From: an uncultured Oscillospiraceae bacterium
GTDB lineage: Bacteria > Bacillota > Clostridia > Oscillospirales > Oscillospiraceae
Assembly (NCBI GenBank): GCA_947624395.1
Contig: CANQKA010000007.1
Coordinates: 1 to 46,246, forward strand
Length of the DNA: 46,246 nucleotides
Direction of reading: 5' to 3'
The position numbers and the translations under genes were made by a program. Positions 1-46,246 of this stretch are shown one piece after another; position 1 is the stretch's first letter; every line of letters starts with the position of its first letter. The notes below the pieces were generated by a model. It was given only the letters and a program-made list of their open reading frames with translations. It was not told the origin of the DNA and made no database searches.

Positions 1-55
1 CAAACCAAAGCAACATACAGCGTGTGACTTTGGCCTGACCTGAATTTCTTGGCGA

Positions 56-94
56 TTGGCCGGAGCCGGTAACGCGGCTCCGGCCAATTTTATT
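56..94 (+). terminator. Rho-independent terminator/attenuator-like hairpin just upstream of malF
   Basis: TTGGCCGGAGCC-(ggtaacgc)-GGCTCCGGCCAA followed by TTTTATTT; 12-bp perfect stem ending about 16 nt before the malF ATG at 111. Confidence 0.85.
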
Positions 95-110
95 TAAGTG
101 GGGTGATTAA

Positions 111-1649
111 ATGAAACAATACAGCGACCTGGAATATCTGCGCCTGTCCAAGGGGCAGAAATTCACGTATAAGCTGACATCGCTGCTTGCCGCGATCCCC
201 CGTGGCATCGGCCACTTCTTCGCCAACATCGGCAAGTACATAAAAAATGGCGTTGTGGGCCTGGGAAACGAGCTGAAGGACATCGGCGGGACCTTCGCCC
301 ACGGGGATTGGAAAACAAAGACCTCTTTTGTGGTCATGGGCTTCGGCAACCTGGCCCGCGGCCAGATGTTGCGGGGGCTTTTGTTCCTGCTTTTTGAGGT
401 CGTATTCATCGTCTACATGATTTTCGGCGGCGCGCACTGGATGAGCATGCTGCCCAGCCTTGGCAAGGTAGGTCCCACCAACGAGTATAACGCGGTGCTG
501 GATACCTACACCACTACGTATAACGACAACTCCTTCAAGATCCTGCTCTATGGCGTGCTGACCATCTTCTTCATCATCGCCTTTATCTACACCTGGCGGG
601 TGAACGTGAAGCAGAACAAGATCATGGAACAGATTTTGAAGTCCGGCAAGAAGCTGAAGGCCGACAAGGACGACCTGCGTTCCATGGTGGACGAGAACTT
701 CCACGCCACCCTTCTCGCCCTGCCCATGACCGGCATCCTGGTCTTCACGGTCCTGCCCATCGTGTTCATGATCTTGGTGGCCTTCACCAACTATGACGGC
801 TCCCACAACGGCTACTCCAACAACCTGTTCACGTGGGTGGGCTTGACCAACTTTAACACCATGCTGTCCTGGACGGGCGGCACAGGCGGCGGCCAGTCCT
901 ACTCCGCCACCTTTGGCGAGATACTGGCCTGGACGCTGATCTGGGCGTTCCTGGCCACCTTCACCAACTACTTCCTTGGCATGGGCGTGGCCATGATGAT
1001 CAACAAGAAGGGCATCCGCCTGAAAAAGGTGTGGCGTACCATTCTTGTCATGACCATCGCCATCCCCCAGTTCATCTCCCTGCTGTACGTTTCCAAGATG
1101 TTCGCGAGAAACGGCCTTATCAACCTGTCGCTGATGGACTTGGGGTGGATAAAACAACCCCTGCCCTTCTGGGAGGACGCCACCTGGGCCCGTGTCACGG
1201 TCGTGCTCATCAACATCTGGATCGGTATCCCCCATCTGATGCTGATAACCACCGGCATTTTGATGAACATCCCGGCGGACCTTTACGAATCCGCCCGCAT
1301 CGACGGCGCCAACGCCTGGCAGCAGTACCGGAAGATCACCCTGCCCTACATGCTGTTCATCACCGGGCCCTATCTGCTCACCAGCTTCACCGGCAACATG
1401 AACAACTTCAACGTGATCTATCTGCTGACCGGCGGCGCACCCACGAACCCGGCGGCCTCCGGCGCGGCCGGCTCGGTGGGCTATACGGACCTGCTGATCA
1501 CGTGGCTGTTCAAGATCACCACCGGCGCCGACTCCCAGTACTACCTGGCGTCCGTCGTCGGCATCATGGTGTTCGTGGTGGTCGCGTTCATCTCCCTGGT
1601 GGTCTACAACGTGCTGCCGTCTATTAAGAATGAGGAGGATTACCAGTGA
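111..1649 (+). CDS. malF: Sugar ABC transporter permease, MalF type
   Basis: 512-aa multi-TM protein; EAA-type loop 'ADLYESARIDGANAWQQYRKITLPYM'; followed by a MalG-type permease and an MsmX/MalK ATPase. Confidence 0.88.
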   Translation: MKQYSDLEYLRLSKGQKFTYKLTSLLAAIPRGIGHFFANIGKYIKNGVVGLGNELKDIGGTFAHGDWKTKTSFVVMGFGNLARGQMLRGLLFLLFEVVFIVYMIFGGAHWMSMLPSLGKVGPTNEYNAVLDTYTTTYNDNSFKILLYGVLTIFFIIAFIYTWRVNVKQNKIMEQILKSGKKLKADKDDLRSMVDENFHATLLALPMTGILVFTVLPIVFMILVAFTNYDGSHNGYSNNLFTWVGLTNFNTMLSWTGGTGGGQSYSATFGEILAWTLIWAFLATFTNYFLGMGVAMMINKKGIRLKKVWRTILVMTIAIPQFISLLYVSKMFARNGLINLSLMDLGWIKQPLPFWEDATWARVTVVLINIWIGIPHLMLITTGILMNIPADLYESARIDGANAWQQYRKITLPYMLFITGPYLLTSFTGNMNNFNVIYLLTGGAPTNPAASGAAGSVGYTDLLITWLFKITTGADSQYYLASVVGIMVFVVVAFISLVVYNVLPSIKNEEDYQ

Positions 1650-2509
1650 TGGAGAATAAACGCCATATGGGTCTGCGGACGCTCAACCGCGTCAGCAATA
1701 CCGCAATATACATCCTGCTCATCGTCATCAGCATCGTCTGGCTCATCCCCTTCATCTTCATCGTTTTGCAGTCCTTCCGGGTGGAGTCCACTTACCAGGT
1801 GGGCTACGTCATCCCCCACCAGTGGGGCTGGCAGAACTACATCAACCTCTGGAACTCCGACTTTAAGCGCTGGTACCTGAACACCTTTATCATCGCGCTG
1901 GCCGCGGCGGTGTTCGTCACCGTTATCCAGCTCTGCATGAGCTACACCCTGTCCCGCTTCCGCTTCAAGCTGCGCGGACCCCTGATGCGGTTCATGCTCA
2001 TCCTGGGCATGTTCCCCGGCATGCTGACCATGATCATCCTGTACCGTGTGCTTTCCGACCTGGGCCTGACCCAGGCCAACGCGGTGCCCGGTTTGATCCT
2101 GGTGAGCGTGGCGTCCTCCGGCATGGGATATTACGTGTCCAAGGGCTTCTTCGACACCATCCCCAAGTCGCTGGACGAGGCGGCCCGCGTGGACGGCGCG
2201 ACCAGGGCCCAGGTGCTGTACAAGATCATCCTGCCCCTGTCGAAGCCCATCGTCATCTATACCATCCTGACCGCCTTTATGGGCCCCTGGGGCGATTACG
2301 TGTTCGCCCGGTACGTGGCAATGGGCACCTCTGCGGGCTACAACGTGGCCGTCGGTATGTATAGCTGGCTGACCAACGACCAGATCGCCAGAATGTACAC
2401 TACATTCTGCGCGGGCGGCGTGATCGTTGCCGTGCCTGTGACGATTTTGTTCCTGTGCCTGCAGAAATACTACGTCGAGGGCGTTACCGGCGGCGCCGTC
2501 AAAGGCTGA
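1649..2509 (+). CDS. malG: Sugar ABC transporter permease, MalG type
   Basis: ORF track starts at GTG 1646; ATG at 1649 overlaps the malF TGA. EAA loop 'KSLDEAARVDGATRAQVLYKIILPLSKP'. Confidence 0.88.
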   Translation: MENKRHMGLRTLNRVSNTAIYILLIVISIVWLIPFIFIVLQSFRVESTYQVGYVIPHQWGWQNYINLWNSDFKRWYLNTFIIALAAAVFVTVIQLCMSYTLSRFRFKLRGPLMRFMLILGMFPGMLTMIILYRVLSDLGLTQANAVPGLILVSVASSGMGYYVSKGFFDTIPKSLDEAARVDGATRAQVLYKIILPLSKPIVIYTILTAFMGPWGDYVFARYVAMGTSAGYNVAVGMYSWLTNDQIARMYTTFCAGGVIVAVPVTILFLCLQKYYVEGVTGGAVKG

Positions 2510-2529
2510 TTTGAAAGGAGTAGAGGAAA

Positions 2530-3651
<1,122 letters not shown>

Positions 3652-3660
3652 AAACCCCAT

Positions 3661-3703
3661 ACAACGCACAAGAGGCGGGCATCCCCCGCCTCTTGTGTTG
3701 TTT
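3661..3703 (+). terminator. Rho-independent terminator after the ABC importer operon
   Basis: CACAAGAGGCGGG-(catc)-CCCGCCTCTTGTG followed by TTGTTT. Confidence 0.85.
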
Positions 3704-3719
3704 GCTGTACCTGTATTCT

Positions 3720-3905
3720 TCAGGTGACGACATACCACTTGCACTTTTCGCAAATCTCATCGGCCTTGTCGATATCAAACGGTTCAAGCGCAAGCGCCAT
3801 ATCCATATCGTCGCCACGGACTTCCTGGACCTCATAGCATTCACCGTACATTATCTCACGGTTATACAACGGACAACAGAATTTATCGTCATGGTGCTTT
3901 GCCAT
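3720..3905 (-). CDS. Small cysteine-rich hypothetical protein (putative zinc binding)
   Basis: 61 aa, 'FCCPLYNREIMYGECYEVQ...ICEKCKWY' with paired Cys motifs; 21-nt gap to the upstream 77-aa gene on the same strand. Confidence 0.6.
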   Translation of the reverse strand: MAKHHDDKFCCPLYNREIMYGECYEVQEVRGDDMDMALALEPFDIDKADEICEKCKWYVVT

Positions 3906-3926
3906 ACTATATCCCCCAAAGCGCGG

Positions 3927-4160
3927 TCATCTAATGACCTCAATGCGCTCGATCTCGTCTTCTGTAAAGCTATATCCAATTCCGTTTTCATCATCTACAT
4001 CAAATTCAAGATATTCATTGCCATCGTCATCAAAGTCGTAATCATAGCCATAAATCTCACCAACGGTGACGGCTCCGCTAACGGAATAAACACGGATCCT
4101 TTTTCCAAAGTATATCTCCGGGTCTGGAATTTTCACTTTATCCACCTCCGAAAACGGCAC
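3927..4160 (-). CDS. Small hypothetical acidic protein, possibly an Sm/SH3-like beta-barrel
   Basis: 77 aa, 'GKRIRVYSVSGAVTVGEIYGYDYDFDDDGNEYLEFDVDD'; same strand and adjacent to the 61-aa ORF. Confidence 0.6.
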   Translation of the reverse strand: MPFSEVDKVKIPDPEIYFGKRIRVYSVSGAVTVGEIYGYDYDFDDDGNEYLEFDVDDENGIGYSFTEDEIERIEVIR

Positions 4161-4235
4161 AGTATGAACGCCTTGATTACTGTTATTATAGCTTCATTTC
4201 CGTGAAACGGCAAGGACCCTATGCCATTATCAAAT

Positions 4236-4253
4236 CGCCGCCCGTGGGCGGCG
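4236..4253 (-). other. Short GC-rich hairpin (distal element of a hairpin array downstream of ssrA)
   Basis: CGCCGCCC-GT-GGGCGGCG. Confidence 0.6.
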
Positions 4254-4268
4254 CCTTGTTCCCGGGAC

Positions 4269-4296
4269 CCCCGCACGGCACGCTTACCGTGCGGGG
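4269..4296 (-). terminator. Hairpin downstream of ssrA, candidate terminator
   Basis: CCCCGCACGG-(cacgctta)-CCGTGCGGGG, 10-bp perfect stem. Confidence 0.5.
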
Positions 4297-4303
4297 AAAA
4301 GGA

Positions 4304-4367
4304 AGAAGAGTTCTGACCGATGCGCAGGGTCTGGCTTGCCAGACCCTGGCATCTTCAGAACTCTTCT
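4304..4367 (-). repeat. 64-nt near-perfect palindrome 4 nt beyond the mature tmRNA 3' end
   Basis: AGAAGAGTTCTGA cc GATGC g CAGGGTCTGGC TT GCCAGACCCTG GCATC t TCAGAACTCTTCT; 29 paired positions, 2-nt loop. Confidence 0.85.
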
Positions 4368-4371
4368 GACA

Positions 4372-4733
4372 TGGTGGAGCTGAGGGGGATCGAACCCCTG
4401 TCCGAAAGCGTTTCAACGGAACCTTCTCCGGGCGCAGACGGTTATTTTGCGCTTACGCGCCGTTCCCCTTCCCGGTGCAAGCCGTCACGCATGACGGGTC
4501 AGGTAGCTTCATGATGCATGGTGCGCTCAAAGCTTTGCGCACGCACGGACGCTGCTGATCGACGCCCAGGTCCCGGGCCGCAGCGCTCCCGGGCTGGACG
4601 GGCCTGCCTTAAGCGGCGGCCAGAACGGAGTTATCGTTCTCAGTTAATTTGAAAGGTTCCCAGTTTTTAGGATGTCCGGGTCATCCGCCCGCTTATTCCG
4701 CCCCCACACCCCCGTCGAAACCATTGCAGCCCC
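4372..4733 (-). ncRNA. ssrA: tmRNA (transfer-messenger RNA)
   Basis: 5' GGGGCTGCAATGGTTTCGACGGGGG and 3' GGACAGGGGTTCGATCCCCCTCAGCTCCACCA; acceptor stem GGGGCUG/CAGCUCC; tag reading frame GAG AAC GAT AAC TCC GTT CTG GCC GCC GCT TAA (minus strand 4641-4609) = (A)ENDNSVLAAA*. Confidence 0.97.
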
Positions 4734-4793
4734 GTAGAGTGCGCCCGGTCGGACCGGACGCGGCGCGTGAGAACGTACTTGTGTTACTTTAAA

Positions 4794-5312
4794 TTATGCC
4801 TTTTTCGGCGCGGGATAATCCTGGCCGAAGGTCTCCACCGTGACTTTCTGCATCACCTGAGGGGTCAGGGGCTTGTCGCCCCAGCCGGTCTTGGTGGCCG
4901 CGATCTTATCCACCACATCCATACCCTCCAGCACCTGGCCAAAGGCGGCGTACTGGCCGTCCAGATGGGGCGCGTCCTCGTGCATGATGAAGAACTGGCT
5001 GCCGGCGCTGTCCGGATCCATGGCACGGGCCATACTCAGCACGCCCCGTGTGTGGCGCAGGTCGTTGGTGTACCCGTTGGCGGCAAACTCGCCGGGGATG
5101 GAATAGCCGGGACCGCCGGTGCCGTTGCCGTCCGGGTCTCCGCCCTGGATCATGAAGCCGGGGATGACCCGGTGGAAGATCAGGCCGTTATAAAACCCCT
5201 TGCTGGCAAGGGAGATGAAGTTATCGACCGTGTTGGGCGCGATCTCGGGGTATAATTCCGCCTTGATGACGCCGCCGTCGTGCATGCGGATGGTCACGAT
5301 TGGATTTTTCAT
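4794..5312 (-). CDS. Peptidyl-prolyl cis-trans isomerase, cyclophilin type
   Basis: '[39 protein letters not shown]', '[20 protein letters not shown]'. Confidence 0.95.
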
Positions 5313-5779
5313 GCGTTTGCCTCCTTGAATTTCCTGTCCATCTCGCGGCGGGCGCTTTTCACCGCCGCGTCGTCGCGCTTGTCATAGAGCTTTTTGCCCT
5401 TGCAAAGCCCCAGCTCCACCTTCACCAGACTGTCCTTGAAGTAAAGGCTCAGGGGCACCAGCGCCAGCCCTTCCTGCTGGACCTTGGCCCCCAGGCGGAC
5501 GATCTCCCGCCTGTGCATGAGAAGGCGCCGGTCTCGGTCCGGGTCCGCGTTGAAGTAACTGCCCTGCTTGTAAGGGCTGATGTGCATCCCCCGGACCCAG
5601 AGCTCCCCGTTTTTCACGCGGGCGTAGCAGTCCTTGAGATTCACCGTACCGGCCCGGACGGACTTGACCTCCGTGCCGGTCAGCTCGATGCCCGCCTCGT
5701 AGCGGTCCAGGATAAAGTAGTCGTGGCGGGCCTTGCGGTTTTCCACGATCAGCTTGGTACCCTTTCCCCGGACCGGCAT
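5309..5779 (-). CDS. smpB: SsrA-binding protein SmpB
   Basis: '[60 protein letters not shown]...[14 protein letters not shown]'; start set at ATG 5779; 4-nt overlap with the downstream cyclophilin. Confidence 0.96.
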
Positions 5780-5824
5780 GACGCGCACCTCCCCTGTTGC
5801 TGTGCTGGGAAATATATTGTACCA

Positions 5825-5859
5825 TGTCGCGCGGTTCCGGCATTTGCCGGGAGCGCGAC
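5825..5859 (-). other. Nested hairpin in the smpB leader
   Basis: GTCGCGC ggtt CCGGC attt GCCGG ga GCGCGAC. Confidence 0.6.
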
Positions 5860-5870
5860 CGGTATCTTTT

Positions 5871-5918
5871 TAATAGCGCTAATGGCGCTATTATAACGTA
5901 TCTTCCGCGATTTAGCAA
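5871..5918 (-). promoter_or_regulatory. Putative sigma-A promoter for smpB with an inverted repeat overlapping the -10
   Basis: Minus strand TTGCTA (5918-5913), 17-bp spacer, TATAAT (5895-5890); inverted repeat TAATAGCGC-cat-ta-GCGCTATTA (5871-5893) overlaps the -10 box. Confidence 0.6.
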
Positions 5919-5972
5919 ATGGAACGGGAAACTGTTTGAAAAAAGTTTACAGAACGGCAGTATAGCACGCGC

Positions 5973-6428
5973 TCACCGCGAAAAATAGCGGCGCAGGTCG
6001 TCGATGGCGCTGTGGCGGATAAGGCACATGCCCTGCTCCCTGGCGTGTATCTCCCACTCGGGGACCACCGGGAAGCTCTCTCCGAACTCCCCCAGGGCCG
6101 GACCCGCCGCCTCCGGCGAGAGCGTGAGCACATAGCCATCCGGCACGGCGTACAGGTCGCTGTCCCCGCCGGGACAGGCCAAAGCCCCCGCCAGCAGCGC
6201 TTCCAGGTCGGCGAAATACCAGGCCGTCCTGCGGGAATGGCCCGGTCGGGCTATCACCAGCGTGTCCTCCCCCGCGGCGAAGCACTCCGCCTCCGTCTCG
6301 GGCCATGGGGTCAGCCCCCGCTCCGCCAGCGCCTGCCGTATCAGCGCCAGCATCTGGGTCCGGCTGGGGGCCTGCTCCCGGCTGATCCAGATGGATACCG
6401 CCGTTTCCGTTGCCTGTACCGTCTTCAT
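5973..6428 (-). CDS. MecA-like adaptor protein (C-terminal-domain-like), putative
   Basis: 'WYFADLEALLAGAL...SDLYAVPDGYVLTL...LGEFGESFPV...HAREQGMCLIRHSAIDDLRRYF' resembles the MecA C-terminal pattern (F.dl...sLY...yyL...EyG...l.E.g..i...nAi..l..yF); start taken as Met 6428 of the longer ORF. Confidence 0.5.
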   Translation of the reverse strand: MKTVQATETAVSIWISREQAPSRTQMLALIRQALAERGLTPWPETEAECFAAGEDTLVIARPGHSRRTAWYFADLEALLAGALACPGGDSDLYAVPDGYVLTLSPEAAGPALGEFGESFPVVPEWEIHAREQGMCLIRHSAIDDLRRYFSR

Positions 6429-6584
6429 GTTCAAGGTCCTCCGCGCAATAAAGTCCATGGGACCATTATAGTGCAAATATTCTTGACCTGCATAGCATAA
6501 AAATGTGGAAATTTGTACGGGAATGTGCTATACTGGGCGATAGGCGATATTATGTAACCTATTGGAAGGATCGGGGTGTTTCCC

Positions 6585-7124
6585 ATGGACTATACGGAGC
6601 GGCCTCTGCGGCGCGTCTGCGCCAGCCGCGGGCCGGTGGTGGAGGTAACGGAGGACATCGTGTCCCTGCCCAACGGCGCCACCAGCGTGCGTGAAGTAGT
6701 GCACCACCCCGGCGGGGTATGCGTGGCGGCGGTGGACGGCGACGGCAATGTGGCCGTGGTGCGGCAGTACCGCTACCCCTTCGGCCAGGTGCTGCTGGAG
6801 CTGCCCGCCGGAAAGCTGGAAAAGGACGAGGACCCCTTCGACGCGGTGAATCGGGAGCTGAGCGAGGAGACCGGGTTGGAGGCCGGCACCTGGCGGGACC
6901 TGGGCTTCATCTACGTCTCCCCCGGCATTTCCACAGAGAAGCTGTATCTCTATCTGGCGACGGACCTGCGCCAGGGCAAAGCCCACCCGGACCCCAACGA
7001 GTTTCTGGACGTGGAGAAAATGCCCCTTTCAGAACTGGCAAAGATGGCGATGGACGGCCGGGTGCACGACGCGAAGACGGTCGTGGGTGCGCTGAAGGCC
7101 CTGGCAATTCTTGGCGGGAATTGA
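6585..7124 (+). CDS. NUDIX hydrolase (ADP-ribose pyrophosphatase-like)
   Basis: Nudix box 'GKLEKDEDPFDAVNRELSEETGLEAG'; ORF track start 6576, first ATG 6585. Confidence 0.92.
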   Translation: MDYTERPLRRVCASRGPVVEVTEDIVSLPNGATSVREVVHHPGGVCVAAVDGDGNVAVVRQYRYPFGQVLLELPAGKLEKDEDPFDAVNRELSEETGLEAGTWRDLGFIYVSPGISTEKLYLYLATDLRQGKAHPDPNEFLDVEKMPLSELAKMAMDGRVHDAKTVVGALKALAILGGN

Positions 7125-7219
7125 TTTTTCCCCCACGGTGTGGTACACTTATGGGTGTTCTGCCATATTGAACCGGCGTGTGTGTGCGCCGGCCTGACAC
7201 TACATAGTTTGGAGTTCAT

Positions 7220-8527
7220 ATGGAAAAGTACGTTATTCACGGCGGGAAGCCGCTGCACGGTGAGGTGGAGATATCCGGCGCGAAAAACGCGGCGGTGGCC
7301 ATCATCCCGGCGGCCCTCATGGTCCACGGCGTGTGCCGGCTGGAAAACCTGCCTGAGATCAGCGATACGGATACCCTTTTGCGCATTCTGACCTATCTGG
7401 GCGCGAAAGTAAACATGATAAACCGCAGCACCGTGGAGCTGGACTGTACCCACGTGCAGATGGACCTGATACCGGACCAGATGTGGGACATGACCCGGCG
7501 CATCCGGGCCAGCTATTATCTCATCGGCGCGATGCTGGGCCGCTTTGGCCGCGCACGTACGACGATGCCCGGCGGCTGCAACTTTGGCATCCGCCCCATC
7601 GACCAGCACATCAAGGGCCTGACCGCCCTTGGCGCGGACGTGACGCTGTCCGGCGGCTTTATCTGCGCCAATGCCCGGGACGGCCATCTGCACGGCCGGA
7701 CCATCTATCTGGACAAAGTCTCCGTGGGCGCGACCATCAACATCATGATCGCCGCTGTCACGGCGGAGGGCCGCACCGTCATCGAGAACGTGGCCCGCGA
7801 GCCCCACATCGTGGACCTGGCCAACTTCCTCAACTCCATGGGCGCGGACGTGCGCGGCGCGGGCACCGACGTGATTAAAATTCGGGGCGTTAAGCAGCTG
7901 CACGGCGGCTCCTACGCCCTCATTCCCGACCAGATCGAGGCCGGGACCTATATGGCGGCCGTGGCCGCCGCCGGCGGGTCCATCCGCGTGTCCAACATCA
8001 TCCCCAAGCACCTGGAGGGCATCTCCTCCAAGCTGCAGGAGATGAACGTGGAGGTGGAGGAGGGCGACGATTACGTCCTTGTCCGCCGGGACGGTCCCCT
8101 GCACAACGCCAACATCAAGACAAAGCCCTACCCCGGCTTTCCCACGGATATGCAGCCCCAGATGACCGCCGTGCTCTGCTGCGCCCCCGGCGTCAGCGTG
8201 GTGACGGAGGCGGTGTGGAGCAGCGGCCGGTTCAAATACGTGGCCGAGCTCAACAAAATGGGCGCGCACATCGAGGTCGAGGACCAGTCCGCTTTTATTC
8301 AGGGCGTGGACAGTCTGACCGGCGCCACGGTCCGGGCATGCGACCTGCGTGCCGGCGCGGCCATGGTGATAGCGGGTCTGGCCGCCCAGGGCGTCACCCA
8401 GATCGAGGACGTGCTCTACATCGAGCGGGGCTATCAGGACATCGTGGGCAAATTCCGGGCTCTTGGCGCGGACATCCGCTGTATCGACGAGCCGGAGGAA
8501 CCGGCCCGGGGCTGGAACGCGGGCTGA
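7220..8527 (+). CDS. murA: UDP-N-acetylglucosamine 1-carboxyvinyltransferase
   Basis: 'GGKPLHGEVEISGAKNAAVAIIPAAL', active-site Cys in 'PGGCNFGIRPIDQHIKGL', 'GFPTDMQPQMTA'. Confidence 0.95.
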   Translation: MEKYVIHGGKPLHGEVEISGAKNAAVAIIPAALMVHGVCRLENLPEISDTDTLLRILTYLGAKVNMINRSTVELDCTHVQMDLIPDQMWDMTRRIRASYYLIGAMLGRFGRARTTMPGGCNFGIRPIDQHIKGLTALGADVTLSGGFICANARDGHLHGRTIYLDKVSVGATINIMIAAVTAEGRTVIENVAREPHIVDLANFLNSMGADVRGAGTDVIKIRGVKQLHGGSYALIPDQIEAGTYMAAVAAAGGSIRVSNIIPKHLEGISSKLQEMNVEVEEGDDYVLVRRDGPLHNANIKTKPYPGFPTDMQPQMTAVLCCAPGVSVVTEAVWSSGRFKYVAELNKMGAHIEVEDQSAFIQGVDSLTGATVRACDLRAGAAMVIAGLAAQGVTQIEDVLYIERGYQDIVGKFRALGADIRCIDEPEEPARGWNAG

Positions 8528-9306
8528 TGCGTCTGGCCGTATTTGCCAGCGGCTCCACCGGCAACTGCGCGCTTGTGCGAGGCGGCGGCAGGAGCGTACT
8601 GCTGGACGCCGGTATCTCCGCCAAGCGCATCCGCGCCTCGCTGGAGAGCGTGGACGTTGACCCCGCCGCGCTGGACGGCATCTTCATCACCCACGAGCAC
8701 GCGGACCACGTGTCCGGCCTGCGGGTGTTCACAAAGCAGTTCCCCACCCCGGTATACGCCCCCGGCCCTGTGGCGGCGGCGCTGCGCCGGAGCGTGCCGG
8801 AGCTGGACAAACTTCTGCGGGAGATAGAACCGGAGCGGCCCTTATCCCTGGGCTGCATGACGGTCACCTGCTTCCCCACGCCCCATGACGCGGCGGGCAG
8901 CGTGGGCTACCGGTTCCAGGCGGACGGGACCGTATTCGTCTCCGCCACGGACATCGGCTGCGTCACGGACGATATGCTGCGGTACTTCGACCGGGCGGAC
9001 GCGGCCCTCATCGAGGCCAACCACGACGTGACCATGCTGCGCAACGGCCCCTACCCGGCCTATTTAAAGGCGCGCATTTTGTCCGACCGGGGACATCTCT
9101 CCAACGCCGAGTGCACGTGGCTGGCGGCGGTGCTGGCCGGTCAGGGCACGGGCAAGATCGTTCTGGGGCACATATCCAAAAACAACAACGTGCCCGGACT
9201 GGCGCGGCGCACCGTGTGTCGGGCGCTGGAAGGCCGGGACACGGAGCTCTATCTGGCGCCGGAGGCCGGGTGTCTCGAGGTGGAGGTAACGGCATGCATC
9301 GGGTGA
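8527..9306 (+). CDS. MBL-fold metallohydrolase (YycJ/WalJ-like)
   Basis: 'FASGSTGNCALV...LLDAGISAKRI...IFITHEHADHVSGL'; start ATG 8527 overlaps the murA stop. Confidence 0.9.
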   Translation: MRLAVFASGSTGNCALVRGGGRSVLLDAGISAKRIRASLESVDVDPAALDGIFITHEHADHVSGLRVFTKQFPTPVYAPGPVAAALRRSVPELDKLLREIEPERPLSLGCMTVTCFPTPHDAAGSVGYRFQADGTVFVSATDIGCVTDDMLRYFDRADAALIEANHDVTMLRNGPYPAYLKARILSDRGHLSNAECTWLAAVLAGQGTGKIVLGHISKNNNVPGLARRTVCRALEGRDTELYLAPEAGCLEVEVTACIG

Positions 9307-9719
9307 ACGTGCTCTGCCTTGGCCGGCTCAAGGAGCCCTATTATACCGACGCCTGTCGGGAATACTGTAAACGTCTGGGCGCGTACTGCAAGATCGAGGT
9401 CACGGAGCTGGCCGAGGACGCCGTTATCGCCGCCCGCATCCCCAAGGGAGCCTATGTGATCGCTCTCTGCATCGAGGGAAAGAAGCTCTCCAGCCCGGAC
9501 CTGGCGGCGCTGCTGGACCGTCTGGCGGGCCAGGGCGTCAGCCGTATCTGCTTCCTTATCGGCGGGTCCGAGGGGCTGCCACAGGCGGTCAAGGCCCGGG
9601 CGGACCTCTCCCTCTCCATGTCGGACATGACGTTCCCGCACCATCTGGCGCGGGTGATGCTTTTGGAACAGCTGTACCGGGCGTTTTCCATCAACGCCGG
9701 GTCGAAATACCACAAGTGA
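9294..9719 (+). CDS. rlmH: 23S rRNA (pseudouridine(1915)-N(3))-methyltransferase RlmH
   Basis: 'VNVLCLGRLKEPYYTDACREYCKRL...ICFLIGGSEGLP...LSMSDMTFPHHLARVMLLEQLYRAFSINAGSKYHK'. Confidence 0.95.
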   Translation: MHRVNVLCLGRLKEPYYTDACREYCKRLGAYCKIEVTELAEDAVIAARIPKGAYVIALCIEGKKLSSPDLAALLDRLAGQGVSRICFLIGGSEGLPQAVKARADLSLSMSDMTFPHHLARVMLLEQLYRAFSINAGSKYHK

Positions 9720-9728
9720 GGGGCTATC

Positions 9729-10043
9729 ATGAGCTGGGGACTGCACCAATTCGGAAAAACCTACGACGCTTGGCCCAAGGGGCCTGACGGCGAGCCGGAG
9801 GAACCGGCGTTTCTCGTGAGCTGTTCTCCCCTGGATATGGCGGCGGACATGACCCGCTCCATGCTGGAGGCTTACGGCATCCCCTCCGTCGAGCGCTATC
9901 CCGGCGACGGTGCCTTTGGCAAGGTCGTGATCGGGATGAGTGGCAGCGGCGTGGACATCTATGTACCAAAGAGCGCCCTGGCGGACGCCCAGGAACTTTT
10001 GAAAGGAGAGCCGGAACATGACGAGCTACAGGAAGGAGTATGA
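9729..10043 (+). CDS. Small protein, DUF2007-like
   Basis: 104 aa, 'FLVSCSPLDMAADMTRSMLEAYGIPSVERYPGDGAFGKVVIGMSGSGVDIYVPKSALADAQELL'; overlaps the downstream phosphoglucomutase start. Confidence 0.65.
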   Translation: MSWGLHQFGKTYDAWPKGPDGEPEEPAFLVSCSPLDMAADMTRSMLEAYGIPSVERYPGDGAFGKVVIGMSGSGVDIYVPKSALADAQELLKGEPEHDELQEGV

Positions 10044-11754
10044 GCGTTGGCTGGACAGCCCCGCCCTCTCGGACGAGGAATGGCACGAGCTGGACGCCAT
10101 CCGGGACAATGACGACGAGATCAAGAGCCGCTTCCGCGGCCCGTTGGAGTTCGGCACGGCCGGTCTGCGGGGCGTGATGGGCGCGGGTCTGGCCCGGATG
10201 AACATCCACGTCATTCGCTGGGCCACCCAGGCTTTCGCCGATCTGGTGGTGGCCGAGGGGGACGAGGCGCGGCACAAGGGCGTGGTGATCGGCTACGACT
10301 GCCGTATCAACAGCCCGGAGTTTGCCCGGGAGGCAGCATGCGTGTGCGCCGCCAGCGGTATCCACGTGCGCCTGTTCGAGTCCCTGCGCCCCACGCCGGA
10401 GCTGAGCTTCGGCATCATCCACTACGGTGCCACGGCGGGCATCAACATCACCGCCAGCCACAACCCGGCGGCCTACAACGGCTATAAGGTCTACTGGTCC
10501 GACGGCGCACAGCTGCCGCCCCACCACGCCGAGGTGGTGGCGAAAAACATGGAGAAGATCGACATCTTCACCGGCGTCAAGGCCATGGACTACGACGAGG
10601 CGGTCCAGAAGGGCCTCATCGAGATCATCGGCGCTGAGACGGACGAGCTGTTCCTGCAAAACGTCCTGGGGCAGGCCATCGACCCCGACGCGGTGAAGGC
10701 CGTGGCCGACGAGTTCCAGATCGTGTACACCCCCTTCCACGGGGCCGGTCACCTGCTGGTCCCCGAGGCGCTGAAGCGGCTGGGCCTGAAGCACATCCAT
10801 CCCGTGCCCGAGCAGATGGTCATCGACGGCCACTTCCCCACGGTGGAAAGCCCCAACCCGGAAAATCCCGAGGGCTTCTATCTGGCGGTGGACCTGGCCA
10901 AGAAGGTCAAGAGCGACCTGATCATCGGCACCGACCCGGACTCCGACCGGGTGGGCGTTATGGCCCGAGGCAAGGACGGGGAATTTCACACCATCACCGG
11001 CAACCAGATGGGTTCTCTTCTGGCCGATTACGTCATCACCGCCCGCCAGAAAAAGGGCGCTATGCCGGCGAAACCCGTCATCCTCTCCACCATCGTGTCC
11101 ACCGGCATGACCCGCACCATATGCGAGGCCAACCACGTGGCTTACGGCGAGACCTTCACCGGCTTCAAATTTATGGCCGAGCGGCTGGCGAAGTACGCCG
11201 CCGAGGGTACCGGCGAGCAGTATCTGATGGCCTTTGAGGAGAGCTACGGCTACATGCTGGGCGACTACGTGCGGGACAAGGACGCCGTCACCGCTTCCAT
11301 GATGATCGCGGAGATGGCCGCCCACTATTACCGCCAGGGTATGACACTTCTGGACGCGCTGGACGCCCTGTACGCCAAATACGGCACGTTCGTGGAGCAC
11401 ACCGTGAACGTGTACATGGAGGGCGTGGACGGGCCGGACCGGATGGCCGCGTTAATGACCAGCCTGCGGACCGAGCCGCCCATGGAGCTGGCCGGCCAGC
11501 GTGTGGTCCGGGTCCGGGATTACAAGGACGGCACCGTCACCGTGCCCGGTCTGGGCGCGGTGGAGCGCACCCCCATTTCCGGGTCCAACGTGCTGTACTT
11601 TGAGCTGGAGCAGGACACCAACTTCATCATCCGCCCCTCCGGCACCGAGCCCAAGATCAAGATCTATATCCTGACCCACGGCACGGACAAGGCCGCCTGT
11701 CAGGCCCGTGTAGACGCCTGCGTCGCCGCGGCGCAGACGCTGGGGAATCAATAA
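10018..11754 (+). CDS. Phosphoglucomutase/phosphomannomutase (alpha-phosphohexomutase family)
   Basis: 'GTAGLRGVMGAGLARMN', phosphoserine loop 'ITASHNPAAYNGYK', 'GTDPDSDRVG', 'FIIRPSGTEPKIKIY'. Confidence 0.95.
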   Translation: MTSYRKEYERWLDSPALSDEEWHELDAIRDNDDEIKSRFRGPLEFGTAGLRGVMGAGLARMNIHVIRWATQAFADLVVAEGDEARHKGVVIGYDCRINSPEFAREAACVCAASGIHVRLFESLRPTPELSFGIIHYGATAGINITASHNPAAYNGYKVYWSDGAQLPPHHAEVVAKNMEKIDIFTGVKAMDYDEAVQKGLIEIIGAETDELFLQNVLGQAIDPDAVKAVADEFQIVYTPFHGAGHLLVPEALKRLGLKHIHPVPEQMVIDGHFPTVESPNPENPEGFYLAVDLAKKVKSDLIIGTDPDSDRVGVMARGKDGEFHTITGNQMGSLLADYVITARQKKGAMPAKPVILSTIVSTGMTRTICEANHVAYGETFTGFKFMAERLAKYAAEGTGEQYLMAFEESYGYMLGDYVRDKDAVTASMMIAEMAAHYYRQGMTLLDALDALYAKYGTFVEHTVNVYMEGVDGPDRMAALMTSLRTEPPMELAGQRVVRVRDYKDGTVTVPGLGAVERTPISGSNVLYFELEQDTNFIIRPSGTEPKIKIYILTHGTDKAACQARVDACVAAAQTLGNQ

Positions 11755-11772
11755 ATCAAGACAAAAAATTAT

Positions 11773-11806
11773 CCGTCCGAACGGCAAACGTTCGGACGGT
11801 TTTTTA
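11773..11806. terminator. Bidirectional terminator between convergent genes
   Basis: CCGTCCGAACG-gcaaa-CGTTCGGACGG then TTTTTT; preceded by AAAAAATT for the minus strand. Confidence 0.9.
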
Positions 11807-11819
11807 TGTACTTTTAGGC

Positions 11820-12770
11820 TTACTCGTCGAAATTGAGCCGCTCCTCCTCCACCACCAGGGGCCGGTTCATAATGCGGGTGTTCATGCTCATGACATACTC
11901 GCCCAAAAAGCCCAAGAAGGCAAGCTGCACGCCGGACAGGAAGACCAGCGCGAGGATGATGGGCGCGTACCCGGCGGTGAAAGTATTCCAGGCCACCAGC
12001 TTGGCGATCAAAAAGCCGATGGCCACCAGGAAGCTGACAAAAGCCATACCGCCGCCCAGGAACTCGGCAATGCGCATGCCGAATTTCGTATAGCTGGTAA
12101 AGCTGAGCATGGCGGCGTCAAAGAGGGTAAAGAAATTGTTGTGGGTCTTGCCGGCCCGCCGGCGGGGCTGTTCGTACTCGATCTCCGCCCGCTCCGGCCC
12201 CAGCTCGGCCACGATGCCCCGGATGAACGGGGTGGGGTCGTGCAGGTCCCGCAATGTCTGGATGAAGCACTTGTCATAGAGCCCGAACCCGGTGAACTGC
12301 TCGATCATCTCCACGGAGCTCATCTTGCGGATGAGCTTATAATAGCAGCCCCGCAAAAAGTAGATGAGAGGATTTTCCTTGCTTCTTGTCTTCCGGCCGA
12401 TGACGATCTTATAGCCGCTCTCCCACTTCTCCACGAATTTGGGTATCAGCTCCACCGGGTCCTGGAAGTCCGCGCACATGGTGATGGTGCAGTCCCCGCT
12501 GGTGTGTATCATGCCGTAGACAGGGCTATTGAACTGGCCGAAATTCTTCATGTTGAAGATGGCCTTGACGTGCTTGTCCTCGGCGCATATCTTCCGGATG
12601 ATGTCACGGGTACCGTCGGTGGACTTGTTGTCGATGAACAGTATCTCGTAATCGTAGGCGGAGCAGTCCTTTTTCAGCGTGTCCCGCACGGCCTCGTAAA
12701 TGGCCCGTGCGTTTTCCACCTCGTTGTAGCAGGGGATCATCACCGATATCGTCTTTTTTGCGTTCTCCAT
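11820..12770 (-). CDS. GT2 glycosyltransferase, GtrB/DPM1-like (polyprenyl-phosphate glycosyltransferase) with C-terminal TM helices
   Basis: 'SVMIPCYNEVENARAIYEAV', 'FIDNKSTDGT', 'CADFQDPVELIPKFVEKWESGYKIVIGRKTRSKENP', two C-terminal hydrophobic segments. Confidence 0.88.
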   Translation of the reverse strand: MENAKKTISVMIPCYNEVENARAIYEAVRDTLKKDCSAYDYEILFIDNKSTDGTRDIIRKICAEDKHVKAIFNMKNFGQFNSPVYGMIHTSGDCTITMCADFQDPVELIPKFVEKWESGYKIVIGRKTRSKENPLIYFLRGCYYKLIRKMSSVEMIEQFTGFGLYDKCFIQTLRDLHDPTPFIRGIVAELGPERAEIEYEQPRRRAGKTHNNFFTLFDAAMLSFTSYTKFGMRIAEFLGGGMAFVSFLVAIGFLIAKLVAWNTFTAGYAPIILALVFLSGVQLAFLGFLGEYVMSMNTRIMNRPLVVEEERLNFDE

Positions 12771-12786
12771 AGCCTCTCCCCCTTTC

Positions 12787-13716
12787 TCACTGTTTCGCGG
12801 CTGACTTGGCCCACTCTATGGTGCGGCGTATGCCCTCTTCAAACGTATACCGGGGCGTAAAGCCCGTGTCGGCCGTCAGCGCGGATATGTCCGCCTGCAG
12901 ACGCATGACCTGTTTAGGCCCGTATGGCACCTCGCCCAGACCAAGGGCCAGCGCCGGGTCGATAGCGTCCCGCAAAACTTCGATATACTCCTTCAAAGGC
13001 CGGGACGAACCATTTCCCAGCACATAGGTCTTGCCGCTCACCCCATGCTTACCCAGCAGGTAAAACGCCATAGCGGCGTCCTCGGAATAGAGATAGTCCC
13101 AGACCTGCTCCCCCGCCGTCAGCGCCGGTTTTTCCCCGGCCAGAAGCTGGCGTATCACGGTGGATATCATGCTGCCGGCCCCGTCGCCCGGACCATACAC
13201 GCTGAGGATACGGGTCCAGATATGGCCGATGCCCAGCTTTTCGCATTCTACCCGGCTCATCTGTCCGGCGCAGAGCTTGGCCATGCCGTAGCCGTTTTCC
13301 GGGAAGCACGCCGTCTCCGGCGTCAAAACGCCGTCCACCCGGCCGTACTCCGCCTGACTGCCCGAGCCGATGAACACCTGGCAGCCCAGGGCCGCCGCGG
13401 CCCGCGCCGCCTCGATGGTCCAGCGGATGTTCTGTATCTGCACGGGCATGTCGTTCCGGCCCGCACCCACGGTATTGCCCCAGGCAAAGTGATAAAACGC
13501 GTCCGCCCCGCCGGATATGAGCTCCGGCAGCCGGGAAAGCTCCGACACGTCCAGCTTCACCACGTGTACGTTCGGGTGCGTCGGTATAGCCGCCAGACGC
13601 CGGCTGTCCGGCCGGACAACGGCGTAGACCTGTACGTCTTCTTCGGCCATACGGCGTATCAGCGCCGTGCCAATGGCCCCCGTCGGGCCGGTTATGACTG
13701 CTTTTTTCAGTTGCAC
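12787..13716 (-). CDS. NAD(P)-dependent epimerase/reductase (extended SDR)
   Basis: 'KKAVITGPTGAIGTALIRRM'; 'YGMAKLCAGQM'-type YxxxK motif; GTG start at 13716 fits because the longer ORF overlaps the upstream gene. Confidence 0.85.
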   Translation of the reverse strand: MQLKKAVITGPTGAIGTALIRRMAEEDVQVYAVVRPDSRRLAAIPTHPNVHVVKLDVSELSRLPELISGGADAFYHFAWGNTVGAGRNDMPVQIQNIRWTIEAARAAAALGCQVFIGSGSQAEYGRVDGVLTPETACFPENGYGMAKLCAGQMSRVECEKLGIGHIWTRILSVYGPGDGAGSMISTVIRQLLAGEKPALTAGEQVWDYLYSEDAAMAFYLLGKHGVSGKTYVLGNGSSRPLKEYIEVLRDAIDPALALGLGEVPYGPKQVMRLQADISALTADTGFTPRYTFEEGIRRTIEWAKSAAKQ

Positions 13717-13745
13717 TGTCTCACCCCCTACCGTGCAGATTCTCA

Positions 13746-14399
13746 TCAGCAAAACAGGACCCGCTTCAGTTCCTCCGCGCTGTCCACACACGCCAGAACA
13801 TTTGGCTCCGTCCGCTTTTTGTTCGCGCCCTGCCCCCATGTCACGAACACACAGGGTATCTCCGCCCGGACGGCGGTGGCAACGTCGCTGTCACCGTCCC
13901 CCACATAGACCGCGTCAGCGCGGGTGCAGCCGCACAGGCGGCATATCTCGTCCACGCCGTACGGTTCCGGCTTGGAGGGTTTGCCCTCCTGATAGCCCAC
14001 GACCGCGTCAAAAAACGCCGTCGGGAACATCTTGTTCACCATGTCGTCCAGCAAAACCTGGCCCTTATTGGAGTTGACCGCCAGCTTATATCCCCGCGCT
14101 TTCATCTCCCGCAAAAGCTCCATAACGCCCGGATAGGGCTTGGTGTTGGGCTTTTCGCTTTGCAGGTACAACTGGCGATAGATGGTTTTCACGGCGTCTA
14201 TCGCGCTTTCTCGGCGCTCTTCCGGCGGGAGCATGCGGGACACCACCGTCTCCAGATCGCCGCCCACAAAGCGGTCAAAGCGCTCCAGCGGGTGGGTGGG
14301 ATAGCCGCATTGGCGCAGCGCCTCGTTGAAGCACAGCGCCACGTCCGTTATCGTGTTGACCAGCGTACCGTCAAAATCGAATATGACCAGCGTTCTCAT
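13746..14399 (-). CDS. HAD-superfamily phosphatase (phosphoglycolate phosphatase-like)
   Basis: 'VIFDFDGTLVNT', 'LAVNSNKGQ', 'KPSKPEP', 'YVGDGDSDVATA'; ATGA overlap with the upstream ThDP enzyme. Confidence 0.9.
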   Translation of the reverse strand: MRTLVIFDFDGTLVNTITDVALCFNEALRQCGYPTHPLERFDRFVGGDLETVVSRMLPPEERRESAIDAVKTIYRQLYLQSEKPNTKPYPGVMELLREMKARGYKLAVNSNKGQVLLDDMVNKMFPTAFFDAVVGYQEGKPSKPEPYGVDEICRLCGCTRADAVYVGDGDSDVATAVRAEIPCVFVTWGQGANKKRTEPNVLACVDSAEELKRVLFC

Positions 14400-16207
14400 C
14401 TCATATAGCGGTTCGACTCGTATTCCTCCCTGGGCAGGAATGGGAACATATCGTCCATGGACGGCGAGACGATCTGCCCGTCGGGCAGCACCTTGGACGA
14501 CAGCTTCGGCACAAAGTTCTGCTCCGGGTCCACGATCACATTGCACAGCACCGGACCCGGCGCCGCCAAAGCCTTTTCGACCGTCATCGCGGCGTCAGGC
14601 TCATTGTCGATGCAGTAGTAGGAAAACCCAAACGCCTGCGCCAATTTCTCAAAGTCCGGGAAACCCACGCCGGTGTCCGGGTCCAGGCCGATCAGCGGCG
14701 GTTTGAACAGGTTCCTCTGGGTCTGGCGAATGGAGTGATAGCCGTTGTTGTTCAGCACGAACAGCTTCACGCTGAGCTTGTTGTAGGCGATCGTGGCCAG
14801 CTCCTGCACGTTCATCATGAGACTACCGTCCCCGTCCAAGCAAAGGACACGGCCGTTTTCCTGTTGCCGCGCCACGGCGGCGCCCAGGGCCGCGGGCAGG
14901 CCATAGCCCATGGCCGCGCAGCCGGAGTTGGTGAACATGCGCTGGCCCTGTTTGATCTTGCACGCCTGGAATGTCATGACGCACGCGCTGCCGTTTCCAA
15001 GGGTCAGCACGTCGTCCGCACGCATTTTGGAAAACAGCGTGTCCACAAACACATATGGGTTGAGCGGCTCCCCCGCGCCTTTATGATACTCTGGCAGCAC
15101 CGCCGGATATTTTTCCACCATCATGCGGCACCAGCGCACCCACGGCTCATGGGCCGTCTGCGGCGCGTAAGGCCGCGCCAGAAGCGCCTCCAGCAGTTCC
15201 CGCACATCGGCGTGGACGGGCATATCCGGCACGAAGGTGGGCTTTTTCAGCTCCTGCTCGTCGATGTCCACCATGATCTTATAGGCGTTTTTGGCGAAGT
15301 CATGCTTGTTATAGGTGATGGTCCGTATGTTCATGCGGCTGCCCAGCACCAGCAGCAGGTCGCAGTTTTGCACGATGAAGCTGCTGCCACGGGTGCCCTC
15401 CCGGCTGGGAGAACCGGCGTAATAGGGGTTGTCATAGGCCACCAGATCGCCGGAGTTCCAGGCCACCGCCACGGGAATGTGCAGCTTTTCCACCAGCTGC
15501 AGAAGAAGCTCGTCCGCCTGGGCAAGACGCACACCGTACCCGGCGAAAACCAGCGGCGCTTTCGCCGCGGCGATCTTTTCCAGGATGGCGTCCGCCGTGT
15601 CCGGCGACACAGACGGCGTTTTTTCCAGAGCGCGCTCCTGCTCGGGGTCAAAGTGCGCCAGCGCGTCGGTGTCGATCTTCGCGCCCTGCACATCCAGGGG
15701 GATGTCCAGCCATACCGGACCGGGACGGCCCGTCGTGGCCAGGTACCAGGCCTTTTCCAGGTGATAGGCTATTTTTTCCGGCTCGGTGACCATGACGCAG
15801 TATTTGGTCATGTTCGCGACGGAGTGGGTGATATCGAATTCCTGGTCGCCAAGCTGGCGCAGGCGCAGCTCCGGCACCGCCCAGAGGGTCGTCTCCCGCT
15901 TCACCTGGCCGGAAAGGACGAACATGGGGATGCTGTCAAGCCACCCGCCCATGACGCCGGTTATCGCATTCGTTCCCCCCGGGCCGCTGGTCACGCACAC
16001 GCTGGCAATGCGCCCCGTGACCCGTGCGTAGGCCTCCGCGGCGATGGCGCAGCCCTGTTCGTTGTGGTTGAAGATGTTTTTAATGCCCCCGTGGTGGCCC
16101 AGCGCGTCATCCAGCTGCATGGCGCCGCCGCCGGTGACCATAAAATTGTGCGTCACGCCATGCTCCACCAGAAAGTCAGCAATATAATCGGCCAGCCGCA
16201 TCATCAT
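14396..16207 (-). CDS. Thiamine diphosphate-dependent enzyme (acetolactate synthase-like; candidate YerE-type carboligase)
   Basis: Catalytic Glu in 'NHNEQGCAIAAEAYAR', 'SGPGGTNAITGVMGGWLDSIPMFVLSGQV', ThDP motif 'GDGSLMMNVQELATIAYNKLSVKLFVLNNNGY'. Confidence 0.9.
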   Translation of the reverse strand: MMMRLADYIADFLVEHGVTHNFMVTGGGAMQLDDALGHHGGIKNIFNHNEQGCAIAAEAYARVTGRIASVCVTSGPGGTNAITGVMGGWLDSIPMFVLSGQVKRETTLWAVPELRLRQLGDQEFDITHSVANMTKYCVMVTEPEKIAYHLEKAWYLATTGRPGPVWLDIPLDVQGAKIDTDALAHFDPEQERALEKTPSVSPDTADAILEKIAAAKAPLVFAGYGVRLAQADELLLQLVEKLHIPVAVAWNSGDLVAYDNPYYAGSPSREGTRGSSFIVQNCDLLLVLGSRMNIRTITYNKHDFAKNAYKIMVDIDEQELKKPTFVPDMPVHADVRELLEALLARPYAPQTAHEPWVRWCRMMVEKYPAVLPEYHKGAGEPLNPYVFVDTLFSKMRADDVLTLGNGSACVMTFQACKIKQGQRMFTNSGCAAMGYGLPAALGAAVARQQENGRVLCLDGDGSLMMNVQELATIAYNKLSVKLFVLNNNGYHSIRQTQRNLFKPPLIGLDPDTGVGFPDFEKLAQAFGFSYYCIDNEPDAAMTVEKALAAPGPVLCNVIVDPEQNFVPKLSSKVLPDGQIVSPSMDDMFPFLPREEYESNRYMR

Positions 16208-16241
16208 ATCTACGCGCCTCCTTCCGCTCAGTCACGCCCGC

Positions 16242-17879
16242 TCAAAGCGCCGCGTCATAGCTCTCCTGCACGTCAGTATAGCGGGAGAATGTCAGGAAAT
16301 TCATTTTCATATCGGCATATTCGCTTTGGAGCACGTCGCGCACGTGGCGGTTCAGATTCATCGCCTGCTCGCGGATGAACGTGTACTCCATCTTCGGGTC
16401 GAAATAGTTCTCGTCCCGGTCGGAATATCCGTCCACCCCGGCCAGGGACAGTTCCTTCACCCCGCAGCGCTTCAAAATGCGCAAAAGCATCAGCAGCGAA
16501 TTGTCGGCGATGCTCTCCTTTTCCTCCAGCAGCGGCGCCCTGGTGAACACATAGGAAAAGGCCGTGTCCCGCGGCGTAAGATTGGACGTGGCGATGATTT
16601 GGACGGGCCGGTCAGCGCGGGTCAGCAGCTTATTGGCCATTTCCAGATACCGGTTGGGCTTGGTGGCAAAAACATAGTCCACCGGCAGCTCGTCCGGGAT
16701 ATAGTTGATGGACACGATCACGGGCTTTTCCCGCTGGATATACGCCAGCACCCGGTCGTGCTGCAGAGAAATGCTCCGGCCCGGTCCCAGGAGCAGGATA
16801 GCGGGCTTGTCCAGCAGCGCCTGACGCAGGCGGCGCATATTCTCCTCGTCGTCATAGTGTTCCCGCTCATAGGCGGACCATGCCCTCTCCCCTGCGTCCT
16901 TGCTGTACAGGAGCTTTTGTTCCTCCGGCTCGATCTGGCCCAATATCTCGTTCAGCCCGCTCACGGACAGGTTGGGTTTGCTCTGCATCTGCTTAACATA
17001 GTCCGGATGGACCTCGTTGTGCGCGCAGAGATAGAAATAGATCTTATAACCCCAGGGGGTCTTTTTGTAAATATCCAGAACGCTCTCGTCGATGGCCTCC
17101 AGCAGCGGCCCGATATTATACGCTTTGCCGTACTTATCGTTCATCTGCTCCGCCAGCAGCTCCACCGGCGCGTTGCCGGCGCTCTTGCCCATGCCGTGCA
17201 GGGACCCGTCGGCCACCACGTCCCGCTTTTGCGCCACTTCCTCCAGGAACGTGAGCGTATTGGCGAAGGCCAGCTGCTTGTTATTGTGCCCGTGGAAACC
17301 GATGGCGATGTCCCGGTCCAGATGCTCGTCCATGATATGGGCGATATGGCGCACCCTGGTCGGGTCCAGCAGGCCGTAGGTGTCCACGATGGACAGCGTG
17401 CAGGGCTTTACCTGATTGGCAAGGCCGATGACCTCCCGCAATTCGTCGTCGTTGTAGCTGGTGATGGACACAAGCTGGGCGAACACCTGATAGCCCAGCT
17501 TTTTCACCTGGGCGCAGTAATCCATGGCCTCGTACATGCGGTGCTTTTTGAAGATGACCCGGATGCCGTCGAGCATGCTCTCGCTGCATGGCTGCAGATT
17601 CGAGATGTCGCATGTGCCGTAGTCGATCATCCCCACCGTCATGGGCGGGCGCTTGCGGGCCGCGCCGTAGATTTTCTCCACGCAGGACGTATCCGGCATG
17701 ATGCTGCGGTCCGCGTCGAAAGGCCGCCGGTCGTCCAGAAAGCCGATCTCGACCACATCCACGCCGGAATCCGCCAGGCGCTCGTATATGCTGCTCAAAT
17801 TATCCCGGCCGAACTTCCAGTCGTTTATATAGCCCCCGTCTCGGAGCGTACAGTCCAGCAGCTTGATATTCATACTCAT
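16242..17879 (-). CDS. HMGL/DmpG-like aldolase domain fused to a C-terminal Rossmann-like domain (DUF115-like?)
   Basis: N-term 'LLDCTLRDGGYINDWKFG...VEIGF...IGFHGHNNKQLAFAN...DGSLHGMGKSAGNAPVELL'; C-term 'AILLLGPGRSI...VDYVFATKPNRY...IADNSLLMLLRILKRCGVKELSLAGVDGYS'. Confidence 0.8.
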   Translation of the reverse strand: MSMNIKLLDCTLRDGGYINDWKFGRDNLSSIYERLADSGVDVVEIGFLDDRRPFDADRSIMPDTSCVEKIYGAARKRPPMTVGMIDYGTCDISNLQPCSESMLDGIRVIFKKHRMYEAMDYCAQVKKLGYQVFAQLVSITSYNDDELREVIGLANQVKPCTLSIVDTYGLLDPTRVRHIAHIMDEHLDRDIAIGFHGHNNKQLAFANTLTFLEEVAQKRDVVADGSLHGMGKSAGNAPVELLAEQMNDKYGKAYNIGPLLEAIDESVLDIYKKTPWGYKIYFYLCAHNEVHPDYVKQMQSKPNLSVSGLNEILGQIEPEEQKLLYSKDAGERAWSAYEREHYDDEENMRRLRQALLDKPAILLLGPGRSISLQHDRVLAYIQREKPVIVSINYIPDELPVDYVFATKPNRYLEMANKLLTRADRPVQIIATSNLTPRDTAFSYVFTRAPLLEEKESIADNSLLMLLRILKRCGVKELSLAGVDGYSDRDENYFDPKMEYTFIREQAMNLNRHVRDVLQSEYADMKMNFLTFSRYTDVQESYDAAL

Positions 17880-17930
17880 TCTATTACCCTTCCTCCAACA
17901 CGAACTTCCATTTTTTGTCGCGGCTCTGTC

Positions 17931-19964
17931 CTAGGCATGGTCCTTCAGTAAATAGACGGACACGCTGCCCACCTGGGCTTTCAGTTCATATTTTTCCGGC
18001 AGGACCTGGGCAAACAGCGCCTCGATATCCCGCTGCTTTAACGGCTCTCCATGCCGGTATACGTTCTCATGGGCCTCAAGGACCCCGTCGATCTGCTCCC
18101 AAATGACCACGTCCGGTAAATTTTCCGCCAGCAGGTCCCTCTCCTGCTCCACATAGACGTCCGATACCACATCGTAAAACAGCACCGGCACGAACGTGTC
18201 CATGTTGTACCGGTCCGTCAGGACGTTGAACAGCTTGATATGGGGGTAGCCCCAGATCACCGCGTCCTCGTTCGTGTTCTCCTCGATGATAGCCGTCACC
18301 GTCTCGTACAGCTCCTTCTGGTCCGCCGAGACCTTGATGCCCTTCATAGCCGGGATATCCACGGAATAAACCTTTTCCTCCCGCGGCGCCATATGGGAGC
18401 CCCACCACTCGTAAGAGCACGCGATCTTCTCGGCCACGCACGCCGTGGCCAGCACGATGCACACCGCGATGGCCCCGCCTTTGAGCGCCCGGGATACGAT
18501 CGGGTGTCTCATCCTGACAGACAGGAGCGCGCAGACCATAAACGGCAGCAGTATTTTCAGCGCCCGGCACGCAAAGCCCTGATCGCCCGCGGCCATCACG
18601 CCGGCATATTCCAGGCAAAAGCCGCCGCATAGCACGAACAGCATGGCCTCGTACCGCGGCTTATCTTCCACATCGGCGCGTCGCCACTTATAAAACCATG
18701 CCGCTATAAGCGCGATAGACGCCAACAGGACAAAGGAGCTCAGGGCGCCGTCTCCCATATGGAAAATGGCGCTCTCAGAGTACAGTTCCTTCGCAAAAAC
18801 GGAGGTGTACAGGTTGATGCCGATCATGGCCATCGTTCCCGCCAGGACGGCCAGCGTTTCCAGCCGGACGATCGTCTCCCGGGACAGTCTCTCCCGATCC
18901 CGGCGAGCGCCGTACAGCGATGCCGCGAACAGGACAAAGCACAGCAGCGCCGACGCCATCGCCGAGCGGTGGTGGGAGACGATGCGCGCAAAGTCCGTGA
19001 TCTGCGGAGCGAACTGACTATAGACGCAAAGCACCAGACCGCACAGCAGCAGCCCGGCGGCCAGTGCGGTCTTTTTTCTGTCTACATCGTTTCTCGCGTC
19101 CTCCAGCGTCACCAGTCCAAACACCAGGAAGACCACGCTCCAGACAGCCGGCTTCCACAGCCGGCTTATGATGGAATAGACCAAAATGTGGAACAGAGTG
19201 CCCTTGCCGTCCACATTGACATAGACCTGCTCAATGAAGGGGACCAGCGCCCCGTTGGCCGCCAGATATATGGCCGTACCGGCCACCGGCAGTAATAACC
19301 CCCCCGCCACGGCCAGACAGTATCCCCAATAGCCCTTGTCCTTTTTCAGGATGCACAGCGCGGTGAGCGCCAGGAAAAACACGATAAAGCAGGCGACAAA
19401 GATCGTCTGCTTGTTCAAAAAGGCGGCGCCCAGCGTCACGCCGGCCAGCCCCATATACGCCAGCTTCTTCCGCTTTGTCTCCGCCATCGCGAAATCCGCC
19501 GCGCAGTAAGACAGCAGCACGGCCACAAGGTCCGTGGTCTGGTTGTAATCCCCGAAGAGATCGTACACGTCGCCCGTGCTGATGATGGCCGCCAGCACGC
19601 AGGCCAAAAAGGCATAGTACTGGTCAAAAAACCGGCGGAGCAGCCGGAAGATAAGCACCCATAGCACCAGCCGCTGGGCCAGATACCAGATCCGGAACGC
19701 CAAAAGCGAGCCGAAAGACAGCTTCCAAAACAGTTCATCGACCCACAGGTTCAGGGGCGGCAGATAGTAATAAAAGTCCCGGTACGGGAACTTCCCGCGG
19801 AACATCAGCTCCGCGTAGTTGACGCCCCAGCCCTCGCTGATGGGATATGTGTTGTTAAAATACAGCAGAGAATAAGCCACCACCGCGGCCATCAGCAGGA
19901 GCGACAACAGCCAGCCCTGCAGCCCGCGCTTTTTGTTTTCCGGCAGCCTCATCTCTCTGCCCAT
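17931..19964 (-). CDS. Large polytopic membrane protein, GT-C-like glycosyltransferase
   Basis: About 680 aa, many TM helices, N-terminal loop 'ISEGWGVNYAELMFRGKFPYRDFYYYLPPLNLWVDELFWKL' typical of ArnT/GT39-like proteins; soluble C-terminal segment. Confidence 0.7.
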   Translation of the reverse strand: MGREMRLPENKKRGLQGWLLSLLLMAAVVAYSLLYFNNTYPISEGWGVNYAELMFRGKFPYRDFYYYLPPLNLWVDELFWKLSFGSLLAFRIWYLAQRLVLWVLIFRLLRRFFDQYYAFLACVLAAIISTGDVYDLFGDYNQTTDLVAVLLSYCAADFAMAETKRKKLAYMGLAGVTLGAAFLNKQTIFVACFIVFFLALTALCILKKDKGYWGYCLAVAGGLLLPVAGTAIYLAANGALVPFIEQVYVNVDGKGTLFHILVYSIISRLWKPAVWSVVFLVFGLVTLEDARNDVDRKKTALAAGLLLCGLVLCVYSQFAPQITDFARIVSHHRSAMASALLCFVLFAASLYGARRDRERLSRETIVRLETLAVLAGTMAMIGINLYTSVFAKELYSESAIFHMGDGALSSFVLLASIALIAAWFYKWRRADVEDKPRYEAMLFVLCGGFCLEYAGVMAAGDQGFACRALKILLPFMVCALLSVRMRHPIVSRALKGGAIAVCIVLATACVAEKIACSYEWWGSHMAPREEKVYSVDIPAMKGIKVSADQKELYETVTAIIEENTNEDAVIWGYPHIKLFNVLTDRYNMDTFVPVLFYDVVSDVYVEQERDLLAENLPDVVIWEQIDGVLEAHENVYRHGEPLKQRDIEALFAQVLPEKYELKAQVGSVSVYLLKDHA

Positions 19965-19985
19965 CGCACACACCTTTTTCTGACT

Positions 19986-20447
19986 TCAATTCTTCCGAAA
20001 TGCCCAAAACTTATTGAGCACAAAGTTCAGCGGGATCGTCACCACCAACGAGCCCAGGCTCGCCGCCCAATAGGGAACGCCCCACCGGCCCAGCAGCAGC
20101 TTCAGCGCCGGGGCCAGCAGCAGACCCGTCACGCCGTAGCTGGCCACCGTTTTCGCGTAGGCCCGCAGATGCTGGGGCATGGTCTTTTTCTCGCCGCCGC
20201 TTTTGAAGACATAGCGGCTGTTCCAATAATACGAGTTGGTCACGCTCACGATGAACGCCAGCGCCGATGTCACGATGACCCGCACGCCCTCGCTCATCGG
20301 CGCGTTGACCAGCAGCACGTAATAGCACAGCATCTCGATGCCGTAGGATATGGCCGTATTGGACACACCCACCAGGCCGAATTTGATGAACTGCACCAGC
20401 GTATTCCACAGGCCGCCGCCGCGCAGGTCCTTCAATTTATCCAACAT
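19986..20447 (-). CDS. GtrA family membrane protein (putative lipid-linked sugar flippase)
   Basis: 'QFIKFGLVGVSNTAISYGIEMLCYYVLL...FIVSVTNSYYWNSRYVFKS...VVTIPLNFVLNKFWAFRK'. Confidence 0.9.
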   Translation of the reverse strand: MLDKLKDLRGGGLWNTLVQFIKFGLVGVSNTAISYGIEMLCYYVLLVNAPMSEGVRVIVTSALAFIVSVTNSYYWNSRYVFKSGGEKKTMPQHLRAYAKTVASYGVTGLLLAPALKLLLGRWGVPYWAASLGSLVVTIPLNFVLNKFWAFRKN

Positions 20448-20480
20448 GAATCTACCGCTCCCGATCGTTATCCCGTCCGC

Positions 20481-21737
20481 TCAGCCGGCGGCTCTCCGGC
20501 CTCTGATCCTCCGGACGATCCGCGCCACCGCGTCGATCTCCAGGCAGACCGCAAGCCCGAGCAGCGCGAAGCTTCCAAACAGGGAATCTACCGACAGATG
20601 ATAATACTGACTCGCGTCCAGGGCCGCCAGCCGCGGAAGCACGCTGGACAGGTCGAACACCCACGGAACAAGCAGGACGGCGAATAAGAATAAATACACG
20701 TAATCGCTCTTTTGCAGTTTTGCTTTTGCGAACATGACCGCGGCCGGGAGCAAAAGAACGGACGAGTACATGTAGCTGAAATCCGGGAAGGCGACGCTGA
20801 AAACGGCGATCGCCAGCACTGTTTTCCATCTCTCTTTACAGACCAGCATGGCGGGCACCAGCAGGACGATGCAGATAAGTGACGAATGTTTCGCCAGCAC
20901 GCCGAACCCGCTCCAGCCCGTATAGGCGTCCAGCATACGGAACGTATTGCTGAAATTCAGCTTTTCTCCGAACCCCATCTTCGAGCCGGTATGCACATCG
21001 TTATGCAGGATATTATTCAGCATGATGCCGATATCCTCGAACCCGCCCCACTTAAAGAAGGGAACAAAAAACAAAAGCGCTCCCCAGATAACGCAGTGGA
21101 CCGCGCCCTTCCAGTCCTTCTCCCGCAGCAGCAGGAGCCCGAAAAGCGCCGGATATATCTTTGTGGCCGCCGCGACCGCCAGGGAGACATAGGCGATCTC
21201 CCGCGCAAACCAGCGCTCGTCCCTGTAAAACGCCAGGAAAATGGCCACGCACGCGACCGTTATCAAAAGCATATTCCCGCGCTCCGCCAAATAGAGAAAT
21301 GGCGCGGATACCAACAGCATCACCGGCAGCGCATAGCTCTTCCCCAGGGATATCAGCCCGCACAGCAAAATGAGCGTGCCCGCCAGGGTAAAGTACAACA
21401 GCAGCATTTTCCCGTTTTGTGACTGGGCTATCGTAACAGAGTCCGTCTTCATGAGCTTGACCGGGAGACAGTGCTTCACTGCTGTATAGAATACGTATGA
21501 CAGCGCCGGATAAATGACGCCTCTGTCCCGATAGGGGTTTTCCTGCTGAACGTCGCATATGCTGTTGAAAAAGTCCATGAAAGTATCGTCATTCACCTGA
21601 AACAGGACATTGGAGCTGCTTGCTCCACGGGTCATGATCATGCTGGCGCCCATGCCCAAAAAGCCGATGACCAGCACGATCACCAGCAAAGCCGCCTTGT
21701 TGCGGCATATGCCCGCTATCTTTCCCTTCATGGACAA
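20481..21737 (-). CDS. Polytopic membrane protein, DUF2029/GT87-like glycosyltransferase
   Basis: 418 aa multi-TM; 'YRDRGVIYPALSYVFYTAVKHCLP', 'SLAVAAATKIYPALFGLLLLREKDWKGA' ('KxYP' motif). Confidence 0.7.
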   Translation of the reverse strand: MSMKGKIAGICRNKAALLVIVLVIGFLGMGASMIMTRGASSSNVLFQVNDDTFMDFFNSICDVQQENPYRDRGVIYPALSYVFYTAVKHCLPVKLMKTDSVTIAQSQNGKMLLLYFTLAGTLILLCGLISLGKSYALPVMLLVSAPFLYLAERGNMLLITVACVAIFLAFYRDERWFAREIAYVSLAVAAATKIYPALFGLLLLREKDWKGAVHCVIWGALLFFVPFFKWGGFEDIGIMLNNILHNDVHTGSKMGFGEKLNFSNTFRMLDAYTGWSGFGVLAKHSSLICIVLLVPAMLVCKERWKTVLAIAVFSVAFPDFSYMYSSVLLLPAAVMFAKAKLQKSDYVYLFLFAVLLVPWVFDLSSVLPRLAALDASQYYHLSVDSLFGSFALLGLAVCLEIDAVARIVRRIRGRRAAG

Positions 21738-21741
21738 CCCC

Positions 21742-23088
21742 TCATCCCCTGACGGCCTTCTCGATGGCGGCCGCCATATAGTCGATCATCTCGTCGGTCA
21801 TGCCGGGGTACACGCCCACCCAGAAAGTGTTGGCCACGATGAAGTCCGTGCCGGAAAGCTCTCCCGCCACCCGATACGCGCCCGTGCCCCGCAGCTCGTC
21901 AAAGCAGGGCTGGCGGACGATGTTGCCGGAAAACAGCAGCCTGGTCTGCACATGGCCGGCCTCGATCTTCCGGATGACCTCGCTCCTGTCCAGGCCGCAC
22001 TCCGGCCGCAGGGACAGCAGGAACCCGAACCAGCTGGGACGGCTGTTCGCCGCCGGCTCCGGCAATATGAGCTTGTCCGCCGCAGGACTGGCCGCCAGCG
22101 CGTCATGCAGCCGCTGCCAGTTGTGTCGCCGCCGCTCGATAAACGACGGGAACTTTTTCAGCTGCTCGCACCCGATGGCCGCCTGCATATCCGTCACCTT
22201 CAGGTTATACCCCAAATGGCTGTACACATACTTGTGGTCATAGCCCGCGGGCAGCTCGCCGTGCTGGCCGTCGAACCGGTGGCCACAGAAATTGTCGTGG
22301 CCGGAGGGGCACACGCAGTCCCGGCCCCAGTCCCGATAGGACAATATGAGCTTGCTCAGCAGCGGGTCGTTGGTGTACACGCACCCGCCCTCGCCCATGG
22401 TCAGATGGTGAGGCGGATAGAAGCTGCTGGTGCCGATGTCGCCCCATGCGCCGGTATAGCGGGTCTCGCCGCCGATGGTGTACTGAGAGCCCAGCGCGTC
22501 GCAGTTGTCCTCCACCAGCCACAGCTCATGCGCGTCGCAGAACGCCTTCACCGCCGCCAGGTCGAAGGGATTGCCCAGAGTATGGGCCACCATGACCGCC
22601 TTAGTTCTATCGCTCAGGGCGGCCTCCAGCTTTGTCACATCGATGTTATACTGAGGCACCGTCACGTCCACGAACACAGGCACCGCGCCGTATTGCAGCA
22701 CCGGCGCGACAGTCGTGGGAAAGCCGCAGGCCACGGTGATGACCTCGTCGCCCTTTTTGATCTGCCGCTGGCCCAGCTCCGGAGCCGTCAGGGCGGAAAA
22801 GGCGATGAGATTGGCGGAAGAGCCGCTGTTGACCAGATGGGCGTGCTTTACGCCGATCCACTGGGCGAACTCCCGCTCGAACTGCTCCGCGAACCGGCCA
22901 GTTGTCAGCCAGAAATCCAGCGTCGCGTCCGTCAGGGCGCACATCTCTTTTTCGTCGAATACCCGTCCGGCATAGTTGATCCTGTCGCCGGGTGCAAAGG
23001 GCTTCGGCTGCTTGAAGTCGTGGTAATATTCCGCCACCAGCGCCTTGATCTGTTCCCGCGCCTCGGCCTCCGTTTTCCAGGGTCCCAT
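21742..23088 (-). CDS. rfbH: CDP-4-dehydro-6-deoxyglucose 3-dehydratase (E1, RfbH/DdhC/AscC type)
   Basis: PLP-type fold with His in place of the usual Lys ('SFYPPHHLTMGEGGC'); C-x1-C-x7-C motif 'DCVCPSGHDNFC' plus upstream Cys in 'EDNCDALGS' as in [2Fe-2S] E1 enzymes. Confidence 0.93.
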   Translation of the reverse strand: MGPWKTEAEAREQIKALVAEYYHDFKQPKPFAPGDRINYAGRVFDEKEMCALTDATLDFWLTTGRFAEQFEREFAQWIGVKHAHLVNSGSSANLIAFSALTAPELGQRQIKKGDEVITVACGFPTTVAPVLQYGAVPVFVDVTVPQYNIDVTKLEAALSDRTKAVMVAHTLGNPFDLAAVKAFCDAHELWLVEDNCDALGSQYTIGGETRYTGAWGDIGTSSFYPPHHLTMGEGGCVYTNDPLLSKLILSYRDWGRDCVCPSGHDNFCGHRFDGQHGELPAGYDHKYVYSHLGYNLKVTDMQAAIGCEQLKKFPSFIERRRHNWQRLHDALAASPAADKLILPEPAANSRPSWFGFLLSLRPECGLDRSEVIRKIEAGHVQTRLLFSGNIVRQPCFDELRGTGAYRVAGELSGTDFIVANTFWVGVYPGMTDEMIDYMAAAIEKAVRG

Positions 23089-23092
23089 ATCG

Positions 23093-24145
23093 TTATCCCT
23101 CCAGATATTCTCTGATCTGCCGGTCCATCTCCCCGGCCACGTCGCCCCCGGCCAGCCAGGTCCGGGTCCACGCCACGGTCTTTTCCACCGCCTGGTCGAT
23201 ATGCCACCGGGGATGCCAGCCGAACACGCTCTTGACCTTTGCGCAGTCCAGCTTCAAAAAGTTCGCCTCATGGGGCGCGCCCGGCTCCGCCTTATCTTCC
23301 CAGGCAAAGCCCTCGCCCCATTTTTCCGCGAACAGCTCCACCAGCCGGCCCGTGTCCACGCAGTCGCACTCGTCCGGGCCCACATTGTACCACCCGGCCA
23401 GGCTCTTGTCGTCCATCTGTTTGGCGGCGATCATCAGGTAGGCCATCACCGGCTCCAGCACGTGCTGGTAAGGCCGGGTAGAATGGGGGTTGCGCACCGC
23501 CAGAGGCTTTCCCGCCATCACCGAGCGCACGCAGTCCGGTATGATACGGTCGTGGGCAAAGTCCCCGCCGCCGATCACGTTGCCCGCCCGGGCCGTGGAC
23601 ACCGCGATGTCCCGGCCGGCCAAAAGGCTGCAACAATAACTGTGGGTCACGAGCTCCGAGCAGCTTTTGCTGTTGGAATAGGGATCGTACCCATCCAACG
23701 GCTCATTCTCCCGGTAGCCCCAGACCCACTCGTTGTTCCGATATACCTTGTCCGTGGTCACGTTGACCACGCTCTTCACGCACGGATTCAGACGCACGCA
23801 TTCCAGCACGTTCACCGTGCCCATCACGTTCGTCTCATACGTATACACCGGGTCGGCATAGCTGTCCCGGACGATCGGCTGCGCCGCCATATGGATGACG
23901 ACCTCCGGCTGCGTGTCGGCGAAGACCTGCTTCAAATGCTCCAGGTCCCGCACGTCGCCCGTCACGTGGTCGAGCTTTCCCCGCAGGCCGGCCAGGTCAA
24001 ACAGGCTGACCTCTTTTTCCGAGCCACGGGAATAGCCCGTGAGCTGCGCGCCGGCGCCCACGAGTATTTGACTCATCCATGACCCCTTGAATCCGGTATG
24101 GCCGGTGAGCAGCACCCGCCTGTCTCGATAAAACGAGAGGTCCAT
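23093..24145 (-). CDS. rfbG: CDP-glucose 4,6-dehydratase
   Basis: 'RVLLTGHTGFKGSWMSQILVGAGAQLTGYS', 'YSNSKSCSELVTHSY', 'RAGNVIGGGDFAHDRIIPD'. Confidence 0.95.
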   Translation of the reverse strand: MDLSFYRDRRVLLTGHTGFKGSWMSQILVGAGAQLTGYSRGSEKEVSLFDLAGLRGKLDHVTGDVRDLEHLKQVFADTQPEVVIHMAAQPIVRDSYADPVYTYETNVMGTVNVLECVRLNPCVKSVVNVTTDKVYRNNEWVWGYRENEPLDGYDPYSNSKSCSELVTHSYCCSLLAGRDIAVSTARAGNVIGGGDFAHDRIIPDCVRSVMAGKPLAVRNPHSTRPYQHVLEPVMAYLMIAAKQMDDKSLAGWYNVGPDECDCVDTGRLVELFAEKWGEGFAWEDKAEPGAPHEANFLKLDCAKVKSVFGWHPRWHIDQAVEKTVAWTRTWLAGGDVAGEMDRQIREYLEG

Positions 24146-24163
24146 AAAGCTTACCCCCCCGGC

Positions 24164-24943
24164 TCAGTCTCTCCATTTCTTCCACGGCGCGATGCCCTGC
24201 GCCAACAGCTCGTCCAGGATATCCCGCTCGTGCTTGGTATCCATGCACTGCCAGTACCCGTTGTGCCTGTAGCTCATCAATTGTCCCTCGGCGGCAAGCC
24301 GCTCCATGGGACCCTGTTCAAACACCGTGTCGTCCCCGTCCAGATAATCGAAGATCTCCGGCTGAAGGACCATATAACCGGCGTTGATGGTGGTACCGTC
24401 CGCCCGCCGCTTTTCCCGGAAGGCCCGGACCGTATTATTTTCCAGCACCAGCACGCCTTTTTCCTGCGCCAGCGTCACGGCCGTCAGCGTCGCCAGCTTG
24501 CCGTGGTTTTTGTGGAACTCCACCAGCTTGGCGATGTCCACGTCGCACACGCCGTCGCCGTAGGTCATCATGAACGGCTCGTTGCCGATGTACGGCTGTA
24601 TCCGCTTGATACGGCCGCCCGTCATGGTGTGTATGCCCGTGTCCACGATGGTGACCACCCATGGCTCGCTGTGCTGGTAGTGGATCATGGGCTGGTTGAT
24701 GCCGCTGCGGAAATCAAAAGTGATGTCATTCTTGCGCAGGTTGTAGTTGGCGAACCAGTTTTTGATGATGTCCTGCTTATAGCCCGCGCAGATCACGAAC
24801 TCGTTGAACCCGTAATAGGAGTACTCCTTCATGATGTGCCATAAGATCGGCATGCCGCCGATCTCGATCATGGGCTTGGGCTTGAACTGGCTCTCCTCGC
24901 TGAAACGCGTTCCCAGGCCGCCCGCCAGAATGACCACTTTCAT
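24164..24943 (-). CDS. rfbF: Glucose-1-phosphate cytidylyltransferase
   Basis: 'MKVVILAGGLGTRFSEESQFKPKPMIEIGGMPILWHIMKEYSYYGFNEFVICAGYK'. Confidence 0.97.
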   Translation of the reverse strand: MKVVILAGGLGTRFSEESQFKPKPMIEIGGMPILWHIMKEYSYYGFNEFVICAGYKQDIIKNWFANYNLRKNDITFDFRSGINQPMIHYQHSEPWVVTIVDTGIHTMTGGRIKRIQPYIGNEPFMMTYGDGVCDVDIAKLVEFHKNHGKLATLTAVTLAQEKGVLVLENNTVRAFREKRRADGTTINAGYMVLQPEIFDYLDGDDTVFEQGPMERLAAEGQLMSYRHNGYWQCMDTKHERDILDELLAQGIAPWKKWRD

Positions 24944-25087
24944 AACCAGACATTGTCCTCGTTTCTATATTTCTCTTCCGTCTACGGCCAAACGATCCCC
25001 CATTGCCGCAAAAAATACGACCTGCCGATCGTCGGGGAAAAGGGCCCTCAAATCGTCGGAAAAACAGATATTCTGCACTGACGATAC

Positions 25088-25116
25088 ATATTAACACAAT
25101 TAAGAACCGATTGCAA
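25088..25116 (-). promoter_or_regulatory. Putative sigma-A promoter for the rfbFGH...GT2 operon
   Basis: Minus strand TTGCAA (25116-25111), 17-bp spacer, TAATAT (25093-25088), in an AT-rich intergenic region. Confidence 0.65.
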
Positions 25117-25143
25117 CCCTAATTGTTCCACCTGGGGCGGACA

Positions 25144-26259
25144 TCATAGAGCGCGCTCCGCGGCATGGAGCGCCGCGGCGACCACCTGGTCCATGTCGTA
25201 ATACTTATATTGTCCCAGCCGTCCGCCGAACAGCACCTTTTCCTCCCCATCCGCCAAGGCTTTGTACCTGGCATACAGGGCGTTGTTGGCCTGGTCGTTC
25301 ACCGGATAATAGGGCTCGTCACCGGGCCTCCACTCGGCGCTGTACTCCCGGCTGATGACCGTTTTGGGCAGGTCCCGGCCCGCCTCGTCCTTCCCGAACT
25401 GGAACCACTTGTGCTCGATGATACGGGTCCAGGGCGTGTCGCTGTCCGTGTAATTCACGGCCGCATTTCCCTGGAAATTGGGCGTGTCCAGCACCTCGGT
25501 CTCAAAGCGCACGGACCGGTAAGAAAGCGCCCCCAGCCGGTAGCCGAAATAGGCGTCGATGGGCCCGGTGTACACCACCCGGTCTGCCAGCGCGTCCAGC
25601 TCCGCCTTATGGGCCAGATAGTCCGTATCCAACCGTACCTCCACCCCGTCCAGCATGCGCTCCACCATGGCCGTATAGCCGCCGATGGGCACGCCCTGCC
25701 AGCGGGCGTCGAAATAGTTGTTGTCGAATGTCAGCCGCACAGGCAGCCGCTTGATGATGAACGCCGGCAGCTCGCGGCAGGACCGGCCCCACTGCTTTTC
25801 CGTGTAGCCCTTGACCAGCTTCTCGTAGATATCCCGCCCCACCAGAGCGATGGCCTGTTCCTCCAGGTTTTTTGGCTCCGTGATACCCGCCTCCCGGCGC
25901 TGCCTGTCGATCTCGGCGGCGGCCTCGGCGGGCGTAGTCACGCCCCACATGCGGTTGAACGTGTACATGTTGAAAGGCAGGGAATAGAGCTCGCCTTTAT
26001 AATTCGCCACGGGGGAATTGGTGAAGCGGTTGAACGCGGCGAACCGGTTCAGATAGGTCCAGACCTGCTCATCGTTGGTGTGAAAAATATGCGCGCCGTA
26101 CACGTGTACATCCACGCCCTCTATCCGCCGGGTGTAGACGTTGCCGGCCACGTGGGACCGCCTGTCCACCACCAGCGCACGTCCGCCCCTGTCGGCCACC
26201 TGGCGGGCGAAGACCGCGCCATATAACCCGGCGCCGGCGATCAGATAATCGTATTTCAC
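25144..26259 (-). CDS. glf: UDP-galactopyranose mutase
   Basis: 'YDYLIAGAGLYGAVFARQVADRGGRALVVDRRSHVAGNVYT', 'GAHIFHTNDEQVWTYLNRF', 'KQWGRSCRELPAFIIKRLPVRLTFDNNYF'. Confidence 0.96.
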   Translation of the reverse strand: MKYDYLIAGAGLYGAVFARQVADRGGRALVVDRRSHVAGNVYTRRIEGVDVHVYGAHIFHTNDEQVWTYLNRFAAFNRFTNSPVANYKGELYSLPFNMYTFNRMWGVTTPAEAAAEIDRQRREAGITEPKNLEEQAIALVGRDIYEKLVKGYTEKQWGRSCRELPAFIIKRLPVRLTFDNNYFDARWQGVPIGGYTAMVERMLDGVEVRLDTDYLAHKAELDALADRVVYTGPIDAYFGYRLGALSYRSVRFETEVLDTPNFQGNAAVNYTDSDTPWTRIIEHKWFQFGKDEAGRDLPKTVISREYSAEWRPGDEPYYPVNDQANNALYARYKALADGEEKVLFGGRLGQYKYYDMDQVVAAALHAAERAL

Positions 26260-26273
26260 ATCCGCGCTCCCAT

Positions 26274-26915
26274 CTACTTCGCCTCTGTCTGCACGTCGCT
26301 GCGGGCCAGGACCTTCCAGACGGTCATCCAGAATATCTTCCAGTCCAGCGCAAAGCCGATATTTTCCAGATATTCCCTGTCCAACGCTGCCTTTTCCGGG
26401 CCGGACAACCTGTCCCGGCCGTTGACCTGGGCCCAGCCGGTGAGCCCTGGCCGCAGGCGGTAAACGCCGCTGGCCTCGCGCAGCGCGTGGATCTCCCGCT
26501 CCTGGGGTATCAGCGGCCGAGGCCCGATCAGGGACATTTTTCCCGTCAGCACTAGATAGAGCTGGGGAAGCTCATCCAAACTGGTGCTGCGCAGGAACCG
26601 GCCAAAGCCCGTGGTATGCGCACGGCTGTCCGGCATGTCCGCCGATGCCACGTATTGGGACGTATCGGCCCCCATGGTGCGGAACTTGATGAGCTGGAAA
26701 GGCCGTCCGCCCTGGCCGATACGCTGGTGCCGGAACAGCACGGGCTCGTGGGGGGACGTGAGCTTCAGCCCCAGGGCGATGGCCCCCATGGGCAGGGCCA
26801 GCAGCACTGCCAGCAGCGCGGCCAGCACCCGGTCCAGCGCGTATTTCACGGCCAGATACCGCTCCTGTCCGGCGGACAGCGCGTACGTCTTTTCCTCCCC
26901 GCAGGCCATCATCAC
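26274..26915 (-). CDS. Undecaprenyl-phosphate sugar-1-phosphate transferase (bacterial sugar transferase family)
   Basis: 'KLTSPHEPVLFRHQRIGQGGRPFQLIKFRTM...STSLDELPQLYLVLTGKMSLIGPRPLIP...RPGLTGWAQVNGRD'. Confidence 0.95.
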   Translation of the reverse strand: MMMACGEEKTYALSAGQERYLAVKYALDRVLAALLAVLLALPMGAIALGLKLTSPHEPVLFRHQRIGQGGRPFQLIKFRTMGADTSQYVASADMPDSRAHTTGFGRFLRSTSLDELPQLYLVLTGKMSLIGPRPLIPQEREIHALREASGVYRLRPGLTGWAQVNGRDRLSGPEKAALDREYLENIGFALDWKIFWMTVWKVLARSDVQTEAK

Positions 26916-28528
26916 GTGCCGACCGTCTCGCCCTCCGCGGTCAGTTTTTGGCCGGAGAACACCTGGGCCATCATGTCCTTGGCGGTCTGGACCGTTGTCT
27001 CGTCGGGGATGGTCATATAGACCTGCGTGCCAAGGGTGGGGGATACCTCATGGGTCCCCTCGCCGCCCACGCTGTAGCTGACGATGTTCCAGTCGCCGCC
27101 CTCGTCCAGCTGCCGGCGGATCAGGGACGCGATCAGATCGTAGGGTATCGTCATCTCAAAGCTGCCCTCCACCGCCGTCATCAGCGAGGAATACCGGGCC
27201 AGCAGCTCCGGGCTCATGACCTTATGGATGATGCCCCGGATCATCTCAAGCTGGTTTCTGCCCCGCTGGGCGTCGCCGTCCTCAAACACGAACCGCTCCC
27301 GCACGAAGGCCAGGGCGGTGGCGCCGTCCATCTCGTTGGGGCCCTCCTCGAAGTGATAGCCCCGCACGTTCCTGGAGTCAAAGGTCATGGGGGAATTGAC
27401 CGTCACGCCGCCCAGGGCGTCGATGATGTTCACGAACCCCTCAAAGTTTATCCGGAAATAGTAGTCCACGTCCACGTCGTACAGCTCGCCGATAGCGGCC
27501 ATACACTCCTGCTCGCCGAACCAGCCGGCGTGGGTCAGCTTGTCCGCGTAGCCCACGCTGGGGAAGTTCACCTTGTAATCCCTGGGGGTGGAGACGAGAA
27601 GCGCCTGACGGGTATCGGTGTTCACCGTCACCAGGATGTTCACGTCGCTGAGGCTGCTGGGAACAAGGCCGTAGCGGCTGTCGATGCCGGTAATGAGGAC
27701 CGTGTACACGTGCTCCGTCATGGGAGCCTGCTGTTCCTCGACCTCTTCCTTCTCCTCCTCCGGTGCCTCCGTGGGCTTGGCCAGCTGCACGCGCATCTTT
27801 GTCACTTCCCGCATCTGGTCGATGAGCTCGGTATAGTCCTCCATCTCCCGCAGGCCGTCCAGATAGGCCGTATCCGCGATAACCGCGTTGACGCTGCCGT
27901 CGAACAGCGCGTTCACAAGCTGCGTGGGCGTGGCAAAGCCGGTGGTCTGCAGGCTGGTCCCCAGTTGGCTGCCCAGCTCTGCCACGGCCTTGTCCACGGC
28001 CTCCCGGCCCATGCTCTCCATGACGCCGATGGTATAGTCCGCCACCTGGTCCATGGACTGGGCCGGGTCGTCCTGGCGCACATACACGCCCACGTGGGAG
28101 GCGGTGTATGTAGCGCTGTTGCTGGTGATGTTCTGCAGGGTCTGGGTCCCCTGGAAGCCATAATAGCACCCGGCGGCCATCACGGCCGTCAGCACCACGG
28201 ACAGAATGATACCGCCCCATGGCCGGTGTTTTTTCCCGAATGCCAGCATCAGCAAAGCCGTCAGCGCGAACAGCGCCCCCAACAGCACGCAGATGGCAAT
28301 CAGGAACTTTGTGCTTATCATCTTTGTCCGGACGATCATCACCACAAGGGCCACCGTCGCCGCCAGCAGCAGCGCCAGCAGGAACCAGCGGACGAACAGA
28401 TCCAGCGCCGGTCTTTTCCGCTCCGGCTCCGGCTGGACCCGAACGGTCTGCGTCTGCTCCGGGGCCGGCGCGCTCTTCCTCTCCGGCTCCGCCTTGCTCA
28501 AATGTCTTCCGGTCGTCTGATCGCTCAT
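26912..28528 (-). CDS. LytR-CpsA-Psr (LCP) family cell-wall glycopolymer ligase
   Basis: 'VLITGIDSRYGLVPSSLSDVNILVTVNTDTRQALLVSTPRDYKVNFP...ALGGVTVNSPMTFD...ALAFVRERFVFEDGDAQRGRNQLEMI'; 4 N-terminal TM segments. Confidence 0.94.
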   Translation of the reverse strand: MSDQTTGRHLSKAEPERKSAPAPEQTQTVRVQPEPERKRPALDLFVRWFLLALLLAATVALVVMIVRTKMISTKFLIAICVLLGALFALTALLMLAFGKKHRPWGGIILSVVLTAVMAAGCYYGFQGTQTLQNITSNSATYTASHVGVYVRQDDPAQSMDQVADYTIGVMESMGREAVDKAVAELGSQLGTSLQTTGFATPTQLVNALFDGSVNAVIADTAYLDGLREMEDYTELIDQMREVTKMRVQLAKPTEAPEEEKEEVEEQQAPMTEHVYTVLITGIDSRYGLVPSSLSDVNILVTVNTDTRQALLVSTPRDYKVNFPSVGYADKLTHAGWFGEQECMAAIGELYDVDVDYYFRINFEGFVNIIDALGGVTVNSPMTFDSRNVRGYHFEEGPNEMDGATALAFVRERFVFEDGDAQRGRNQLEMIRGIIHKVMSPELLARYSSLMTAVEGSFEMTIPYDLIASLIRRQLDEGGDWNIVSYSVGGEGTHEVSPTLGTQVYMTIPDETTVQTAKDMMAQVFSGQKLTAEGETVGT

Positions 28529-28561
28529 AACATAACCTCTTTATTATTTTAGAGATACGAC

Positions 28562-28590
28562 ATTATAATATTATTTACCCTCTCTGTCAA
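28562..28590 (-). promoter_or_regulatory. Perfect-consensus sigma-A promoter upstream of the LCP gene
   Basis: Minus strand TTGACA (28590-28585), 17-bp spacer, TATAAT (28567-28562), 34 nt upstream of the LCP start. Confidence 0.85.
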
Positions 28591-28606
28591 TCAAATGCCT
28601 GCCGCG

Positions 28607-28640
28607 ACAAAAAAGCGCCCTCTCGTGAGGGCGCTTTTGT
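28607..28640. terminator. Rho-independent terminator downstream of the Bce-like permease gene
   Basis: ACAAAAAAGCGCCCTC-TCGT-GAGGGCGCTTTTGT. Confidence 0.9.
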
Positions 28641-28654
28641 CCGCGACAGTCGTC

Positions 28655-30685
28655 TCATGTGCTGACCAGCTTATAATACGTCCTTGCGGTGAGGGCGTAC
28701 ACCACCGCGTACAGCGCCGCGAACGCCCCGAAAGACCCCAGCACGCACCAGACATAGAAATTCGTGCCCGCCAGGTTGAACAGTGCCAGCACCCGGTTCA
28801 GGATGGGAAAGGCAAACCCCGTGTGCATCCCCGCCGTGACCAGAGGCAGGAAAAACACGATCAGCACCTGCTCGTGGATGGTCCGCTTGACCTCCTGGCG
28901 GCTCATGCCCACCTTTTGCATGATCTGAAACCGCTCCCGGTCGTCCCGGCCCTCGCTGATTTGCTTGTAATAAATGATGAGGATAGCCGCCATGGTGAAC
29001 AGCAGCCCCAAAAACATGCCCAGGAAGAATAAGCTGCCGTACAGGCTCACGAAATCCTGCCGCTCCCAGGCGCGGATCTCATATGTCCCCGCCAGGTCCA
29101 CGGACCCGTCCTCCGACGCCGCATTCCACGCCTGCCGGATGGCAAGACGTGCCCGCAGGGCCGTGTCGTCATCGTGACCGGGCACGTCAAAGCCGTAATA
29201 CCGGCCCAACAAATGCTGCGCCTCGCCCACGGTCATTTCGCCGCCTTGCACGGCGTTCAGCGCCTCGTAGTCCGCCTGCGCCAGCCGCTCCAGTTCTGCC
29301 TTGTCCGACACCACGATGTACCAGGAGCTGGTCAGATTGAAGGTCAGCTCGCCGCTCTTCACCCTGGGCTCCACCCATTCTTTGACGGTGTACGTCTTGC
29401 CCAGCAGCTCCAGCGTATCCCCGGCGTGATCGGTCCGCTCCACCTTGAGCAGTATCTCGTCCGGGCCCAGGGCATAGTCCTGGCCGGTGCACCGGTTATA
29501 ATCGTCCAGGTCCACCACCAGCACGTCGCACAGGGAAGCGCTCGTGTCGATGGTATAGTCCCTGGTCACATCCAGCCCGCCGGGCCGTTGATAGGCGGTG
29601 AAGGTGATGTAGTCGTACTCCGTCTCGTTCTCCGCCGTGATGCCCGCGTCCGCCACGGCATTTTTGACCATGGCGATGGTGTCGTCGTTGGACCGGGGAA
29701 TGTTCACGTCGTAGGGATAGCTCGTCCGCAGGCTCTGCTCCATGCCCAGCATGAGGCAGCTCGTACCGGAGATCATCACCAGCACCATGGTGGACAAAAT
29801 GCAAATGTTCGCCAGCCCCACGGCGTTTTGCTTCATCCGGTACATCATGCCGGACACGGCGGTGAAGTGCCGGGTCTTGTAGTAATAGCGCTTGTTGTTC
29901 CGGAGCAGCTTCAAAAGCGCCACGCTCCCGGCGGTGAAGAGCAGGTATGTCCCGATGATCACCAGCACCACCGCCACGAAAAACAGGAACACGGCCTGCA
30001 GCACGTCCGTTGTGGTGACGGAGATATAGTACCCCGCACCCAGACAGGCCAGCCCAATGATCGCCATGAGCCACTTGGCCCTGGGCTCCCGCTCTCCGGC
30101 GTGCTCCGAGAGCAAAAGCTCCACCGGCCTCGCCACGTACACCTGCCGGATACTGTAGAGAAAGATAGCCAAAAATATGGCCCCGAACAGCGCCGCCGTG
30201 ACGCCGATCACCCAAAGAAGCGTTCCGGGACCGATGGTGAAGCCCAGCGGCGCCTCCACGCCCAGTATCCGCGCCACCAACAGCATCATCAGCTTGTTGA
30301 GCGCCAGACCCAGCACCAGCCCCAGCGCCACGCTGAGCGCCGCCACATAAAGCGTCTCGAACGTGATGACCTTCGCCAGGTGCTTTTTCTCCAGCCCCAG
30401 CACGTTATAAAGCCCGAATTCCCGTTTGCGCCGCTTGATGAGGAAGCTGTTGGTGTAAAAGAGAAAAATCACCGCGAACAGACCCACCACGACCACGCCG
30501 TAGCGCATGATGAGCTGTATCGTGACCGCCCCGGTCATGCTCTGCAAGCCCTCGTCCACGGACAGCGCCAAAATGATGTAGAACATCGCCACCGTCAGCA
30601 CCGCCGCCATGATAAACGGGCCGTAGCTGCGGGCATTTTTCCGCAGGTTTCGGGCGGCCAACCGGGCGTAAAGATGCTTATTCAT
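28655..30685 (-). CDS. ABC transporter permease, FtsX-like, BceB type
   Basis: 677 aa from Met 30685; 'LAARNLRKNARSYGPF', FtsX-like multi-TM pattern with a large extracytoplasmic domain. Confidence 0.85.
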   Translation of the reverse strand: MNKHLYARLAARNLRKNARSYGPFIMAAVLTVAMFYIILALSVDEGLQSMTGAVTIQLIMRYGVVVVGLFAVIFLFYTNSFLIKRRKREFGLYNVLGLEKKHLAKVITFETLYVAALSVALGLVLGLALNKLMMLLVARILGVEAPLGFTIGPGTLLWVIGVTAALFGAIFLAIFLYSIRQVYVARPVELLLSEHAGEREPRAKWLMAIIGLACLGAGYYISVTTTDVLQAVFLFFVAVVLVIIGTYLLFTAGSVALLKLLRNNKRYYYKTRHFTAVSGMMYRMKQNAVGLANICILSTMVLVMISGTSCLMLGMEQSLRTSYPYDVNIPRSNDDTIAMVKNAVADAGITAENETEYDYITFTAYQRPGGLDVTRDYTIDTSASLCDVLVVDLDDYNRCTGQDYALGPDEILLKVERTDHAGDTLELLGKTYTVKEWVEPRVKSGELTFNLTSSWYIVVSDKAELERLAQADYEALNAVQGGEMTVGEAQHLLGRYYGFDVPGHDDDTALRARLAIRQAWNAASEDGSVDLAGTYEIRAWERQDFVSLYGSLFFLGMFLGLLFTMAAILIIYYKQISEGRDDRERFQIMQKVGMSRQEVKRTIHEQVLIVFFLPLVTAGMHTGFAFPILNRVLALFNLAGTNFYVWCVLGSFGAFAALYAVVYALTARTYYKLVST

Positions 30686-31451
30686 TGCCGCGCCCTCCCG
30701 TGGCAAGCAGCGTCAGGGTCTCGGCGATCTTCTGGTAAAGCTGCTCGTTGGTGCTGTCCCCCCGGTAGATCTGATGGAACAGCTCTCCGTCTTTGATGAA
30801 CAGCACCCGCCCCGCGTGGCTGGCCGCCTTGACGGAGTGGGTGACCATCAAAATGGTCTGCCCCTCCCGGTTCAGACTGGCAAACAGGTCCAGCAGCCCG
30901 TCGGAGGACTTGGAGTCCAGCGCCCCCGTGGGCTCGTCGGCCAGTAATATTTTCGGGTCCGTGATGACCGCTCTTGCCACCGCCGCCCGCTGCTTCTGCC
31001 CGCCGGAGCACTCGTAGGGGTACTTGGTCAGCACCTCCGTGATGCCCATCTTTTGGGCAATGGGCTGCAACCTCTCGGCCATCTCCCCATAGCCCTTCCC
31101 CGCCAGCACCAGCGGCAGGAAGATGTTGTCCCGCAGATTAAATGTGTCCAGCAGGTTGAAGTCCTGAAACACGAACCCCAGGCTGTCCCGCCGGAAGGCC
31201 GCCAGCTCGTCCTCCTTGATGGCGGACAGGTCCCGGCCCTCCAACAGCACCTTGCCGCTGGTGGGCTTGTCCAGCGCCGCGAGGATATTGAGCAGCGTGG
31301 TCTTGCCGGAGCCGGACTCGCCCATGATGGCTACGTATTCGCCCTTTTCCGCCGTGAACGACACGTTGGAAAGCGCCCGCACCTGATTGCCGCCGAACCG
31401 GCCCGTATAAATTTTGCCAAGACTTTGTACTTCAAGCATCGTCATCGTCAT
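30678..31451 (-). CDS. ABC transporter ATP-binding protein, BceA type
   Basis: Walker A 'GESGSGKTT', signature 'CSGGQKQRAAVARA', Walker B 'ILLADEPTGALD'; start 31451 preceded by AAGGAGGG. Confidence 0.94.
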   Translation of the reverse strand: MTMTMLEVQSLGKIYTGRFGGNQVRALSNVSFTAEKGEYVAIMGESGSGKTTLLNILAALDKPTSGKVLLEGRDLSAIKEDELAAFRRDSLGFVFQDFNLLDTFNLRDNIFLPLVLAGKGYGEMAERLQPIAQKMGITEVLTKYPYECSGGQKQRAAVARAVITDPKILLADEPTGALDSKSSDGLLDLFASLNREGQTILMVTHSVKAASHAGRVLFIKDGELFHQIYRGDSTNEQLYQKIAETLTLLATGGRGNE

Positions 31452-31476
31452 GCCCTCCTTACGGGCCCATGATAGC

Positions 31477-31526
31477 AAAAACCTCCGGGAGCCGAAATCG
31501 AATCAGGTGACATTTCGGCCCCCGGA
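31477..31526 (-). terminator. Terminator-like hairpin between the aldo/keto reductase gene and bceA-like gene
   Basis: Minus strand CCGGGggCCGAAAT...ATTTCGGctCCCGGAGGTTTTTGC. Confidence 0.7.
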
Positions 31527-31554
31527 TGTGACAGTTTTGTAAGACGGCTCTCCC

Positions 31555-32670
31555 CTACTTTTCCAGCATTTCGGCGCACTGGCCGAGATACTTGGTGATA
31601 GACAAATGCTGAGGACACGCCCGCTCGCACTGCTTGCAGCCCACGCAGTCCGAGGCCCTATGGCCCTCGCTGGTCACAGCGGCGTACGCTTCCCTCGCCT
31701 GGGCCATCTGGCCGTTGCCAAGCTGCTTGTTGGCGGCGGCGAAGATGTCCGGGATGGGTATCTGCTTCGGGCAGCCGTCCGTGCAGTAGTGGCACGCCGT
31801 GCAGGGGATGGCCGCGGAGTGGCCCAAAATGCGCTGCGCCTCCCGGATGATACCCTGCTCGTCCTCGTTCAGGGGCTTAAAATCCTTCATGTAAGAAAGA
31901 TTGTCCTCCATCTGGGAGACGCTGCTCATGCCGGACAGGACGGTGATGATCCCGTCCAGGCTGGCCACGAAGCGGATGGCCCAGGACGCCGGGGAAGCGT
32001 TGGGAGCATAGTCCGCGAACAGCTTCCTGACCTCCGCCGGCGGGTCGGCCAGATTGCCGCCCTTCACCGGTTCCATGACCACGATGCTCTTTCCGTGGGA
32101 GCGGGCCATCTCATAGTTGGCGCGGGAGGTCACATCCGGGTTCTCCCAGTCGGCGTAGTTGATCTGCAGCTGGACGAAATCCACCTCCGGGTGGTCGGTC
32201 AAGAGCTTGTCCAGCAGCTTGGGTCCGGCATGGAAGGAGAAGCCCAGGTGCTTTATCAGCCCGTCCGCCTTCTTTTGGGCCACATAGTCCCACAGGTGGA
32301 ACTTGTCATATTTCGTGTAGTTGTTCTCCATCATAGCGTGGAGCAGATAATAGTCGAAGTACCCCGCGCCGGTGCGGGACAGACTGGTTTCAAACTGCTT
32401 TTTCGCCATCTTCTCCGTGGGCGCCACCATGGCGTTCAGCTTGGTCGCCAGGGTATAGCTGTCCCGGGGATGGCGGTCCGCCAGGGCCTTTTTGATGTCC
32501 GATTCCGACGTGCCGTACACATAGGCGGTGTCGAAGTACGTAAAGCCCGCCGCCAGAAACAGGTCCACCATTTGCTTGACCTGCTCGATGTCCGTCTTGA
32601 TGCCCTTTTTGGGCAGGCGCATCAGGCCAAATCCCAGCTTAGGCGTCTCTTTTCCGAAATAGTCAGACAT
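31555..32670 (-). CDS. Aldo/keto reductase with C-terminal 2x[4Fe-4S] ferredoxin-like domain
   Basis: 'PKLGFGLMRLPKKG...FDTAYVYGTSE'; 'CTACHYCTDGCPKQIPIPD', 'CVGCKQCERACP'; start at MSDYFGKE. Confidence 0.92.
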   Translation of the reverse strand: MSDYFGKETPKLGFGLMRLPKKGIKTDIEQVKQMVDLFLAAGFTYFDTAYVYGTSESDIKKALADRHPRDSYTLATKLNAMVAPTEKMAKKQFETSLSRTGAGYFDYYLLHAMMENNYTKYDKFHLWDYVAQKKADGLIKHLGFSFHAGPKLLDKLLTDHPEVDFVQLQINYADWENPDVTSRANYEMARSHGKSIVVMEPVKGGNLADPPAEVRKLFADYAPNASPASWAIRFVASLDGIITVLSGMSSVSQMEDNLSYMKDFKPLNEDEQGIIREAQRILGHSAAIPCTACHYCTDGCPKQIPIPDIFAAANKQLGNGQMAQAREAYAAVTSEGHRASDCVGCKQCERACPQHLSITKYLGQCAEMLEK

Positions 32671-32789
32671 GGGGTGCTCCTCCTTGTAATTTTGACAGGA
32701 CCAGTATAGCACAATGTGATCGATAACGCCAGACAATGGCCGTCAACATGCAATTCAGGTCGTGATTTTGTCGATTCAGGACAGAAATA

Positions 32790-32867
32790 TTGACTTTTGG
32801 CTGGTCGATTTGCTATGTTGCTTCCAGAATTGGTGGTATTTTACCCTTTTGACTTAGCGCAAGGAGG
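32790..32867 (+). promoter_or_regulatory. Putative promoter and RBS for the giant repeat protein gene
   Basis: TTGACT (32790-32795), 18-bp spacer, TATGTT (32814-32819); AAGGAGG at 32861-32867. Confidence 0.5.
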
Positions 32868-32875
32868 CAACTGGA

Positions 32876-35800
32876 ATGAAGATGGCAAAGCGGATCATAG
32901 CGGTGCTTCTGGCGGTTATTCTCGCCTTTGGCACGCTGGCGACGACGGCGTTCGCGGCGGAGGAGCCGGAGACCGCGGTCGAACCCGAGGTCACGGTCGA
33001 ACCCGAGCCAACGGCGGAGCCGGAGGCTGAACCGGCCGCTGACAGCGGCGCGACCGTGGCATACTACGACCCCCTCACCAGGTCGCAGCAGCAGGCCAGC
33101 AGCGTCACTCTTGTGACCAACAGCGTCACGGAGTGGACCACCGGCTGGTACGCGGTGGAAGGCGCGGTGAACATGGGCACCATCTCCGTCAACGGTGAGG
33201 TGAACCTGATCCTGACCAACGGCGCGGCTCTGACATGCGGCGGCGTTTCTCTGCTGCACAAAGCGAGCCTGACCATCTGGGGCCAGAACGCCGACTATGC
33301 GCACGATGGCTCTCTGACGGCACATAGCTACCAGGGCTCGGGCATCGGTGCCAACTGGAACTACACCACGTCGATAACCATCAACGGCGGCGTGATCAAC
33401 GCCACCGGCGACACAACCAACGCTGGCATCGGCGGACGTATCTCCACTGACACGATAACCATCAACGGCGGCGTGGTGACGGCCAACGGCGGCAGCAGCG
33501 CCGCGGGTATCGGCGCCGGCTTGGGCCATTCCACGGTGACCATAACCGGCGGCAAGGTGACGGCCAAAGGCGGCTGGGGCGGCGCTGGTATCGGCGGCGG
33601 CAATGGCGGCGAGAGCACCGGCGGTTCCTCCACCACGGTGACCATAACCGGCGGCGCTGTGACGGCCACCGGCGGCTGGGGTGCCGCTGGCATCGGCGCC
33701 GGCGTCCCCGGAGAGGAAGAAGGCCCCACCAGCGCCACGGTGACCATAACTAGCGGCGCCGTGACGGCCAAAGGCGGTTACAACGCCGCGGACATCGGCA
33801 CCGCCTTTAAAAGAGGGTATCCCAATACCTCTGCCACGGTGACCATCACCGGCGGTTCGGTGAAGGGCGGCTTCAACCCCCAGCCCACGAACGGGAACGG
33901 CGCTCGCGTCTATCTGCTGCAGGTCAAAAACCCCAACGGCGCGGCCGTCACCATAAACGGCAGCGCCTGGAACGTCAACAACCACGCGGCCGCGGACAGC
34001 GACACGGATCTTTACGCCTATCTGCCCGAGACGGTCGCCACGGCGGACGTGTTGGTGGGCAGCGGGCCCATCGAGCGGTTCCGGCTGAACAAGTCGGCAG
34101 GCCGGTACGAGAGCGCGGGCACCGTGGAGATCGACCCGGACGCCGGCGCGGCGGAGTACTACGACCCCGGCGCGGGCACGAAAAAGCAGGCGGAGAACGT
34201 CATCCCCGTGAAGGAGGGCATGACGGAATGGGAAAATGGCTGGTACATCGTCAACGGCACGGTGACCCTCGGCCATATCTCCGTGTATAGCAACGTTGAC
34301 CTGATCCTGTCCAGGGACGCAGACCTGACGGTCAACGGCAGCCTGCAGCTGCTGAACGGCGCGCACCTGACCATCTGGGGCAGCGAGGAGGACTATCACA
34401 ACGACGGCGCGCTGACGGTCACCGGCAGCGCGAATACCGCCGGCATCGGCGGCGGCAGCCAGAACGACGGCGTCGCGGTGACCATCAACGGCGGCCGGGT
34501 GACGGCCCAGGGCGGCAGTCACAGTTCGGGCATCGGCGGCGGAGATGAAAGCACCAACGTAACGGTGACCATCAACGGCGGCCGGGTGACGGCCCAGGGC
34601 GGCAGTCACAGTTCGGGCATCGGCGGCGGAGATGAAAGCACCAACGTAACGGTGACCATCAACGGCGGCGTGATCAACGCCACCGGCAGCTACAACGGCG
34701 CGGGCATCGGCGGCGGATCTATGAACACCGGCGTCGTGGTGTATGTCACCGGCGGCGCCATAACGGCCTACGGCGGCAACAATGGCGGCGCGGGCATCGG
34801 CGGCACCGAAGGCGGCGCACGCTTTATAACGGTGACCATCAACGGCGGCACTATCACGGCCACAGGCGGCAACGCCGGCGCGGGCATCGGCTCCGGCGAG
34901 GGCTCCTGCACGGCCACGGTGAACATCAGCGGCGGCACGATCAACGCCACCGGCGGCACCACCTCCCCCGCCAGCGGCGCGGGCCTGGGCGCTGCGGGCG
35001 TCCGCTACTTTGATGTCTATTCCGGGGAGACCTCCGTCGCCACGGTGACCATCGACGGCGGCGTGATCAACGCCACCGGCGGTACCGGCGCGGCGGGCCT
35101 CGGCGCCGGAACTTCTGAATGTTCCTTTGCCACGGTGACCGTCAACGGCGGCACAATCACGGCCAACGGCAGCGACGGCGCCGTGGGCGTCAGCGGCGGA
35201 ACTGCCAACGACCCCCGCGTCGCGGTGACCGTCAACGGCGGTTCGCTGAAGGCCGTGGGCGGCGTCACGCCCCAGCCCAAGAACAAGGACGGGGCCTCGG
35301 TCTATTTGCTGCAGCTCGCCAACCCCAACGGCGAGACCGTCGCCGTGGACGGCACGCCCTGGCCCATCAACAACCACGCGGCCGCGGGCGACGGTGACAC
35401 GGACCTATATATGTATGTACCCGATACGAAAACGGAGGTGGACGTGACCGTCGGGGCCGCCCAGGCCGTACGGTACGCATTGGACAAAGAGACGAATCGG
35501 TTTGAATACGCGGGCTCTATCTACTATGACCCGACCGCCGGAACGACCCGCAGCGCGAAGGCGACGCCGGTGACGGCGGACATGACCGCCTGGACCGGGG
35601 ACAACGGCACGGACGGCTGGTACGTGGCCAACAGCACGCTGGACATGGGCCAGCTCACCGTCAGCGGCCAGGTAAACCTGATCCTGATGAACGGGACGGC
35701 CCTGACGGTCGGCGGCGGCATGCAGATCGATGACGGCGCCAGTCTGACCGTCTGGGGCCGGAACAAAAACTGCGCGGAGGACAGCGCGCTGGCGATCCAG

Positions 35801-38800
35801 GGCGGCGTCACCGGCAGCGGCGCGCTGGCCGTCAACGGCGGCGTCGTAACGATCGGCGCGGCTGTCGCCGTACCCACTGTGACCATCCACGGCGGCATTG
35901 TGACGGCCCGGGGCGGCATCGCCGCGGGCAGCGATGGCACGGTGACCATCACCGGCGGCTCGGTGAAGGGCGGCATCACGCCCCAACCGGTGAACGCCGA
36001 GGGTCAGCCGCTGTACCTGCTGCAGCTGGCCAACCCCAACGGCGAAGGGGTCACCATAGACAACGTGACCTGGAACGTCAACAACCACGCGGCGACAGGC
36101 GAGGGCGACACGGACCTCTATGCGTATATCGCCCTGTCGGAGGTAGTGGCGAAGGTCGGAGGCGGAACGCCCGTCCGGTACATACTGAACAAGGATACGG
36201 GCCTGTACGAGACGGCCTCGGCCGTGAACTACTATGACCCGGCGAGCGGGCAGGTCCAGACACGCGACTCAGCGGAGCCGCTCGTGAATAGCACGACCTG
36301 GTGGGTCGCGAGCAACGGTGCGGACGGCTGGTATATAGCGCTCGGCACCGTGACCACGGGGCAGGTCCAAGTCATCGGCGATGTGAACCTGATCCTGGCC
36401 AACGGCGCGAACCTGACGTGCAGCCGCGGCATCCATGTCCAGGAGGGCTCGCACCTGACCATCTGGGGCCAGAACGCGGACTACGCAAAGGACGGCGCTC
36501 TGACGGTCCGGAACGCGCCCAATGATTACCCGGGCATCGGCGGCACGTCCAGCTGGATGACCATCAACGGCGGCGTGGTCGATGCCGTCGGCGGCGCAGG
36601 CGGCGCGGGCATCGGCACCGGGTCTGGGACCAGCGCCACGGTGGAGATCAACGGCGGCGTGGTGACGGCCCAGGGCGGCGGTAACGAGAATGGCGCCGGC
36701 ATCGGCGGCGGACGGGATTCCACCTCCACGGTGACCATCAACGGCGGCACCGTGACGGCCACCGGCAGCAGCGGCGCCGCGGATATCGGCGCCGGGAATG
36801 GCGGCAGCGCCATAGTGACCATCACCGGCGGCTCGGTGAAGGCCGGGAGTGGGAGCGTTTACCCCCAGCCTGTGGACGCCAACGGGGACCCGGCCTATCT
36901 GGTGACCGTCCCCAACCCCAACGGTCTGGCCGTGACCGTGGGCAGCAAGACCTGGCAGCCCCGGAACCACATAGTTTTGGACAATGACACGAACCTGTAC
37001 GCTTACGCATCCAAGGCGCTTGCGGAAGAAAGCGGCACACTCTGGGTCACGACCAGCGAGTCGGAAACGCTGTATGTCTTCCGAAGCGACGGACTGAAGC
37101 AGGTGACCGACTTTGATGAGCGCAATGCGTCCTGGTCCTGGTCCGACGATGGGTCCGCCACCCTGACCCTGCCCATGCGGGACGGCGGCGATCCTGTGAC
37201 CCTGAAGGGCACGGTGACCGTCACCGCCGAGACGCCGGCCACGTGCACGGAGGGCGGCGAGAGGACCTATACCGCCTCCGCGACGATAAACGGCACGACG
37301 CTCTCCACCAGCCGGACCGTCAAGCTTGACCCCCTGGGTCACGCCTGGACCGGCGCGGCCGCGCTGATGGACGACCACACCCATGCGACCGTGACCTTCA
37401 CCTGCCAGCGGGATAGTTCCCACAAGGAGACGGTGACAGTGTCTGTCGCGTCGGCGGTAACAAAGAAACCCACCTGCACCGAACCGGGCGTCCGGACCTA
37501 TACGGCGGACGCCACGGAGAAGGCCAAGGAGCTCGGCTGCGAGACCGGGATATTCACCGTCACGGAGGCCGTTCCCGCCCTGGGCCACGATTGGGACGCC
37601 GAGGGCGACGAGATCGGCCTGATGCCCGGCGTGGACGGGAACTTCACCACCCTGACCGTGACCTGCAAGAACGACCACAGCCACACCCAGACCGTCTACA
37701 CCAAGGCGGAGAAAATAAGCTCCACGCCCGCCACCTGTACCTCCGAGGGCAGCGAGACGTACCGCATGCGCTACGAGTTCGAGGGCCAGAGCTACGTCCT
37801 GGCCGACACCGAGACCTACACGCTGCCCAAGCTGCCCCATACCTGGGGCGAGTGGACGCAGGTCGGCACGACCCTGGAGCGCGAGTGCACCGTCTGCCAC
37901 GAGAAGGACCATTCGGACCACGCGCATACCTTCATCCTACCCAATGAGGCCACATGGAACATCGTGAACGACAAGGTGGTGAGCGTGTCGGTGCCTGTGA
38001 AGTGCTCGGCGTGCGATCTGAGCGCCACGCTGACCTATTCCGGCGACCAGATCAAGTCCAACACCGTCACAAAAGCCACCTGCACCACGGACGGCTGGAC
38101 GGCTTGGTCCGTGACCGTGGAGCTGGACGGGAAAACCCGGACCTACACGCAGCAGACCGTTGACCCGGCCAAGGGCCACGTTTGGCACGTGGCCGACAGC
38201 GATGTGGTCTGGGCGGAGGACTACAGCGCGGCGACGTTCACTTTCCGGTGCATTTCCTGCGACGAGACAGCCGTGTCCCGCGTTGCCAGCACTGTTCTGG
38301 ACAGCACCCCCGCCACATGCGAGCAGACGGGCTATACCATCTACAGCGCGGCCACGGAATACGGCGACACCACGGTGTCGTCCAGCGTGAGCGCGGAGAT
38401 ACCGGCCCTGGGCCACGATTGGGACGCGGAGGGCGATGAATACCCCCTGCAGGCGGGCATTGACGGCGATTTCGTCACTTTGACCATCACCTGCAAGAAC
38501 GATACTGCCCACACCCGGAAGGTGTACGCCGAGCTGGGCCTGGTGAAGAACGAGCCGGCCACCTGCACGGAAAGCGGCGTCACCGGCTACAAGATGGAGT
38601 ACGAACTGGGCGGGCAGACCTACGCCATCGGCGAGGAAGAGGACTACGAGATACCGGCTCTTGGCCACCGGTATACCACGGCCCACGTGTGCGCGCTGTG
38701 CGGTGCGCAGGAACCGATATCGCCCAGCGTGACCTACACCTGGGACCTCCCGACAGCGGACGACACGAGCCGGGTACAGTGGACCCAGCCGGCCACCGGC

Positions 38801-40030
38801 GCCGCGCCCTATGTGACGGTGACAGCCGTCCGCACGGGCAGCGACGGCAGCCGCTTTGAGCAGCCGGTGACGGTGATAGCCACTGCCACGGCCAGCACGG
38901 TGGCGTGCGACAAGGCGGGCACCACGTCGTACGAGGCCAAAGTGGAGATAGGCGGCCAGAGCGCCACATACACCAAGGACTACGCGGACGTTGCTCCCGC
39001 GGGCCATCAGTGGAGCGAGCCAGTCGTTGCCTGGTCGGATGACCTGACCAGTGCCACCCTCACGGTGACCTGCGCCAGGGACGAGGCACACACGCAGACC
39101 CTGACAGCCCAAGTCACCAAGACAGGCACCGCGGCGACCTGCGAGAGCGGCGGCCAGCTCCTTTACACGGCCACGGCCCAGCTGGACGGCGCCACGTTGA
39201 AGGCGGAAAAGACGCAGAGCGTTGACCCCCTGGGCCACGCCTGGGCCCTCACGGAAGATGACGCTGACCCGCCCAAGCTGGAACGGGTGGACGGCGTGCT
39301 CACGGCCACGCTGACCTGCCGCAACGACCCGACCCACACCATGACCGTGCCCGCCCAGGAGACCTTTGTGACCCACGTCCAGGCGGCCACCGGCGTGGCG
39401 GACGGCGGCGATCTCTACCGCATATCCGTGACCGTGGACGGCAAGACATACGTGCTGGCCGAGGAACTGCGCACCATCCCCGCGACAGCGCCCACGGTGA
39501 CGGTGGCAAACACGGCCGACGGCATCAAGCTGACCTGGACCAAGATCGCCGAAGCTGACACCTACCGCGTCTACTACCGCGAGCACGGCGGCGCTTGGCA
39601 TGCAATCGGCCACACGGCGAACCTGGCCTACACCTGGAAGCACGGCAAGGATGGCACGAAGTACGAGTTCACGGTCCGTGGCTGCGCGGTCAGCGGCAAG
39701 ACAAAGACCTTGCTCCCCGGCAAGTACAACACCAGCGCGACGATCCAGTTCGTGAAAGCCCCCACCGTAACGGTCAAGGCCCAGCAAGGAGGCATAAAGA
39801 TAAGCTGGACGCAGGTCGCCGGGGCTGACACCTACCGTGTCTATTACAAGACCGCCGGCGGCAGTTGGCACGCCATCGGCCACAACGCCAACCTGTCCTA
39901 CACCTGGAAGCACGGCGTAGCCGGCCGGACCTACCAGTTCACCGTCCGCCCCTGTACCGTCACCGGCACGACCAAAACCCTCCTCGGCAGCGGCTACAAC
40001 ACCAGCAAGAGCGTAAAATTCATTGAGTGA
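32876..40030 (+). CDS. Giant secreted, hierarchically repetitive surface protein (GG-rich beta-solenoid-like repeats, Cys-containing repeats, two C-terminal fibronectin type III-like domains)
   Basis: 2384 aa; signal peptide 'MKMAKRIIAVLLAVILAFGTLATTAFAAEE'; four super-repeats each starting 'YYDP..G' with 'GWY...G.V.V...VNLIL.NGA.LT...LTIWGQN.DY..DGALT', internal 'VTINGG.VTA.GG...AGIGGG' repeats; C-terminal FN3-like repeats. Confidence 0.93.
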   Translation: MKMAKRIIAVLLAVILAFGTLATTAFAAEEPETAVEPEVTVEPEPTAEPEAEPAADSGATVAYYDPLTRSQQQASSVTLVTNSVTEWTTGWYAVEGAVNMGTISVNGEVNLILTNGAALTCGGVSLLHKASLTIWGQNADYAHDGSLTAHSYQGSGIGANWNYTTSITINGGVINATGDTTNAGIGGRISTDTITINGGVVTANGGSSAAGIGAGLGHSTVTITGGKVTAKGGWGGAGIGGGNGGESTGGSSTTVTITGGAVTATGGWGAAGIGAGVPGEEEGPTSATVTITSGAVTAKGGYNAADIGTAFKRGYPNTSATVTITGGSVKGGFNPQPTNGNGARVYLLQVKNPNGAAVTINGSAWNVNNHAAADSDTDLYAYLPETVATADVLVGSGPIERFRLNKSAGRYESAGTVEIDPDAGAAEYYDPGAGTKKQAENVIPVKEGMTEWENGWYIVNGTVTLGHISVYSNVDLILSRDADLTVNGSLQLLNGAHLTIWGSEEDYHNDGALTVTGSANTAGIGGGSQNDGVAVTINGGRVTAQGGSHSSGIGGGDESTNVTVTINGGRVTAQGGSHSSGIGGGDESTNVTVTINGGVINATGSYNGAGIGGGSMNTGVVVYVTGGAITAYGGNNGGAGIGGTEGGARFITVTINGGTITATGGNAGAGIGSGEGSCTATVNISGGTINATGGTTSPASGAGLGAAGVRYFDVYSGETSVATVTIDGGVINATGGTGAAGLGAGTSECSFATVTVNGGTITANGSDGAVGVSGGTANDPRVAVTVNGGSLKAVGGVTPQPKNKDGASVYLLQLANPNGETVAVDGTPWPINNHAAAGDGDTDLYMYVPDTKTEVDVTVGAAQAVRYALDKETNRFEYAGSIYYDPTAGTTRSAKATPVTADMTAWTGDNGTDGWYVANSTLDMGQLTVSGQVNLILMNGTALTVGGGMQIDDGASLTVWGRNKNCAEDSALAIQGGVTGSGALAVNGGVVTIGAAVAVPTVTIHGGIVTARGGIAAGSDGTVTITGGSVKGGITPQPVNAEGQPLYLLQLANPNGEGVTIDNVTWNVNNHAATGEGDTDLYAYIALSEVVAKVGGGTPVRYILNKDTGLYETASAVNYYDPASGQVQTRDSAEPLVNSTTWWVASNGADGWYIALGTVTTGQVQVIGDVNLILANGANLTCSRGIHVQEGSHLTIWGQNADYAKDGALTVRNAPNDYPGIGGTSSWMTINGGVVDAVGGAGGAGIGTGSGTSATVEINGGVVTAQGGGNENGAGIGGGRDSTSTVTINGGTVTATGSSGAADIGAGNGGSAIVTITGGSVKAGSGSVYPQPVDANGDPAYLVTVPNPNGLAVTVGSKTWQPRNHIVLDNDTNLYAYASKALAEESGTLWVTTSESETLYVFRSDGLKQVTDFDERNASWSWSDDGSATLTLPMRDGGDPVTLKGTVTVTAETPATCTEGGERTYTASATINGTTLSTSRTVKLDPLGHAWTGAAALMDDHTHATVTFTCQRDSSHKETVTVSVASAVTKKPTCTEPGVRTYTADATEKAKELGCETGIFTVTEAVPALGHDWDAEGDEIGLMPGVDGNFTTLTVTCKNDHSHTQTVYTKAEKISSTPATCTSEGSETYRMRYEFEGQSYVLADTETYTLPKLPHTWGEWTQVGTTLERECTVCHEKDHSDHAHTFILPNEATWNIVNDKVVSVSVPVKCSACDLSATLTYSGDQIKSNTVTKATCTTDGWTAWSVTVELDGKTRTYTQQTVDPAKGHVWHVADSDVVWAEDYSAATFTFRCISCDETAVSRVASTVLDSTPATCEQTGYTIYSAATEYGDTTVSSSVSAEIPALGHDWDAEGDEYPLQAGIDGDFVTLTITCKNDTAHTRKVYAELGLVKNEPATCTESGVTGYKMEYELGGQTYAIGEEEDYEIPALGHRYTTAHVCALCGAQEPISPSVTYTWDLPTADDTSRVQWTQPATGAAPYVTVTAVRTGSDGSRFEQPVTVIATATASTVACDKAGTTSYEAKVEIGGQSATYTKDYADVAPAGHQWSEPVVAWSDDLTSATLTVTCARDEAHTQTLTAQVTKTGTAATCESGGQLLYTATAQLDGATLKAEKTQSVDPLGHAWALTEDDADPPKLERVDGVLTATLTCRNDPTHTMTVPAQETFVTHVQAATGVADGGDLYRISVTVDGKTYVLAEELRTIPATAPTVTVANTADGIKLTWTKIAEADTYRVYYREHGGAWHAIGHTANLAYTWKHGKDGTKYEFTVRGCAVSGKTKTLLPGKYNTSATIQFVKAPTVTVKAQQGGIKISWTQVAGADTYRVYYKTAGGSWHAIGHNANLSYTWKHGVAGRTYQFTVRPCTVTGTTKTLLGSGYNTSKSVKFIE
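34478..34651 (+). repeat. Perfect 2 x 87-bp tandem duplication within the giant repeat gene
   Basis: The unit encoding VTINGGRVTAQGGSHSSGIGGGDESTNVT occurs at 34478-34564 and 34565-34651 with identical nucleotides. Confidence 0.97.
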
Positions 40031-40047
40031 ACCACAAATACCATAGC

Positions 40048-40095
40048 AGACAGCGGATGGCGCGAAAACACGCCATCCGCTGTCTTTCGTATTTT
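40048..40095. terminator. Terminator downstream of the giant repeat gene, convergent with the histidine kinase gene
   Basis: AGACAGCGGATGGCG-cgaaaaca-CGCCATCCGCTGTCT then TTCGTATTTT. Confidence 0.88.
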
Positions 40096-40109
40096 CGGTC
40101 TCGCTGCGC

Positions 40110-41111
40110 TCACTCCACTTCCAGCTTATCCGCGTGCAGGTCCAGGTAAAACACACTGCCCTTCCCCGGTTCCGATTTGGCCCAGAGCTGGTGGCCCAGC
40201 TTTTCCGCCGACCGGCGGCACAGATAGAGCCCCAGCCCGGTGGCGGACTTGTCCGTGCGGCCATTATAGCCCGTGAAACCCTTTTCAAAAATCCGCGGCA
40301 GGTCAGATCTGGCGATGCCGATGCCCGTGTCCGCCACGGACAGCACCAGCTCCGGACTGACGGCGATGGTCACACCCCCGGCGGGGGTGTACTTGACCGC
40401 GTTGTCCAAAAGCTGCTCCAGGATGAACGACAGCCACTTCTCGTCCGTCAACACCTGGGCCTGCGTGCCATCATAGCGCAGATAGAGCTTTTTCCGCACG
40501 AACTGGGGCGCATATTTGCGCACCGCCTGACGAATGAGGCCGTCCAGCGCCACGGACCGGATGACCAGGTCCCCGGCGCCCTCGTCCAACCGCAGATAGG
40601 TCAGCGCCATTTGCGCGTATTGCCGGATACGAAACAGCTCTGCCTCCATGGCCCGGTGCTCCGGGGTATCCTCCCCCTGCAGCATCATTTGCAGCACGGC
40701 GATAGGCGTCTTGATCTGGTGCACCCACGCGGCGTACCAGTCCAGGTGCTCCTGCCTTGTCCGGGCCGTATCGGTGGCAAGTGCCCCGTAAGCAGCCTTC
40801 ATCCTCTCGGCCATGGCCCGGAAATCCGCCTCTGCCGGGGTATCCGCCTCGGGCAGCGGATCCGTCAGGACCAGAATATTTTCCAGCGCGGCAAGCCGTT
40901 TTTCATGCTCCCGCCGGAACCGGACATATCCCGCCGCGAGCAGACCCAGCCCCGCCAGGGCGCACAGCCCCGCCGCGTAAAAAACCGCCTCCGTTGGCGC
41001 TCTGTACAGGGCAAACACCAGCGCGAAGATAACCGTGAACAGCGCCAGTACACCCGCGCCCCGCCGGTGGGACCAGATATAGGTCCAAAACAGGTGCCTC
41101 TCCCGACCCAT
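40110..41111 (-). CDS. Sensor histidine kinase, BceS-like (short intramembrane-sensing type)
   Basis: Two N-terminal TM helices with a very short linker; 'WVHQIKTPIAVLQMMLQ' H-box; 'LLDNAVKYTPAGG' N-box; 'GIGIARSDLPRIFEKGFTG'; start Met 41111. Confidence 0.92.
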   Translation of the reverse strand: MGRERHLFWTYIWSHRRGAGVLALFTVIFALVFALYRAPTEAVFYAAGLCALAGLGLLAAGYVRFRREHEKRLAALENILVLTDPLPEADTPAEADFRAMAERMKAAYGALATDTARTRQEHLDWYAAWVHQIKTPIAVLQMMLQGEDTPEHRAMEAELFRIRQYAQMALTYLRLDEGAGDLVIRSVALDGLIRQAVRKYAPQFVRKKLYLRYDGTQAQVLTDEKWLSFILEQLLDNAVKYTPAGGVTIAVSPELVLSVADTGIGIARSDLPRIFEKGFTGYNGRTDKSATGLGLYLCRRSAEKLGHQLWAKSEPGKGSVFYLDLHADKLEVE

Positions 41112-41115
41112 ACAC

Positions 41116-41787
41116 TCACCCCACGATGTAGCCGGAGCCCACCCGCGTGGCGATGAAGTCCCGCAGACCGGCATCCTCCAGCTTGCGCCGCAGGCGGGTC
41201 ACGTTCACGGTCAGGGTGTTTTCCTCCACGTAGGCGTCCATTTGCCACAGTCGGGTCATGAGCGTGTCCCGGCTGACCACCTTGCCCTTGTTTTCCAGCA
41301 GGGTCTGCAAAATGCGAAACTCGTTTTTTGTCAGCTCCACCCGCTTGCCATCGTAGCTCAGGCTGGCGTCGTTCAGGTTCAGCACCGCGCCGTTATGCTC
41401 CAGCACCGGTATCTTCCCGCCCATGTCGTAGGCCCTGCGCAGCACCGCCTGAAGCTTGGCCGTCATCACCTGCAGGTCCACGGGCTTGGGCAGAAAATCG
41501 TCCCCGCCCATGGTCATGGCCATGACGATGTTCATGTTGTCCGACGCAGAGGATATGAACACCACCGGCACGCTGGACACCCGCCGTATCTCACTGCACC
41601 AGTGATAGCCGTTGAAAAATGGCAGCGCGATATCCAGCAGCACCAGGTGGGGGTCATAGTCCAGAAACTCCCCCAGCACGTTCCGGAAGTCCCGGACGCA
41701 CCGGACGGCGTGGCCCCAGGAGCCGATCTGCTTTTCCATGACCTCCGCCAGGGCCCGGTCATCCTCCACGATGAGAATTTTGTACAT
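41116..41787 (-). CDS. OmpR-family response regulator, BceR-like
   Basis: 'ILIVEDDRALAEVM', 'LVLLDIALPFFNGYHWCSEIRR', C-terminal wHTH 'ELTKNEFRILQTLLENKGKVVSRDTLMTRLW'. Confidence 0.94.
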   Translation of the reverse strand: MYKILIVEDDRALAEVMEKQIGSWGHAVRCVRDFRNVLGEFLDYDPHLVLLDIALPFFNGYHWCSEIRRVSSVPVVFISSASDNMNIVMAMTMGGDDFLPKPVDLQVMTAKLQAVLRRAYDMGGKIPVLEHNGAVLNLNDASLSYDGKRVELTKNEFRILQTLLENKGKVVSRDTLMTRLWQMDAYVEENTLTVNVTRLRRKLEDAGLRDFIATRVGSGYIVG

Positions 41788-41788
41788 C

Positions 41789-43288
41789 TTACAGGTTATA
41801 AAGCTCCGTGTATTTCTTCGTCAGGTGATCCGTATAGGCCGTGGGGTCAAACTTGCCGCAGGCGTTTTCCACCACCTGGGCCGGGGTCAGAAGCCCGCCG
41901 AATTTGTGGACCTTTTCGGTCAGCCACCCGGTCACGCCGCTCAGATCGCCCTTGCTCACCGGACCCCACACGTCCATGTCCTTTTCCATGTTCCGCAGCA
42001 TTTGCGCCCCGTAGGCGCTGCCCAGGGCGTAGGACGGGAAGTAGCCAAAGCTGCCGCCGGACCAGTGGGAATCCTGCAAACACCCCCGCTTGTCGTCCGG
42101 CACGTCCACGCCCAGATACTCCTTGTAGAGCCGGTTCCACGTCGCCGGCACGTCCTTCACTTCCAGCTCGCCGCCGATGAGGGCCTTTTCGATCTCATAG
42201 CGGACCATGACGTGCAGGCAGTAGGTCAGCTCGTCCGCCTCCGTGCGGATGAGGCTGGGTTCCGCCCGGTTCACCGCCCGCCAGAAGGCCTCCGCCGTCA
42301 CGTCCGAGAGCTGCTCCGGGAAGAACTCCTGCATCTTCGGGAAAATGGCCTGGATGAACGGGCGCGACCGGCCGATGATATTCTCATAAAACCGGCTCTG
42401 GCTCTCGTGGACACCCATGGACACGCCCCCGGCCAGACAGGTGTACTGCACCTGGTCCGTGATGTCCATCTCGTACCGGGCGTGACCGCCCTCGTGTATC
42501 ACGGAATACATGGAGCTGGCCACGTCGTCCGTCTTATAGTTGGTGGTGATGCGCACGTCCTTGTTGGTGAAATTCAGCGTGAACGGGTGCTCCGTCTCGC
42601 CGATGCCGCAGTGGGTCCTGTCCAGACCCAGCACCTCCATGAGATAGTCGGAGAATTTCTTCTGCTGCTCCACGGGATACTGCCGGTGCAGGAAGCTGTC
42701 GTCCGGCTGGGGCTTTTCGCCCACGGCTTTGATGAGCGGCACCAGCTTTTCCCGCATCTCGGCGAAAAAGCCGTCCAGATAGGCCGTGTCCACGCCCCGC
42801 TCGTACTCGTTCAGCAGCGCGTCATAAGGAGCCTTGTCCGGGTCGTAATACCCGGCGAACTTCCGGTTATACTCCACCAGCTTTTCCAGGCACGGCCGGA
42901 ACAGCTCAAAATCGCTCTGCTCCTTGGCCCGGTGCCACACGTCGTCCGCCTCGTTCACCAGTTGGGCGTAGGCCATATATTCCTCCGCCGGTATACGCTT
43001 GAGCTGCCGGACAGACCGGGTCAGCTCCTCCGTCTCGCGGGCATGGAGTTGGTCAAGCTCCCCTTTGTGCGCATTCAACACTTCCAACGCCTGGGCCAGC
43101 GCGGGGTCCGTGAGCAGCTTGTGCTGCTCCCCCGCCAGCACGCCCAGGGCCACGCCACGGCCCTCCGCCGTATCCCGCGGCGCCACCGTCACGGCGTCCA
43201 GATACAGCGCGGAGCTGGCCGCGCCAAAGGCGAACAGCTTCTTCTGTGTGCTCTCGATGATTTCTAACGCTTCGTTCAGTTCCATCAT
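41789..43288 (-). CDS. Carboxypeptidase Taq (M32) metallopeptidase
   Basis: 499 aa with HExxH motif 'VIHEGGHARYEMDI', 'MGVHESQSRFYENIIGRSRPF'. Confidence 0.95.
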   Translation of the reverse strand: MMELNEALEIIESTQKKLFAFGAASSALYLDAVTVAPRDTAEGRGVALGVLAGEQHKLLTDPALAQALEVLNAHKGELDQLHARETEELTRSVRQLKRIPAEEYMAYAQLVNEADDVWHRAKEQSDFELFRPCLEKLVEYNRKFAGYYDPDKAPYDALLNEYERGVDTAYLDGFFAEMREKLVPLIKAVGEKPQPDDSFLHRQYPVEQQKKFSDYLMEVLGLDRTHCGIGETEHPFTLNFTNKDVRITTNYKTDDVASSMYSVIHEGGHARYEMDITDQVQYTCLAGGVSMGVHESQSRFYENIIGRSRPFIQAIFPKMQEFFPEQLSDVTAEAFWRAVNRAEPSLIRTEADELTYCLHVMVRYEIEKALIGGELEVKDVPATWNRLYKEYLGVDVPDDKRGCLQDSHWSGGSFGYFPSYALGSAYGAQMLRNMEKDMDVWGPVSKGDLSGVTGWLTEKVHKFGGLLTPAQVVENACGKFDPTAYTDHLTKKYTELYNL

Positions 43289-43297
43289 AAACTCCTT

Positions 43298-44614
43298 TCA
43301 GTCTGTCACATAAACCTGCGCGTTTGTAATATCCACATTGTCGGGCAGATACGCGGTGAAGCTCCCCTCGCCGGGGATGGCCTCATACACCGCCCCGCCC
43401 GCTTGCACGTATACCAAAGCGTCCACAGCCGTCTCGGGCAGCGTCCCGTTGAGCTTGACGTACCCCTCGGCGGTCAGGCCCGGTTCCTCGCAAGTCATCT
43501 CGCTGTCCACCGCCGACGCCCCGTCCAGCACGGCCTCGTCCCGCACCGCAGCCGGGACCACCGCCGGGTATTGCAGCAGGTATGGCAGCGTCCGCTCCGC
43601 CAGCTCGACCACCACCAGCGTGGCGTCCTGTTGGTCTACATAATCCAGTCTGTAATTGTTCTGTCTGGAAAAATACGCCCTGCCAAAGCTCTGGGCCATA
43701 TAGGGATACAGGCTCCGGCCGGAGGAGTCCCGGAACATGAGAAGGCTCCCGGACGCGCCCTGATTTTCCGTCTCGATAATGATGTCATCCGCCGAATGAA
43801 AGGAACTGGTGTAGTCGAACGTAAATCCCGGGTCCCAGCTGTAATCGGCCTCTACCAGGTCTCCCGTGGGATAGAGCATCTCGTAAAGGTCCCCCGTGTG
43901 ATCCCAGACCGGTGTGAACGGTCCGGCGAAATAGTCCGTCTCTTGCCCCGCCGCCTGCATGATCTGGTCCGCTGCCAGGGCCGCGCCCCGGCTGTGCCAA
44001 TGGCTGTCCCACTGCCAGTAGAGCTCTTCATCCTGTTGGACAAACGGCTCGTAAAGGTTAACATAATTTACGCCCTGCACCGCCAGCGCCTCTTCCAGCC
44101 GCTCCCGGTTACTCCCCTCCGCCACGGTCACATAGCTGGGCGCGTGCTGGGGATAGAGGGTGTACTTGCCGCAGGGAACGGTGAACAGGAACTGCGCGCC
44201 CCGGCTCTCGGCATACTCCTGCATGAGGGCCAGGCTCCGGGCAGCGCACCATATCGCCCGGTCCGTCATCTGGTTCGCGCCGGATAGATCGTTGACCGCC
44301 GCGCCGTAAAAGAGCCACCCGTCCGGGCCTATGAGCACGTCGTCGTTGGCGGAGGTATCAAAGCCGCCGGCGCACAGCCGGTCCCAGGCGGTGATACCCT
44401 CCAGCCGCCCGAAAAAGCCGTTGGCCACATAATTTTGCGCCTCGCTCAGCACGTTCGCGTTGAAGCTGCCGTCCATTTTCCGAAGTCTGGGCACGGCGGC
44501 AGGTACCTCGTTGGCGGCCGCCGGGGCAGGACCCGCGATCAGCATGCCCACGCTGGGGACCAGGCACGCCAGGAAAAACACCGCGGCGAACAGGACGTAT
44601 CCGAATTTCTTCAT
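43298..44614 (-). CDS. AlgX/AlgJ-like SGNH-type protein (DHHW-like), putative polysaccharide O-acetylation
   Basis: Signal/TM N-terminus; 'VLIGPDGWLFY', 'FTVPCGKYTLYPQHAP', 'WQWDSHWHSRGAALAADQIMQ', 'FRDSSGRSLYPYMAQSFGRAYF'. Confidence 0.82.
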   Translation of the reverse strand: MKKFGYVLFAAVFFLACLVPSVGMLIAGPAPAAANEVPAAVPRLRKMDGSFNANVLSEAQNYVANGFFGRLEGITAWDRLCAGGFDTSANDDVLIGPDGWLFYGAAVNDLSGANQMTDRAIWCAARSLALMQEYAESRGAQFLFTVPCGKYTLYPQHAPSYVTVAEGSNRERLEEALAVQGVNYVNLYEPFVQQDEELYWQWDSHWHSRGAALAADQIMQAAGQETDYFAGPFTPVWDHTGDLYEMLYPTGDLVEADYSWDPGFTFDYTSSFHSADDIIIETENQGASGSLLMFRDSSGRSLYPYMAQSFGRAYFSRQNNYRLDYVDQQDATLVVVELAERTLPYLLQYPAVVPAAVRDEAVLDGASAVDSEMTCEEPGLTAEGYVKLNGTLPETAVDALVYVQAGGAVYEAIPGEGSFTAYLPDNVDITNAQVYVTD

Positions 44615-44629
44615 CGCGTACCCCTCCCC

Positions 44630-46087
44630 TCAGAATTGCAGGTAGATGAACGGCGCAAAGCCGCTCTGGGCCATATTCATCACGCACAGCGCGAACAGCC
44701 CCAGGCACAGCACATAGGATAGCCCCTGCGCCCAGCTCTTTTCACGCCACGCCGTCCACCACGCGGGGACCAGAGACGCCGCCAGACCGAACGCCAGCAC
44801 GGATACCGCCAGTGGCGTGCAAAGGACCTGCAATTGGAGCGTCCCCGCCGGTTTAAACCGCCAGCCGGCGAACATAGCGCCCAGCATCTGCCACGCCTGG
44901 GCCAGACTTCCGGCCCGGAACAGCACCACGCCCAGCAGTATCACCAGCCATGTGTACAGCCGCAGGACCCACCGTCCGGGTCCGGACTTTTCCAGCTTCC
45001 GCACCGGGATAAGCCCCACGCCCTCCAGCGCGCAGAACGACCCGTGCCAGAGGCCCCACAGCACGAAGTTCCATGCCGCCCCGTGCCACAGGCCCGTCAG
45101 CAGCCACACCACGGCCATGGGAATGAGGATGGACAGCTTGTTGGCCTTGGCCCGGCCATATTTCCGCGCCCATTTCTTGTAAAGCCCCTGCAGCGGTCCG
45201 CTCATGACCAGCGGCATATAGACGTAGTTGCGAAACCACGTGGTCAAACTGATGTGCCAGCGCTTCCAGAAGTCCGTGAGCCCCAACGCCGTATAGGGCC
45301 GGTCGAAGTTCTCCGGCAGCGTAAAGCCGAACACCTGCCCGATGCCGATGGCCATATCGGAATACCCGGCAAAATCGAAGTAGATCTGCACGGCGTACCC
45401 CACCGCGCCCAGCCAGGCCAGCCGTGCGTCCACCACGGTCCCGGCGTAAATGCCGTCCACCAGCTTGCCCACGATGTCCGCGATGAGCAGCTTTTTGGCC
45501 ATACCCACGATGAGCCGCCGGATGCCCCGGGCGGTACCCTCCGCCGAGCACGTGCGCTCCCTGAGCTGGGGCGCGGCGGTCTTCCACCCCACGATAGGGC
45601 CGGATAAAATCGTGGGGAAAAAGGAGATATAAAGGGCCGTGTCCAGAAAACCTTCCGCCATATTCCCCGGCTTGCGATATACCTCGATGACGTAGCTCAG
45701 GGCGGTGAAGGTGAAAAAGGACACGCCCAACGGCAGCGGGATAGACGGCAGAGGGATGTCCGTGCCAAAAAGGGCGTTGATGTTGGCCACGAAAAAGTCC
45801 AGGTATTTGAACACGCCCAGCGCGCCCAGGTCTATGACCGCCGCCACGATCGCCACCGCCCGGCGTTTGCGCTGGTTTTCCAACCCGCCCAGCAGCCGGC
45901 CGGCGCCCCAGTTTATGAGGACGCTGCCCAGCAGCACCGGCACATAGGCCAGCCGCCCGAAGCTGTAAAACACCAGGCTCGCCAGCAGCAGGACCACGTT
46001 TTTGCCCTTGACGCCGGGGACGATATGATACACGGCGAACACTGCCGGGAAAAACACGAACAGAAAGATCGCGCTGGAAAACACCAT
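44630..46087 (-). CDS. MBOAT family O-acyltransferase (AlgI-like)
   Basis: 'MVFSSAIFLFVFFPAVFAVYHIV...VLLLASLVFYSFG', 'YFDFAGYSDMAIGIGQVFGFTLPENFDRPYTALGLTDFWKRWHISLTTWFRNYVYMPL', 'WLLTGLWHGAAWNFVLWGLWHG'. Confidence 0.96.
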   Translation of the reverse strand: MVFSSAIFLFVFFPAVFAVYHIVPGVKGKNVVLLLASLVFYSFGRLAYVPVLLGSVLINWGAGRLLGGLENQRKRRAVAIVAAVIDLGALGVFKYLDFFVANINALFGTDIPLPSIPLPLGVSFFTFTALSYVIEVYRKPGNMAEGFLDTALYISFFPTILSGPIVGWKTAAPQLRERTCSAEGTARGIRRLIVGMAKKLLIADIVGKLVDGIYAGTVVDARLAWLGAVGYAVQIYFDFAGYSDMAIGIGQVFGFTLPENFDRPYTALGLTDFWKRWHISLTTWFRNYVYMPLVMSGPLQGLYKKWARKYGRAKANKLSILIPMAVVWLLTGLWHGAAWNFVLWGLWHGSFCALEGVGLIPVRKLEKSGPGRWVLRLYTWLVILLGVVLFRAGSLAQAWQMLGAMFAGWRFKPAGTLQLQVLCTPLAVSVLAFGLAASLVPAWWTAWREKSWAQGLSYVLCLGLFALCVMNMAQSGFAPFIYLQF

Positions 46088-46112
46088 AGCGCTTCCCTCC
46101 TTTCTTTTGCAA

Positions 46113-46141
46113 AAAGCGGGACGAACAAGTCGTCCCGCTTT
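46113..46141. terminator. Terminator upstream of the MBOAT gene
   Basis: AAAGCGGGACGA-acaag-TCGTCCCGCTTT, with a T-run on the minus strand. Confidence 0.85.
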
Positions 46142-46191
46142 CATTCTGCCTCGCAGAGTTCGCCGCCGGAGCGGCGAAAAAAGTCGGATGA

Positions 46192-46222
46192 TTTTTCCCG
46201 GCGGCGTGTACGTCGGGAAAAA
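46192..46222. terminator. Second terminator-like hairpin near the window edge
   Basis: TTTTTCCCGGCG-(gcgtgta)-CGTCGGGAAAAA with one G-T pair. Confidence 0.55.
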
Positions 46223-46246
46223 TTCTTCTCGGCCCGCGCAGTGTGC

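Follow-up and report, generated by a model that had tools for sequence, protein, structure and literature searches.

What does a 2384-residue secreted protein built from nested repeats do for its cell, and what holds it there? The gene that raises this question lies in a 46,246-nucleotide contig (CANQKA010000007.1; here called the window, meaning the whole stretch of DNA analysed) of a metagenome-assembled genome (MAG; GCA_947624395.1, G000) of 2.06 Mb, 131 contigs and 82.7% completeness, which most likely comes from an uncultured Oscillospiraceae bacterium of the gut. At somewhat better than even confidence, we read the product as a mosaic, surface-displayed, adhesin-like modular protein of this uncultured bacterium. 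Its signal peptide would lead to export through the Sec pathway, and its N-terminal solenoid head would meet the outside world, be it a glycan, the host, a neighbour or a phage. The head would be diversified by rung changes and by exchange between paralogous loci, while each of the beads that follow would be fixed by a single zinc ion bound to a Cys-His-Cys-Cys/His set, giving a stiff stalk. A C-terminal pair of FN3 domains would keep the protein non-covalently on the cell surface, in place of the sortase-type tail of its relatives, and a LytTR-type regulator acting at a direct repeat would switch transcription on.

Gene structure and overall architecture

The gene and its boundaries are as follows.

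32876..40030, + strand: gene of 2384 aa, stop included (open reading frame and translation)
32876..32956, + strand: Sec-type signal peptide MKMAKRIIAVLLAVILAFGTLATTAFA, residues 1-27, ending AFA (translation, paralogue conservation)
40048..40085, + strand: terminator-like hairpin of 15 pairs with a T-rich tail

The reading frame opens with ATG and is preceded by an AAGGAGG-type ribosome site. The signal peptide, called by reading the sequence rather than by a predictor, is conserved among the solenoid paralogues. Pfam finds two families in the protein, Beta_helix_3 (E 3.4e-33) and fn3 (E 4.4e-08), and has no match to residues 1440-2200; a search of NCBIfam returned nothing useful and a PDB sequence search gave weak FN3 matches only. 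Translation and Pfam matches alike support the preliminary description of the product as a secreted protein of nested repeats. Upstream in the window (25144-28528) lie genes for a UDP-galactopyranose mutase, a sugar transferase and a LytR-CpsA-Psr protein.

The predicted solenoid head

The N-terminal part consists of four super-repeats, in which rung numbers are pattern counts with the closing rung included.

33062..34156, + strand: super-repeat 1, an N-cap, 6 rungs and a closing cap (AlphaFold2 model)
34157..35521, + strand: super-repeat 2, 9 rungs, including an exact 87-bp duplication
35522..36229, + strand: super-repeat 3, 3 rungs
36230..37165, + strand: super-repeat 4, 4 rungs; 3' edge approximate

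Three of the four YYDP starts proposed earlier (34157, 35522 and 36230) are exact and the other is one base off, at 33062 rather than 33063. The closing motif proposed with them is found unchanged in super-repeats 1 and 3, and as variants in super-repeats 2 (GGSLKAVGGVTPQP) and 4 (GGSVKAGSGSVYPQP). At the DNA level a 90-nt unit is present 16 times in the gene, and the tandem duplication within super-repeat 2 occupies 34476-34649.

Beta_helix_3 (PF18889) matches 11 stretches with 113.4 bits, against a curated cut-off of 27. An AlphaFold2 model of super-repeat 1, built with seven related rows added to the input, contains strands only (pLDDT 87.2, pTM 0.87), and we read it as a beta-solenoid because the strand spacing of the model tracks the rungs. 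Each super-repeat is thus predicted to form an all-beta solenoid of three to nine rungs with fixed caps, probably the fold that the preliminary description had suggested and had offered to give up if modelling produced no solenoid. In a Foldseek search against the PDB this model matched nothing at E≤0.001, and phage tailspikes and pectate lyases were the nearest of its weak neighbours. Compared with other Beta_helix_3 repeat proteins, which the rungs resemble in scoring well above the curated cut-off, the present ones differ in being grouped into capped super-repeats running from YYDP to DTDLY, each of three to nine rungs, and in having Cys/His beads and then an FN3 pair behind them.

Paralogues and probable exchange of heads

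Paralogues with other repeat numbers were found in the same genome (C11, C17, C8 and C58, of which C8 and C58, both cut by contig ends, may be the halves of one gene), and related proteins, again with other repeat numbers, occur in the assemblies G009 and G012. The LTIWG motif gives five super-repeats for C17 and four for the window protein. The proposed homologues with different repeat counts therefore exist in other assemblies, and this recurrence rules out that the architecture as a whole is an assembly artefact; the exact 87-bp duplication and single mosaic joins could still be artefacts.

The same locus is present in a sister species (G012), with its upstream flank on contig C27 and its downstream flank on C18, and both flanks are 93-94% identical to those in the window. 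Against this locus, only ~200 nt of super-repeats 1 and 2 align, at 77-80%, while the G012 gene has a head most similar to those of the G000 paralogues C8 and C58 (up to 98%). Super-repeats 3-4 in the window, for their part, share 96-97% identity with G012 C16. Because the flanks are so alike and yet the G012 head matches a different paralogue better, the sequences as assembled point to exchange of the head between loci. Some of this mosaicism could be mis-assembly, since the assembly comprises 131 contigs and two halves of paralogues stop at contig ends within repeats. If the exchange is real, the locus is an example from gut bacteria of paralogues exchanging their heads, and it is linked to a promoter element common to double-glycine peptide genes.

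Several copies of the family are frame-broken (L029:5380-6040, belonging to the C11 paralogue, and L086, L087 and L088), one break lying next to seven consecutive G (L029:5996) and another next to six (L087:8591). These copies may be pseudogenes, products of on/off switching or assembly errors.

Two other accounts of the head were considered, both of which we regard as improbable. The head could be an enzyme, a right-handed beta-helix polysaccharide lyase or hydrolase, rather than a binding head: its weak fold neighbours include tailspikes and pectate lyases, and the window genes at 25144-28528 encode the three proteins named above. Its near-identical GGxVTAxGG rungs, however, offer no unique polar site, no catalytic Pfam family was matched in the 2384-aa protein, and the fold matches all fail the E 0.001 threshold. 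Equally improbable is that the protein serves mainly as a phage receptor or decoy, with diversity of the head driven by phage and not by ligand; a head that diverges or is exchanged while its flanks remain 93-94% identical would suit this account, but immune or ligand selection fits the same pattern. We retain the binding head.

The Cys/His beads

The region that follows the head has no Pfam match and was delimited by unit models.

37193..39475, + strand: Cys/His bead region (HMM units, alignment, AlphaFold2)
37232-37435, 37463-37696, 37724-37930, 38069-38284, + strand: bead units 1-4 (HMM)
38306-38524, 38552-38713, 38900-39103, 39128-39349, + strand: bead units 5-8 (HMM)
39383..39475, + strand: degenerate ninth unit, with ATG replacing ATC and all four ligand positions absent

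The HMM recovers the eight ATC units described earlier as well as the one without Cys; what was called "paired Cys" is better read, from the unit alignments, as a four-position Cys/His set. By iterated HMM search, the order within a unit is the ATC cysteine, a GHxW histidine and a knuckle of either CxxC or Cx5H, the CxxC knuckles occupying the place of the C.ND.SHT motif of other units. Read by eye, the units recur as blocks in the order (u1u2u3)(u4u5u6)(u7u8). Within the 2384-aa protein C5, G9, H37, T53 and C58 are invariant in the unit alignment.

Among 72 distinct units from genomes of the genus, 65 have C, H, C and a final C or H; four are Cys-less and lack all four positions. Of the other three, one has a variant knuckle (CLNDCGEEH), one is frame-broken and one belongs to a disrupted gene. 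In other genera of the order the full set is present in 24 of 27 units (14 CxxC, 10 Cx5H), and one unit, in G291, lacks the first Cys, the His and the knuckle together. The four positions are kept or lost together across these units, which are related and do not represent independent events, so that no probability is put on the counts. Beads occur in at least 44 of the 295 genomes of the order. AlphaFold2 models the region as all-beta with flexible joints (pLDDT 78.8, pTM 0.44), and Foldseek found no PDB match to this model at E≤0.001. Zinc knuckles and ribbons with CxxC share with the bead a CxxC/Cx5H turn between strands and two further Cys/His positions; the bead differs in the order of ATC-Cys, GHxW-His and knuckle across ~70 residues, and in having neither a Pfam model nor a fold match. 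The four-position beads form a recognisable family.

The C-terminal FN3 pair and possible surface retention

The protein closes with two FN3 domains.

39485..39757, + strand: penultimate FN3 domain (Pfam fn3, HMM, tree)
39758..40027, + strand: terminal FN3 domain, ending at the stop codon (Pfam fn3, HMM, tree)

FN3 (PF00041) matches these two stretches with 33.7 bits (cut-off 25). The expectation that the protein bears no LPXTG tail and no SLH domain (PF00395) is borne out, the chain ending in ...GYNTSKSVKFIE and Pfam finding no SLH domain; the genome itself encodes one sortase and several SLH proteins. For retention, left unexplained by the preliminary description, the terminal FN3 pair is now a candidate on positional grounds.

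An FN3 pair closes 20 secreted proteins of the genome at the stop codon, the window protein included, a count that may miss proteins as it comes from a survey of selected genome stretches. Their N-terminal parts are of five kinds, namely the solenoid family (4), other beta-helix-like proteins (2), BspA-type LRR (11), transglutaminase (2) and one unassigned, and Pfam found no other anchor domain in any of the 20. FN3 domains are internal to the chain in seven other proteins of the genome, a placing expected of ordinary spacers. In a tree of 88 FN3 domains, whose resolution is limited by few columns, copies group by position, terminal or penultimate, with 10 changes of the terminal label compared to 19.7 after shuffling, and a supported clade (99/88) unites six terminal domains that come from proteins of two kinds. 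Across the genus, the pair is found in 11 of 35 genomes at E≤1e-15 and in none of the other 24, and six species (G007, G009, G012, G018, G323 and G000) have an expanded set of 37-77 matches.

Relatives carry a different ending. A G015 protein with the same head and beads (P0002) ends in PDTGDE-TM-RRRRAK and a paralogue in the same genome, C81, which shares the super-repeat head, in PPTGD-TM-ARK; further proteins of this genome have PxTGD-type tails, and some bead proteins of distant genera have PQTGE- or PDTSD-type ends. The FN3 pair of the window protein takes the place of this PxTGD-TM-basic tail and stands where an anchor stands, because relatives with the same head or beads have their sortase-type tails there. 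From this position, the pair may hold the protein at the cell surface. To our knowledge cell-wall binding is not an established property of FN3 domains, and the literature searches gave nothing relevant to a surface-anchoring role of FN3. As the terminal cassette of 20 secreted proteins, at the site of the relatives' sortase tail, the pair is a concrete and testable anchor candidate. The distribution of Gram_pos_anchor over the relatives (no match above cut-off in FN3-rich genomes, matches in several FN3-free ones) was dropped as evidence, the numbers being small and confounded by kinship. A second giant beta-helix-like protein of the genome (P0003, L035:4490-8899, - strand) combines a few CxxC units and a Pro/Thr-rich linker with the same FN3 pair.

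Both the stalk and the anchor admit a competing explanation, to each of which we give roughly one chance in four. The Cys units may be beads stapled by disulfides instead of metal sites, given that the protein is exported and that the ATC and knuckle cysteines of each unit could pair. Disulfides, however, would require neither the invariant GHxW histidine nor a fourth position that is Cys in CxxC and His in Cx5H units, and the CxxC units have an odd number of cysteines (three). A zinc site is the likelier of the two, as a swap between Cys and His at the fourth position, with the other three fixed, suits a metal site better than a disulfide. The FN3 pair, in turn, may be a mere spacer in a protein that is released to act on soluble polysaccharide or within the extracellular matrix: FN3 is a common spacer in secreted enzymes, the pair has no known binding partner, and in this genome internal runs of three to eight FN3 domains precede amidase, peptidase C39 and choline-binding parts. 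A spacer with nothing behind it would nevertheless be odd, and the pair sits exactly at the stop in 20 proteins that have no other Pfam anchor, at the place of a sortase-type tail in relatives of the same family. Surface retention by the pair is the reading we carry forward.

Relation to known surface proteins

Fibrillar adhesin-like proteins (PMC8286594) resemble the window protein in being long, repetitive and secreted and in combining a variable N-terminal part with a stalk-type Pfam domain. Beta_helix_3, which the protein carries, is among the listed stalk domains and is reported never to occur together with a known adhesive domain (PMC8286594). The window protein differs in having no known adhesive domain (none among its Pfam hits at E≤1) and no known anchor, and it falls outside the published definition because the adhesive domain is missing. 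It is best filed as working like a fibrillar adhesin-like protein, not as a member of that group. A bolder reading, which we hold only tentatively and at clearly less than even odds, is that the protein combines two undescribed building blocks, a zinc-pinned extracellular bead family absent from Pfam and a tandem-FN3 cassette acting as a general non-covalent surface anchor, the latter multiplied into tens of copies in certain species of the genus and lacking in most others.

Promoter element and possible regulation

Two features precede the gene.

32749..32783, + strand: direct-repeat promoter element TGCAATTCAGGTCG-N-TTCAGGACA, with ATTCAGGNC repeated at 21 bp (exact pattern match)
32790..32819, + strand: promoter-like -35/-10, TTGACT-18-TATGTT, directly after the element (consensus scan)

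The element lies upstream of the window gene and of C8, C11 and C17 (with mismatches in C8 and C17), as well as before family genes in G009 and G012, and a TTGAC-type box follows it at nearly every site read. An exact pattern search found it in only 4 of 24 relatives, with zero matches for the backwards control. Its other sites precede secreted proteins and short genes for peptides with a double-glycine leader. LytTR sites consist of 9-bp repeats separated by a 12-bp spacer (PMC2766830), and the element has this arrangement, upstream of the -35. It shares with LytTR-controlled promoters of the ComE/BlpR/SilA/AgrA type (PMC2766830) the two repeats and spacer just before the -35 and the presence of double-glycine peptide genes in its set; unlike theirs, the set here includes giant solenoid proteins, and the link to a regulator is putative. 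Three LytTR genes are present in the genome, and by analogy a LytTR-type protein is the putative regulator acting at the direct repeat. The element is common to the solenoid paralogues, a 473-aa secreted protein and the double-glycine-leader peptides (window 32749-32783, and L157, L158, L162 and L164-L167), and the genes that bear it possibly form a LytTR-type, quorum-sensing-like set. Elsewhere in the window, a histidine kinase/response regulator pair lies downstream on the other strand (40110-41787), and a tmRNA gene (4372-4733, - strand) encodes the tag peptide ENDNSVLAAA.
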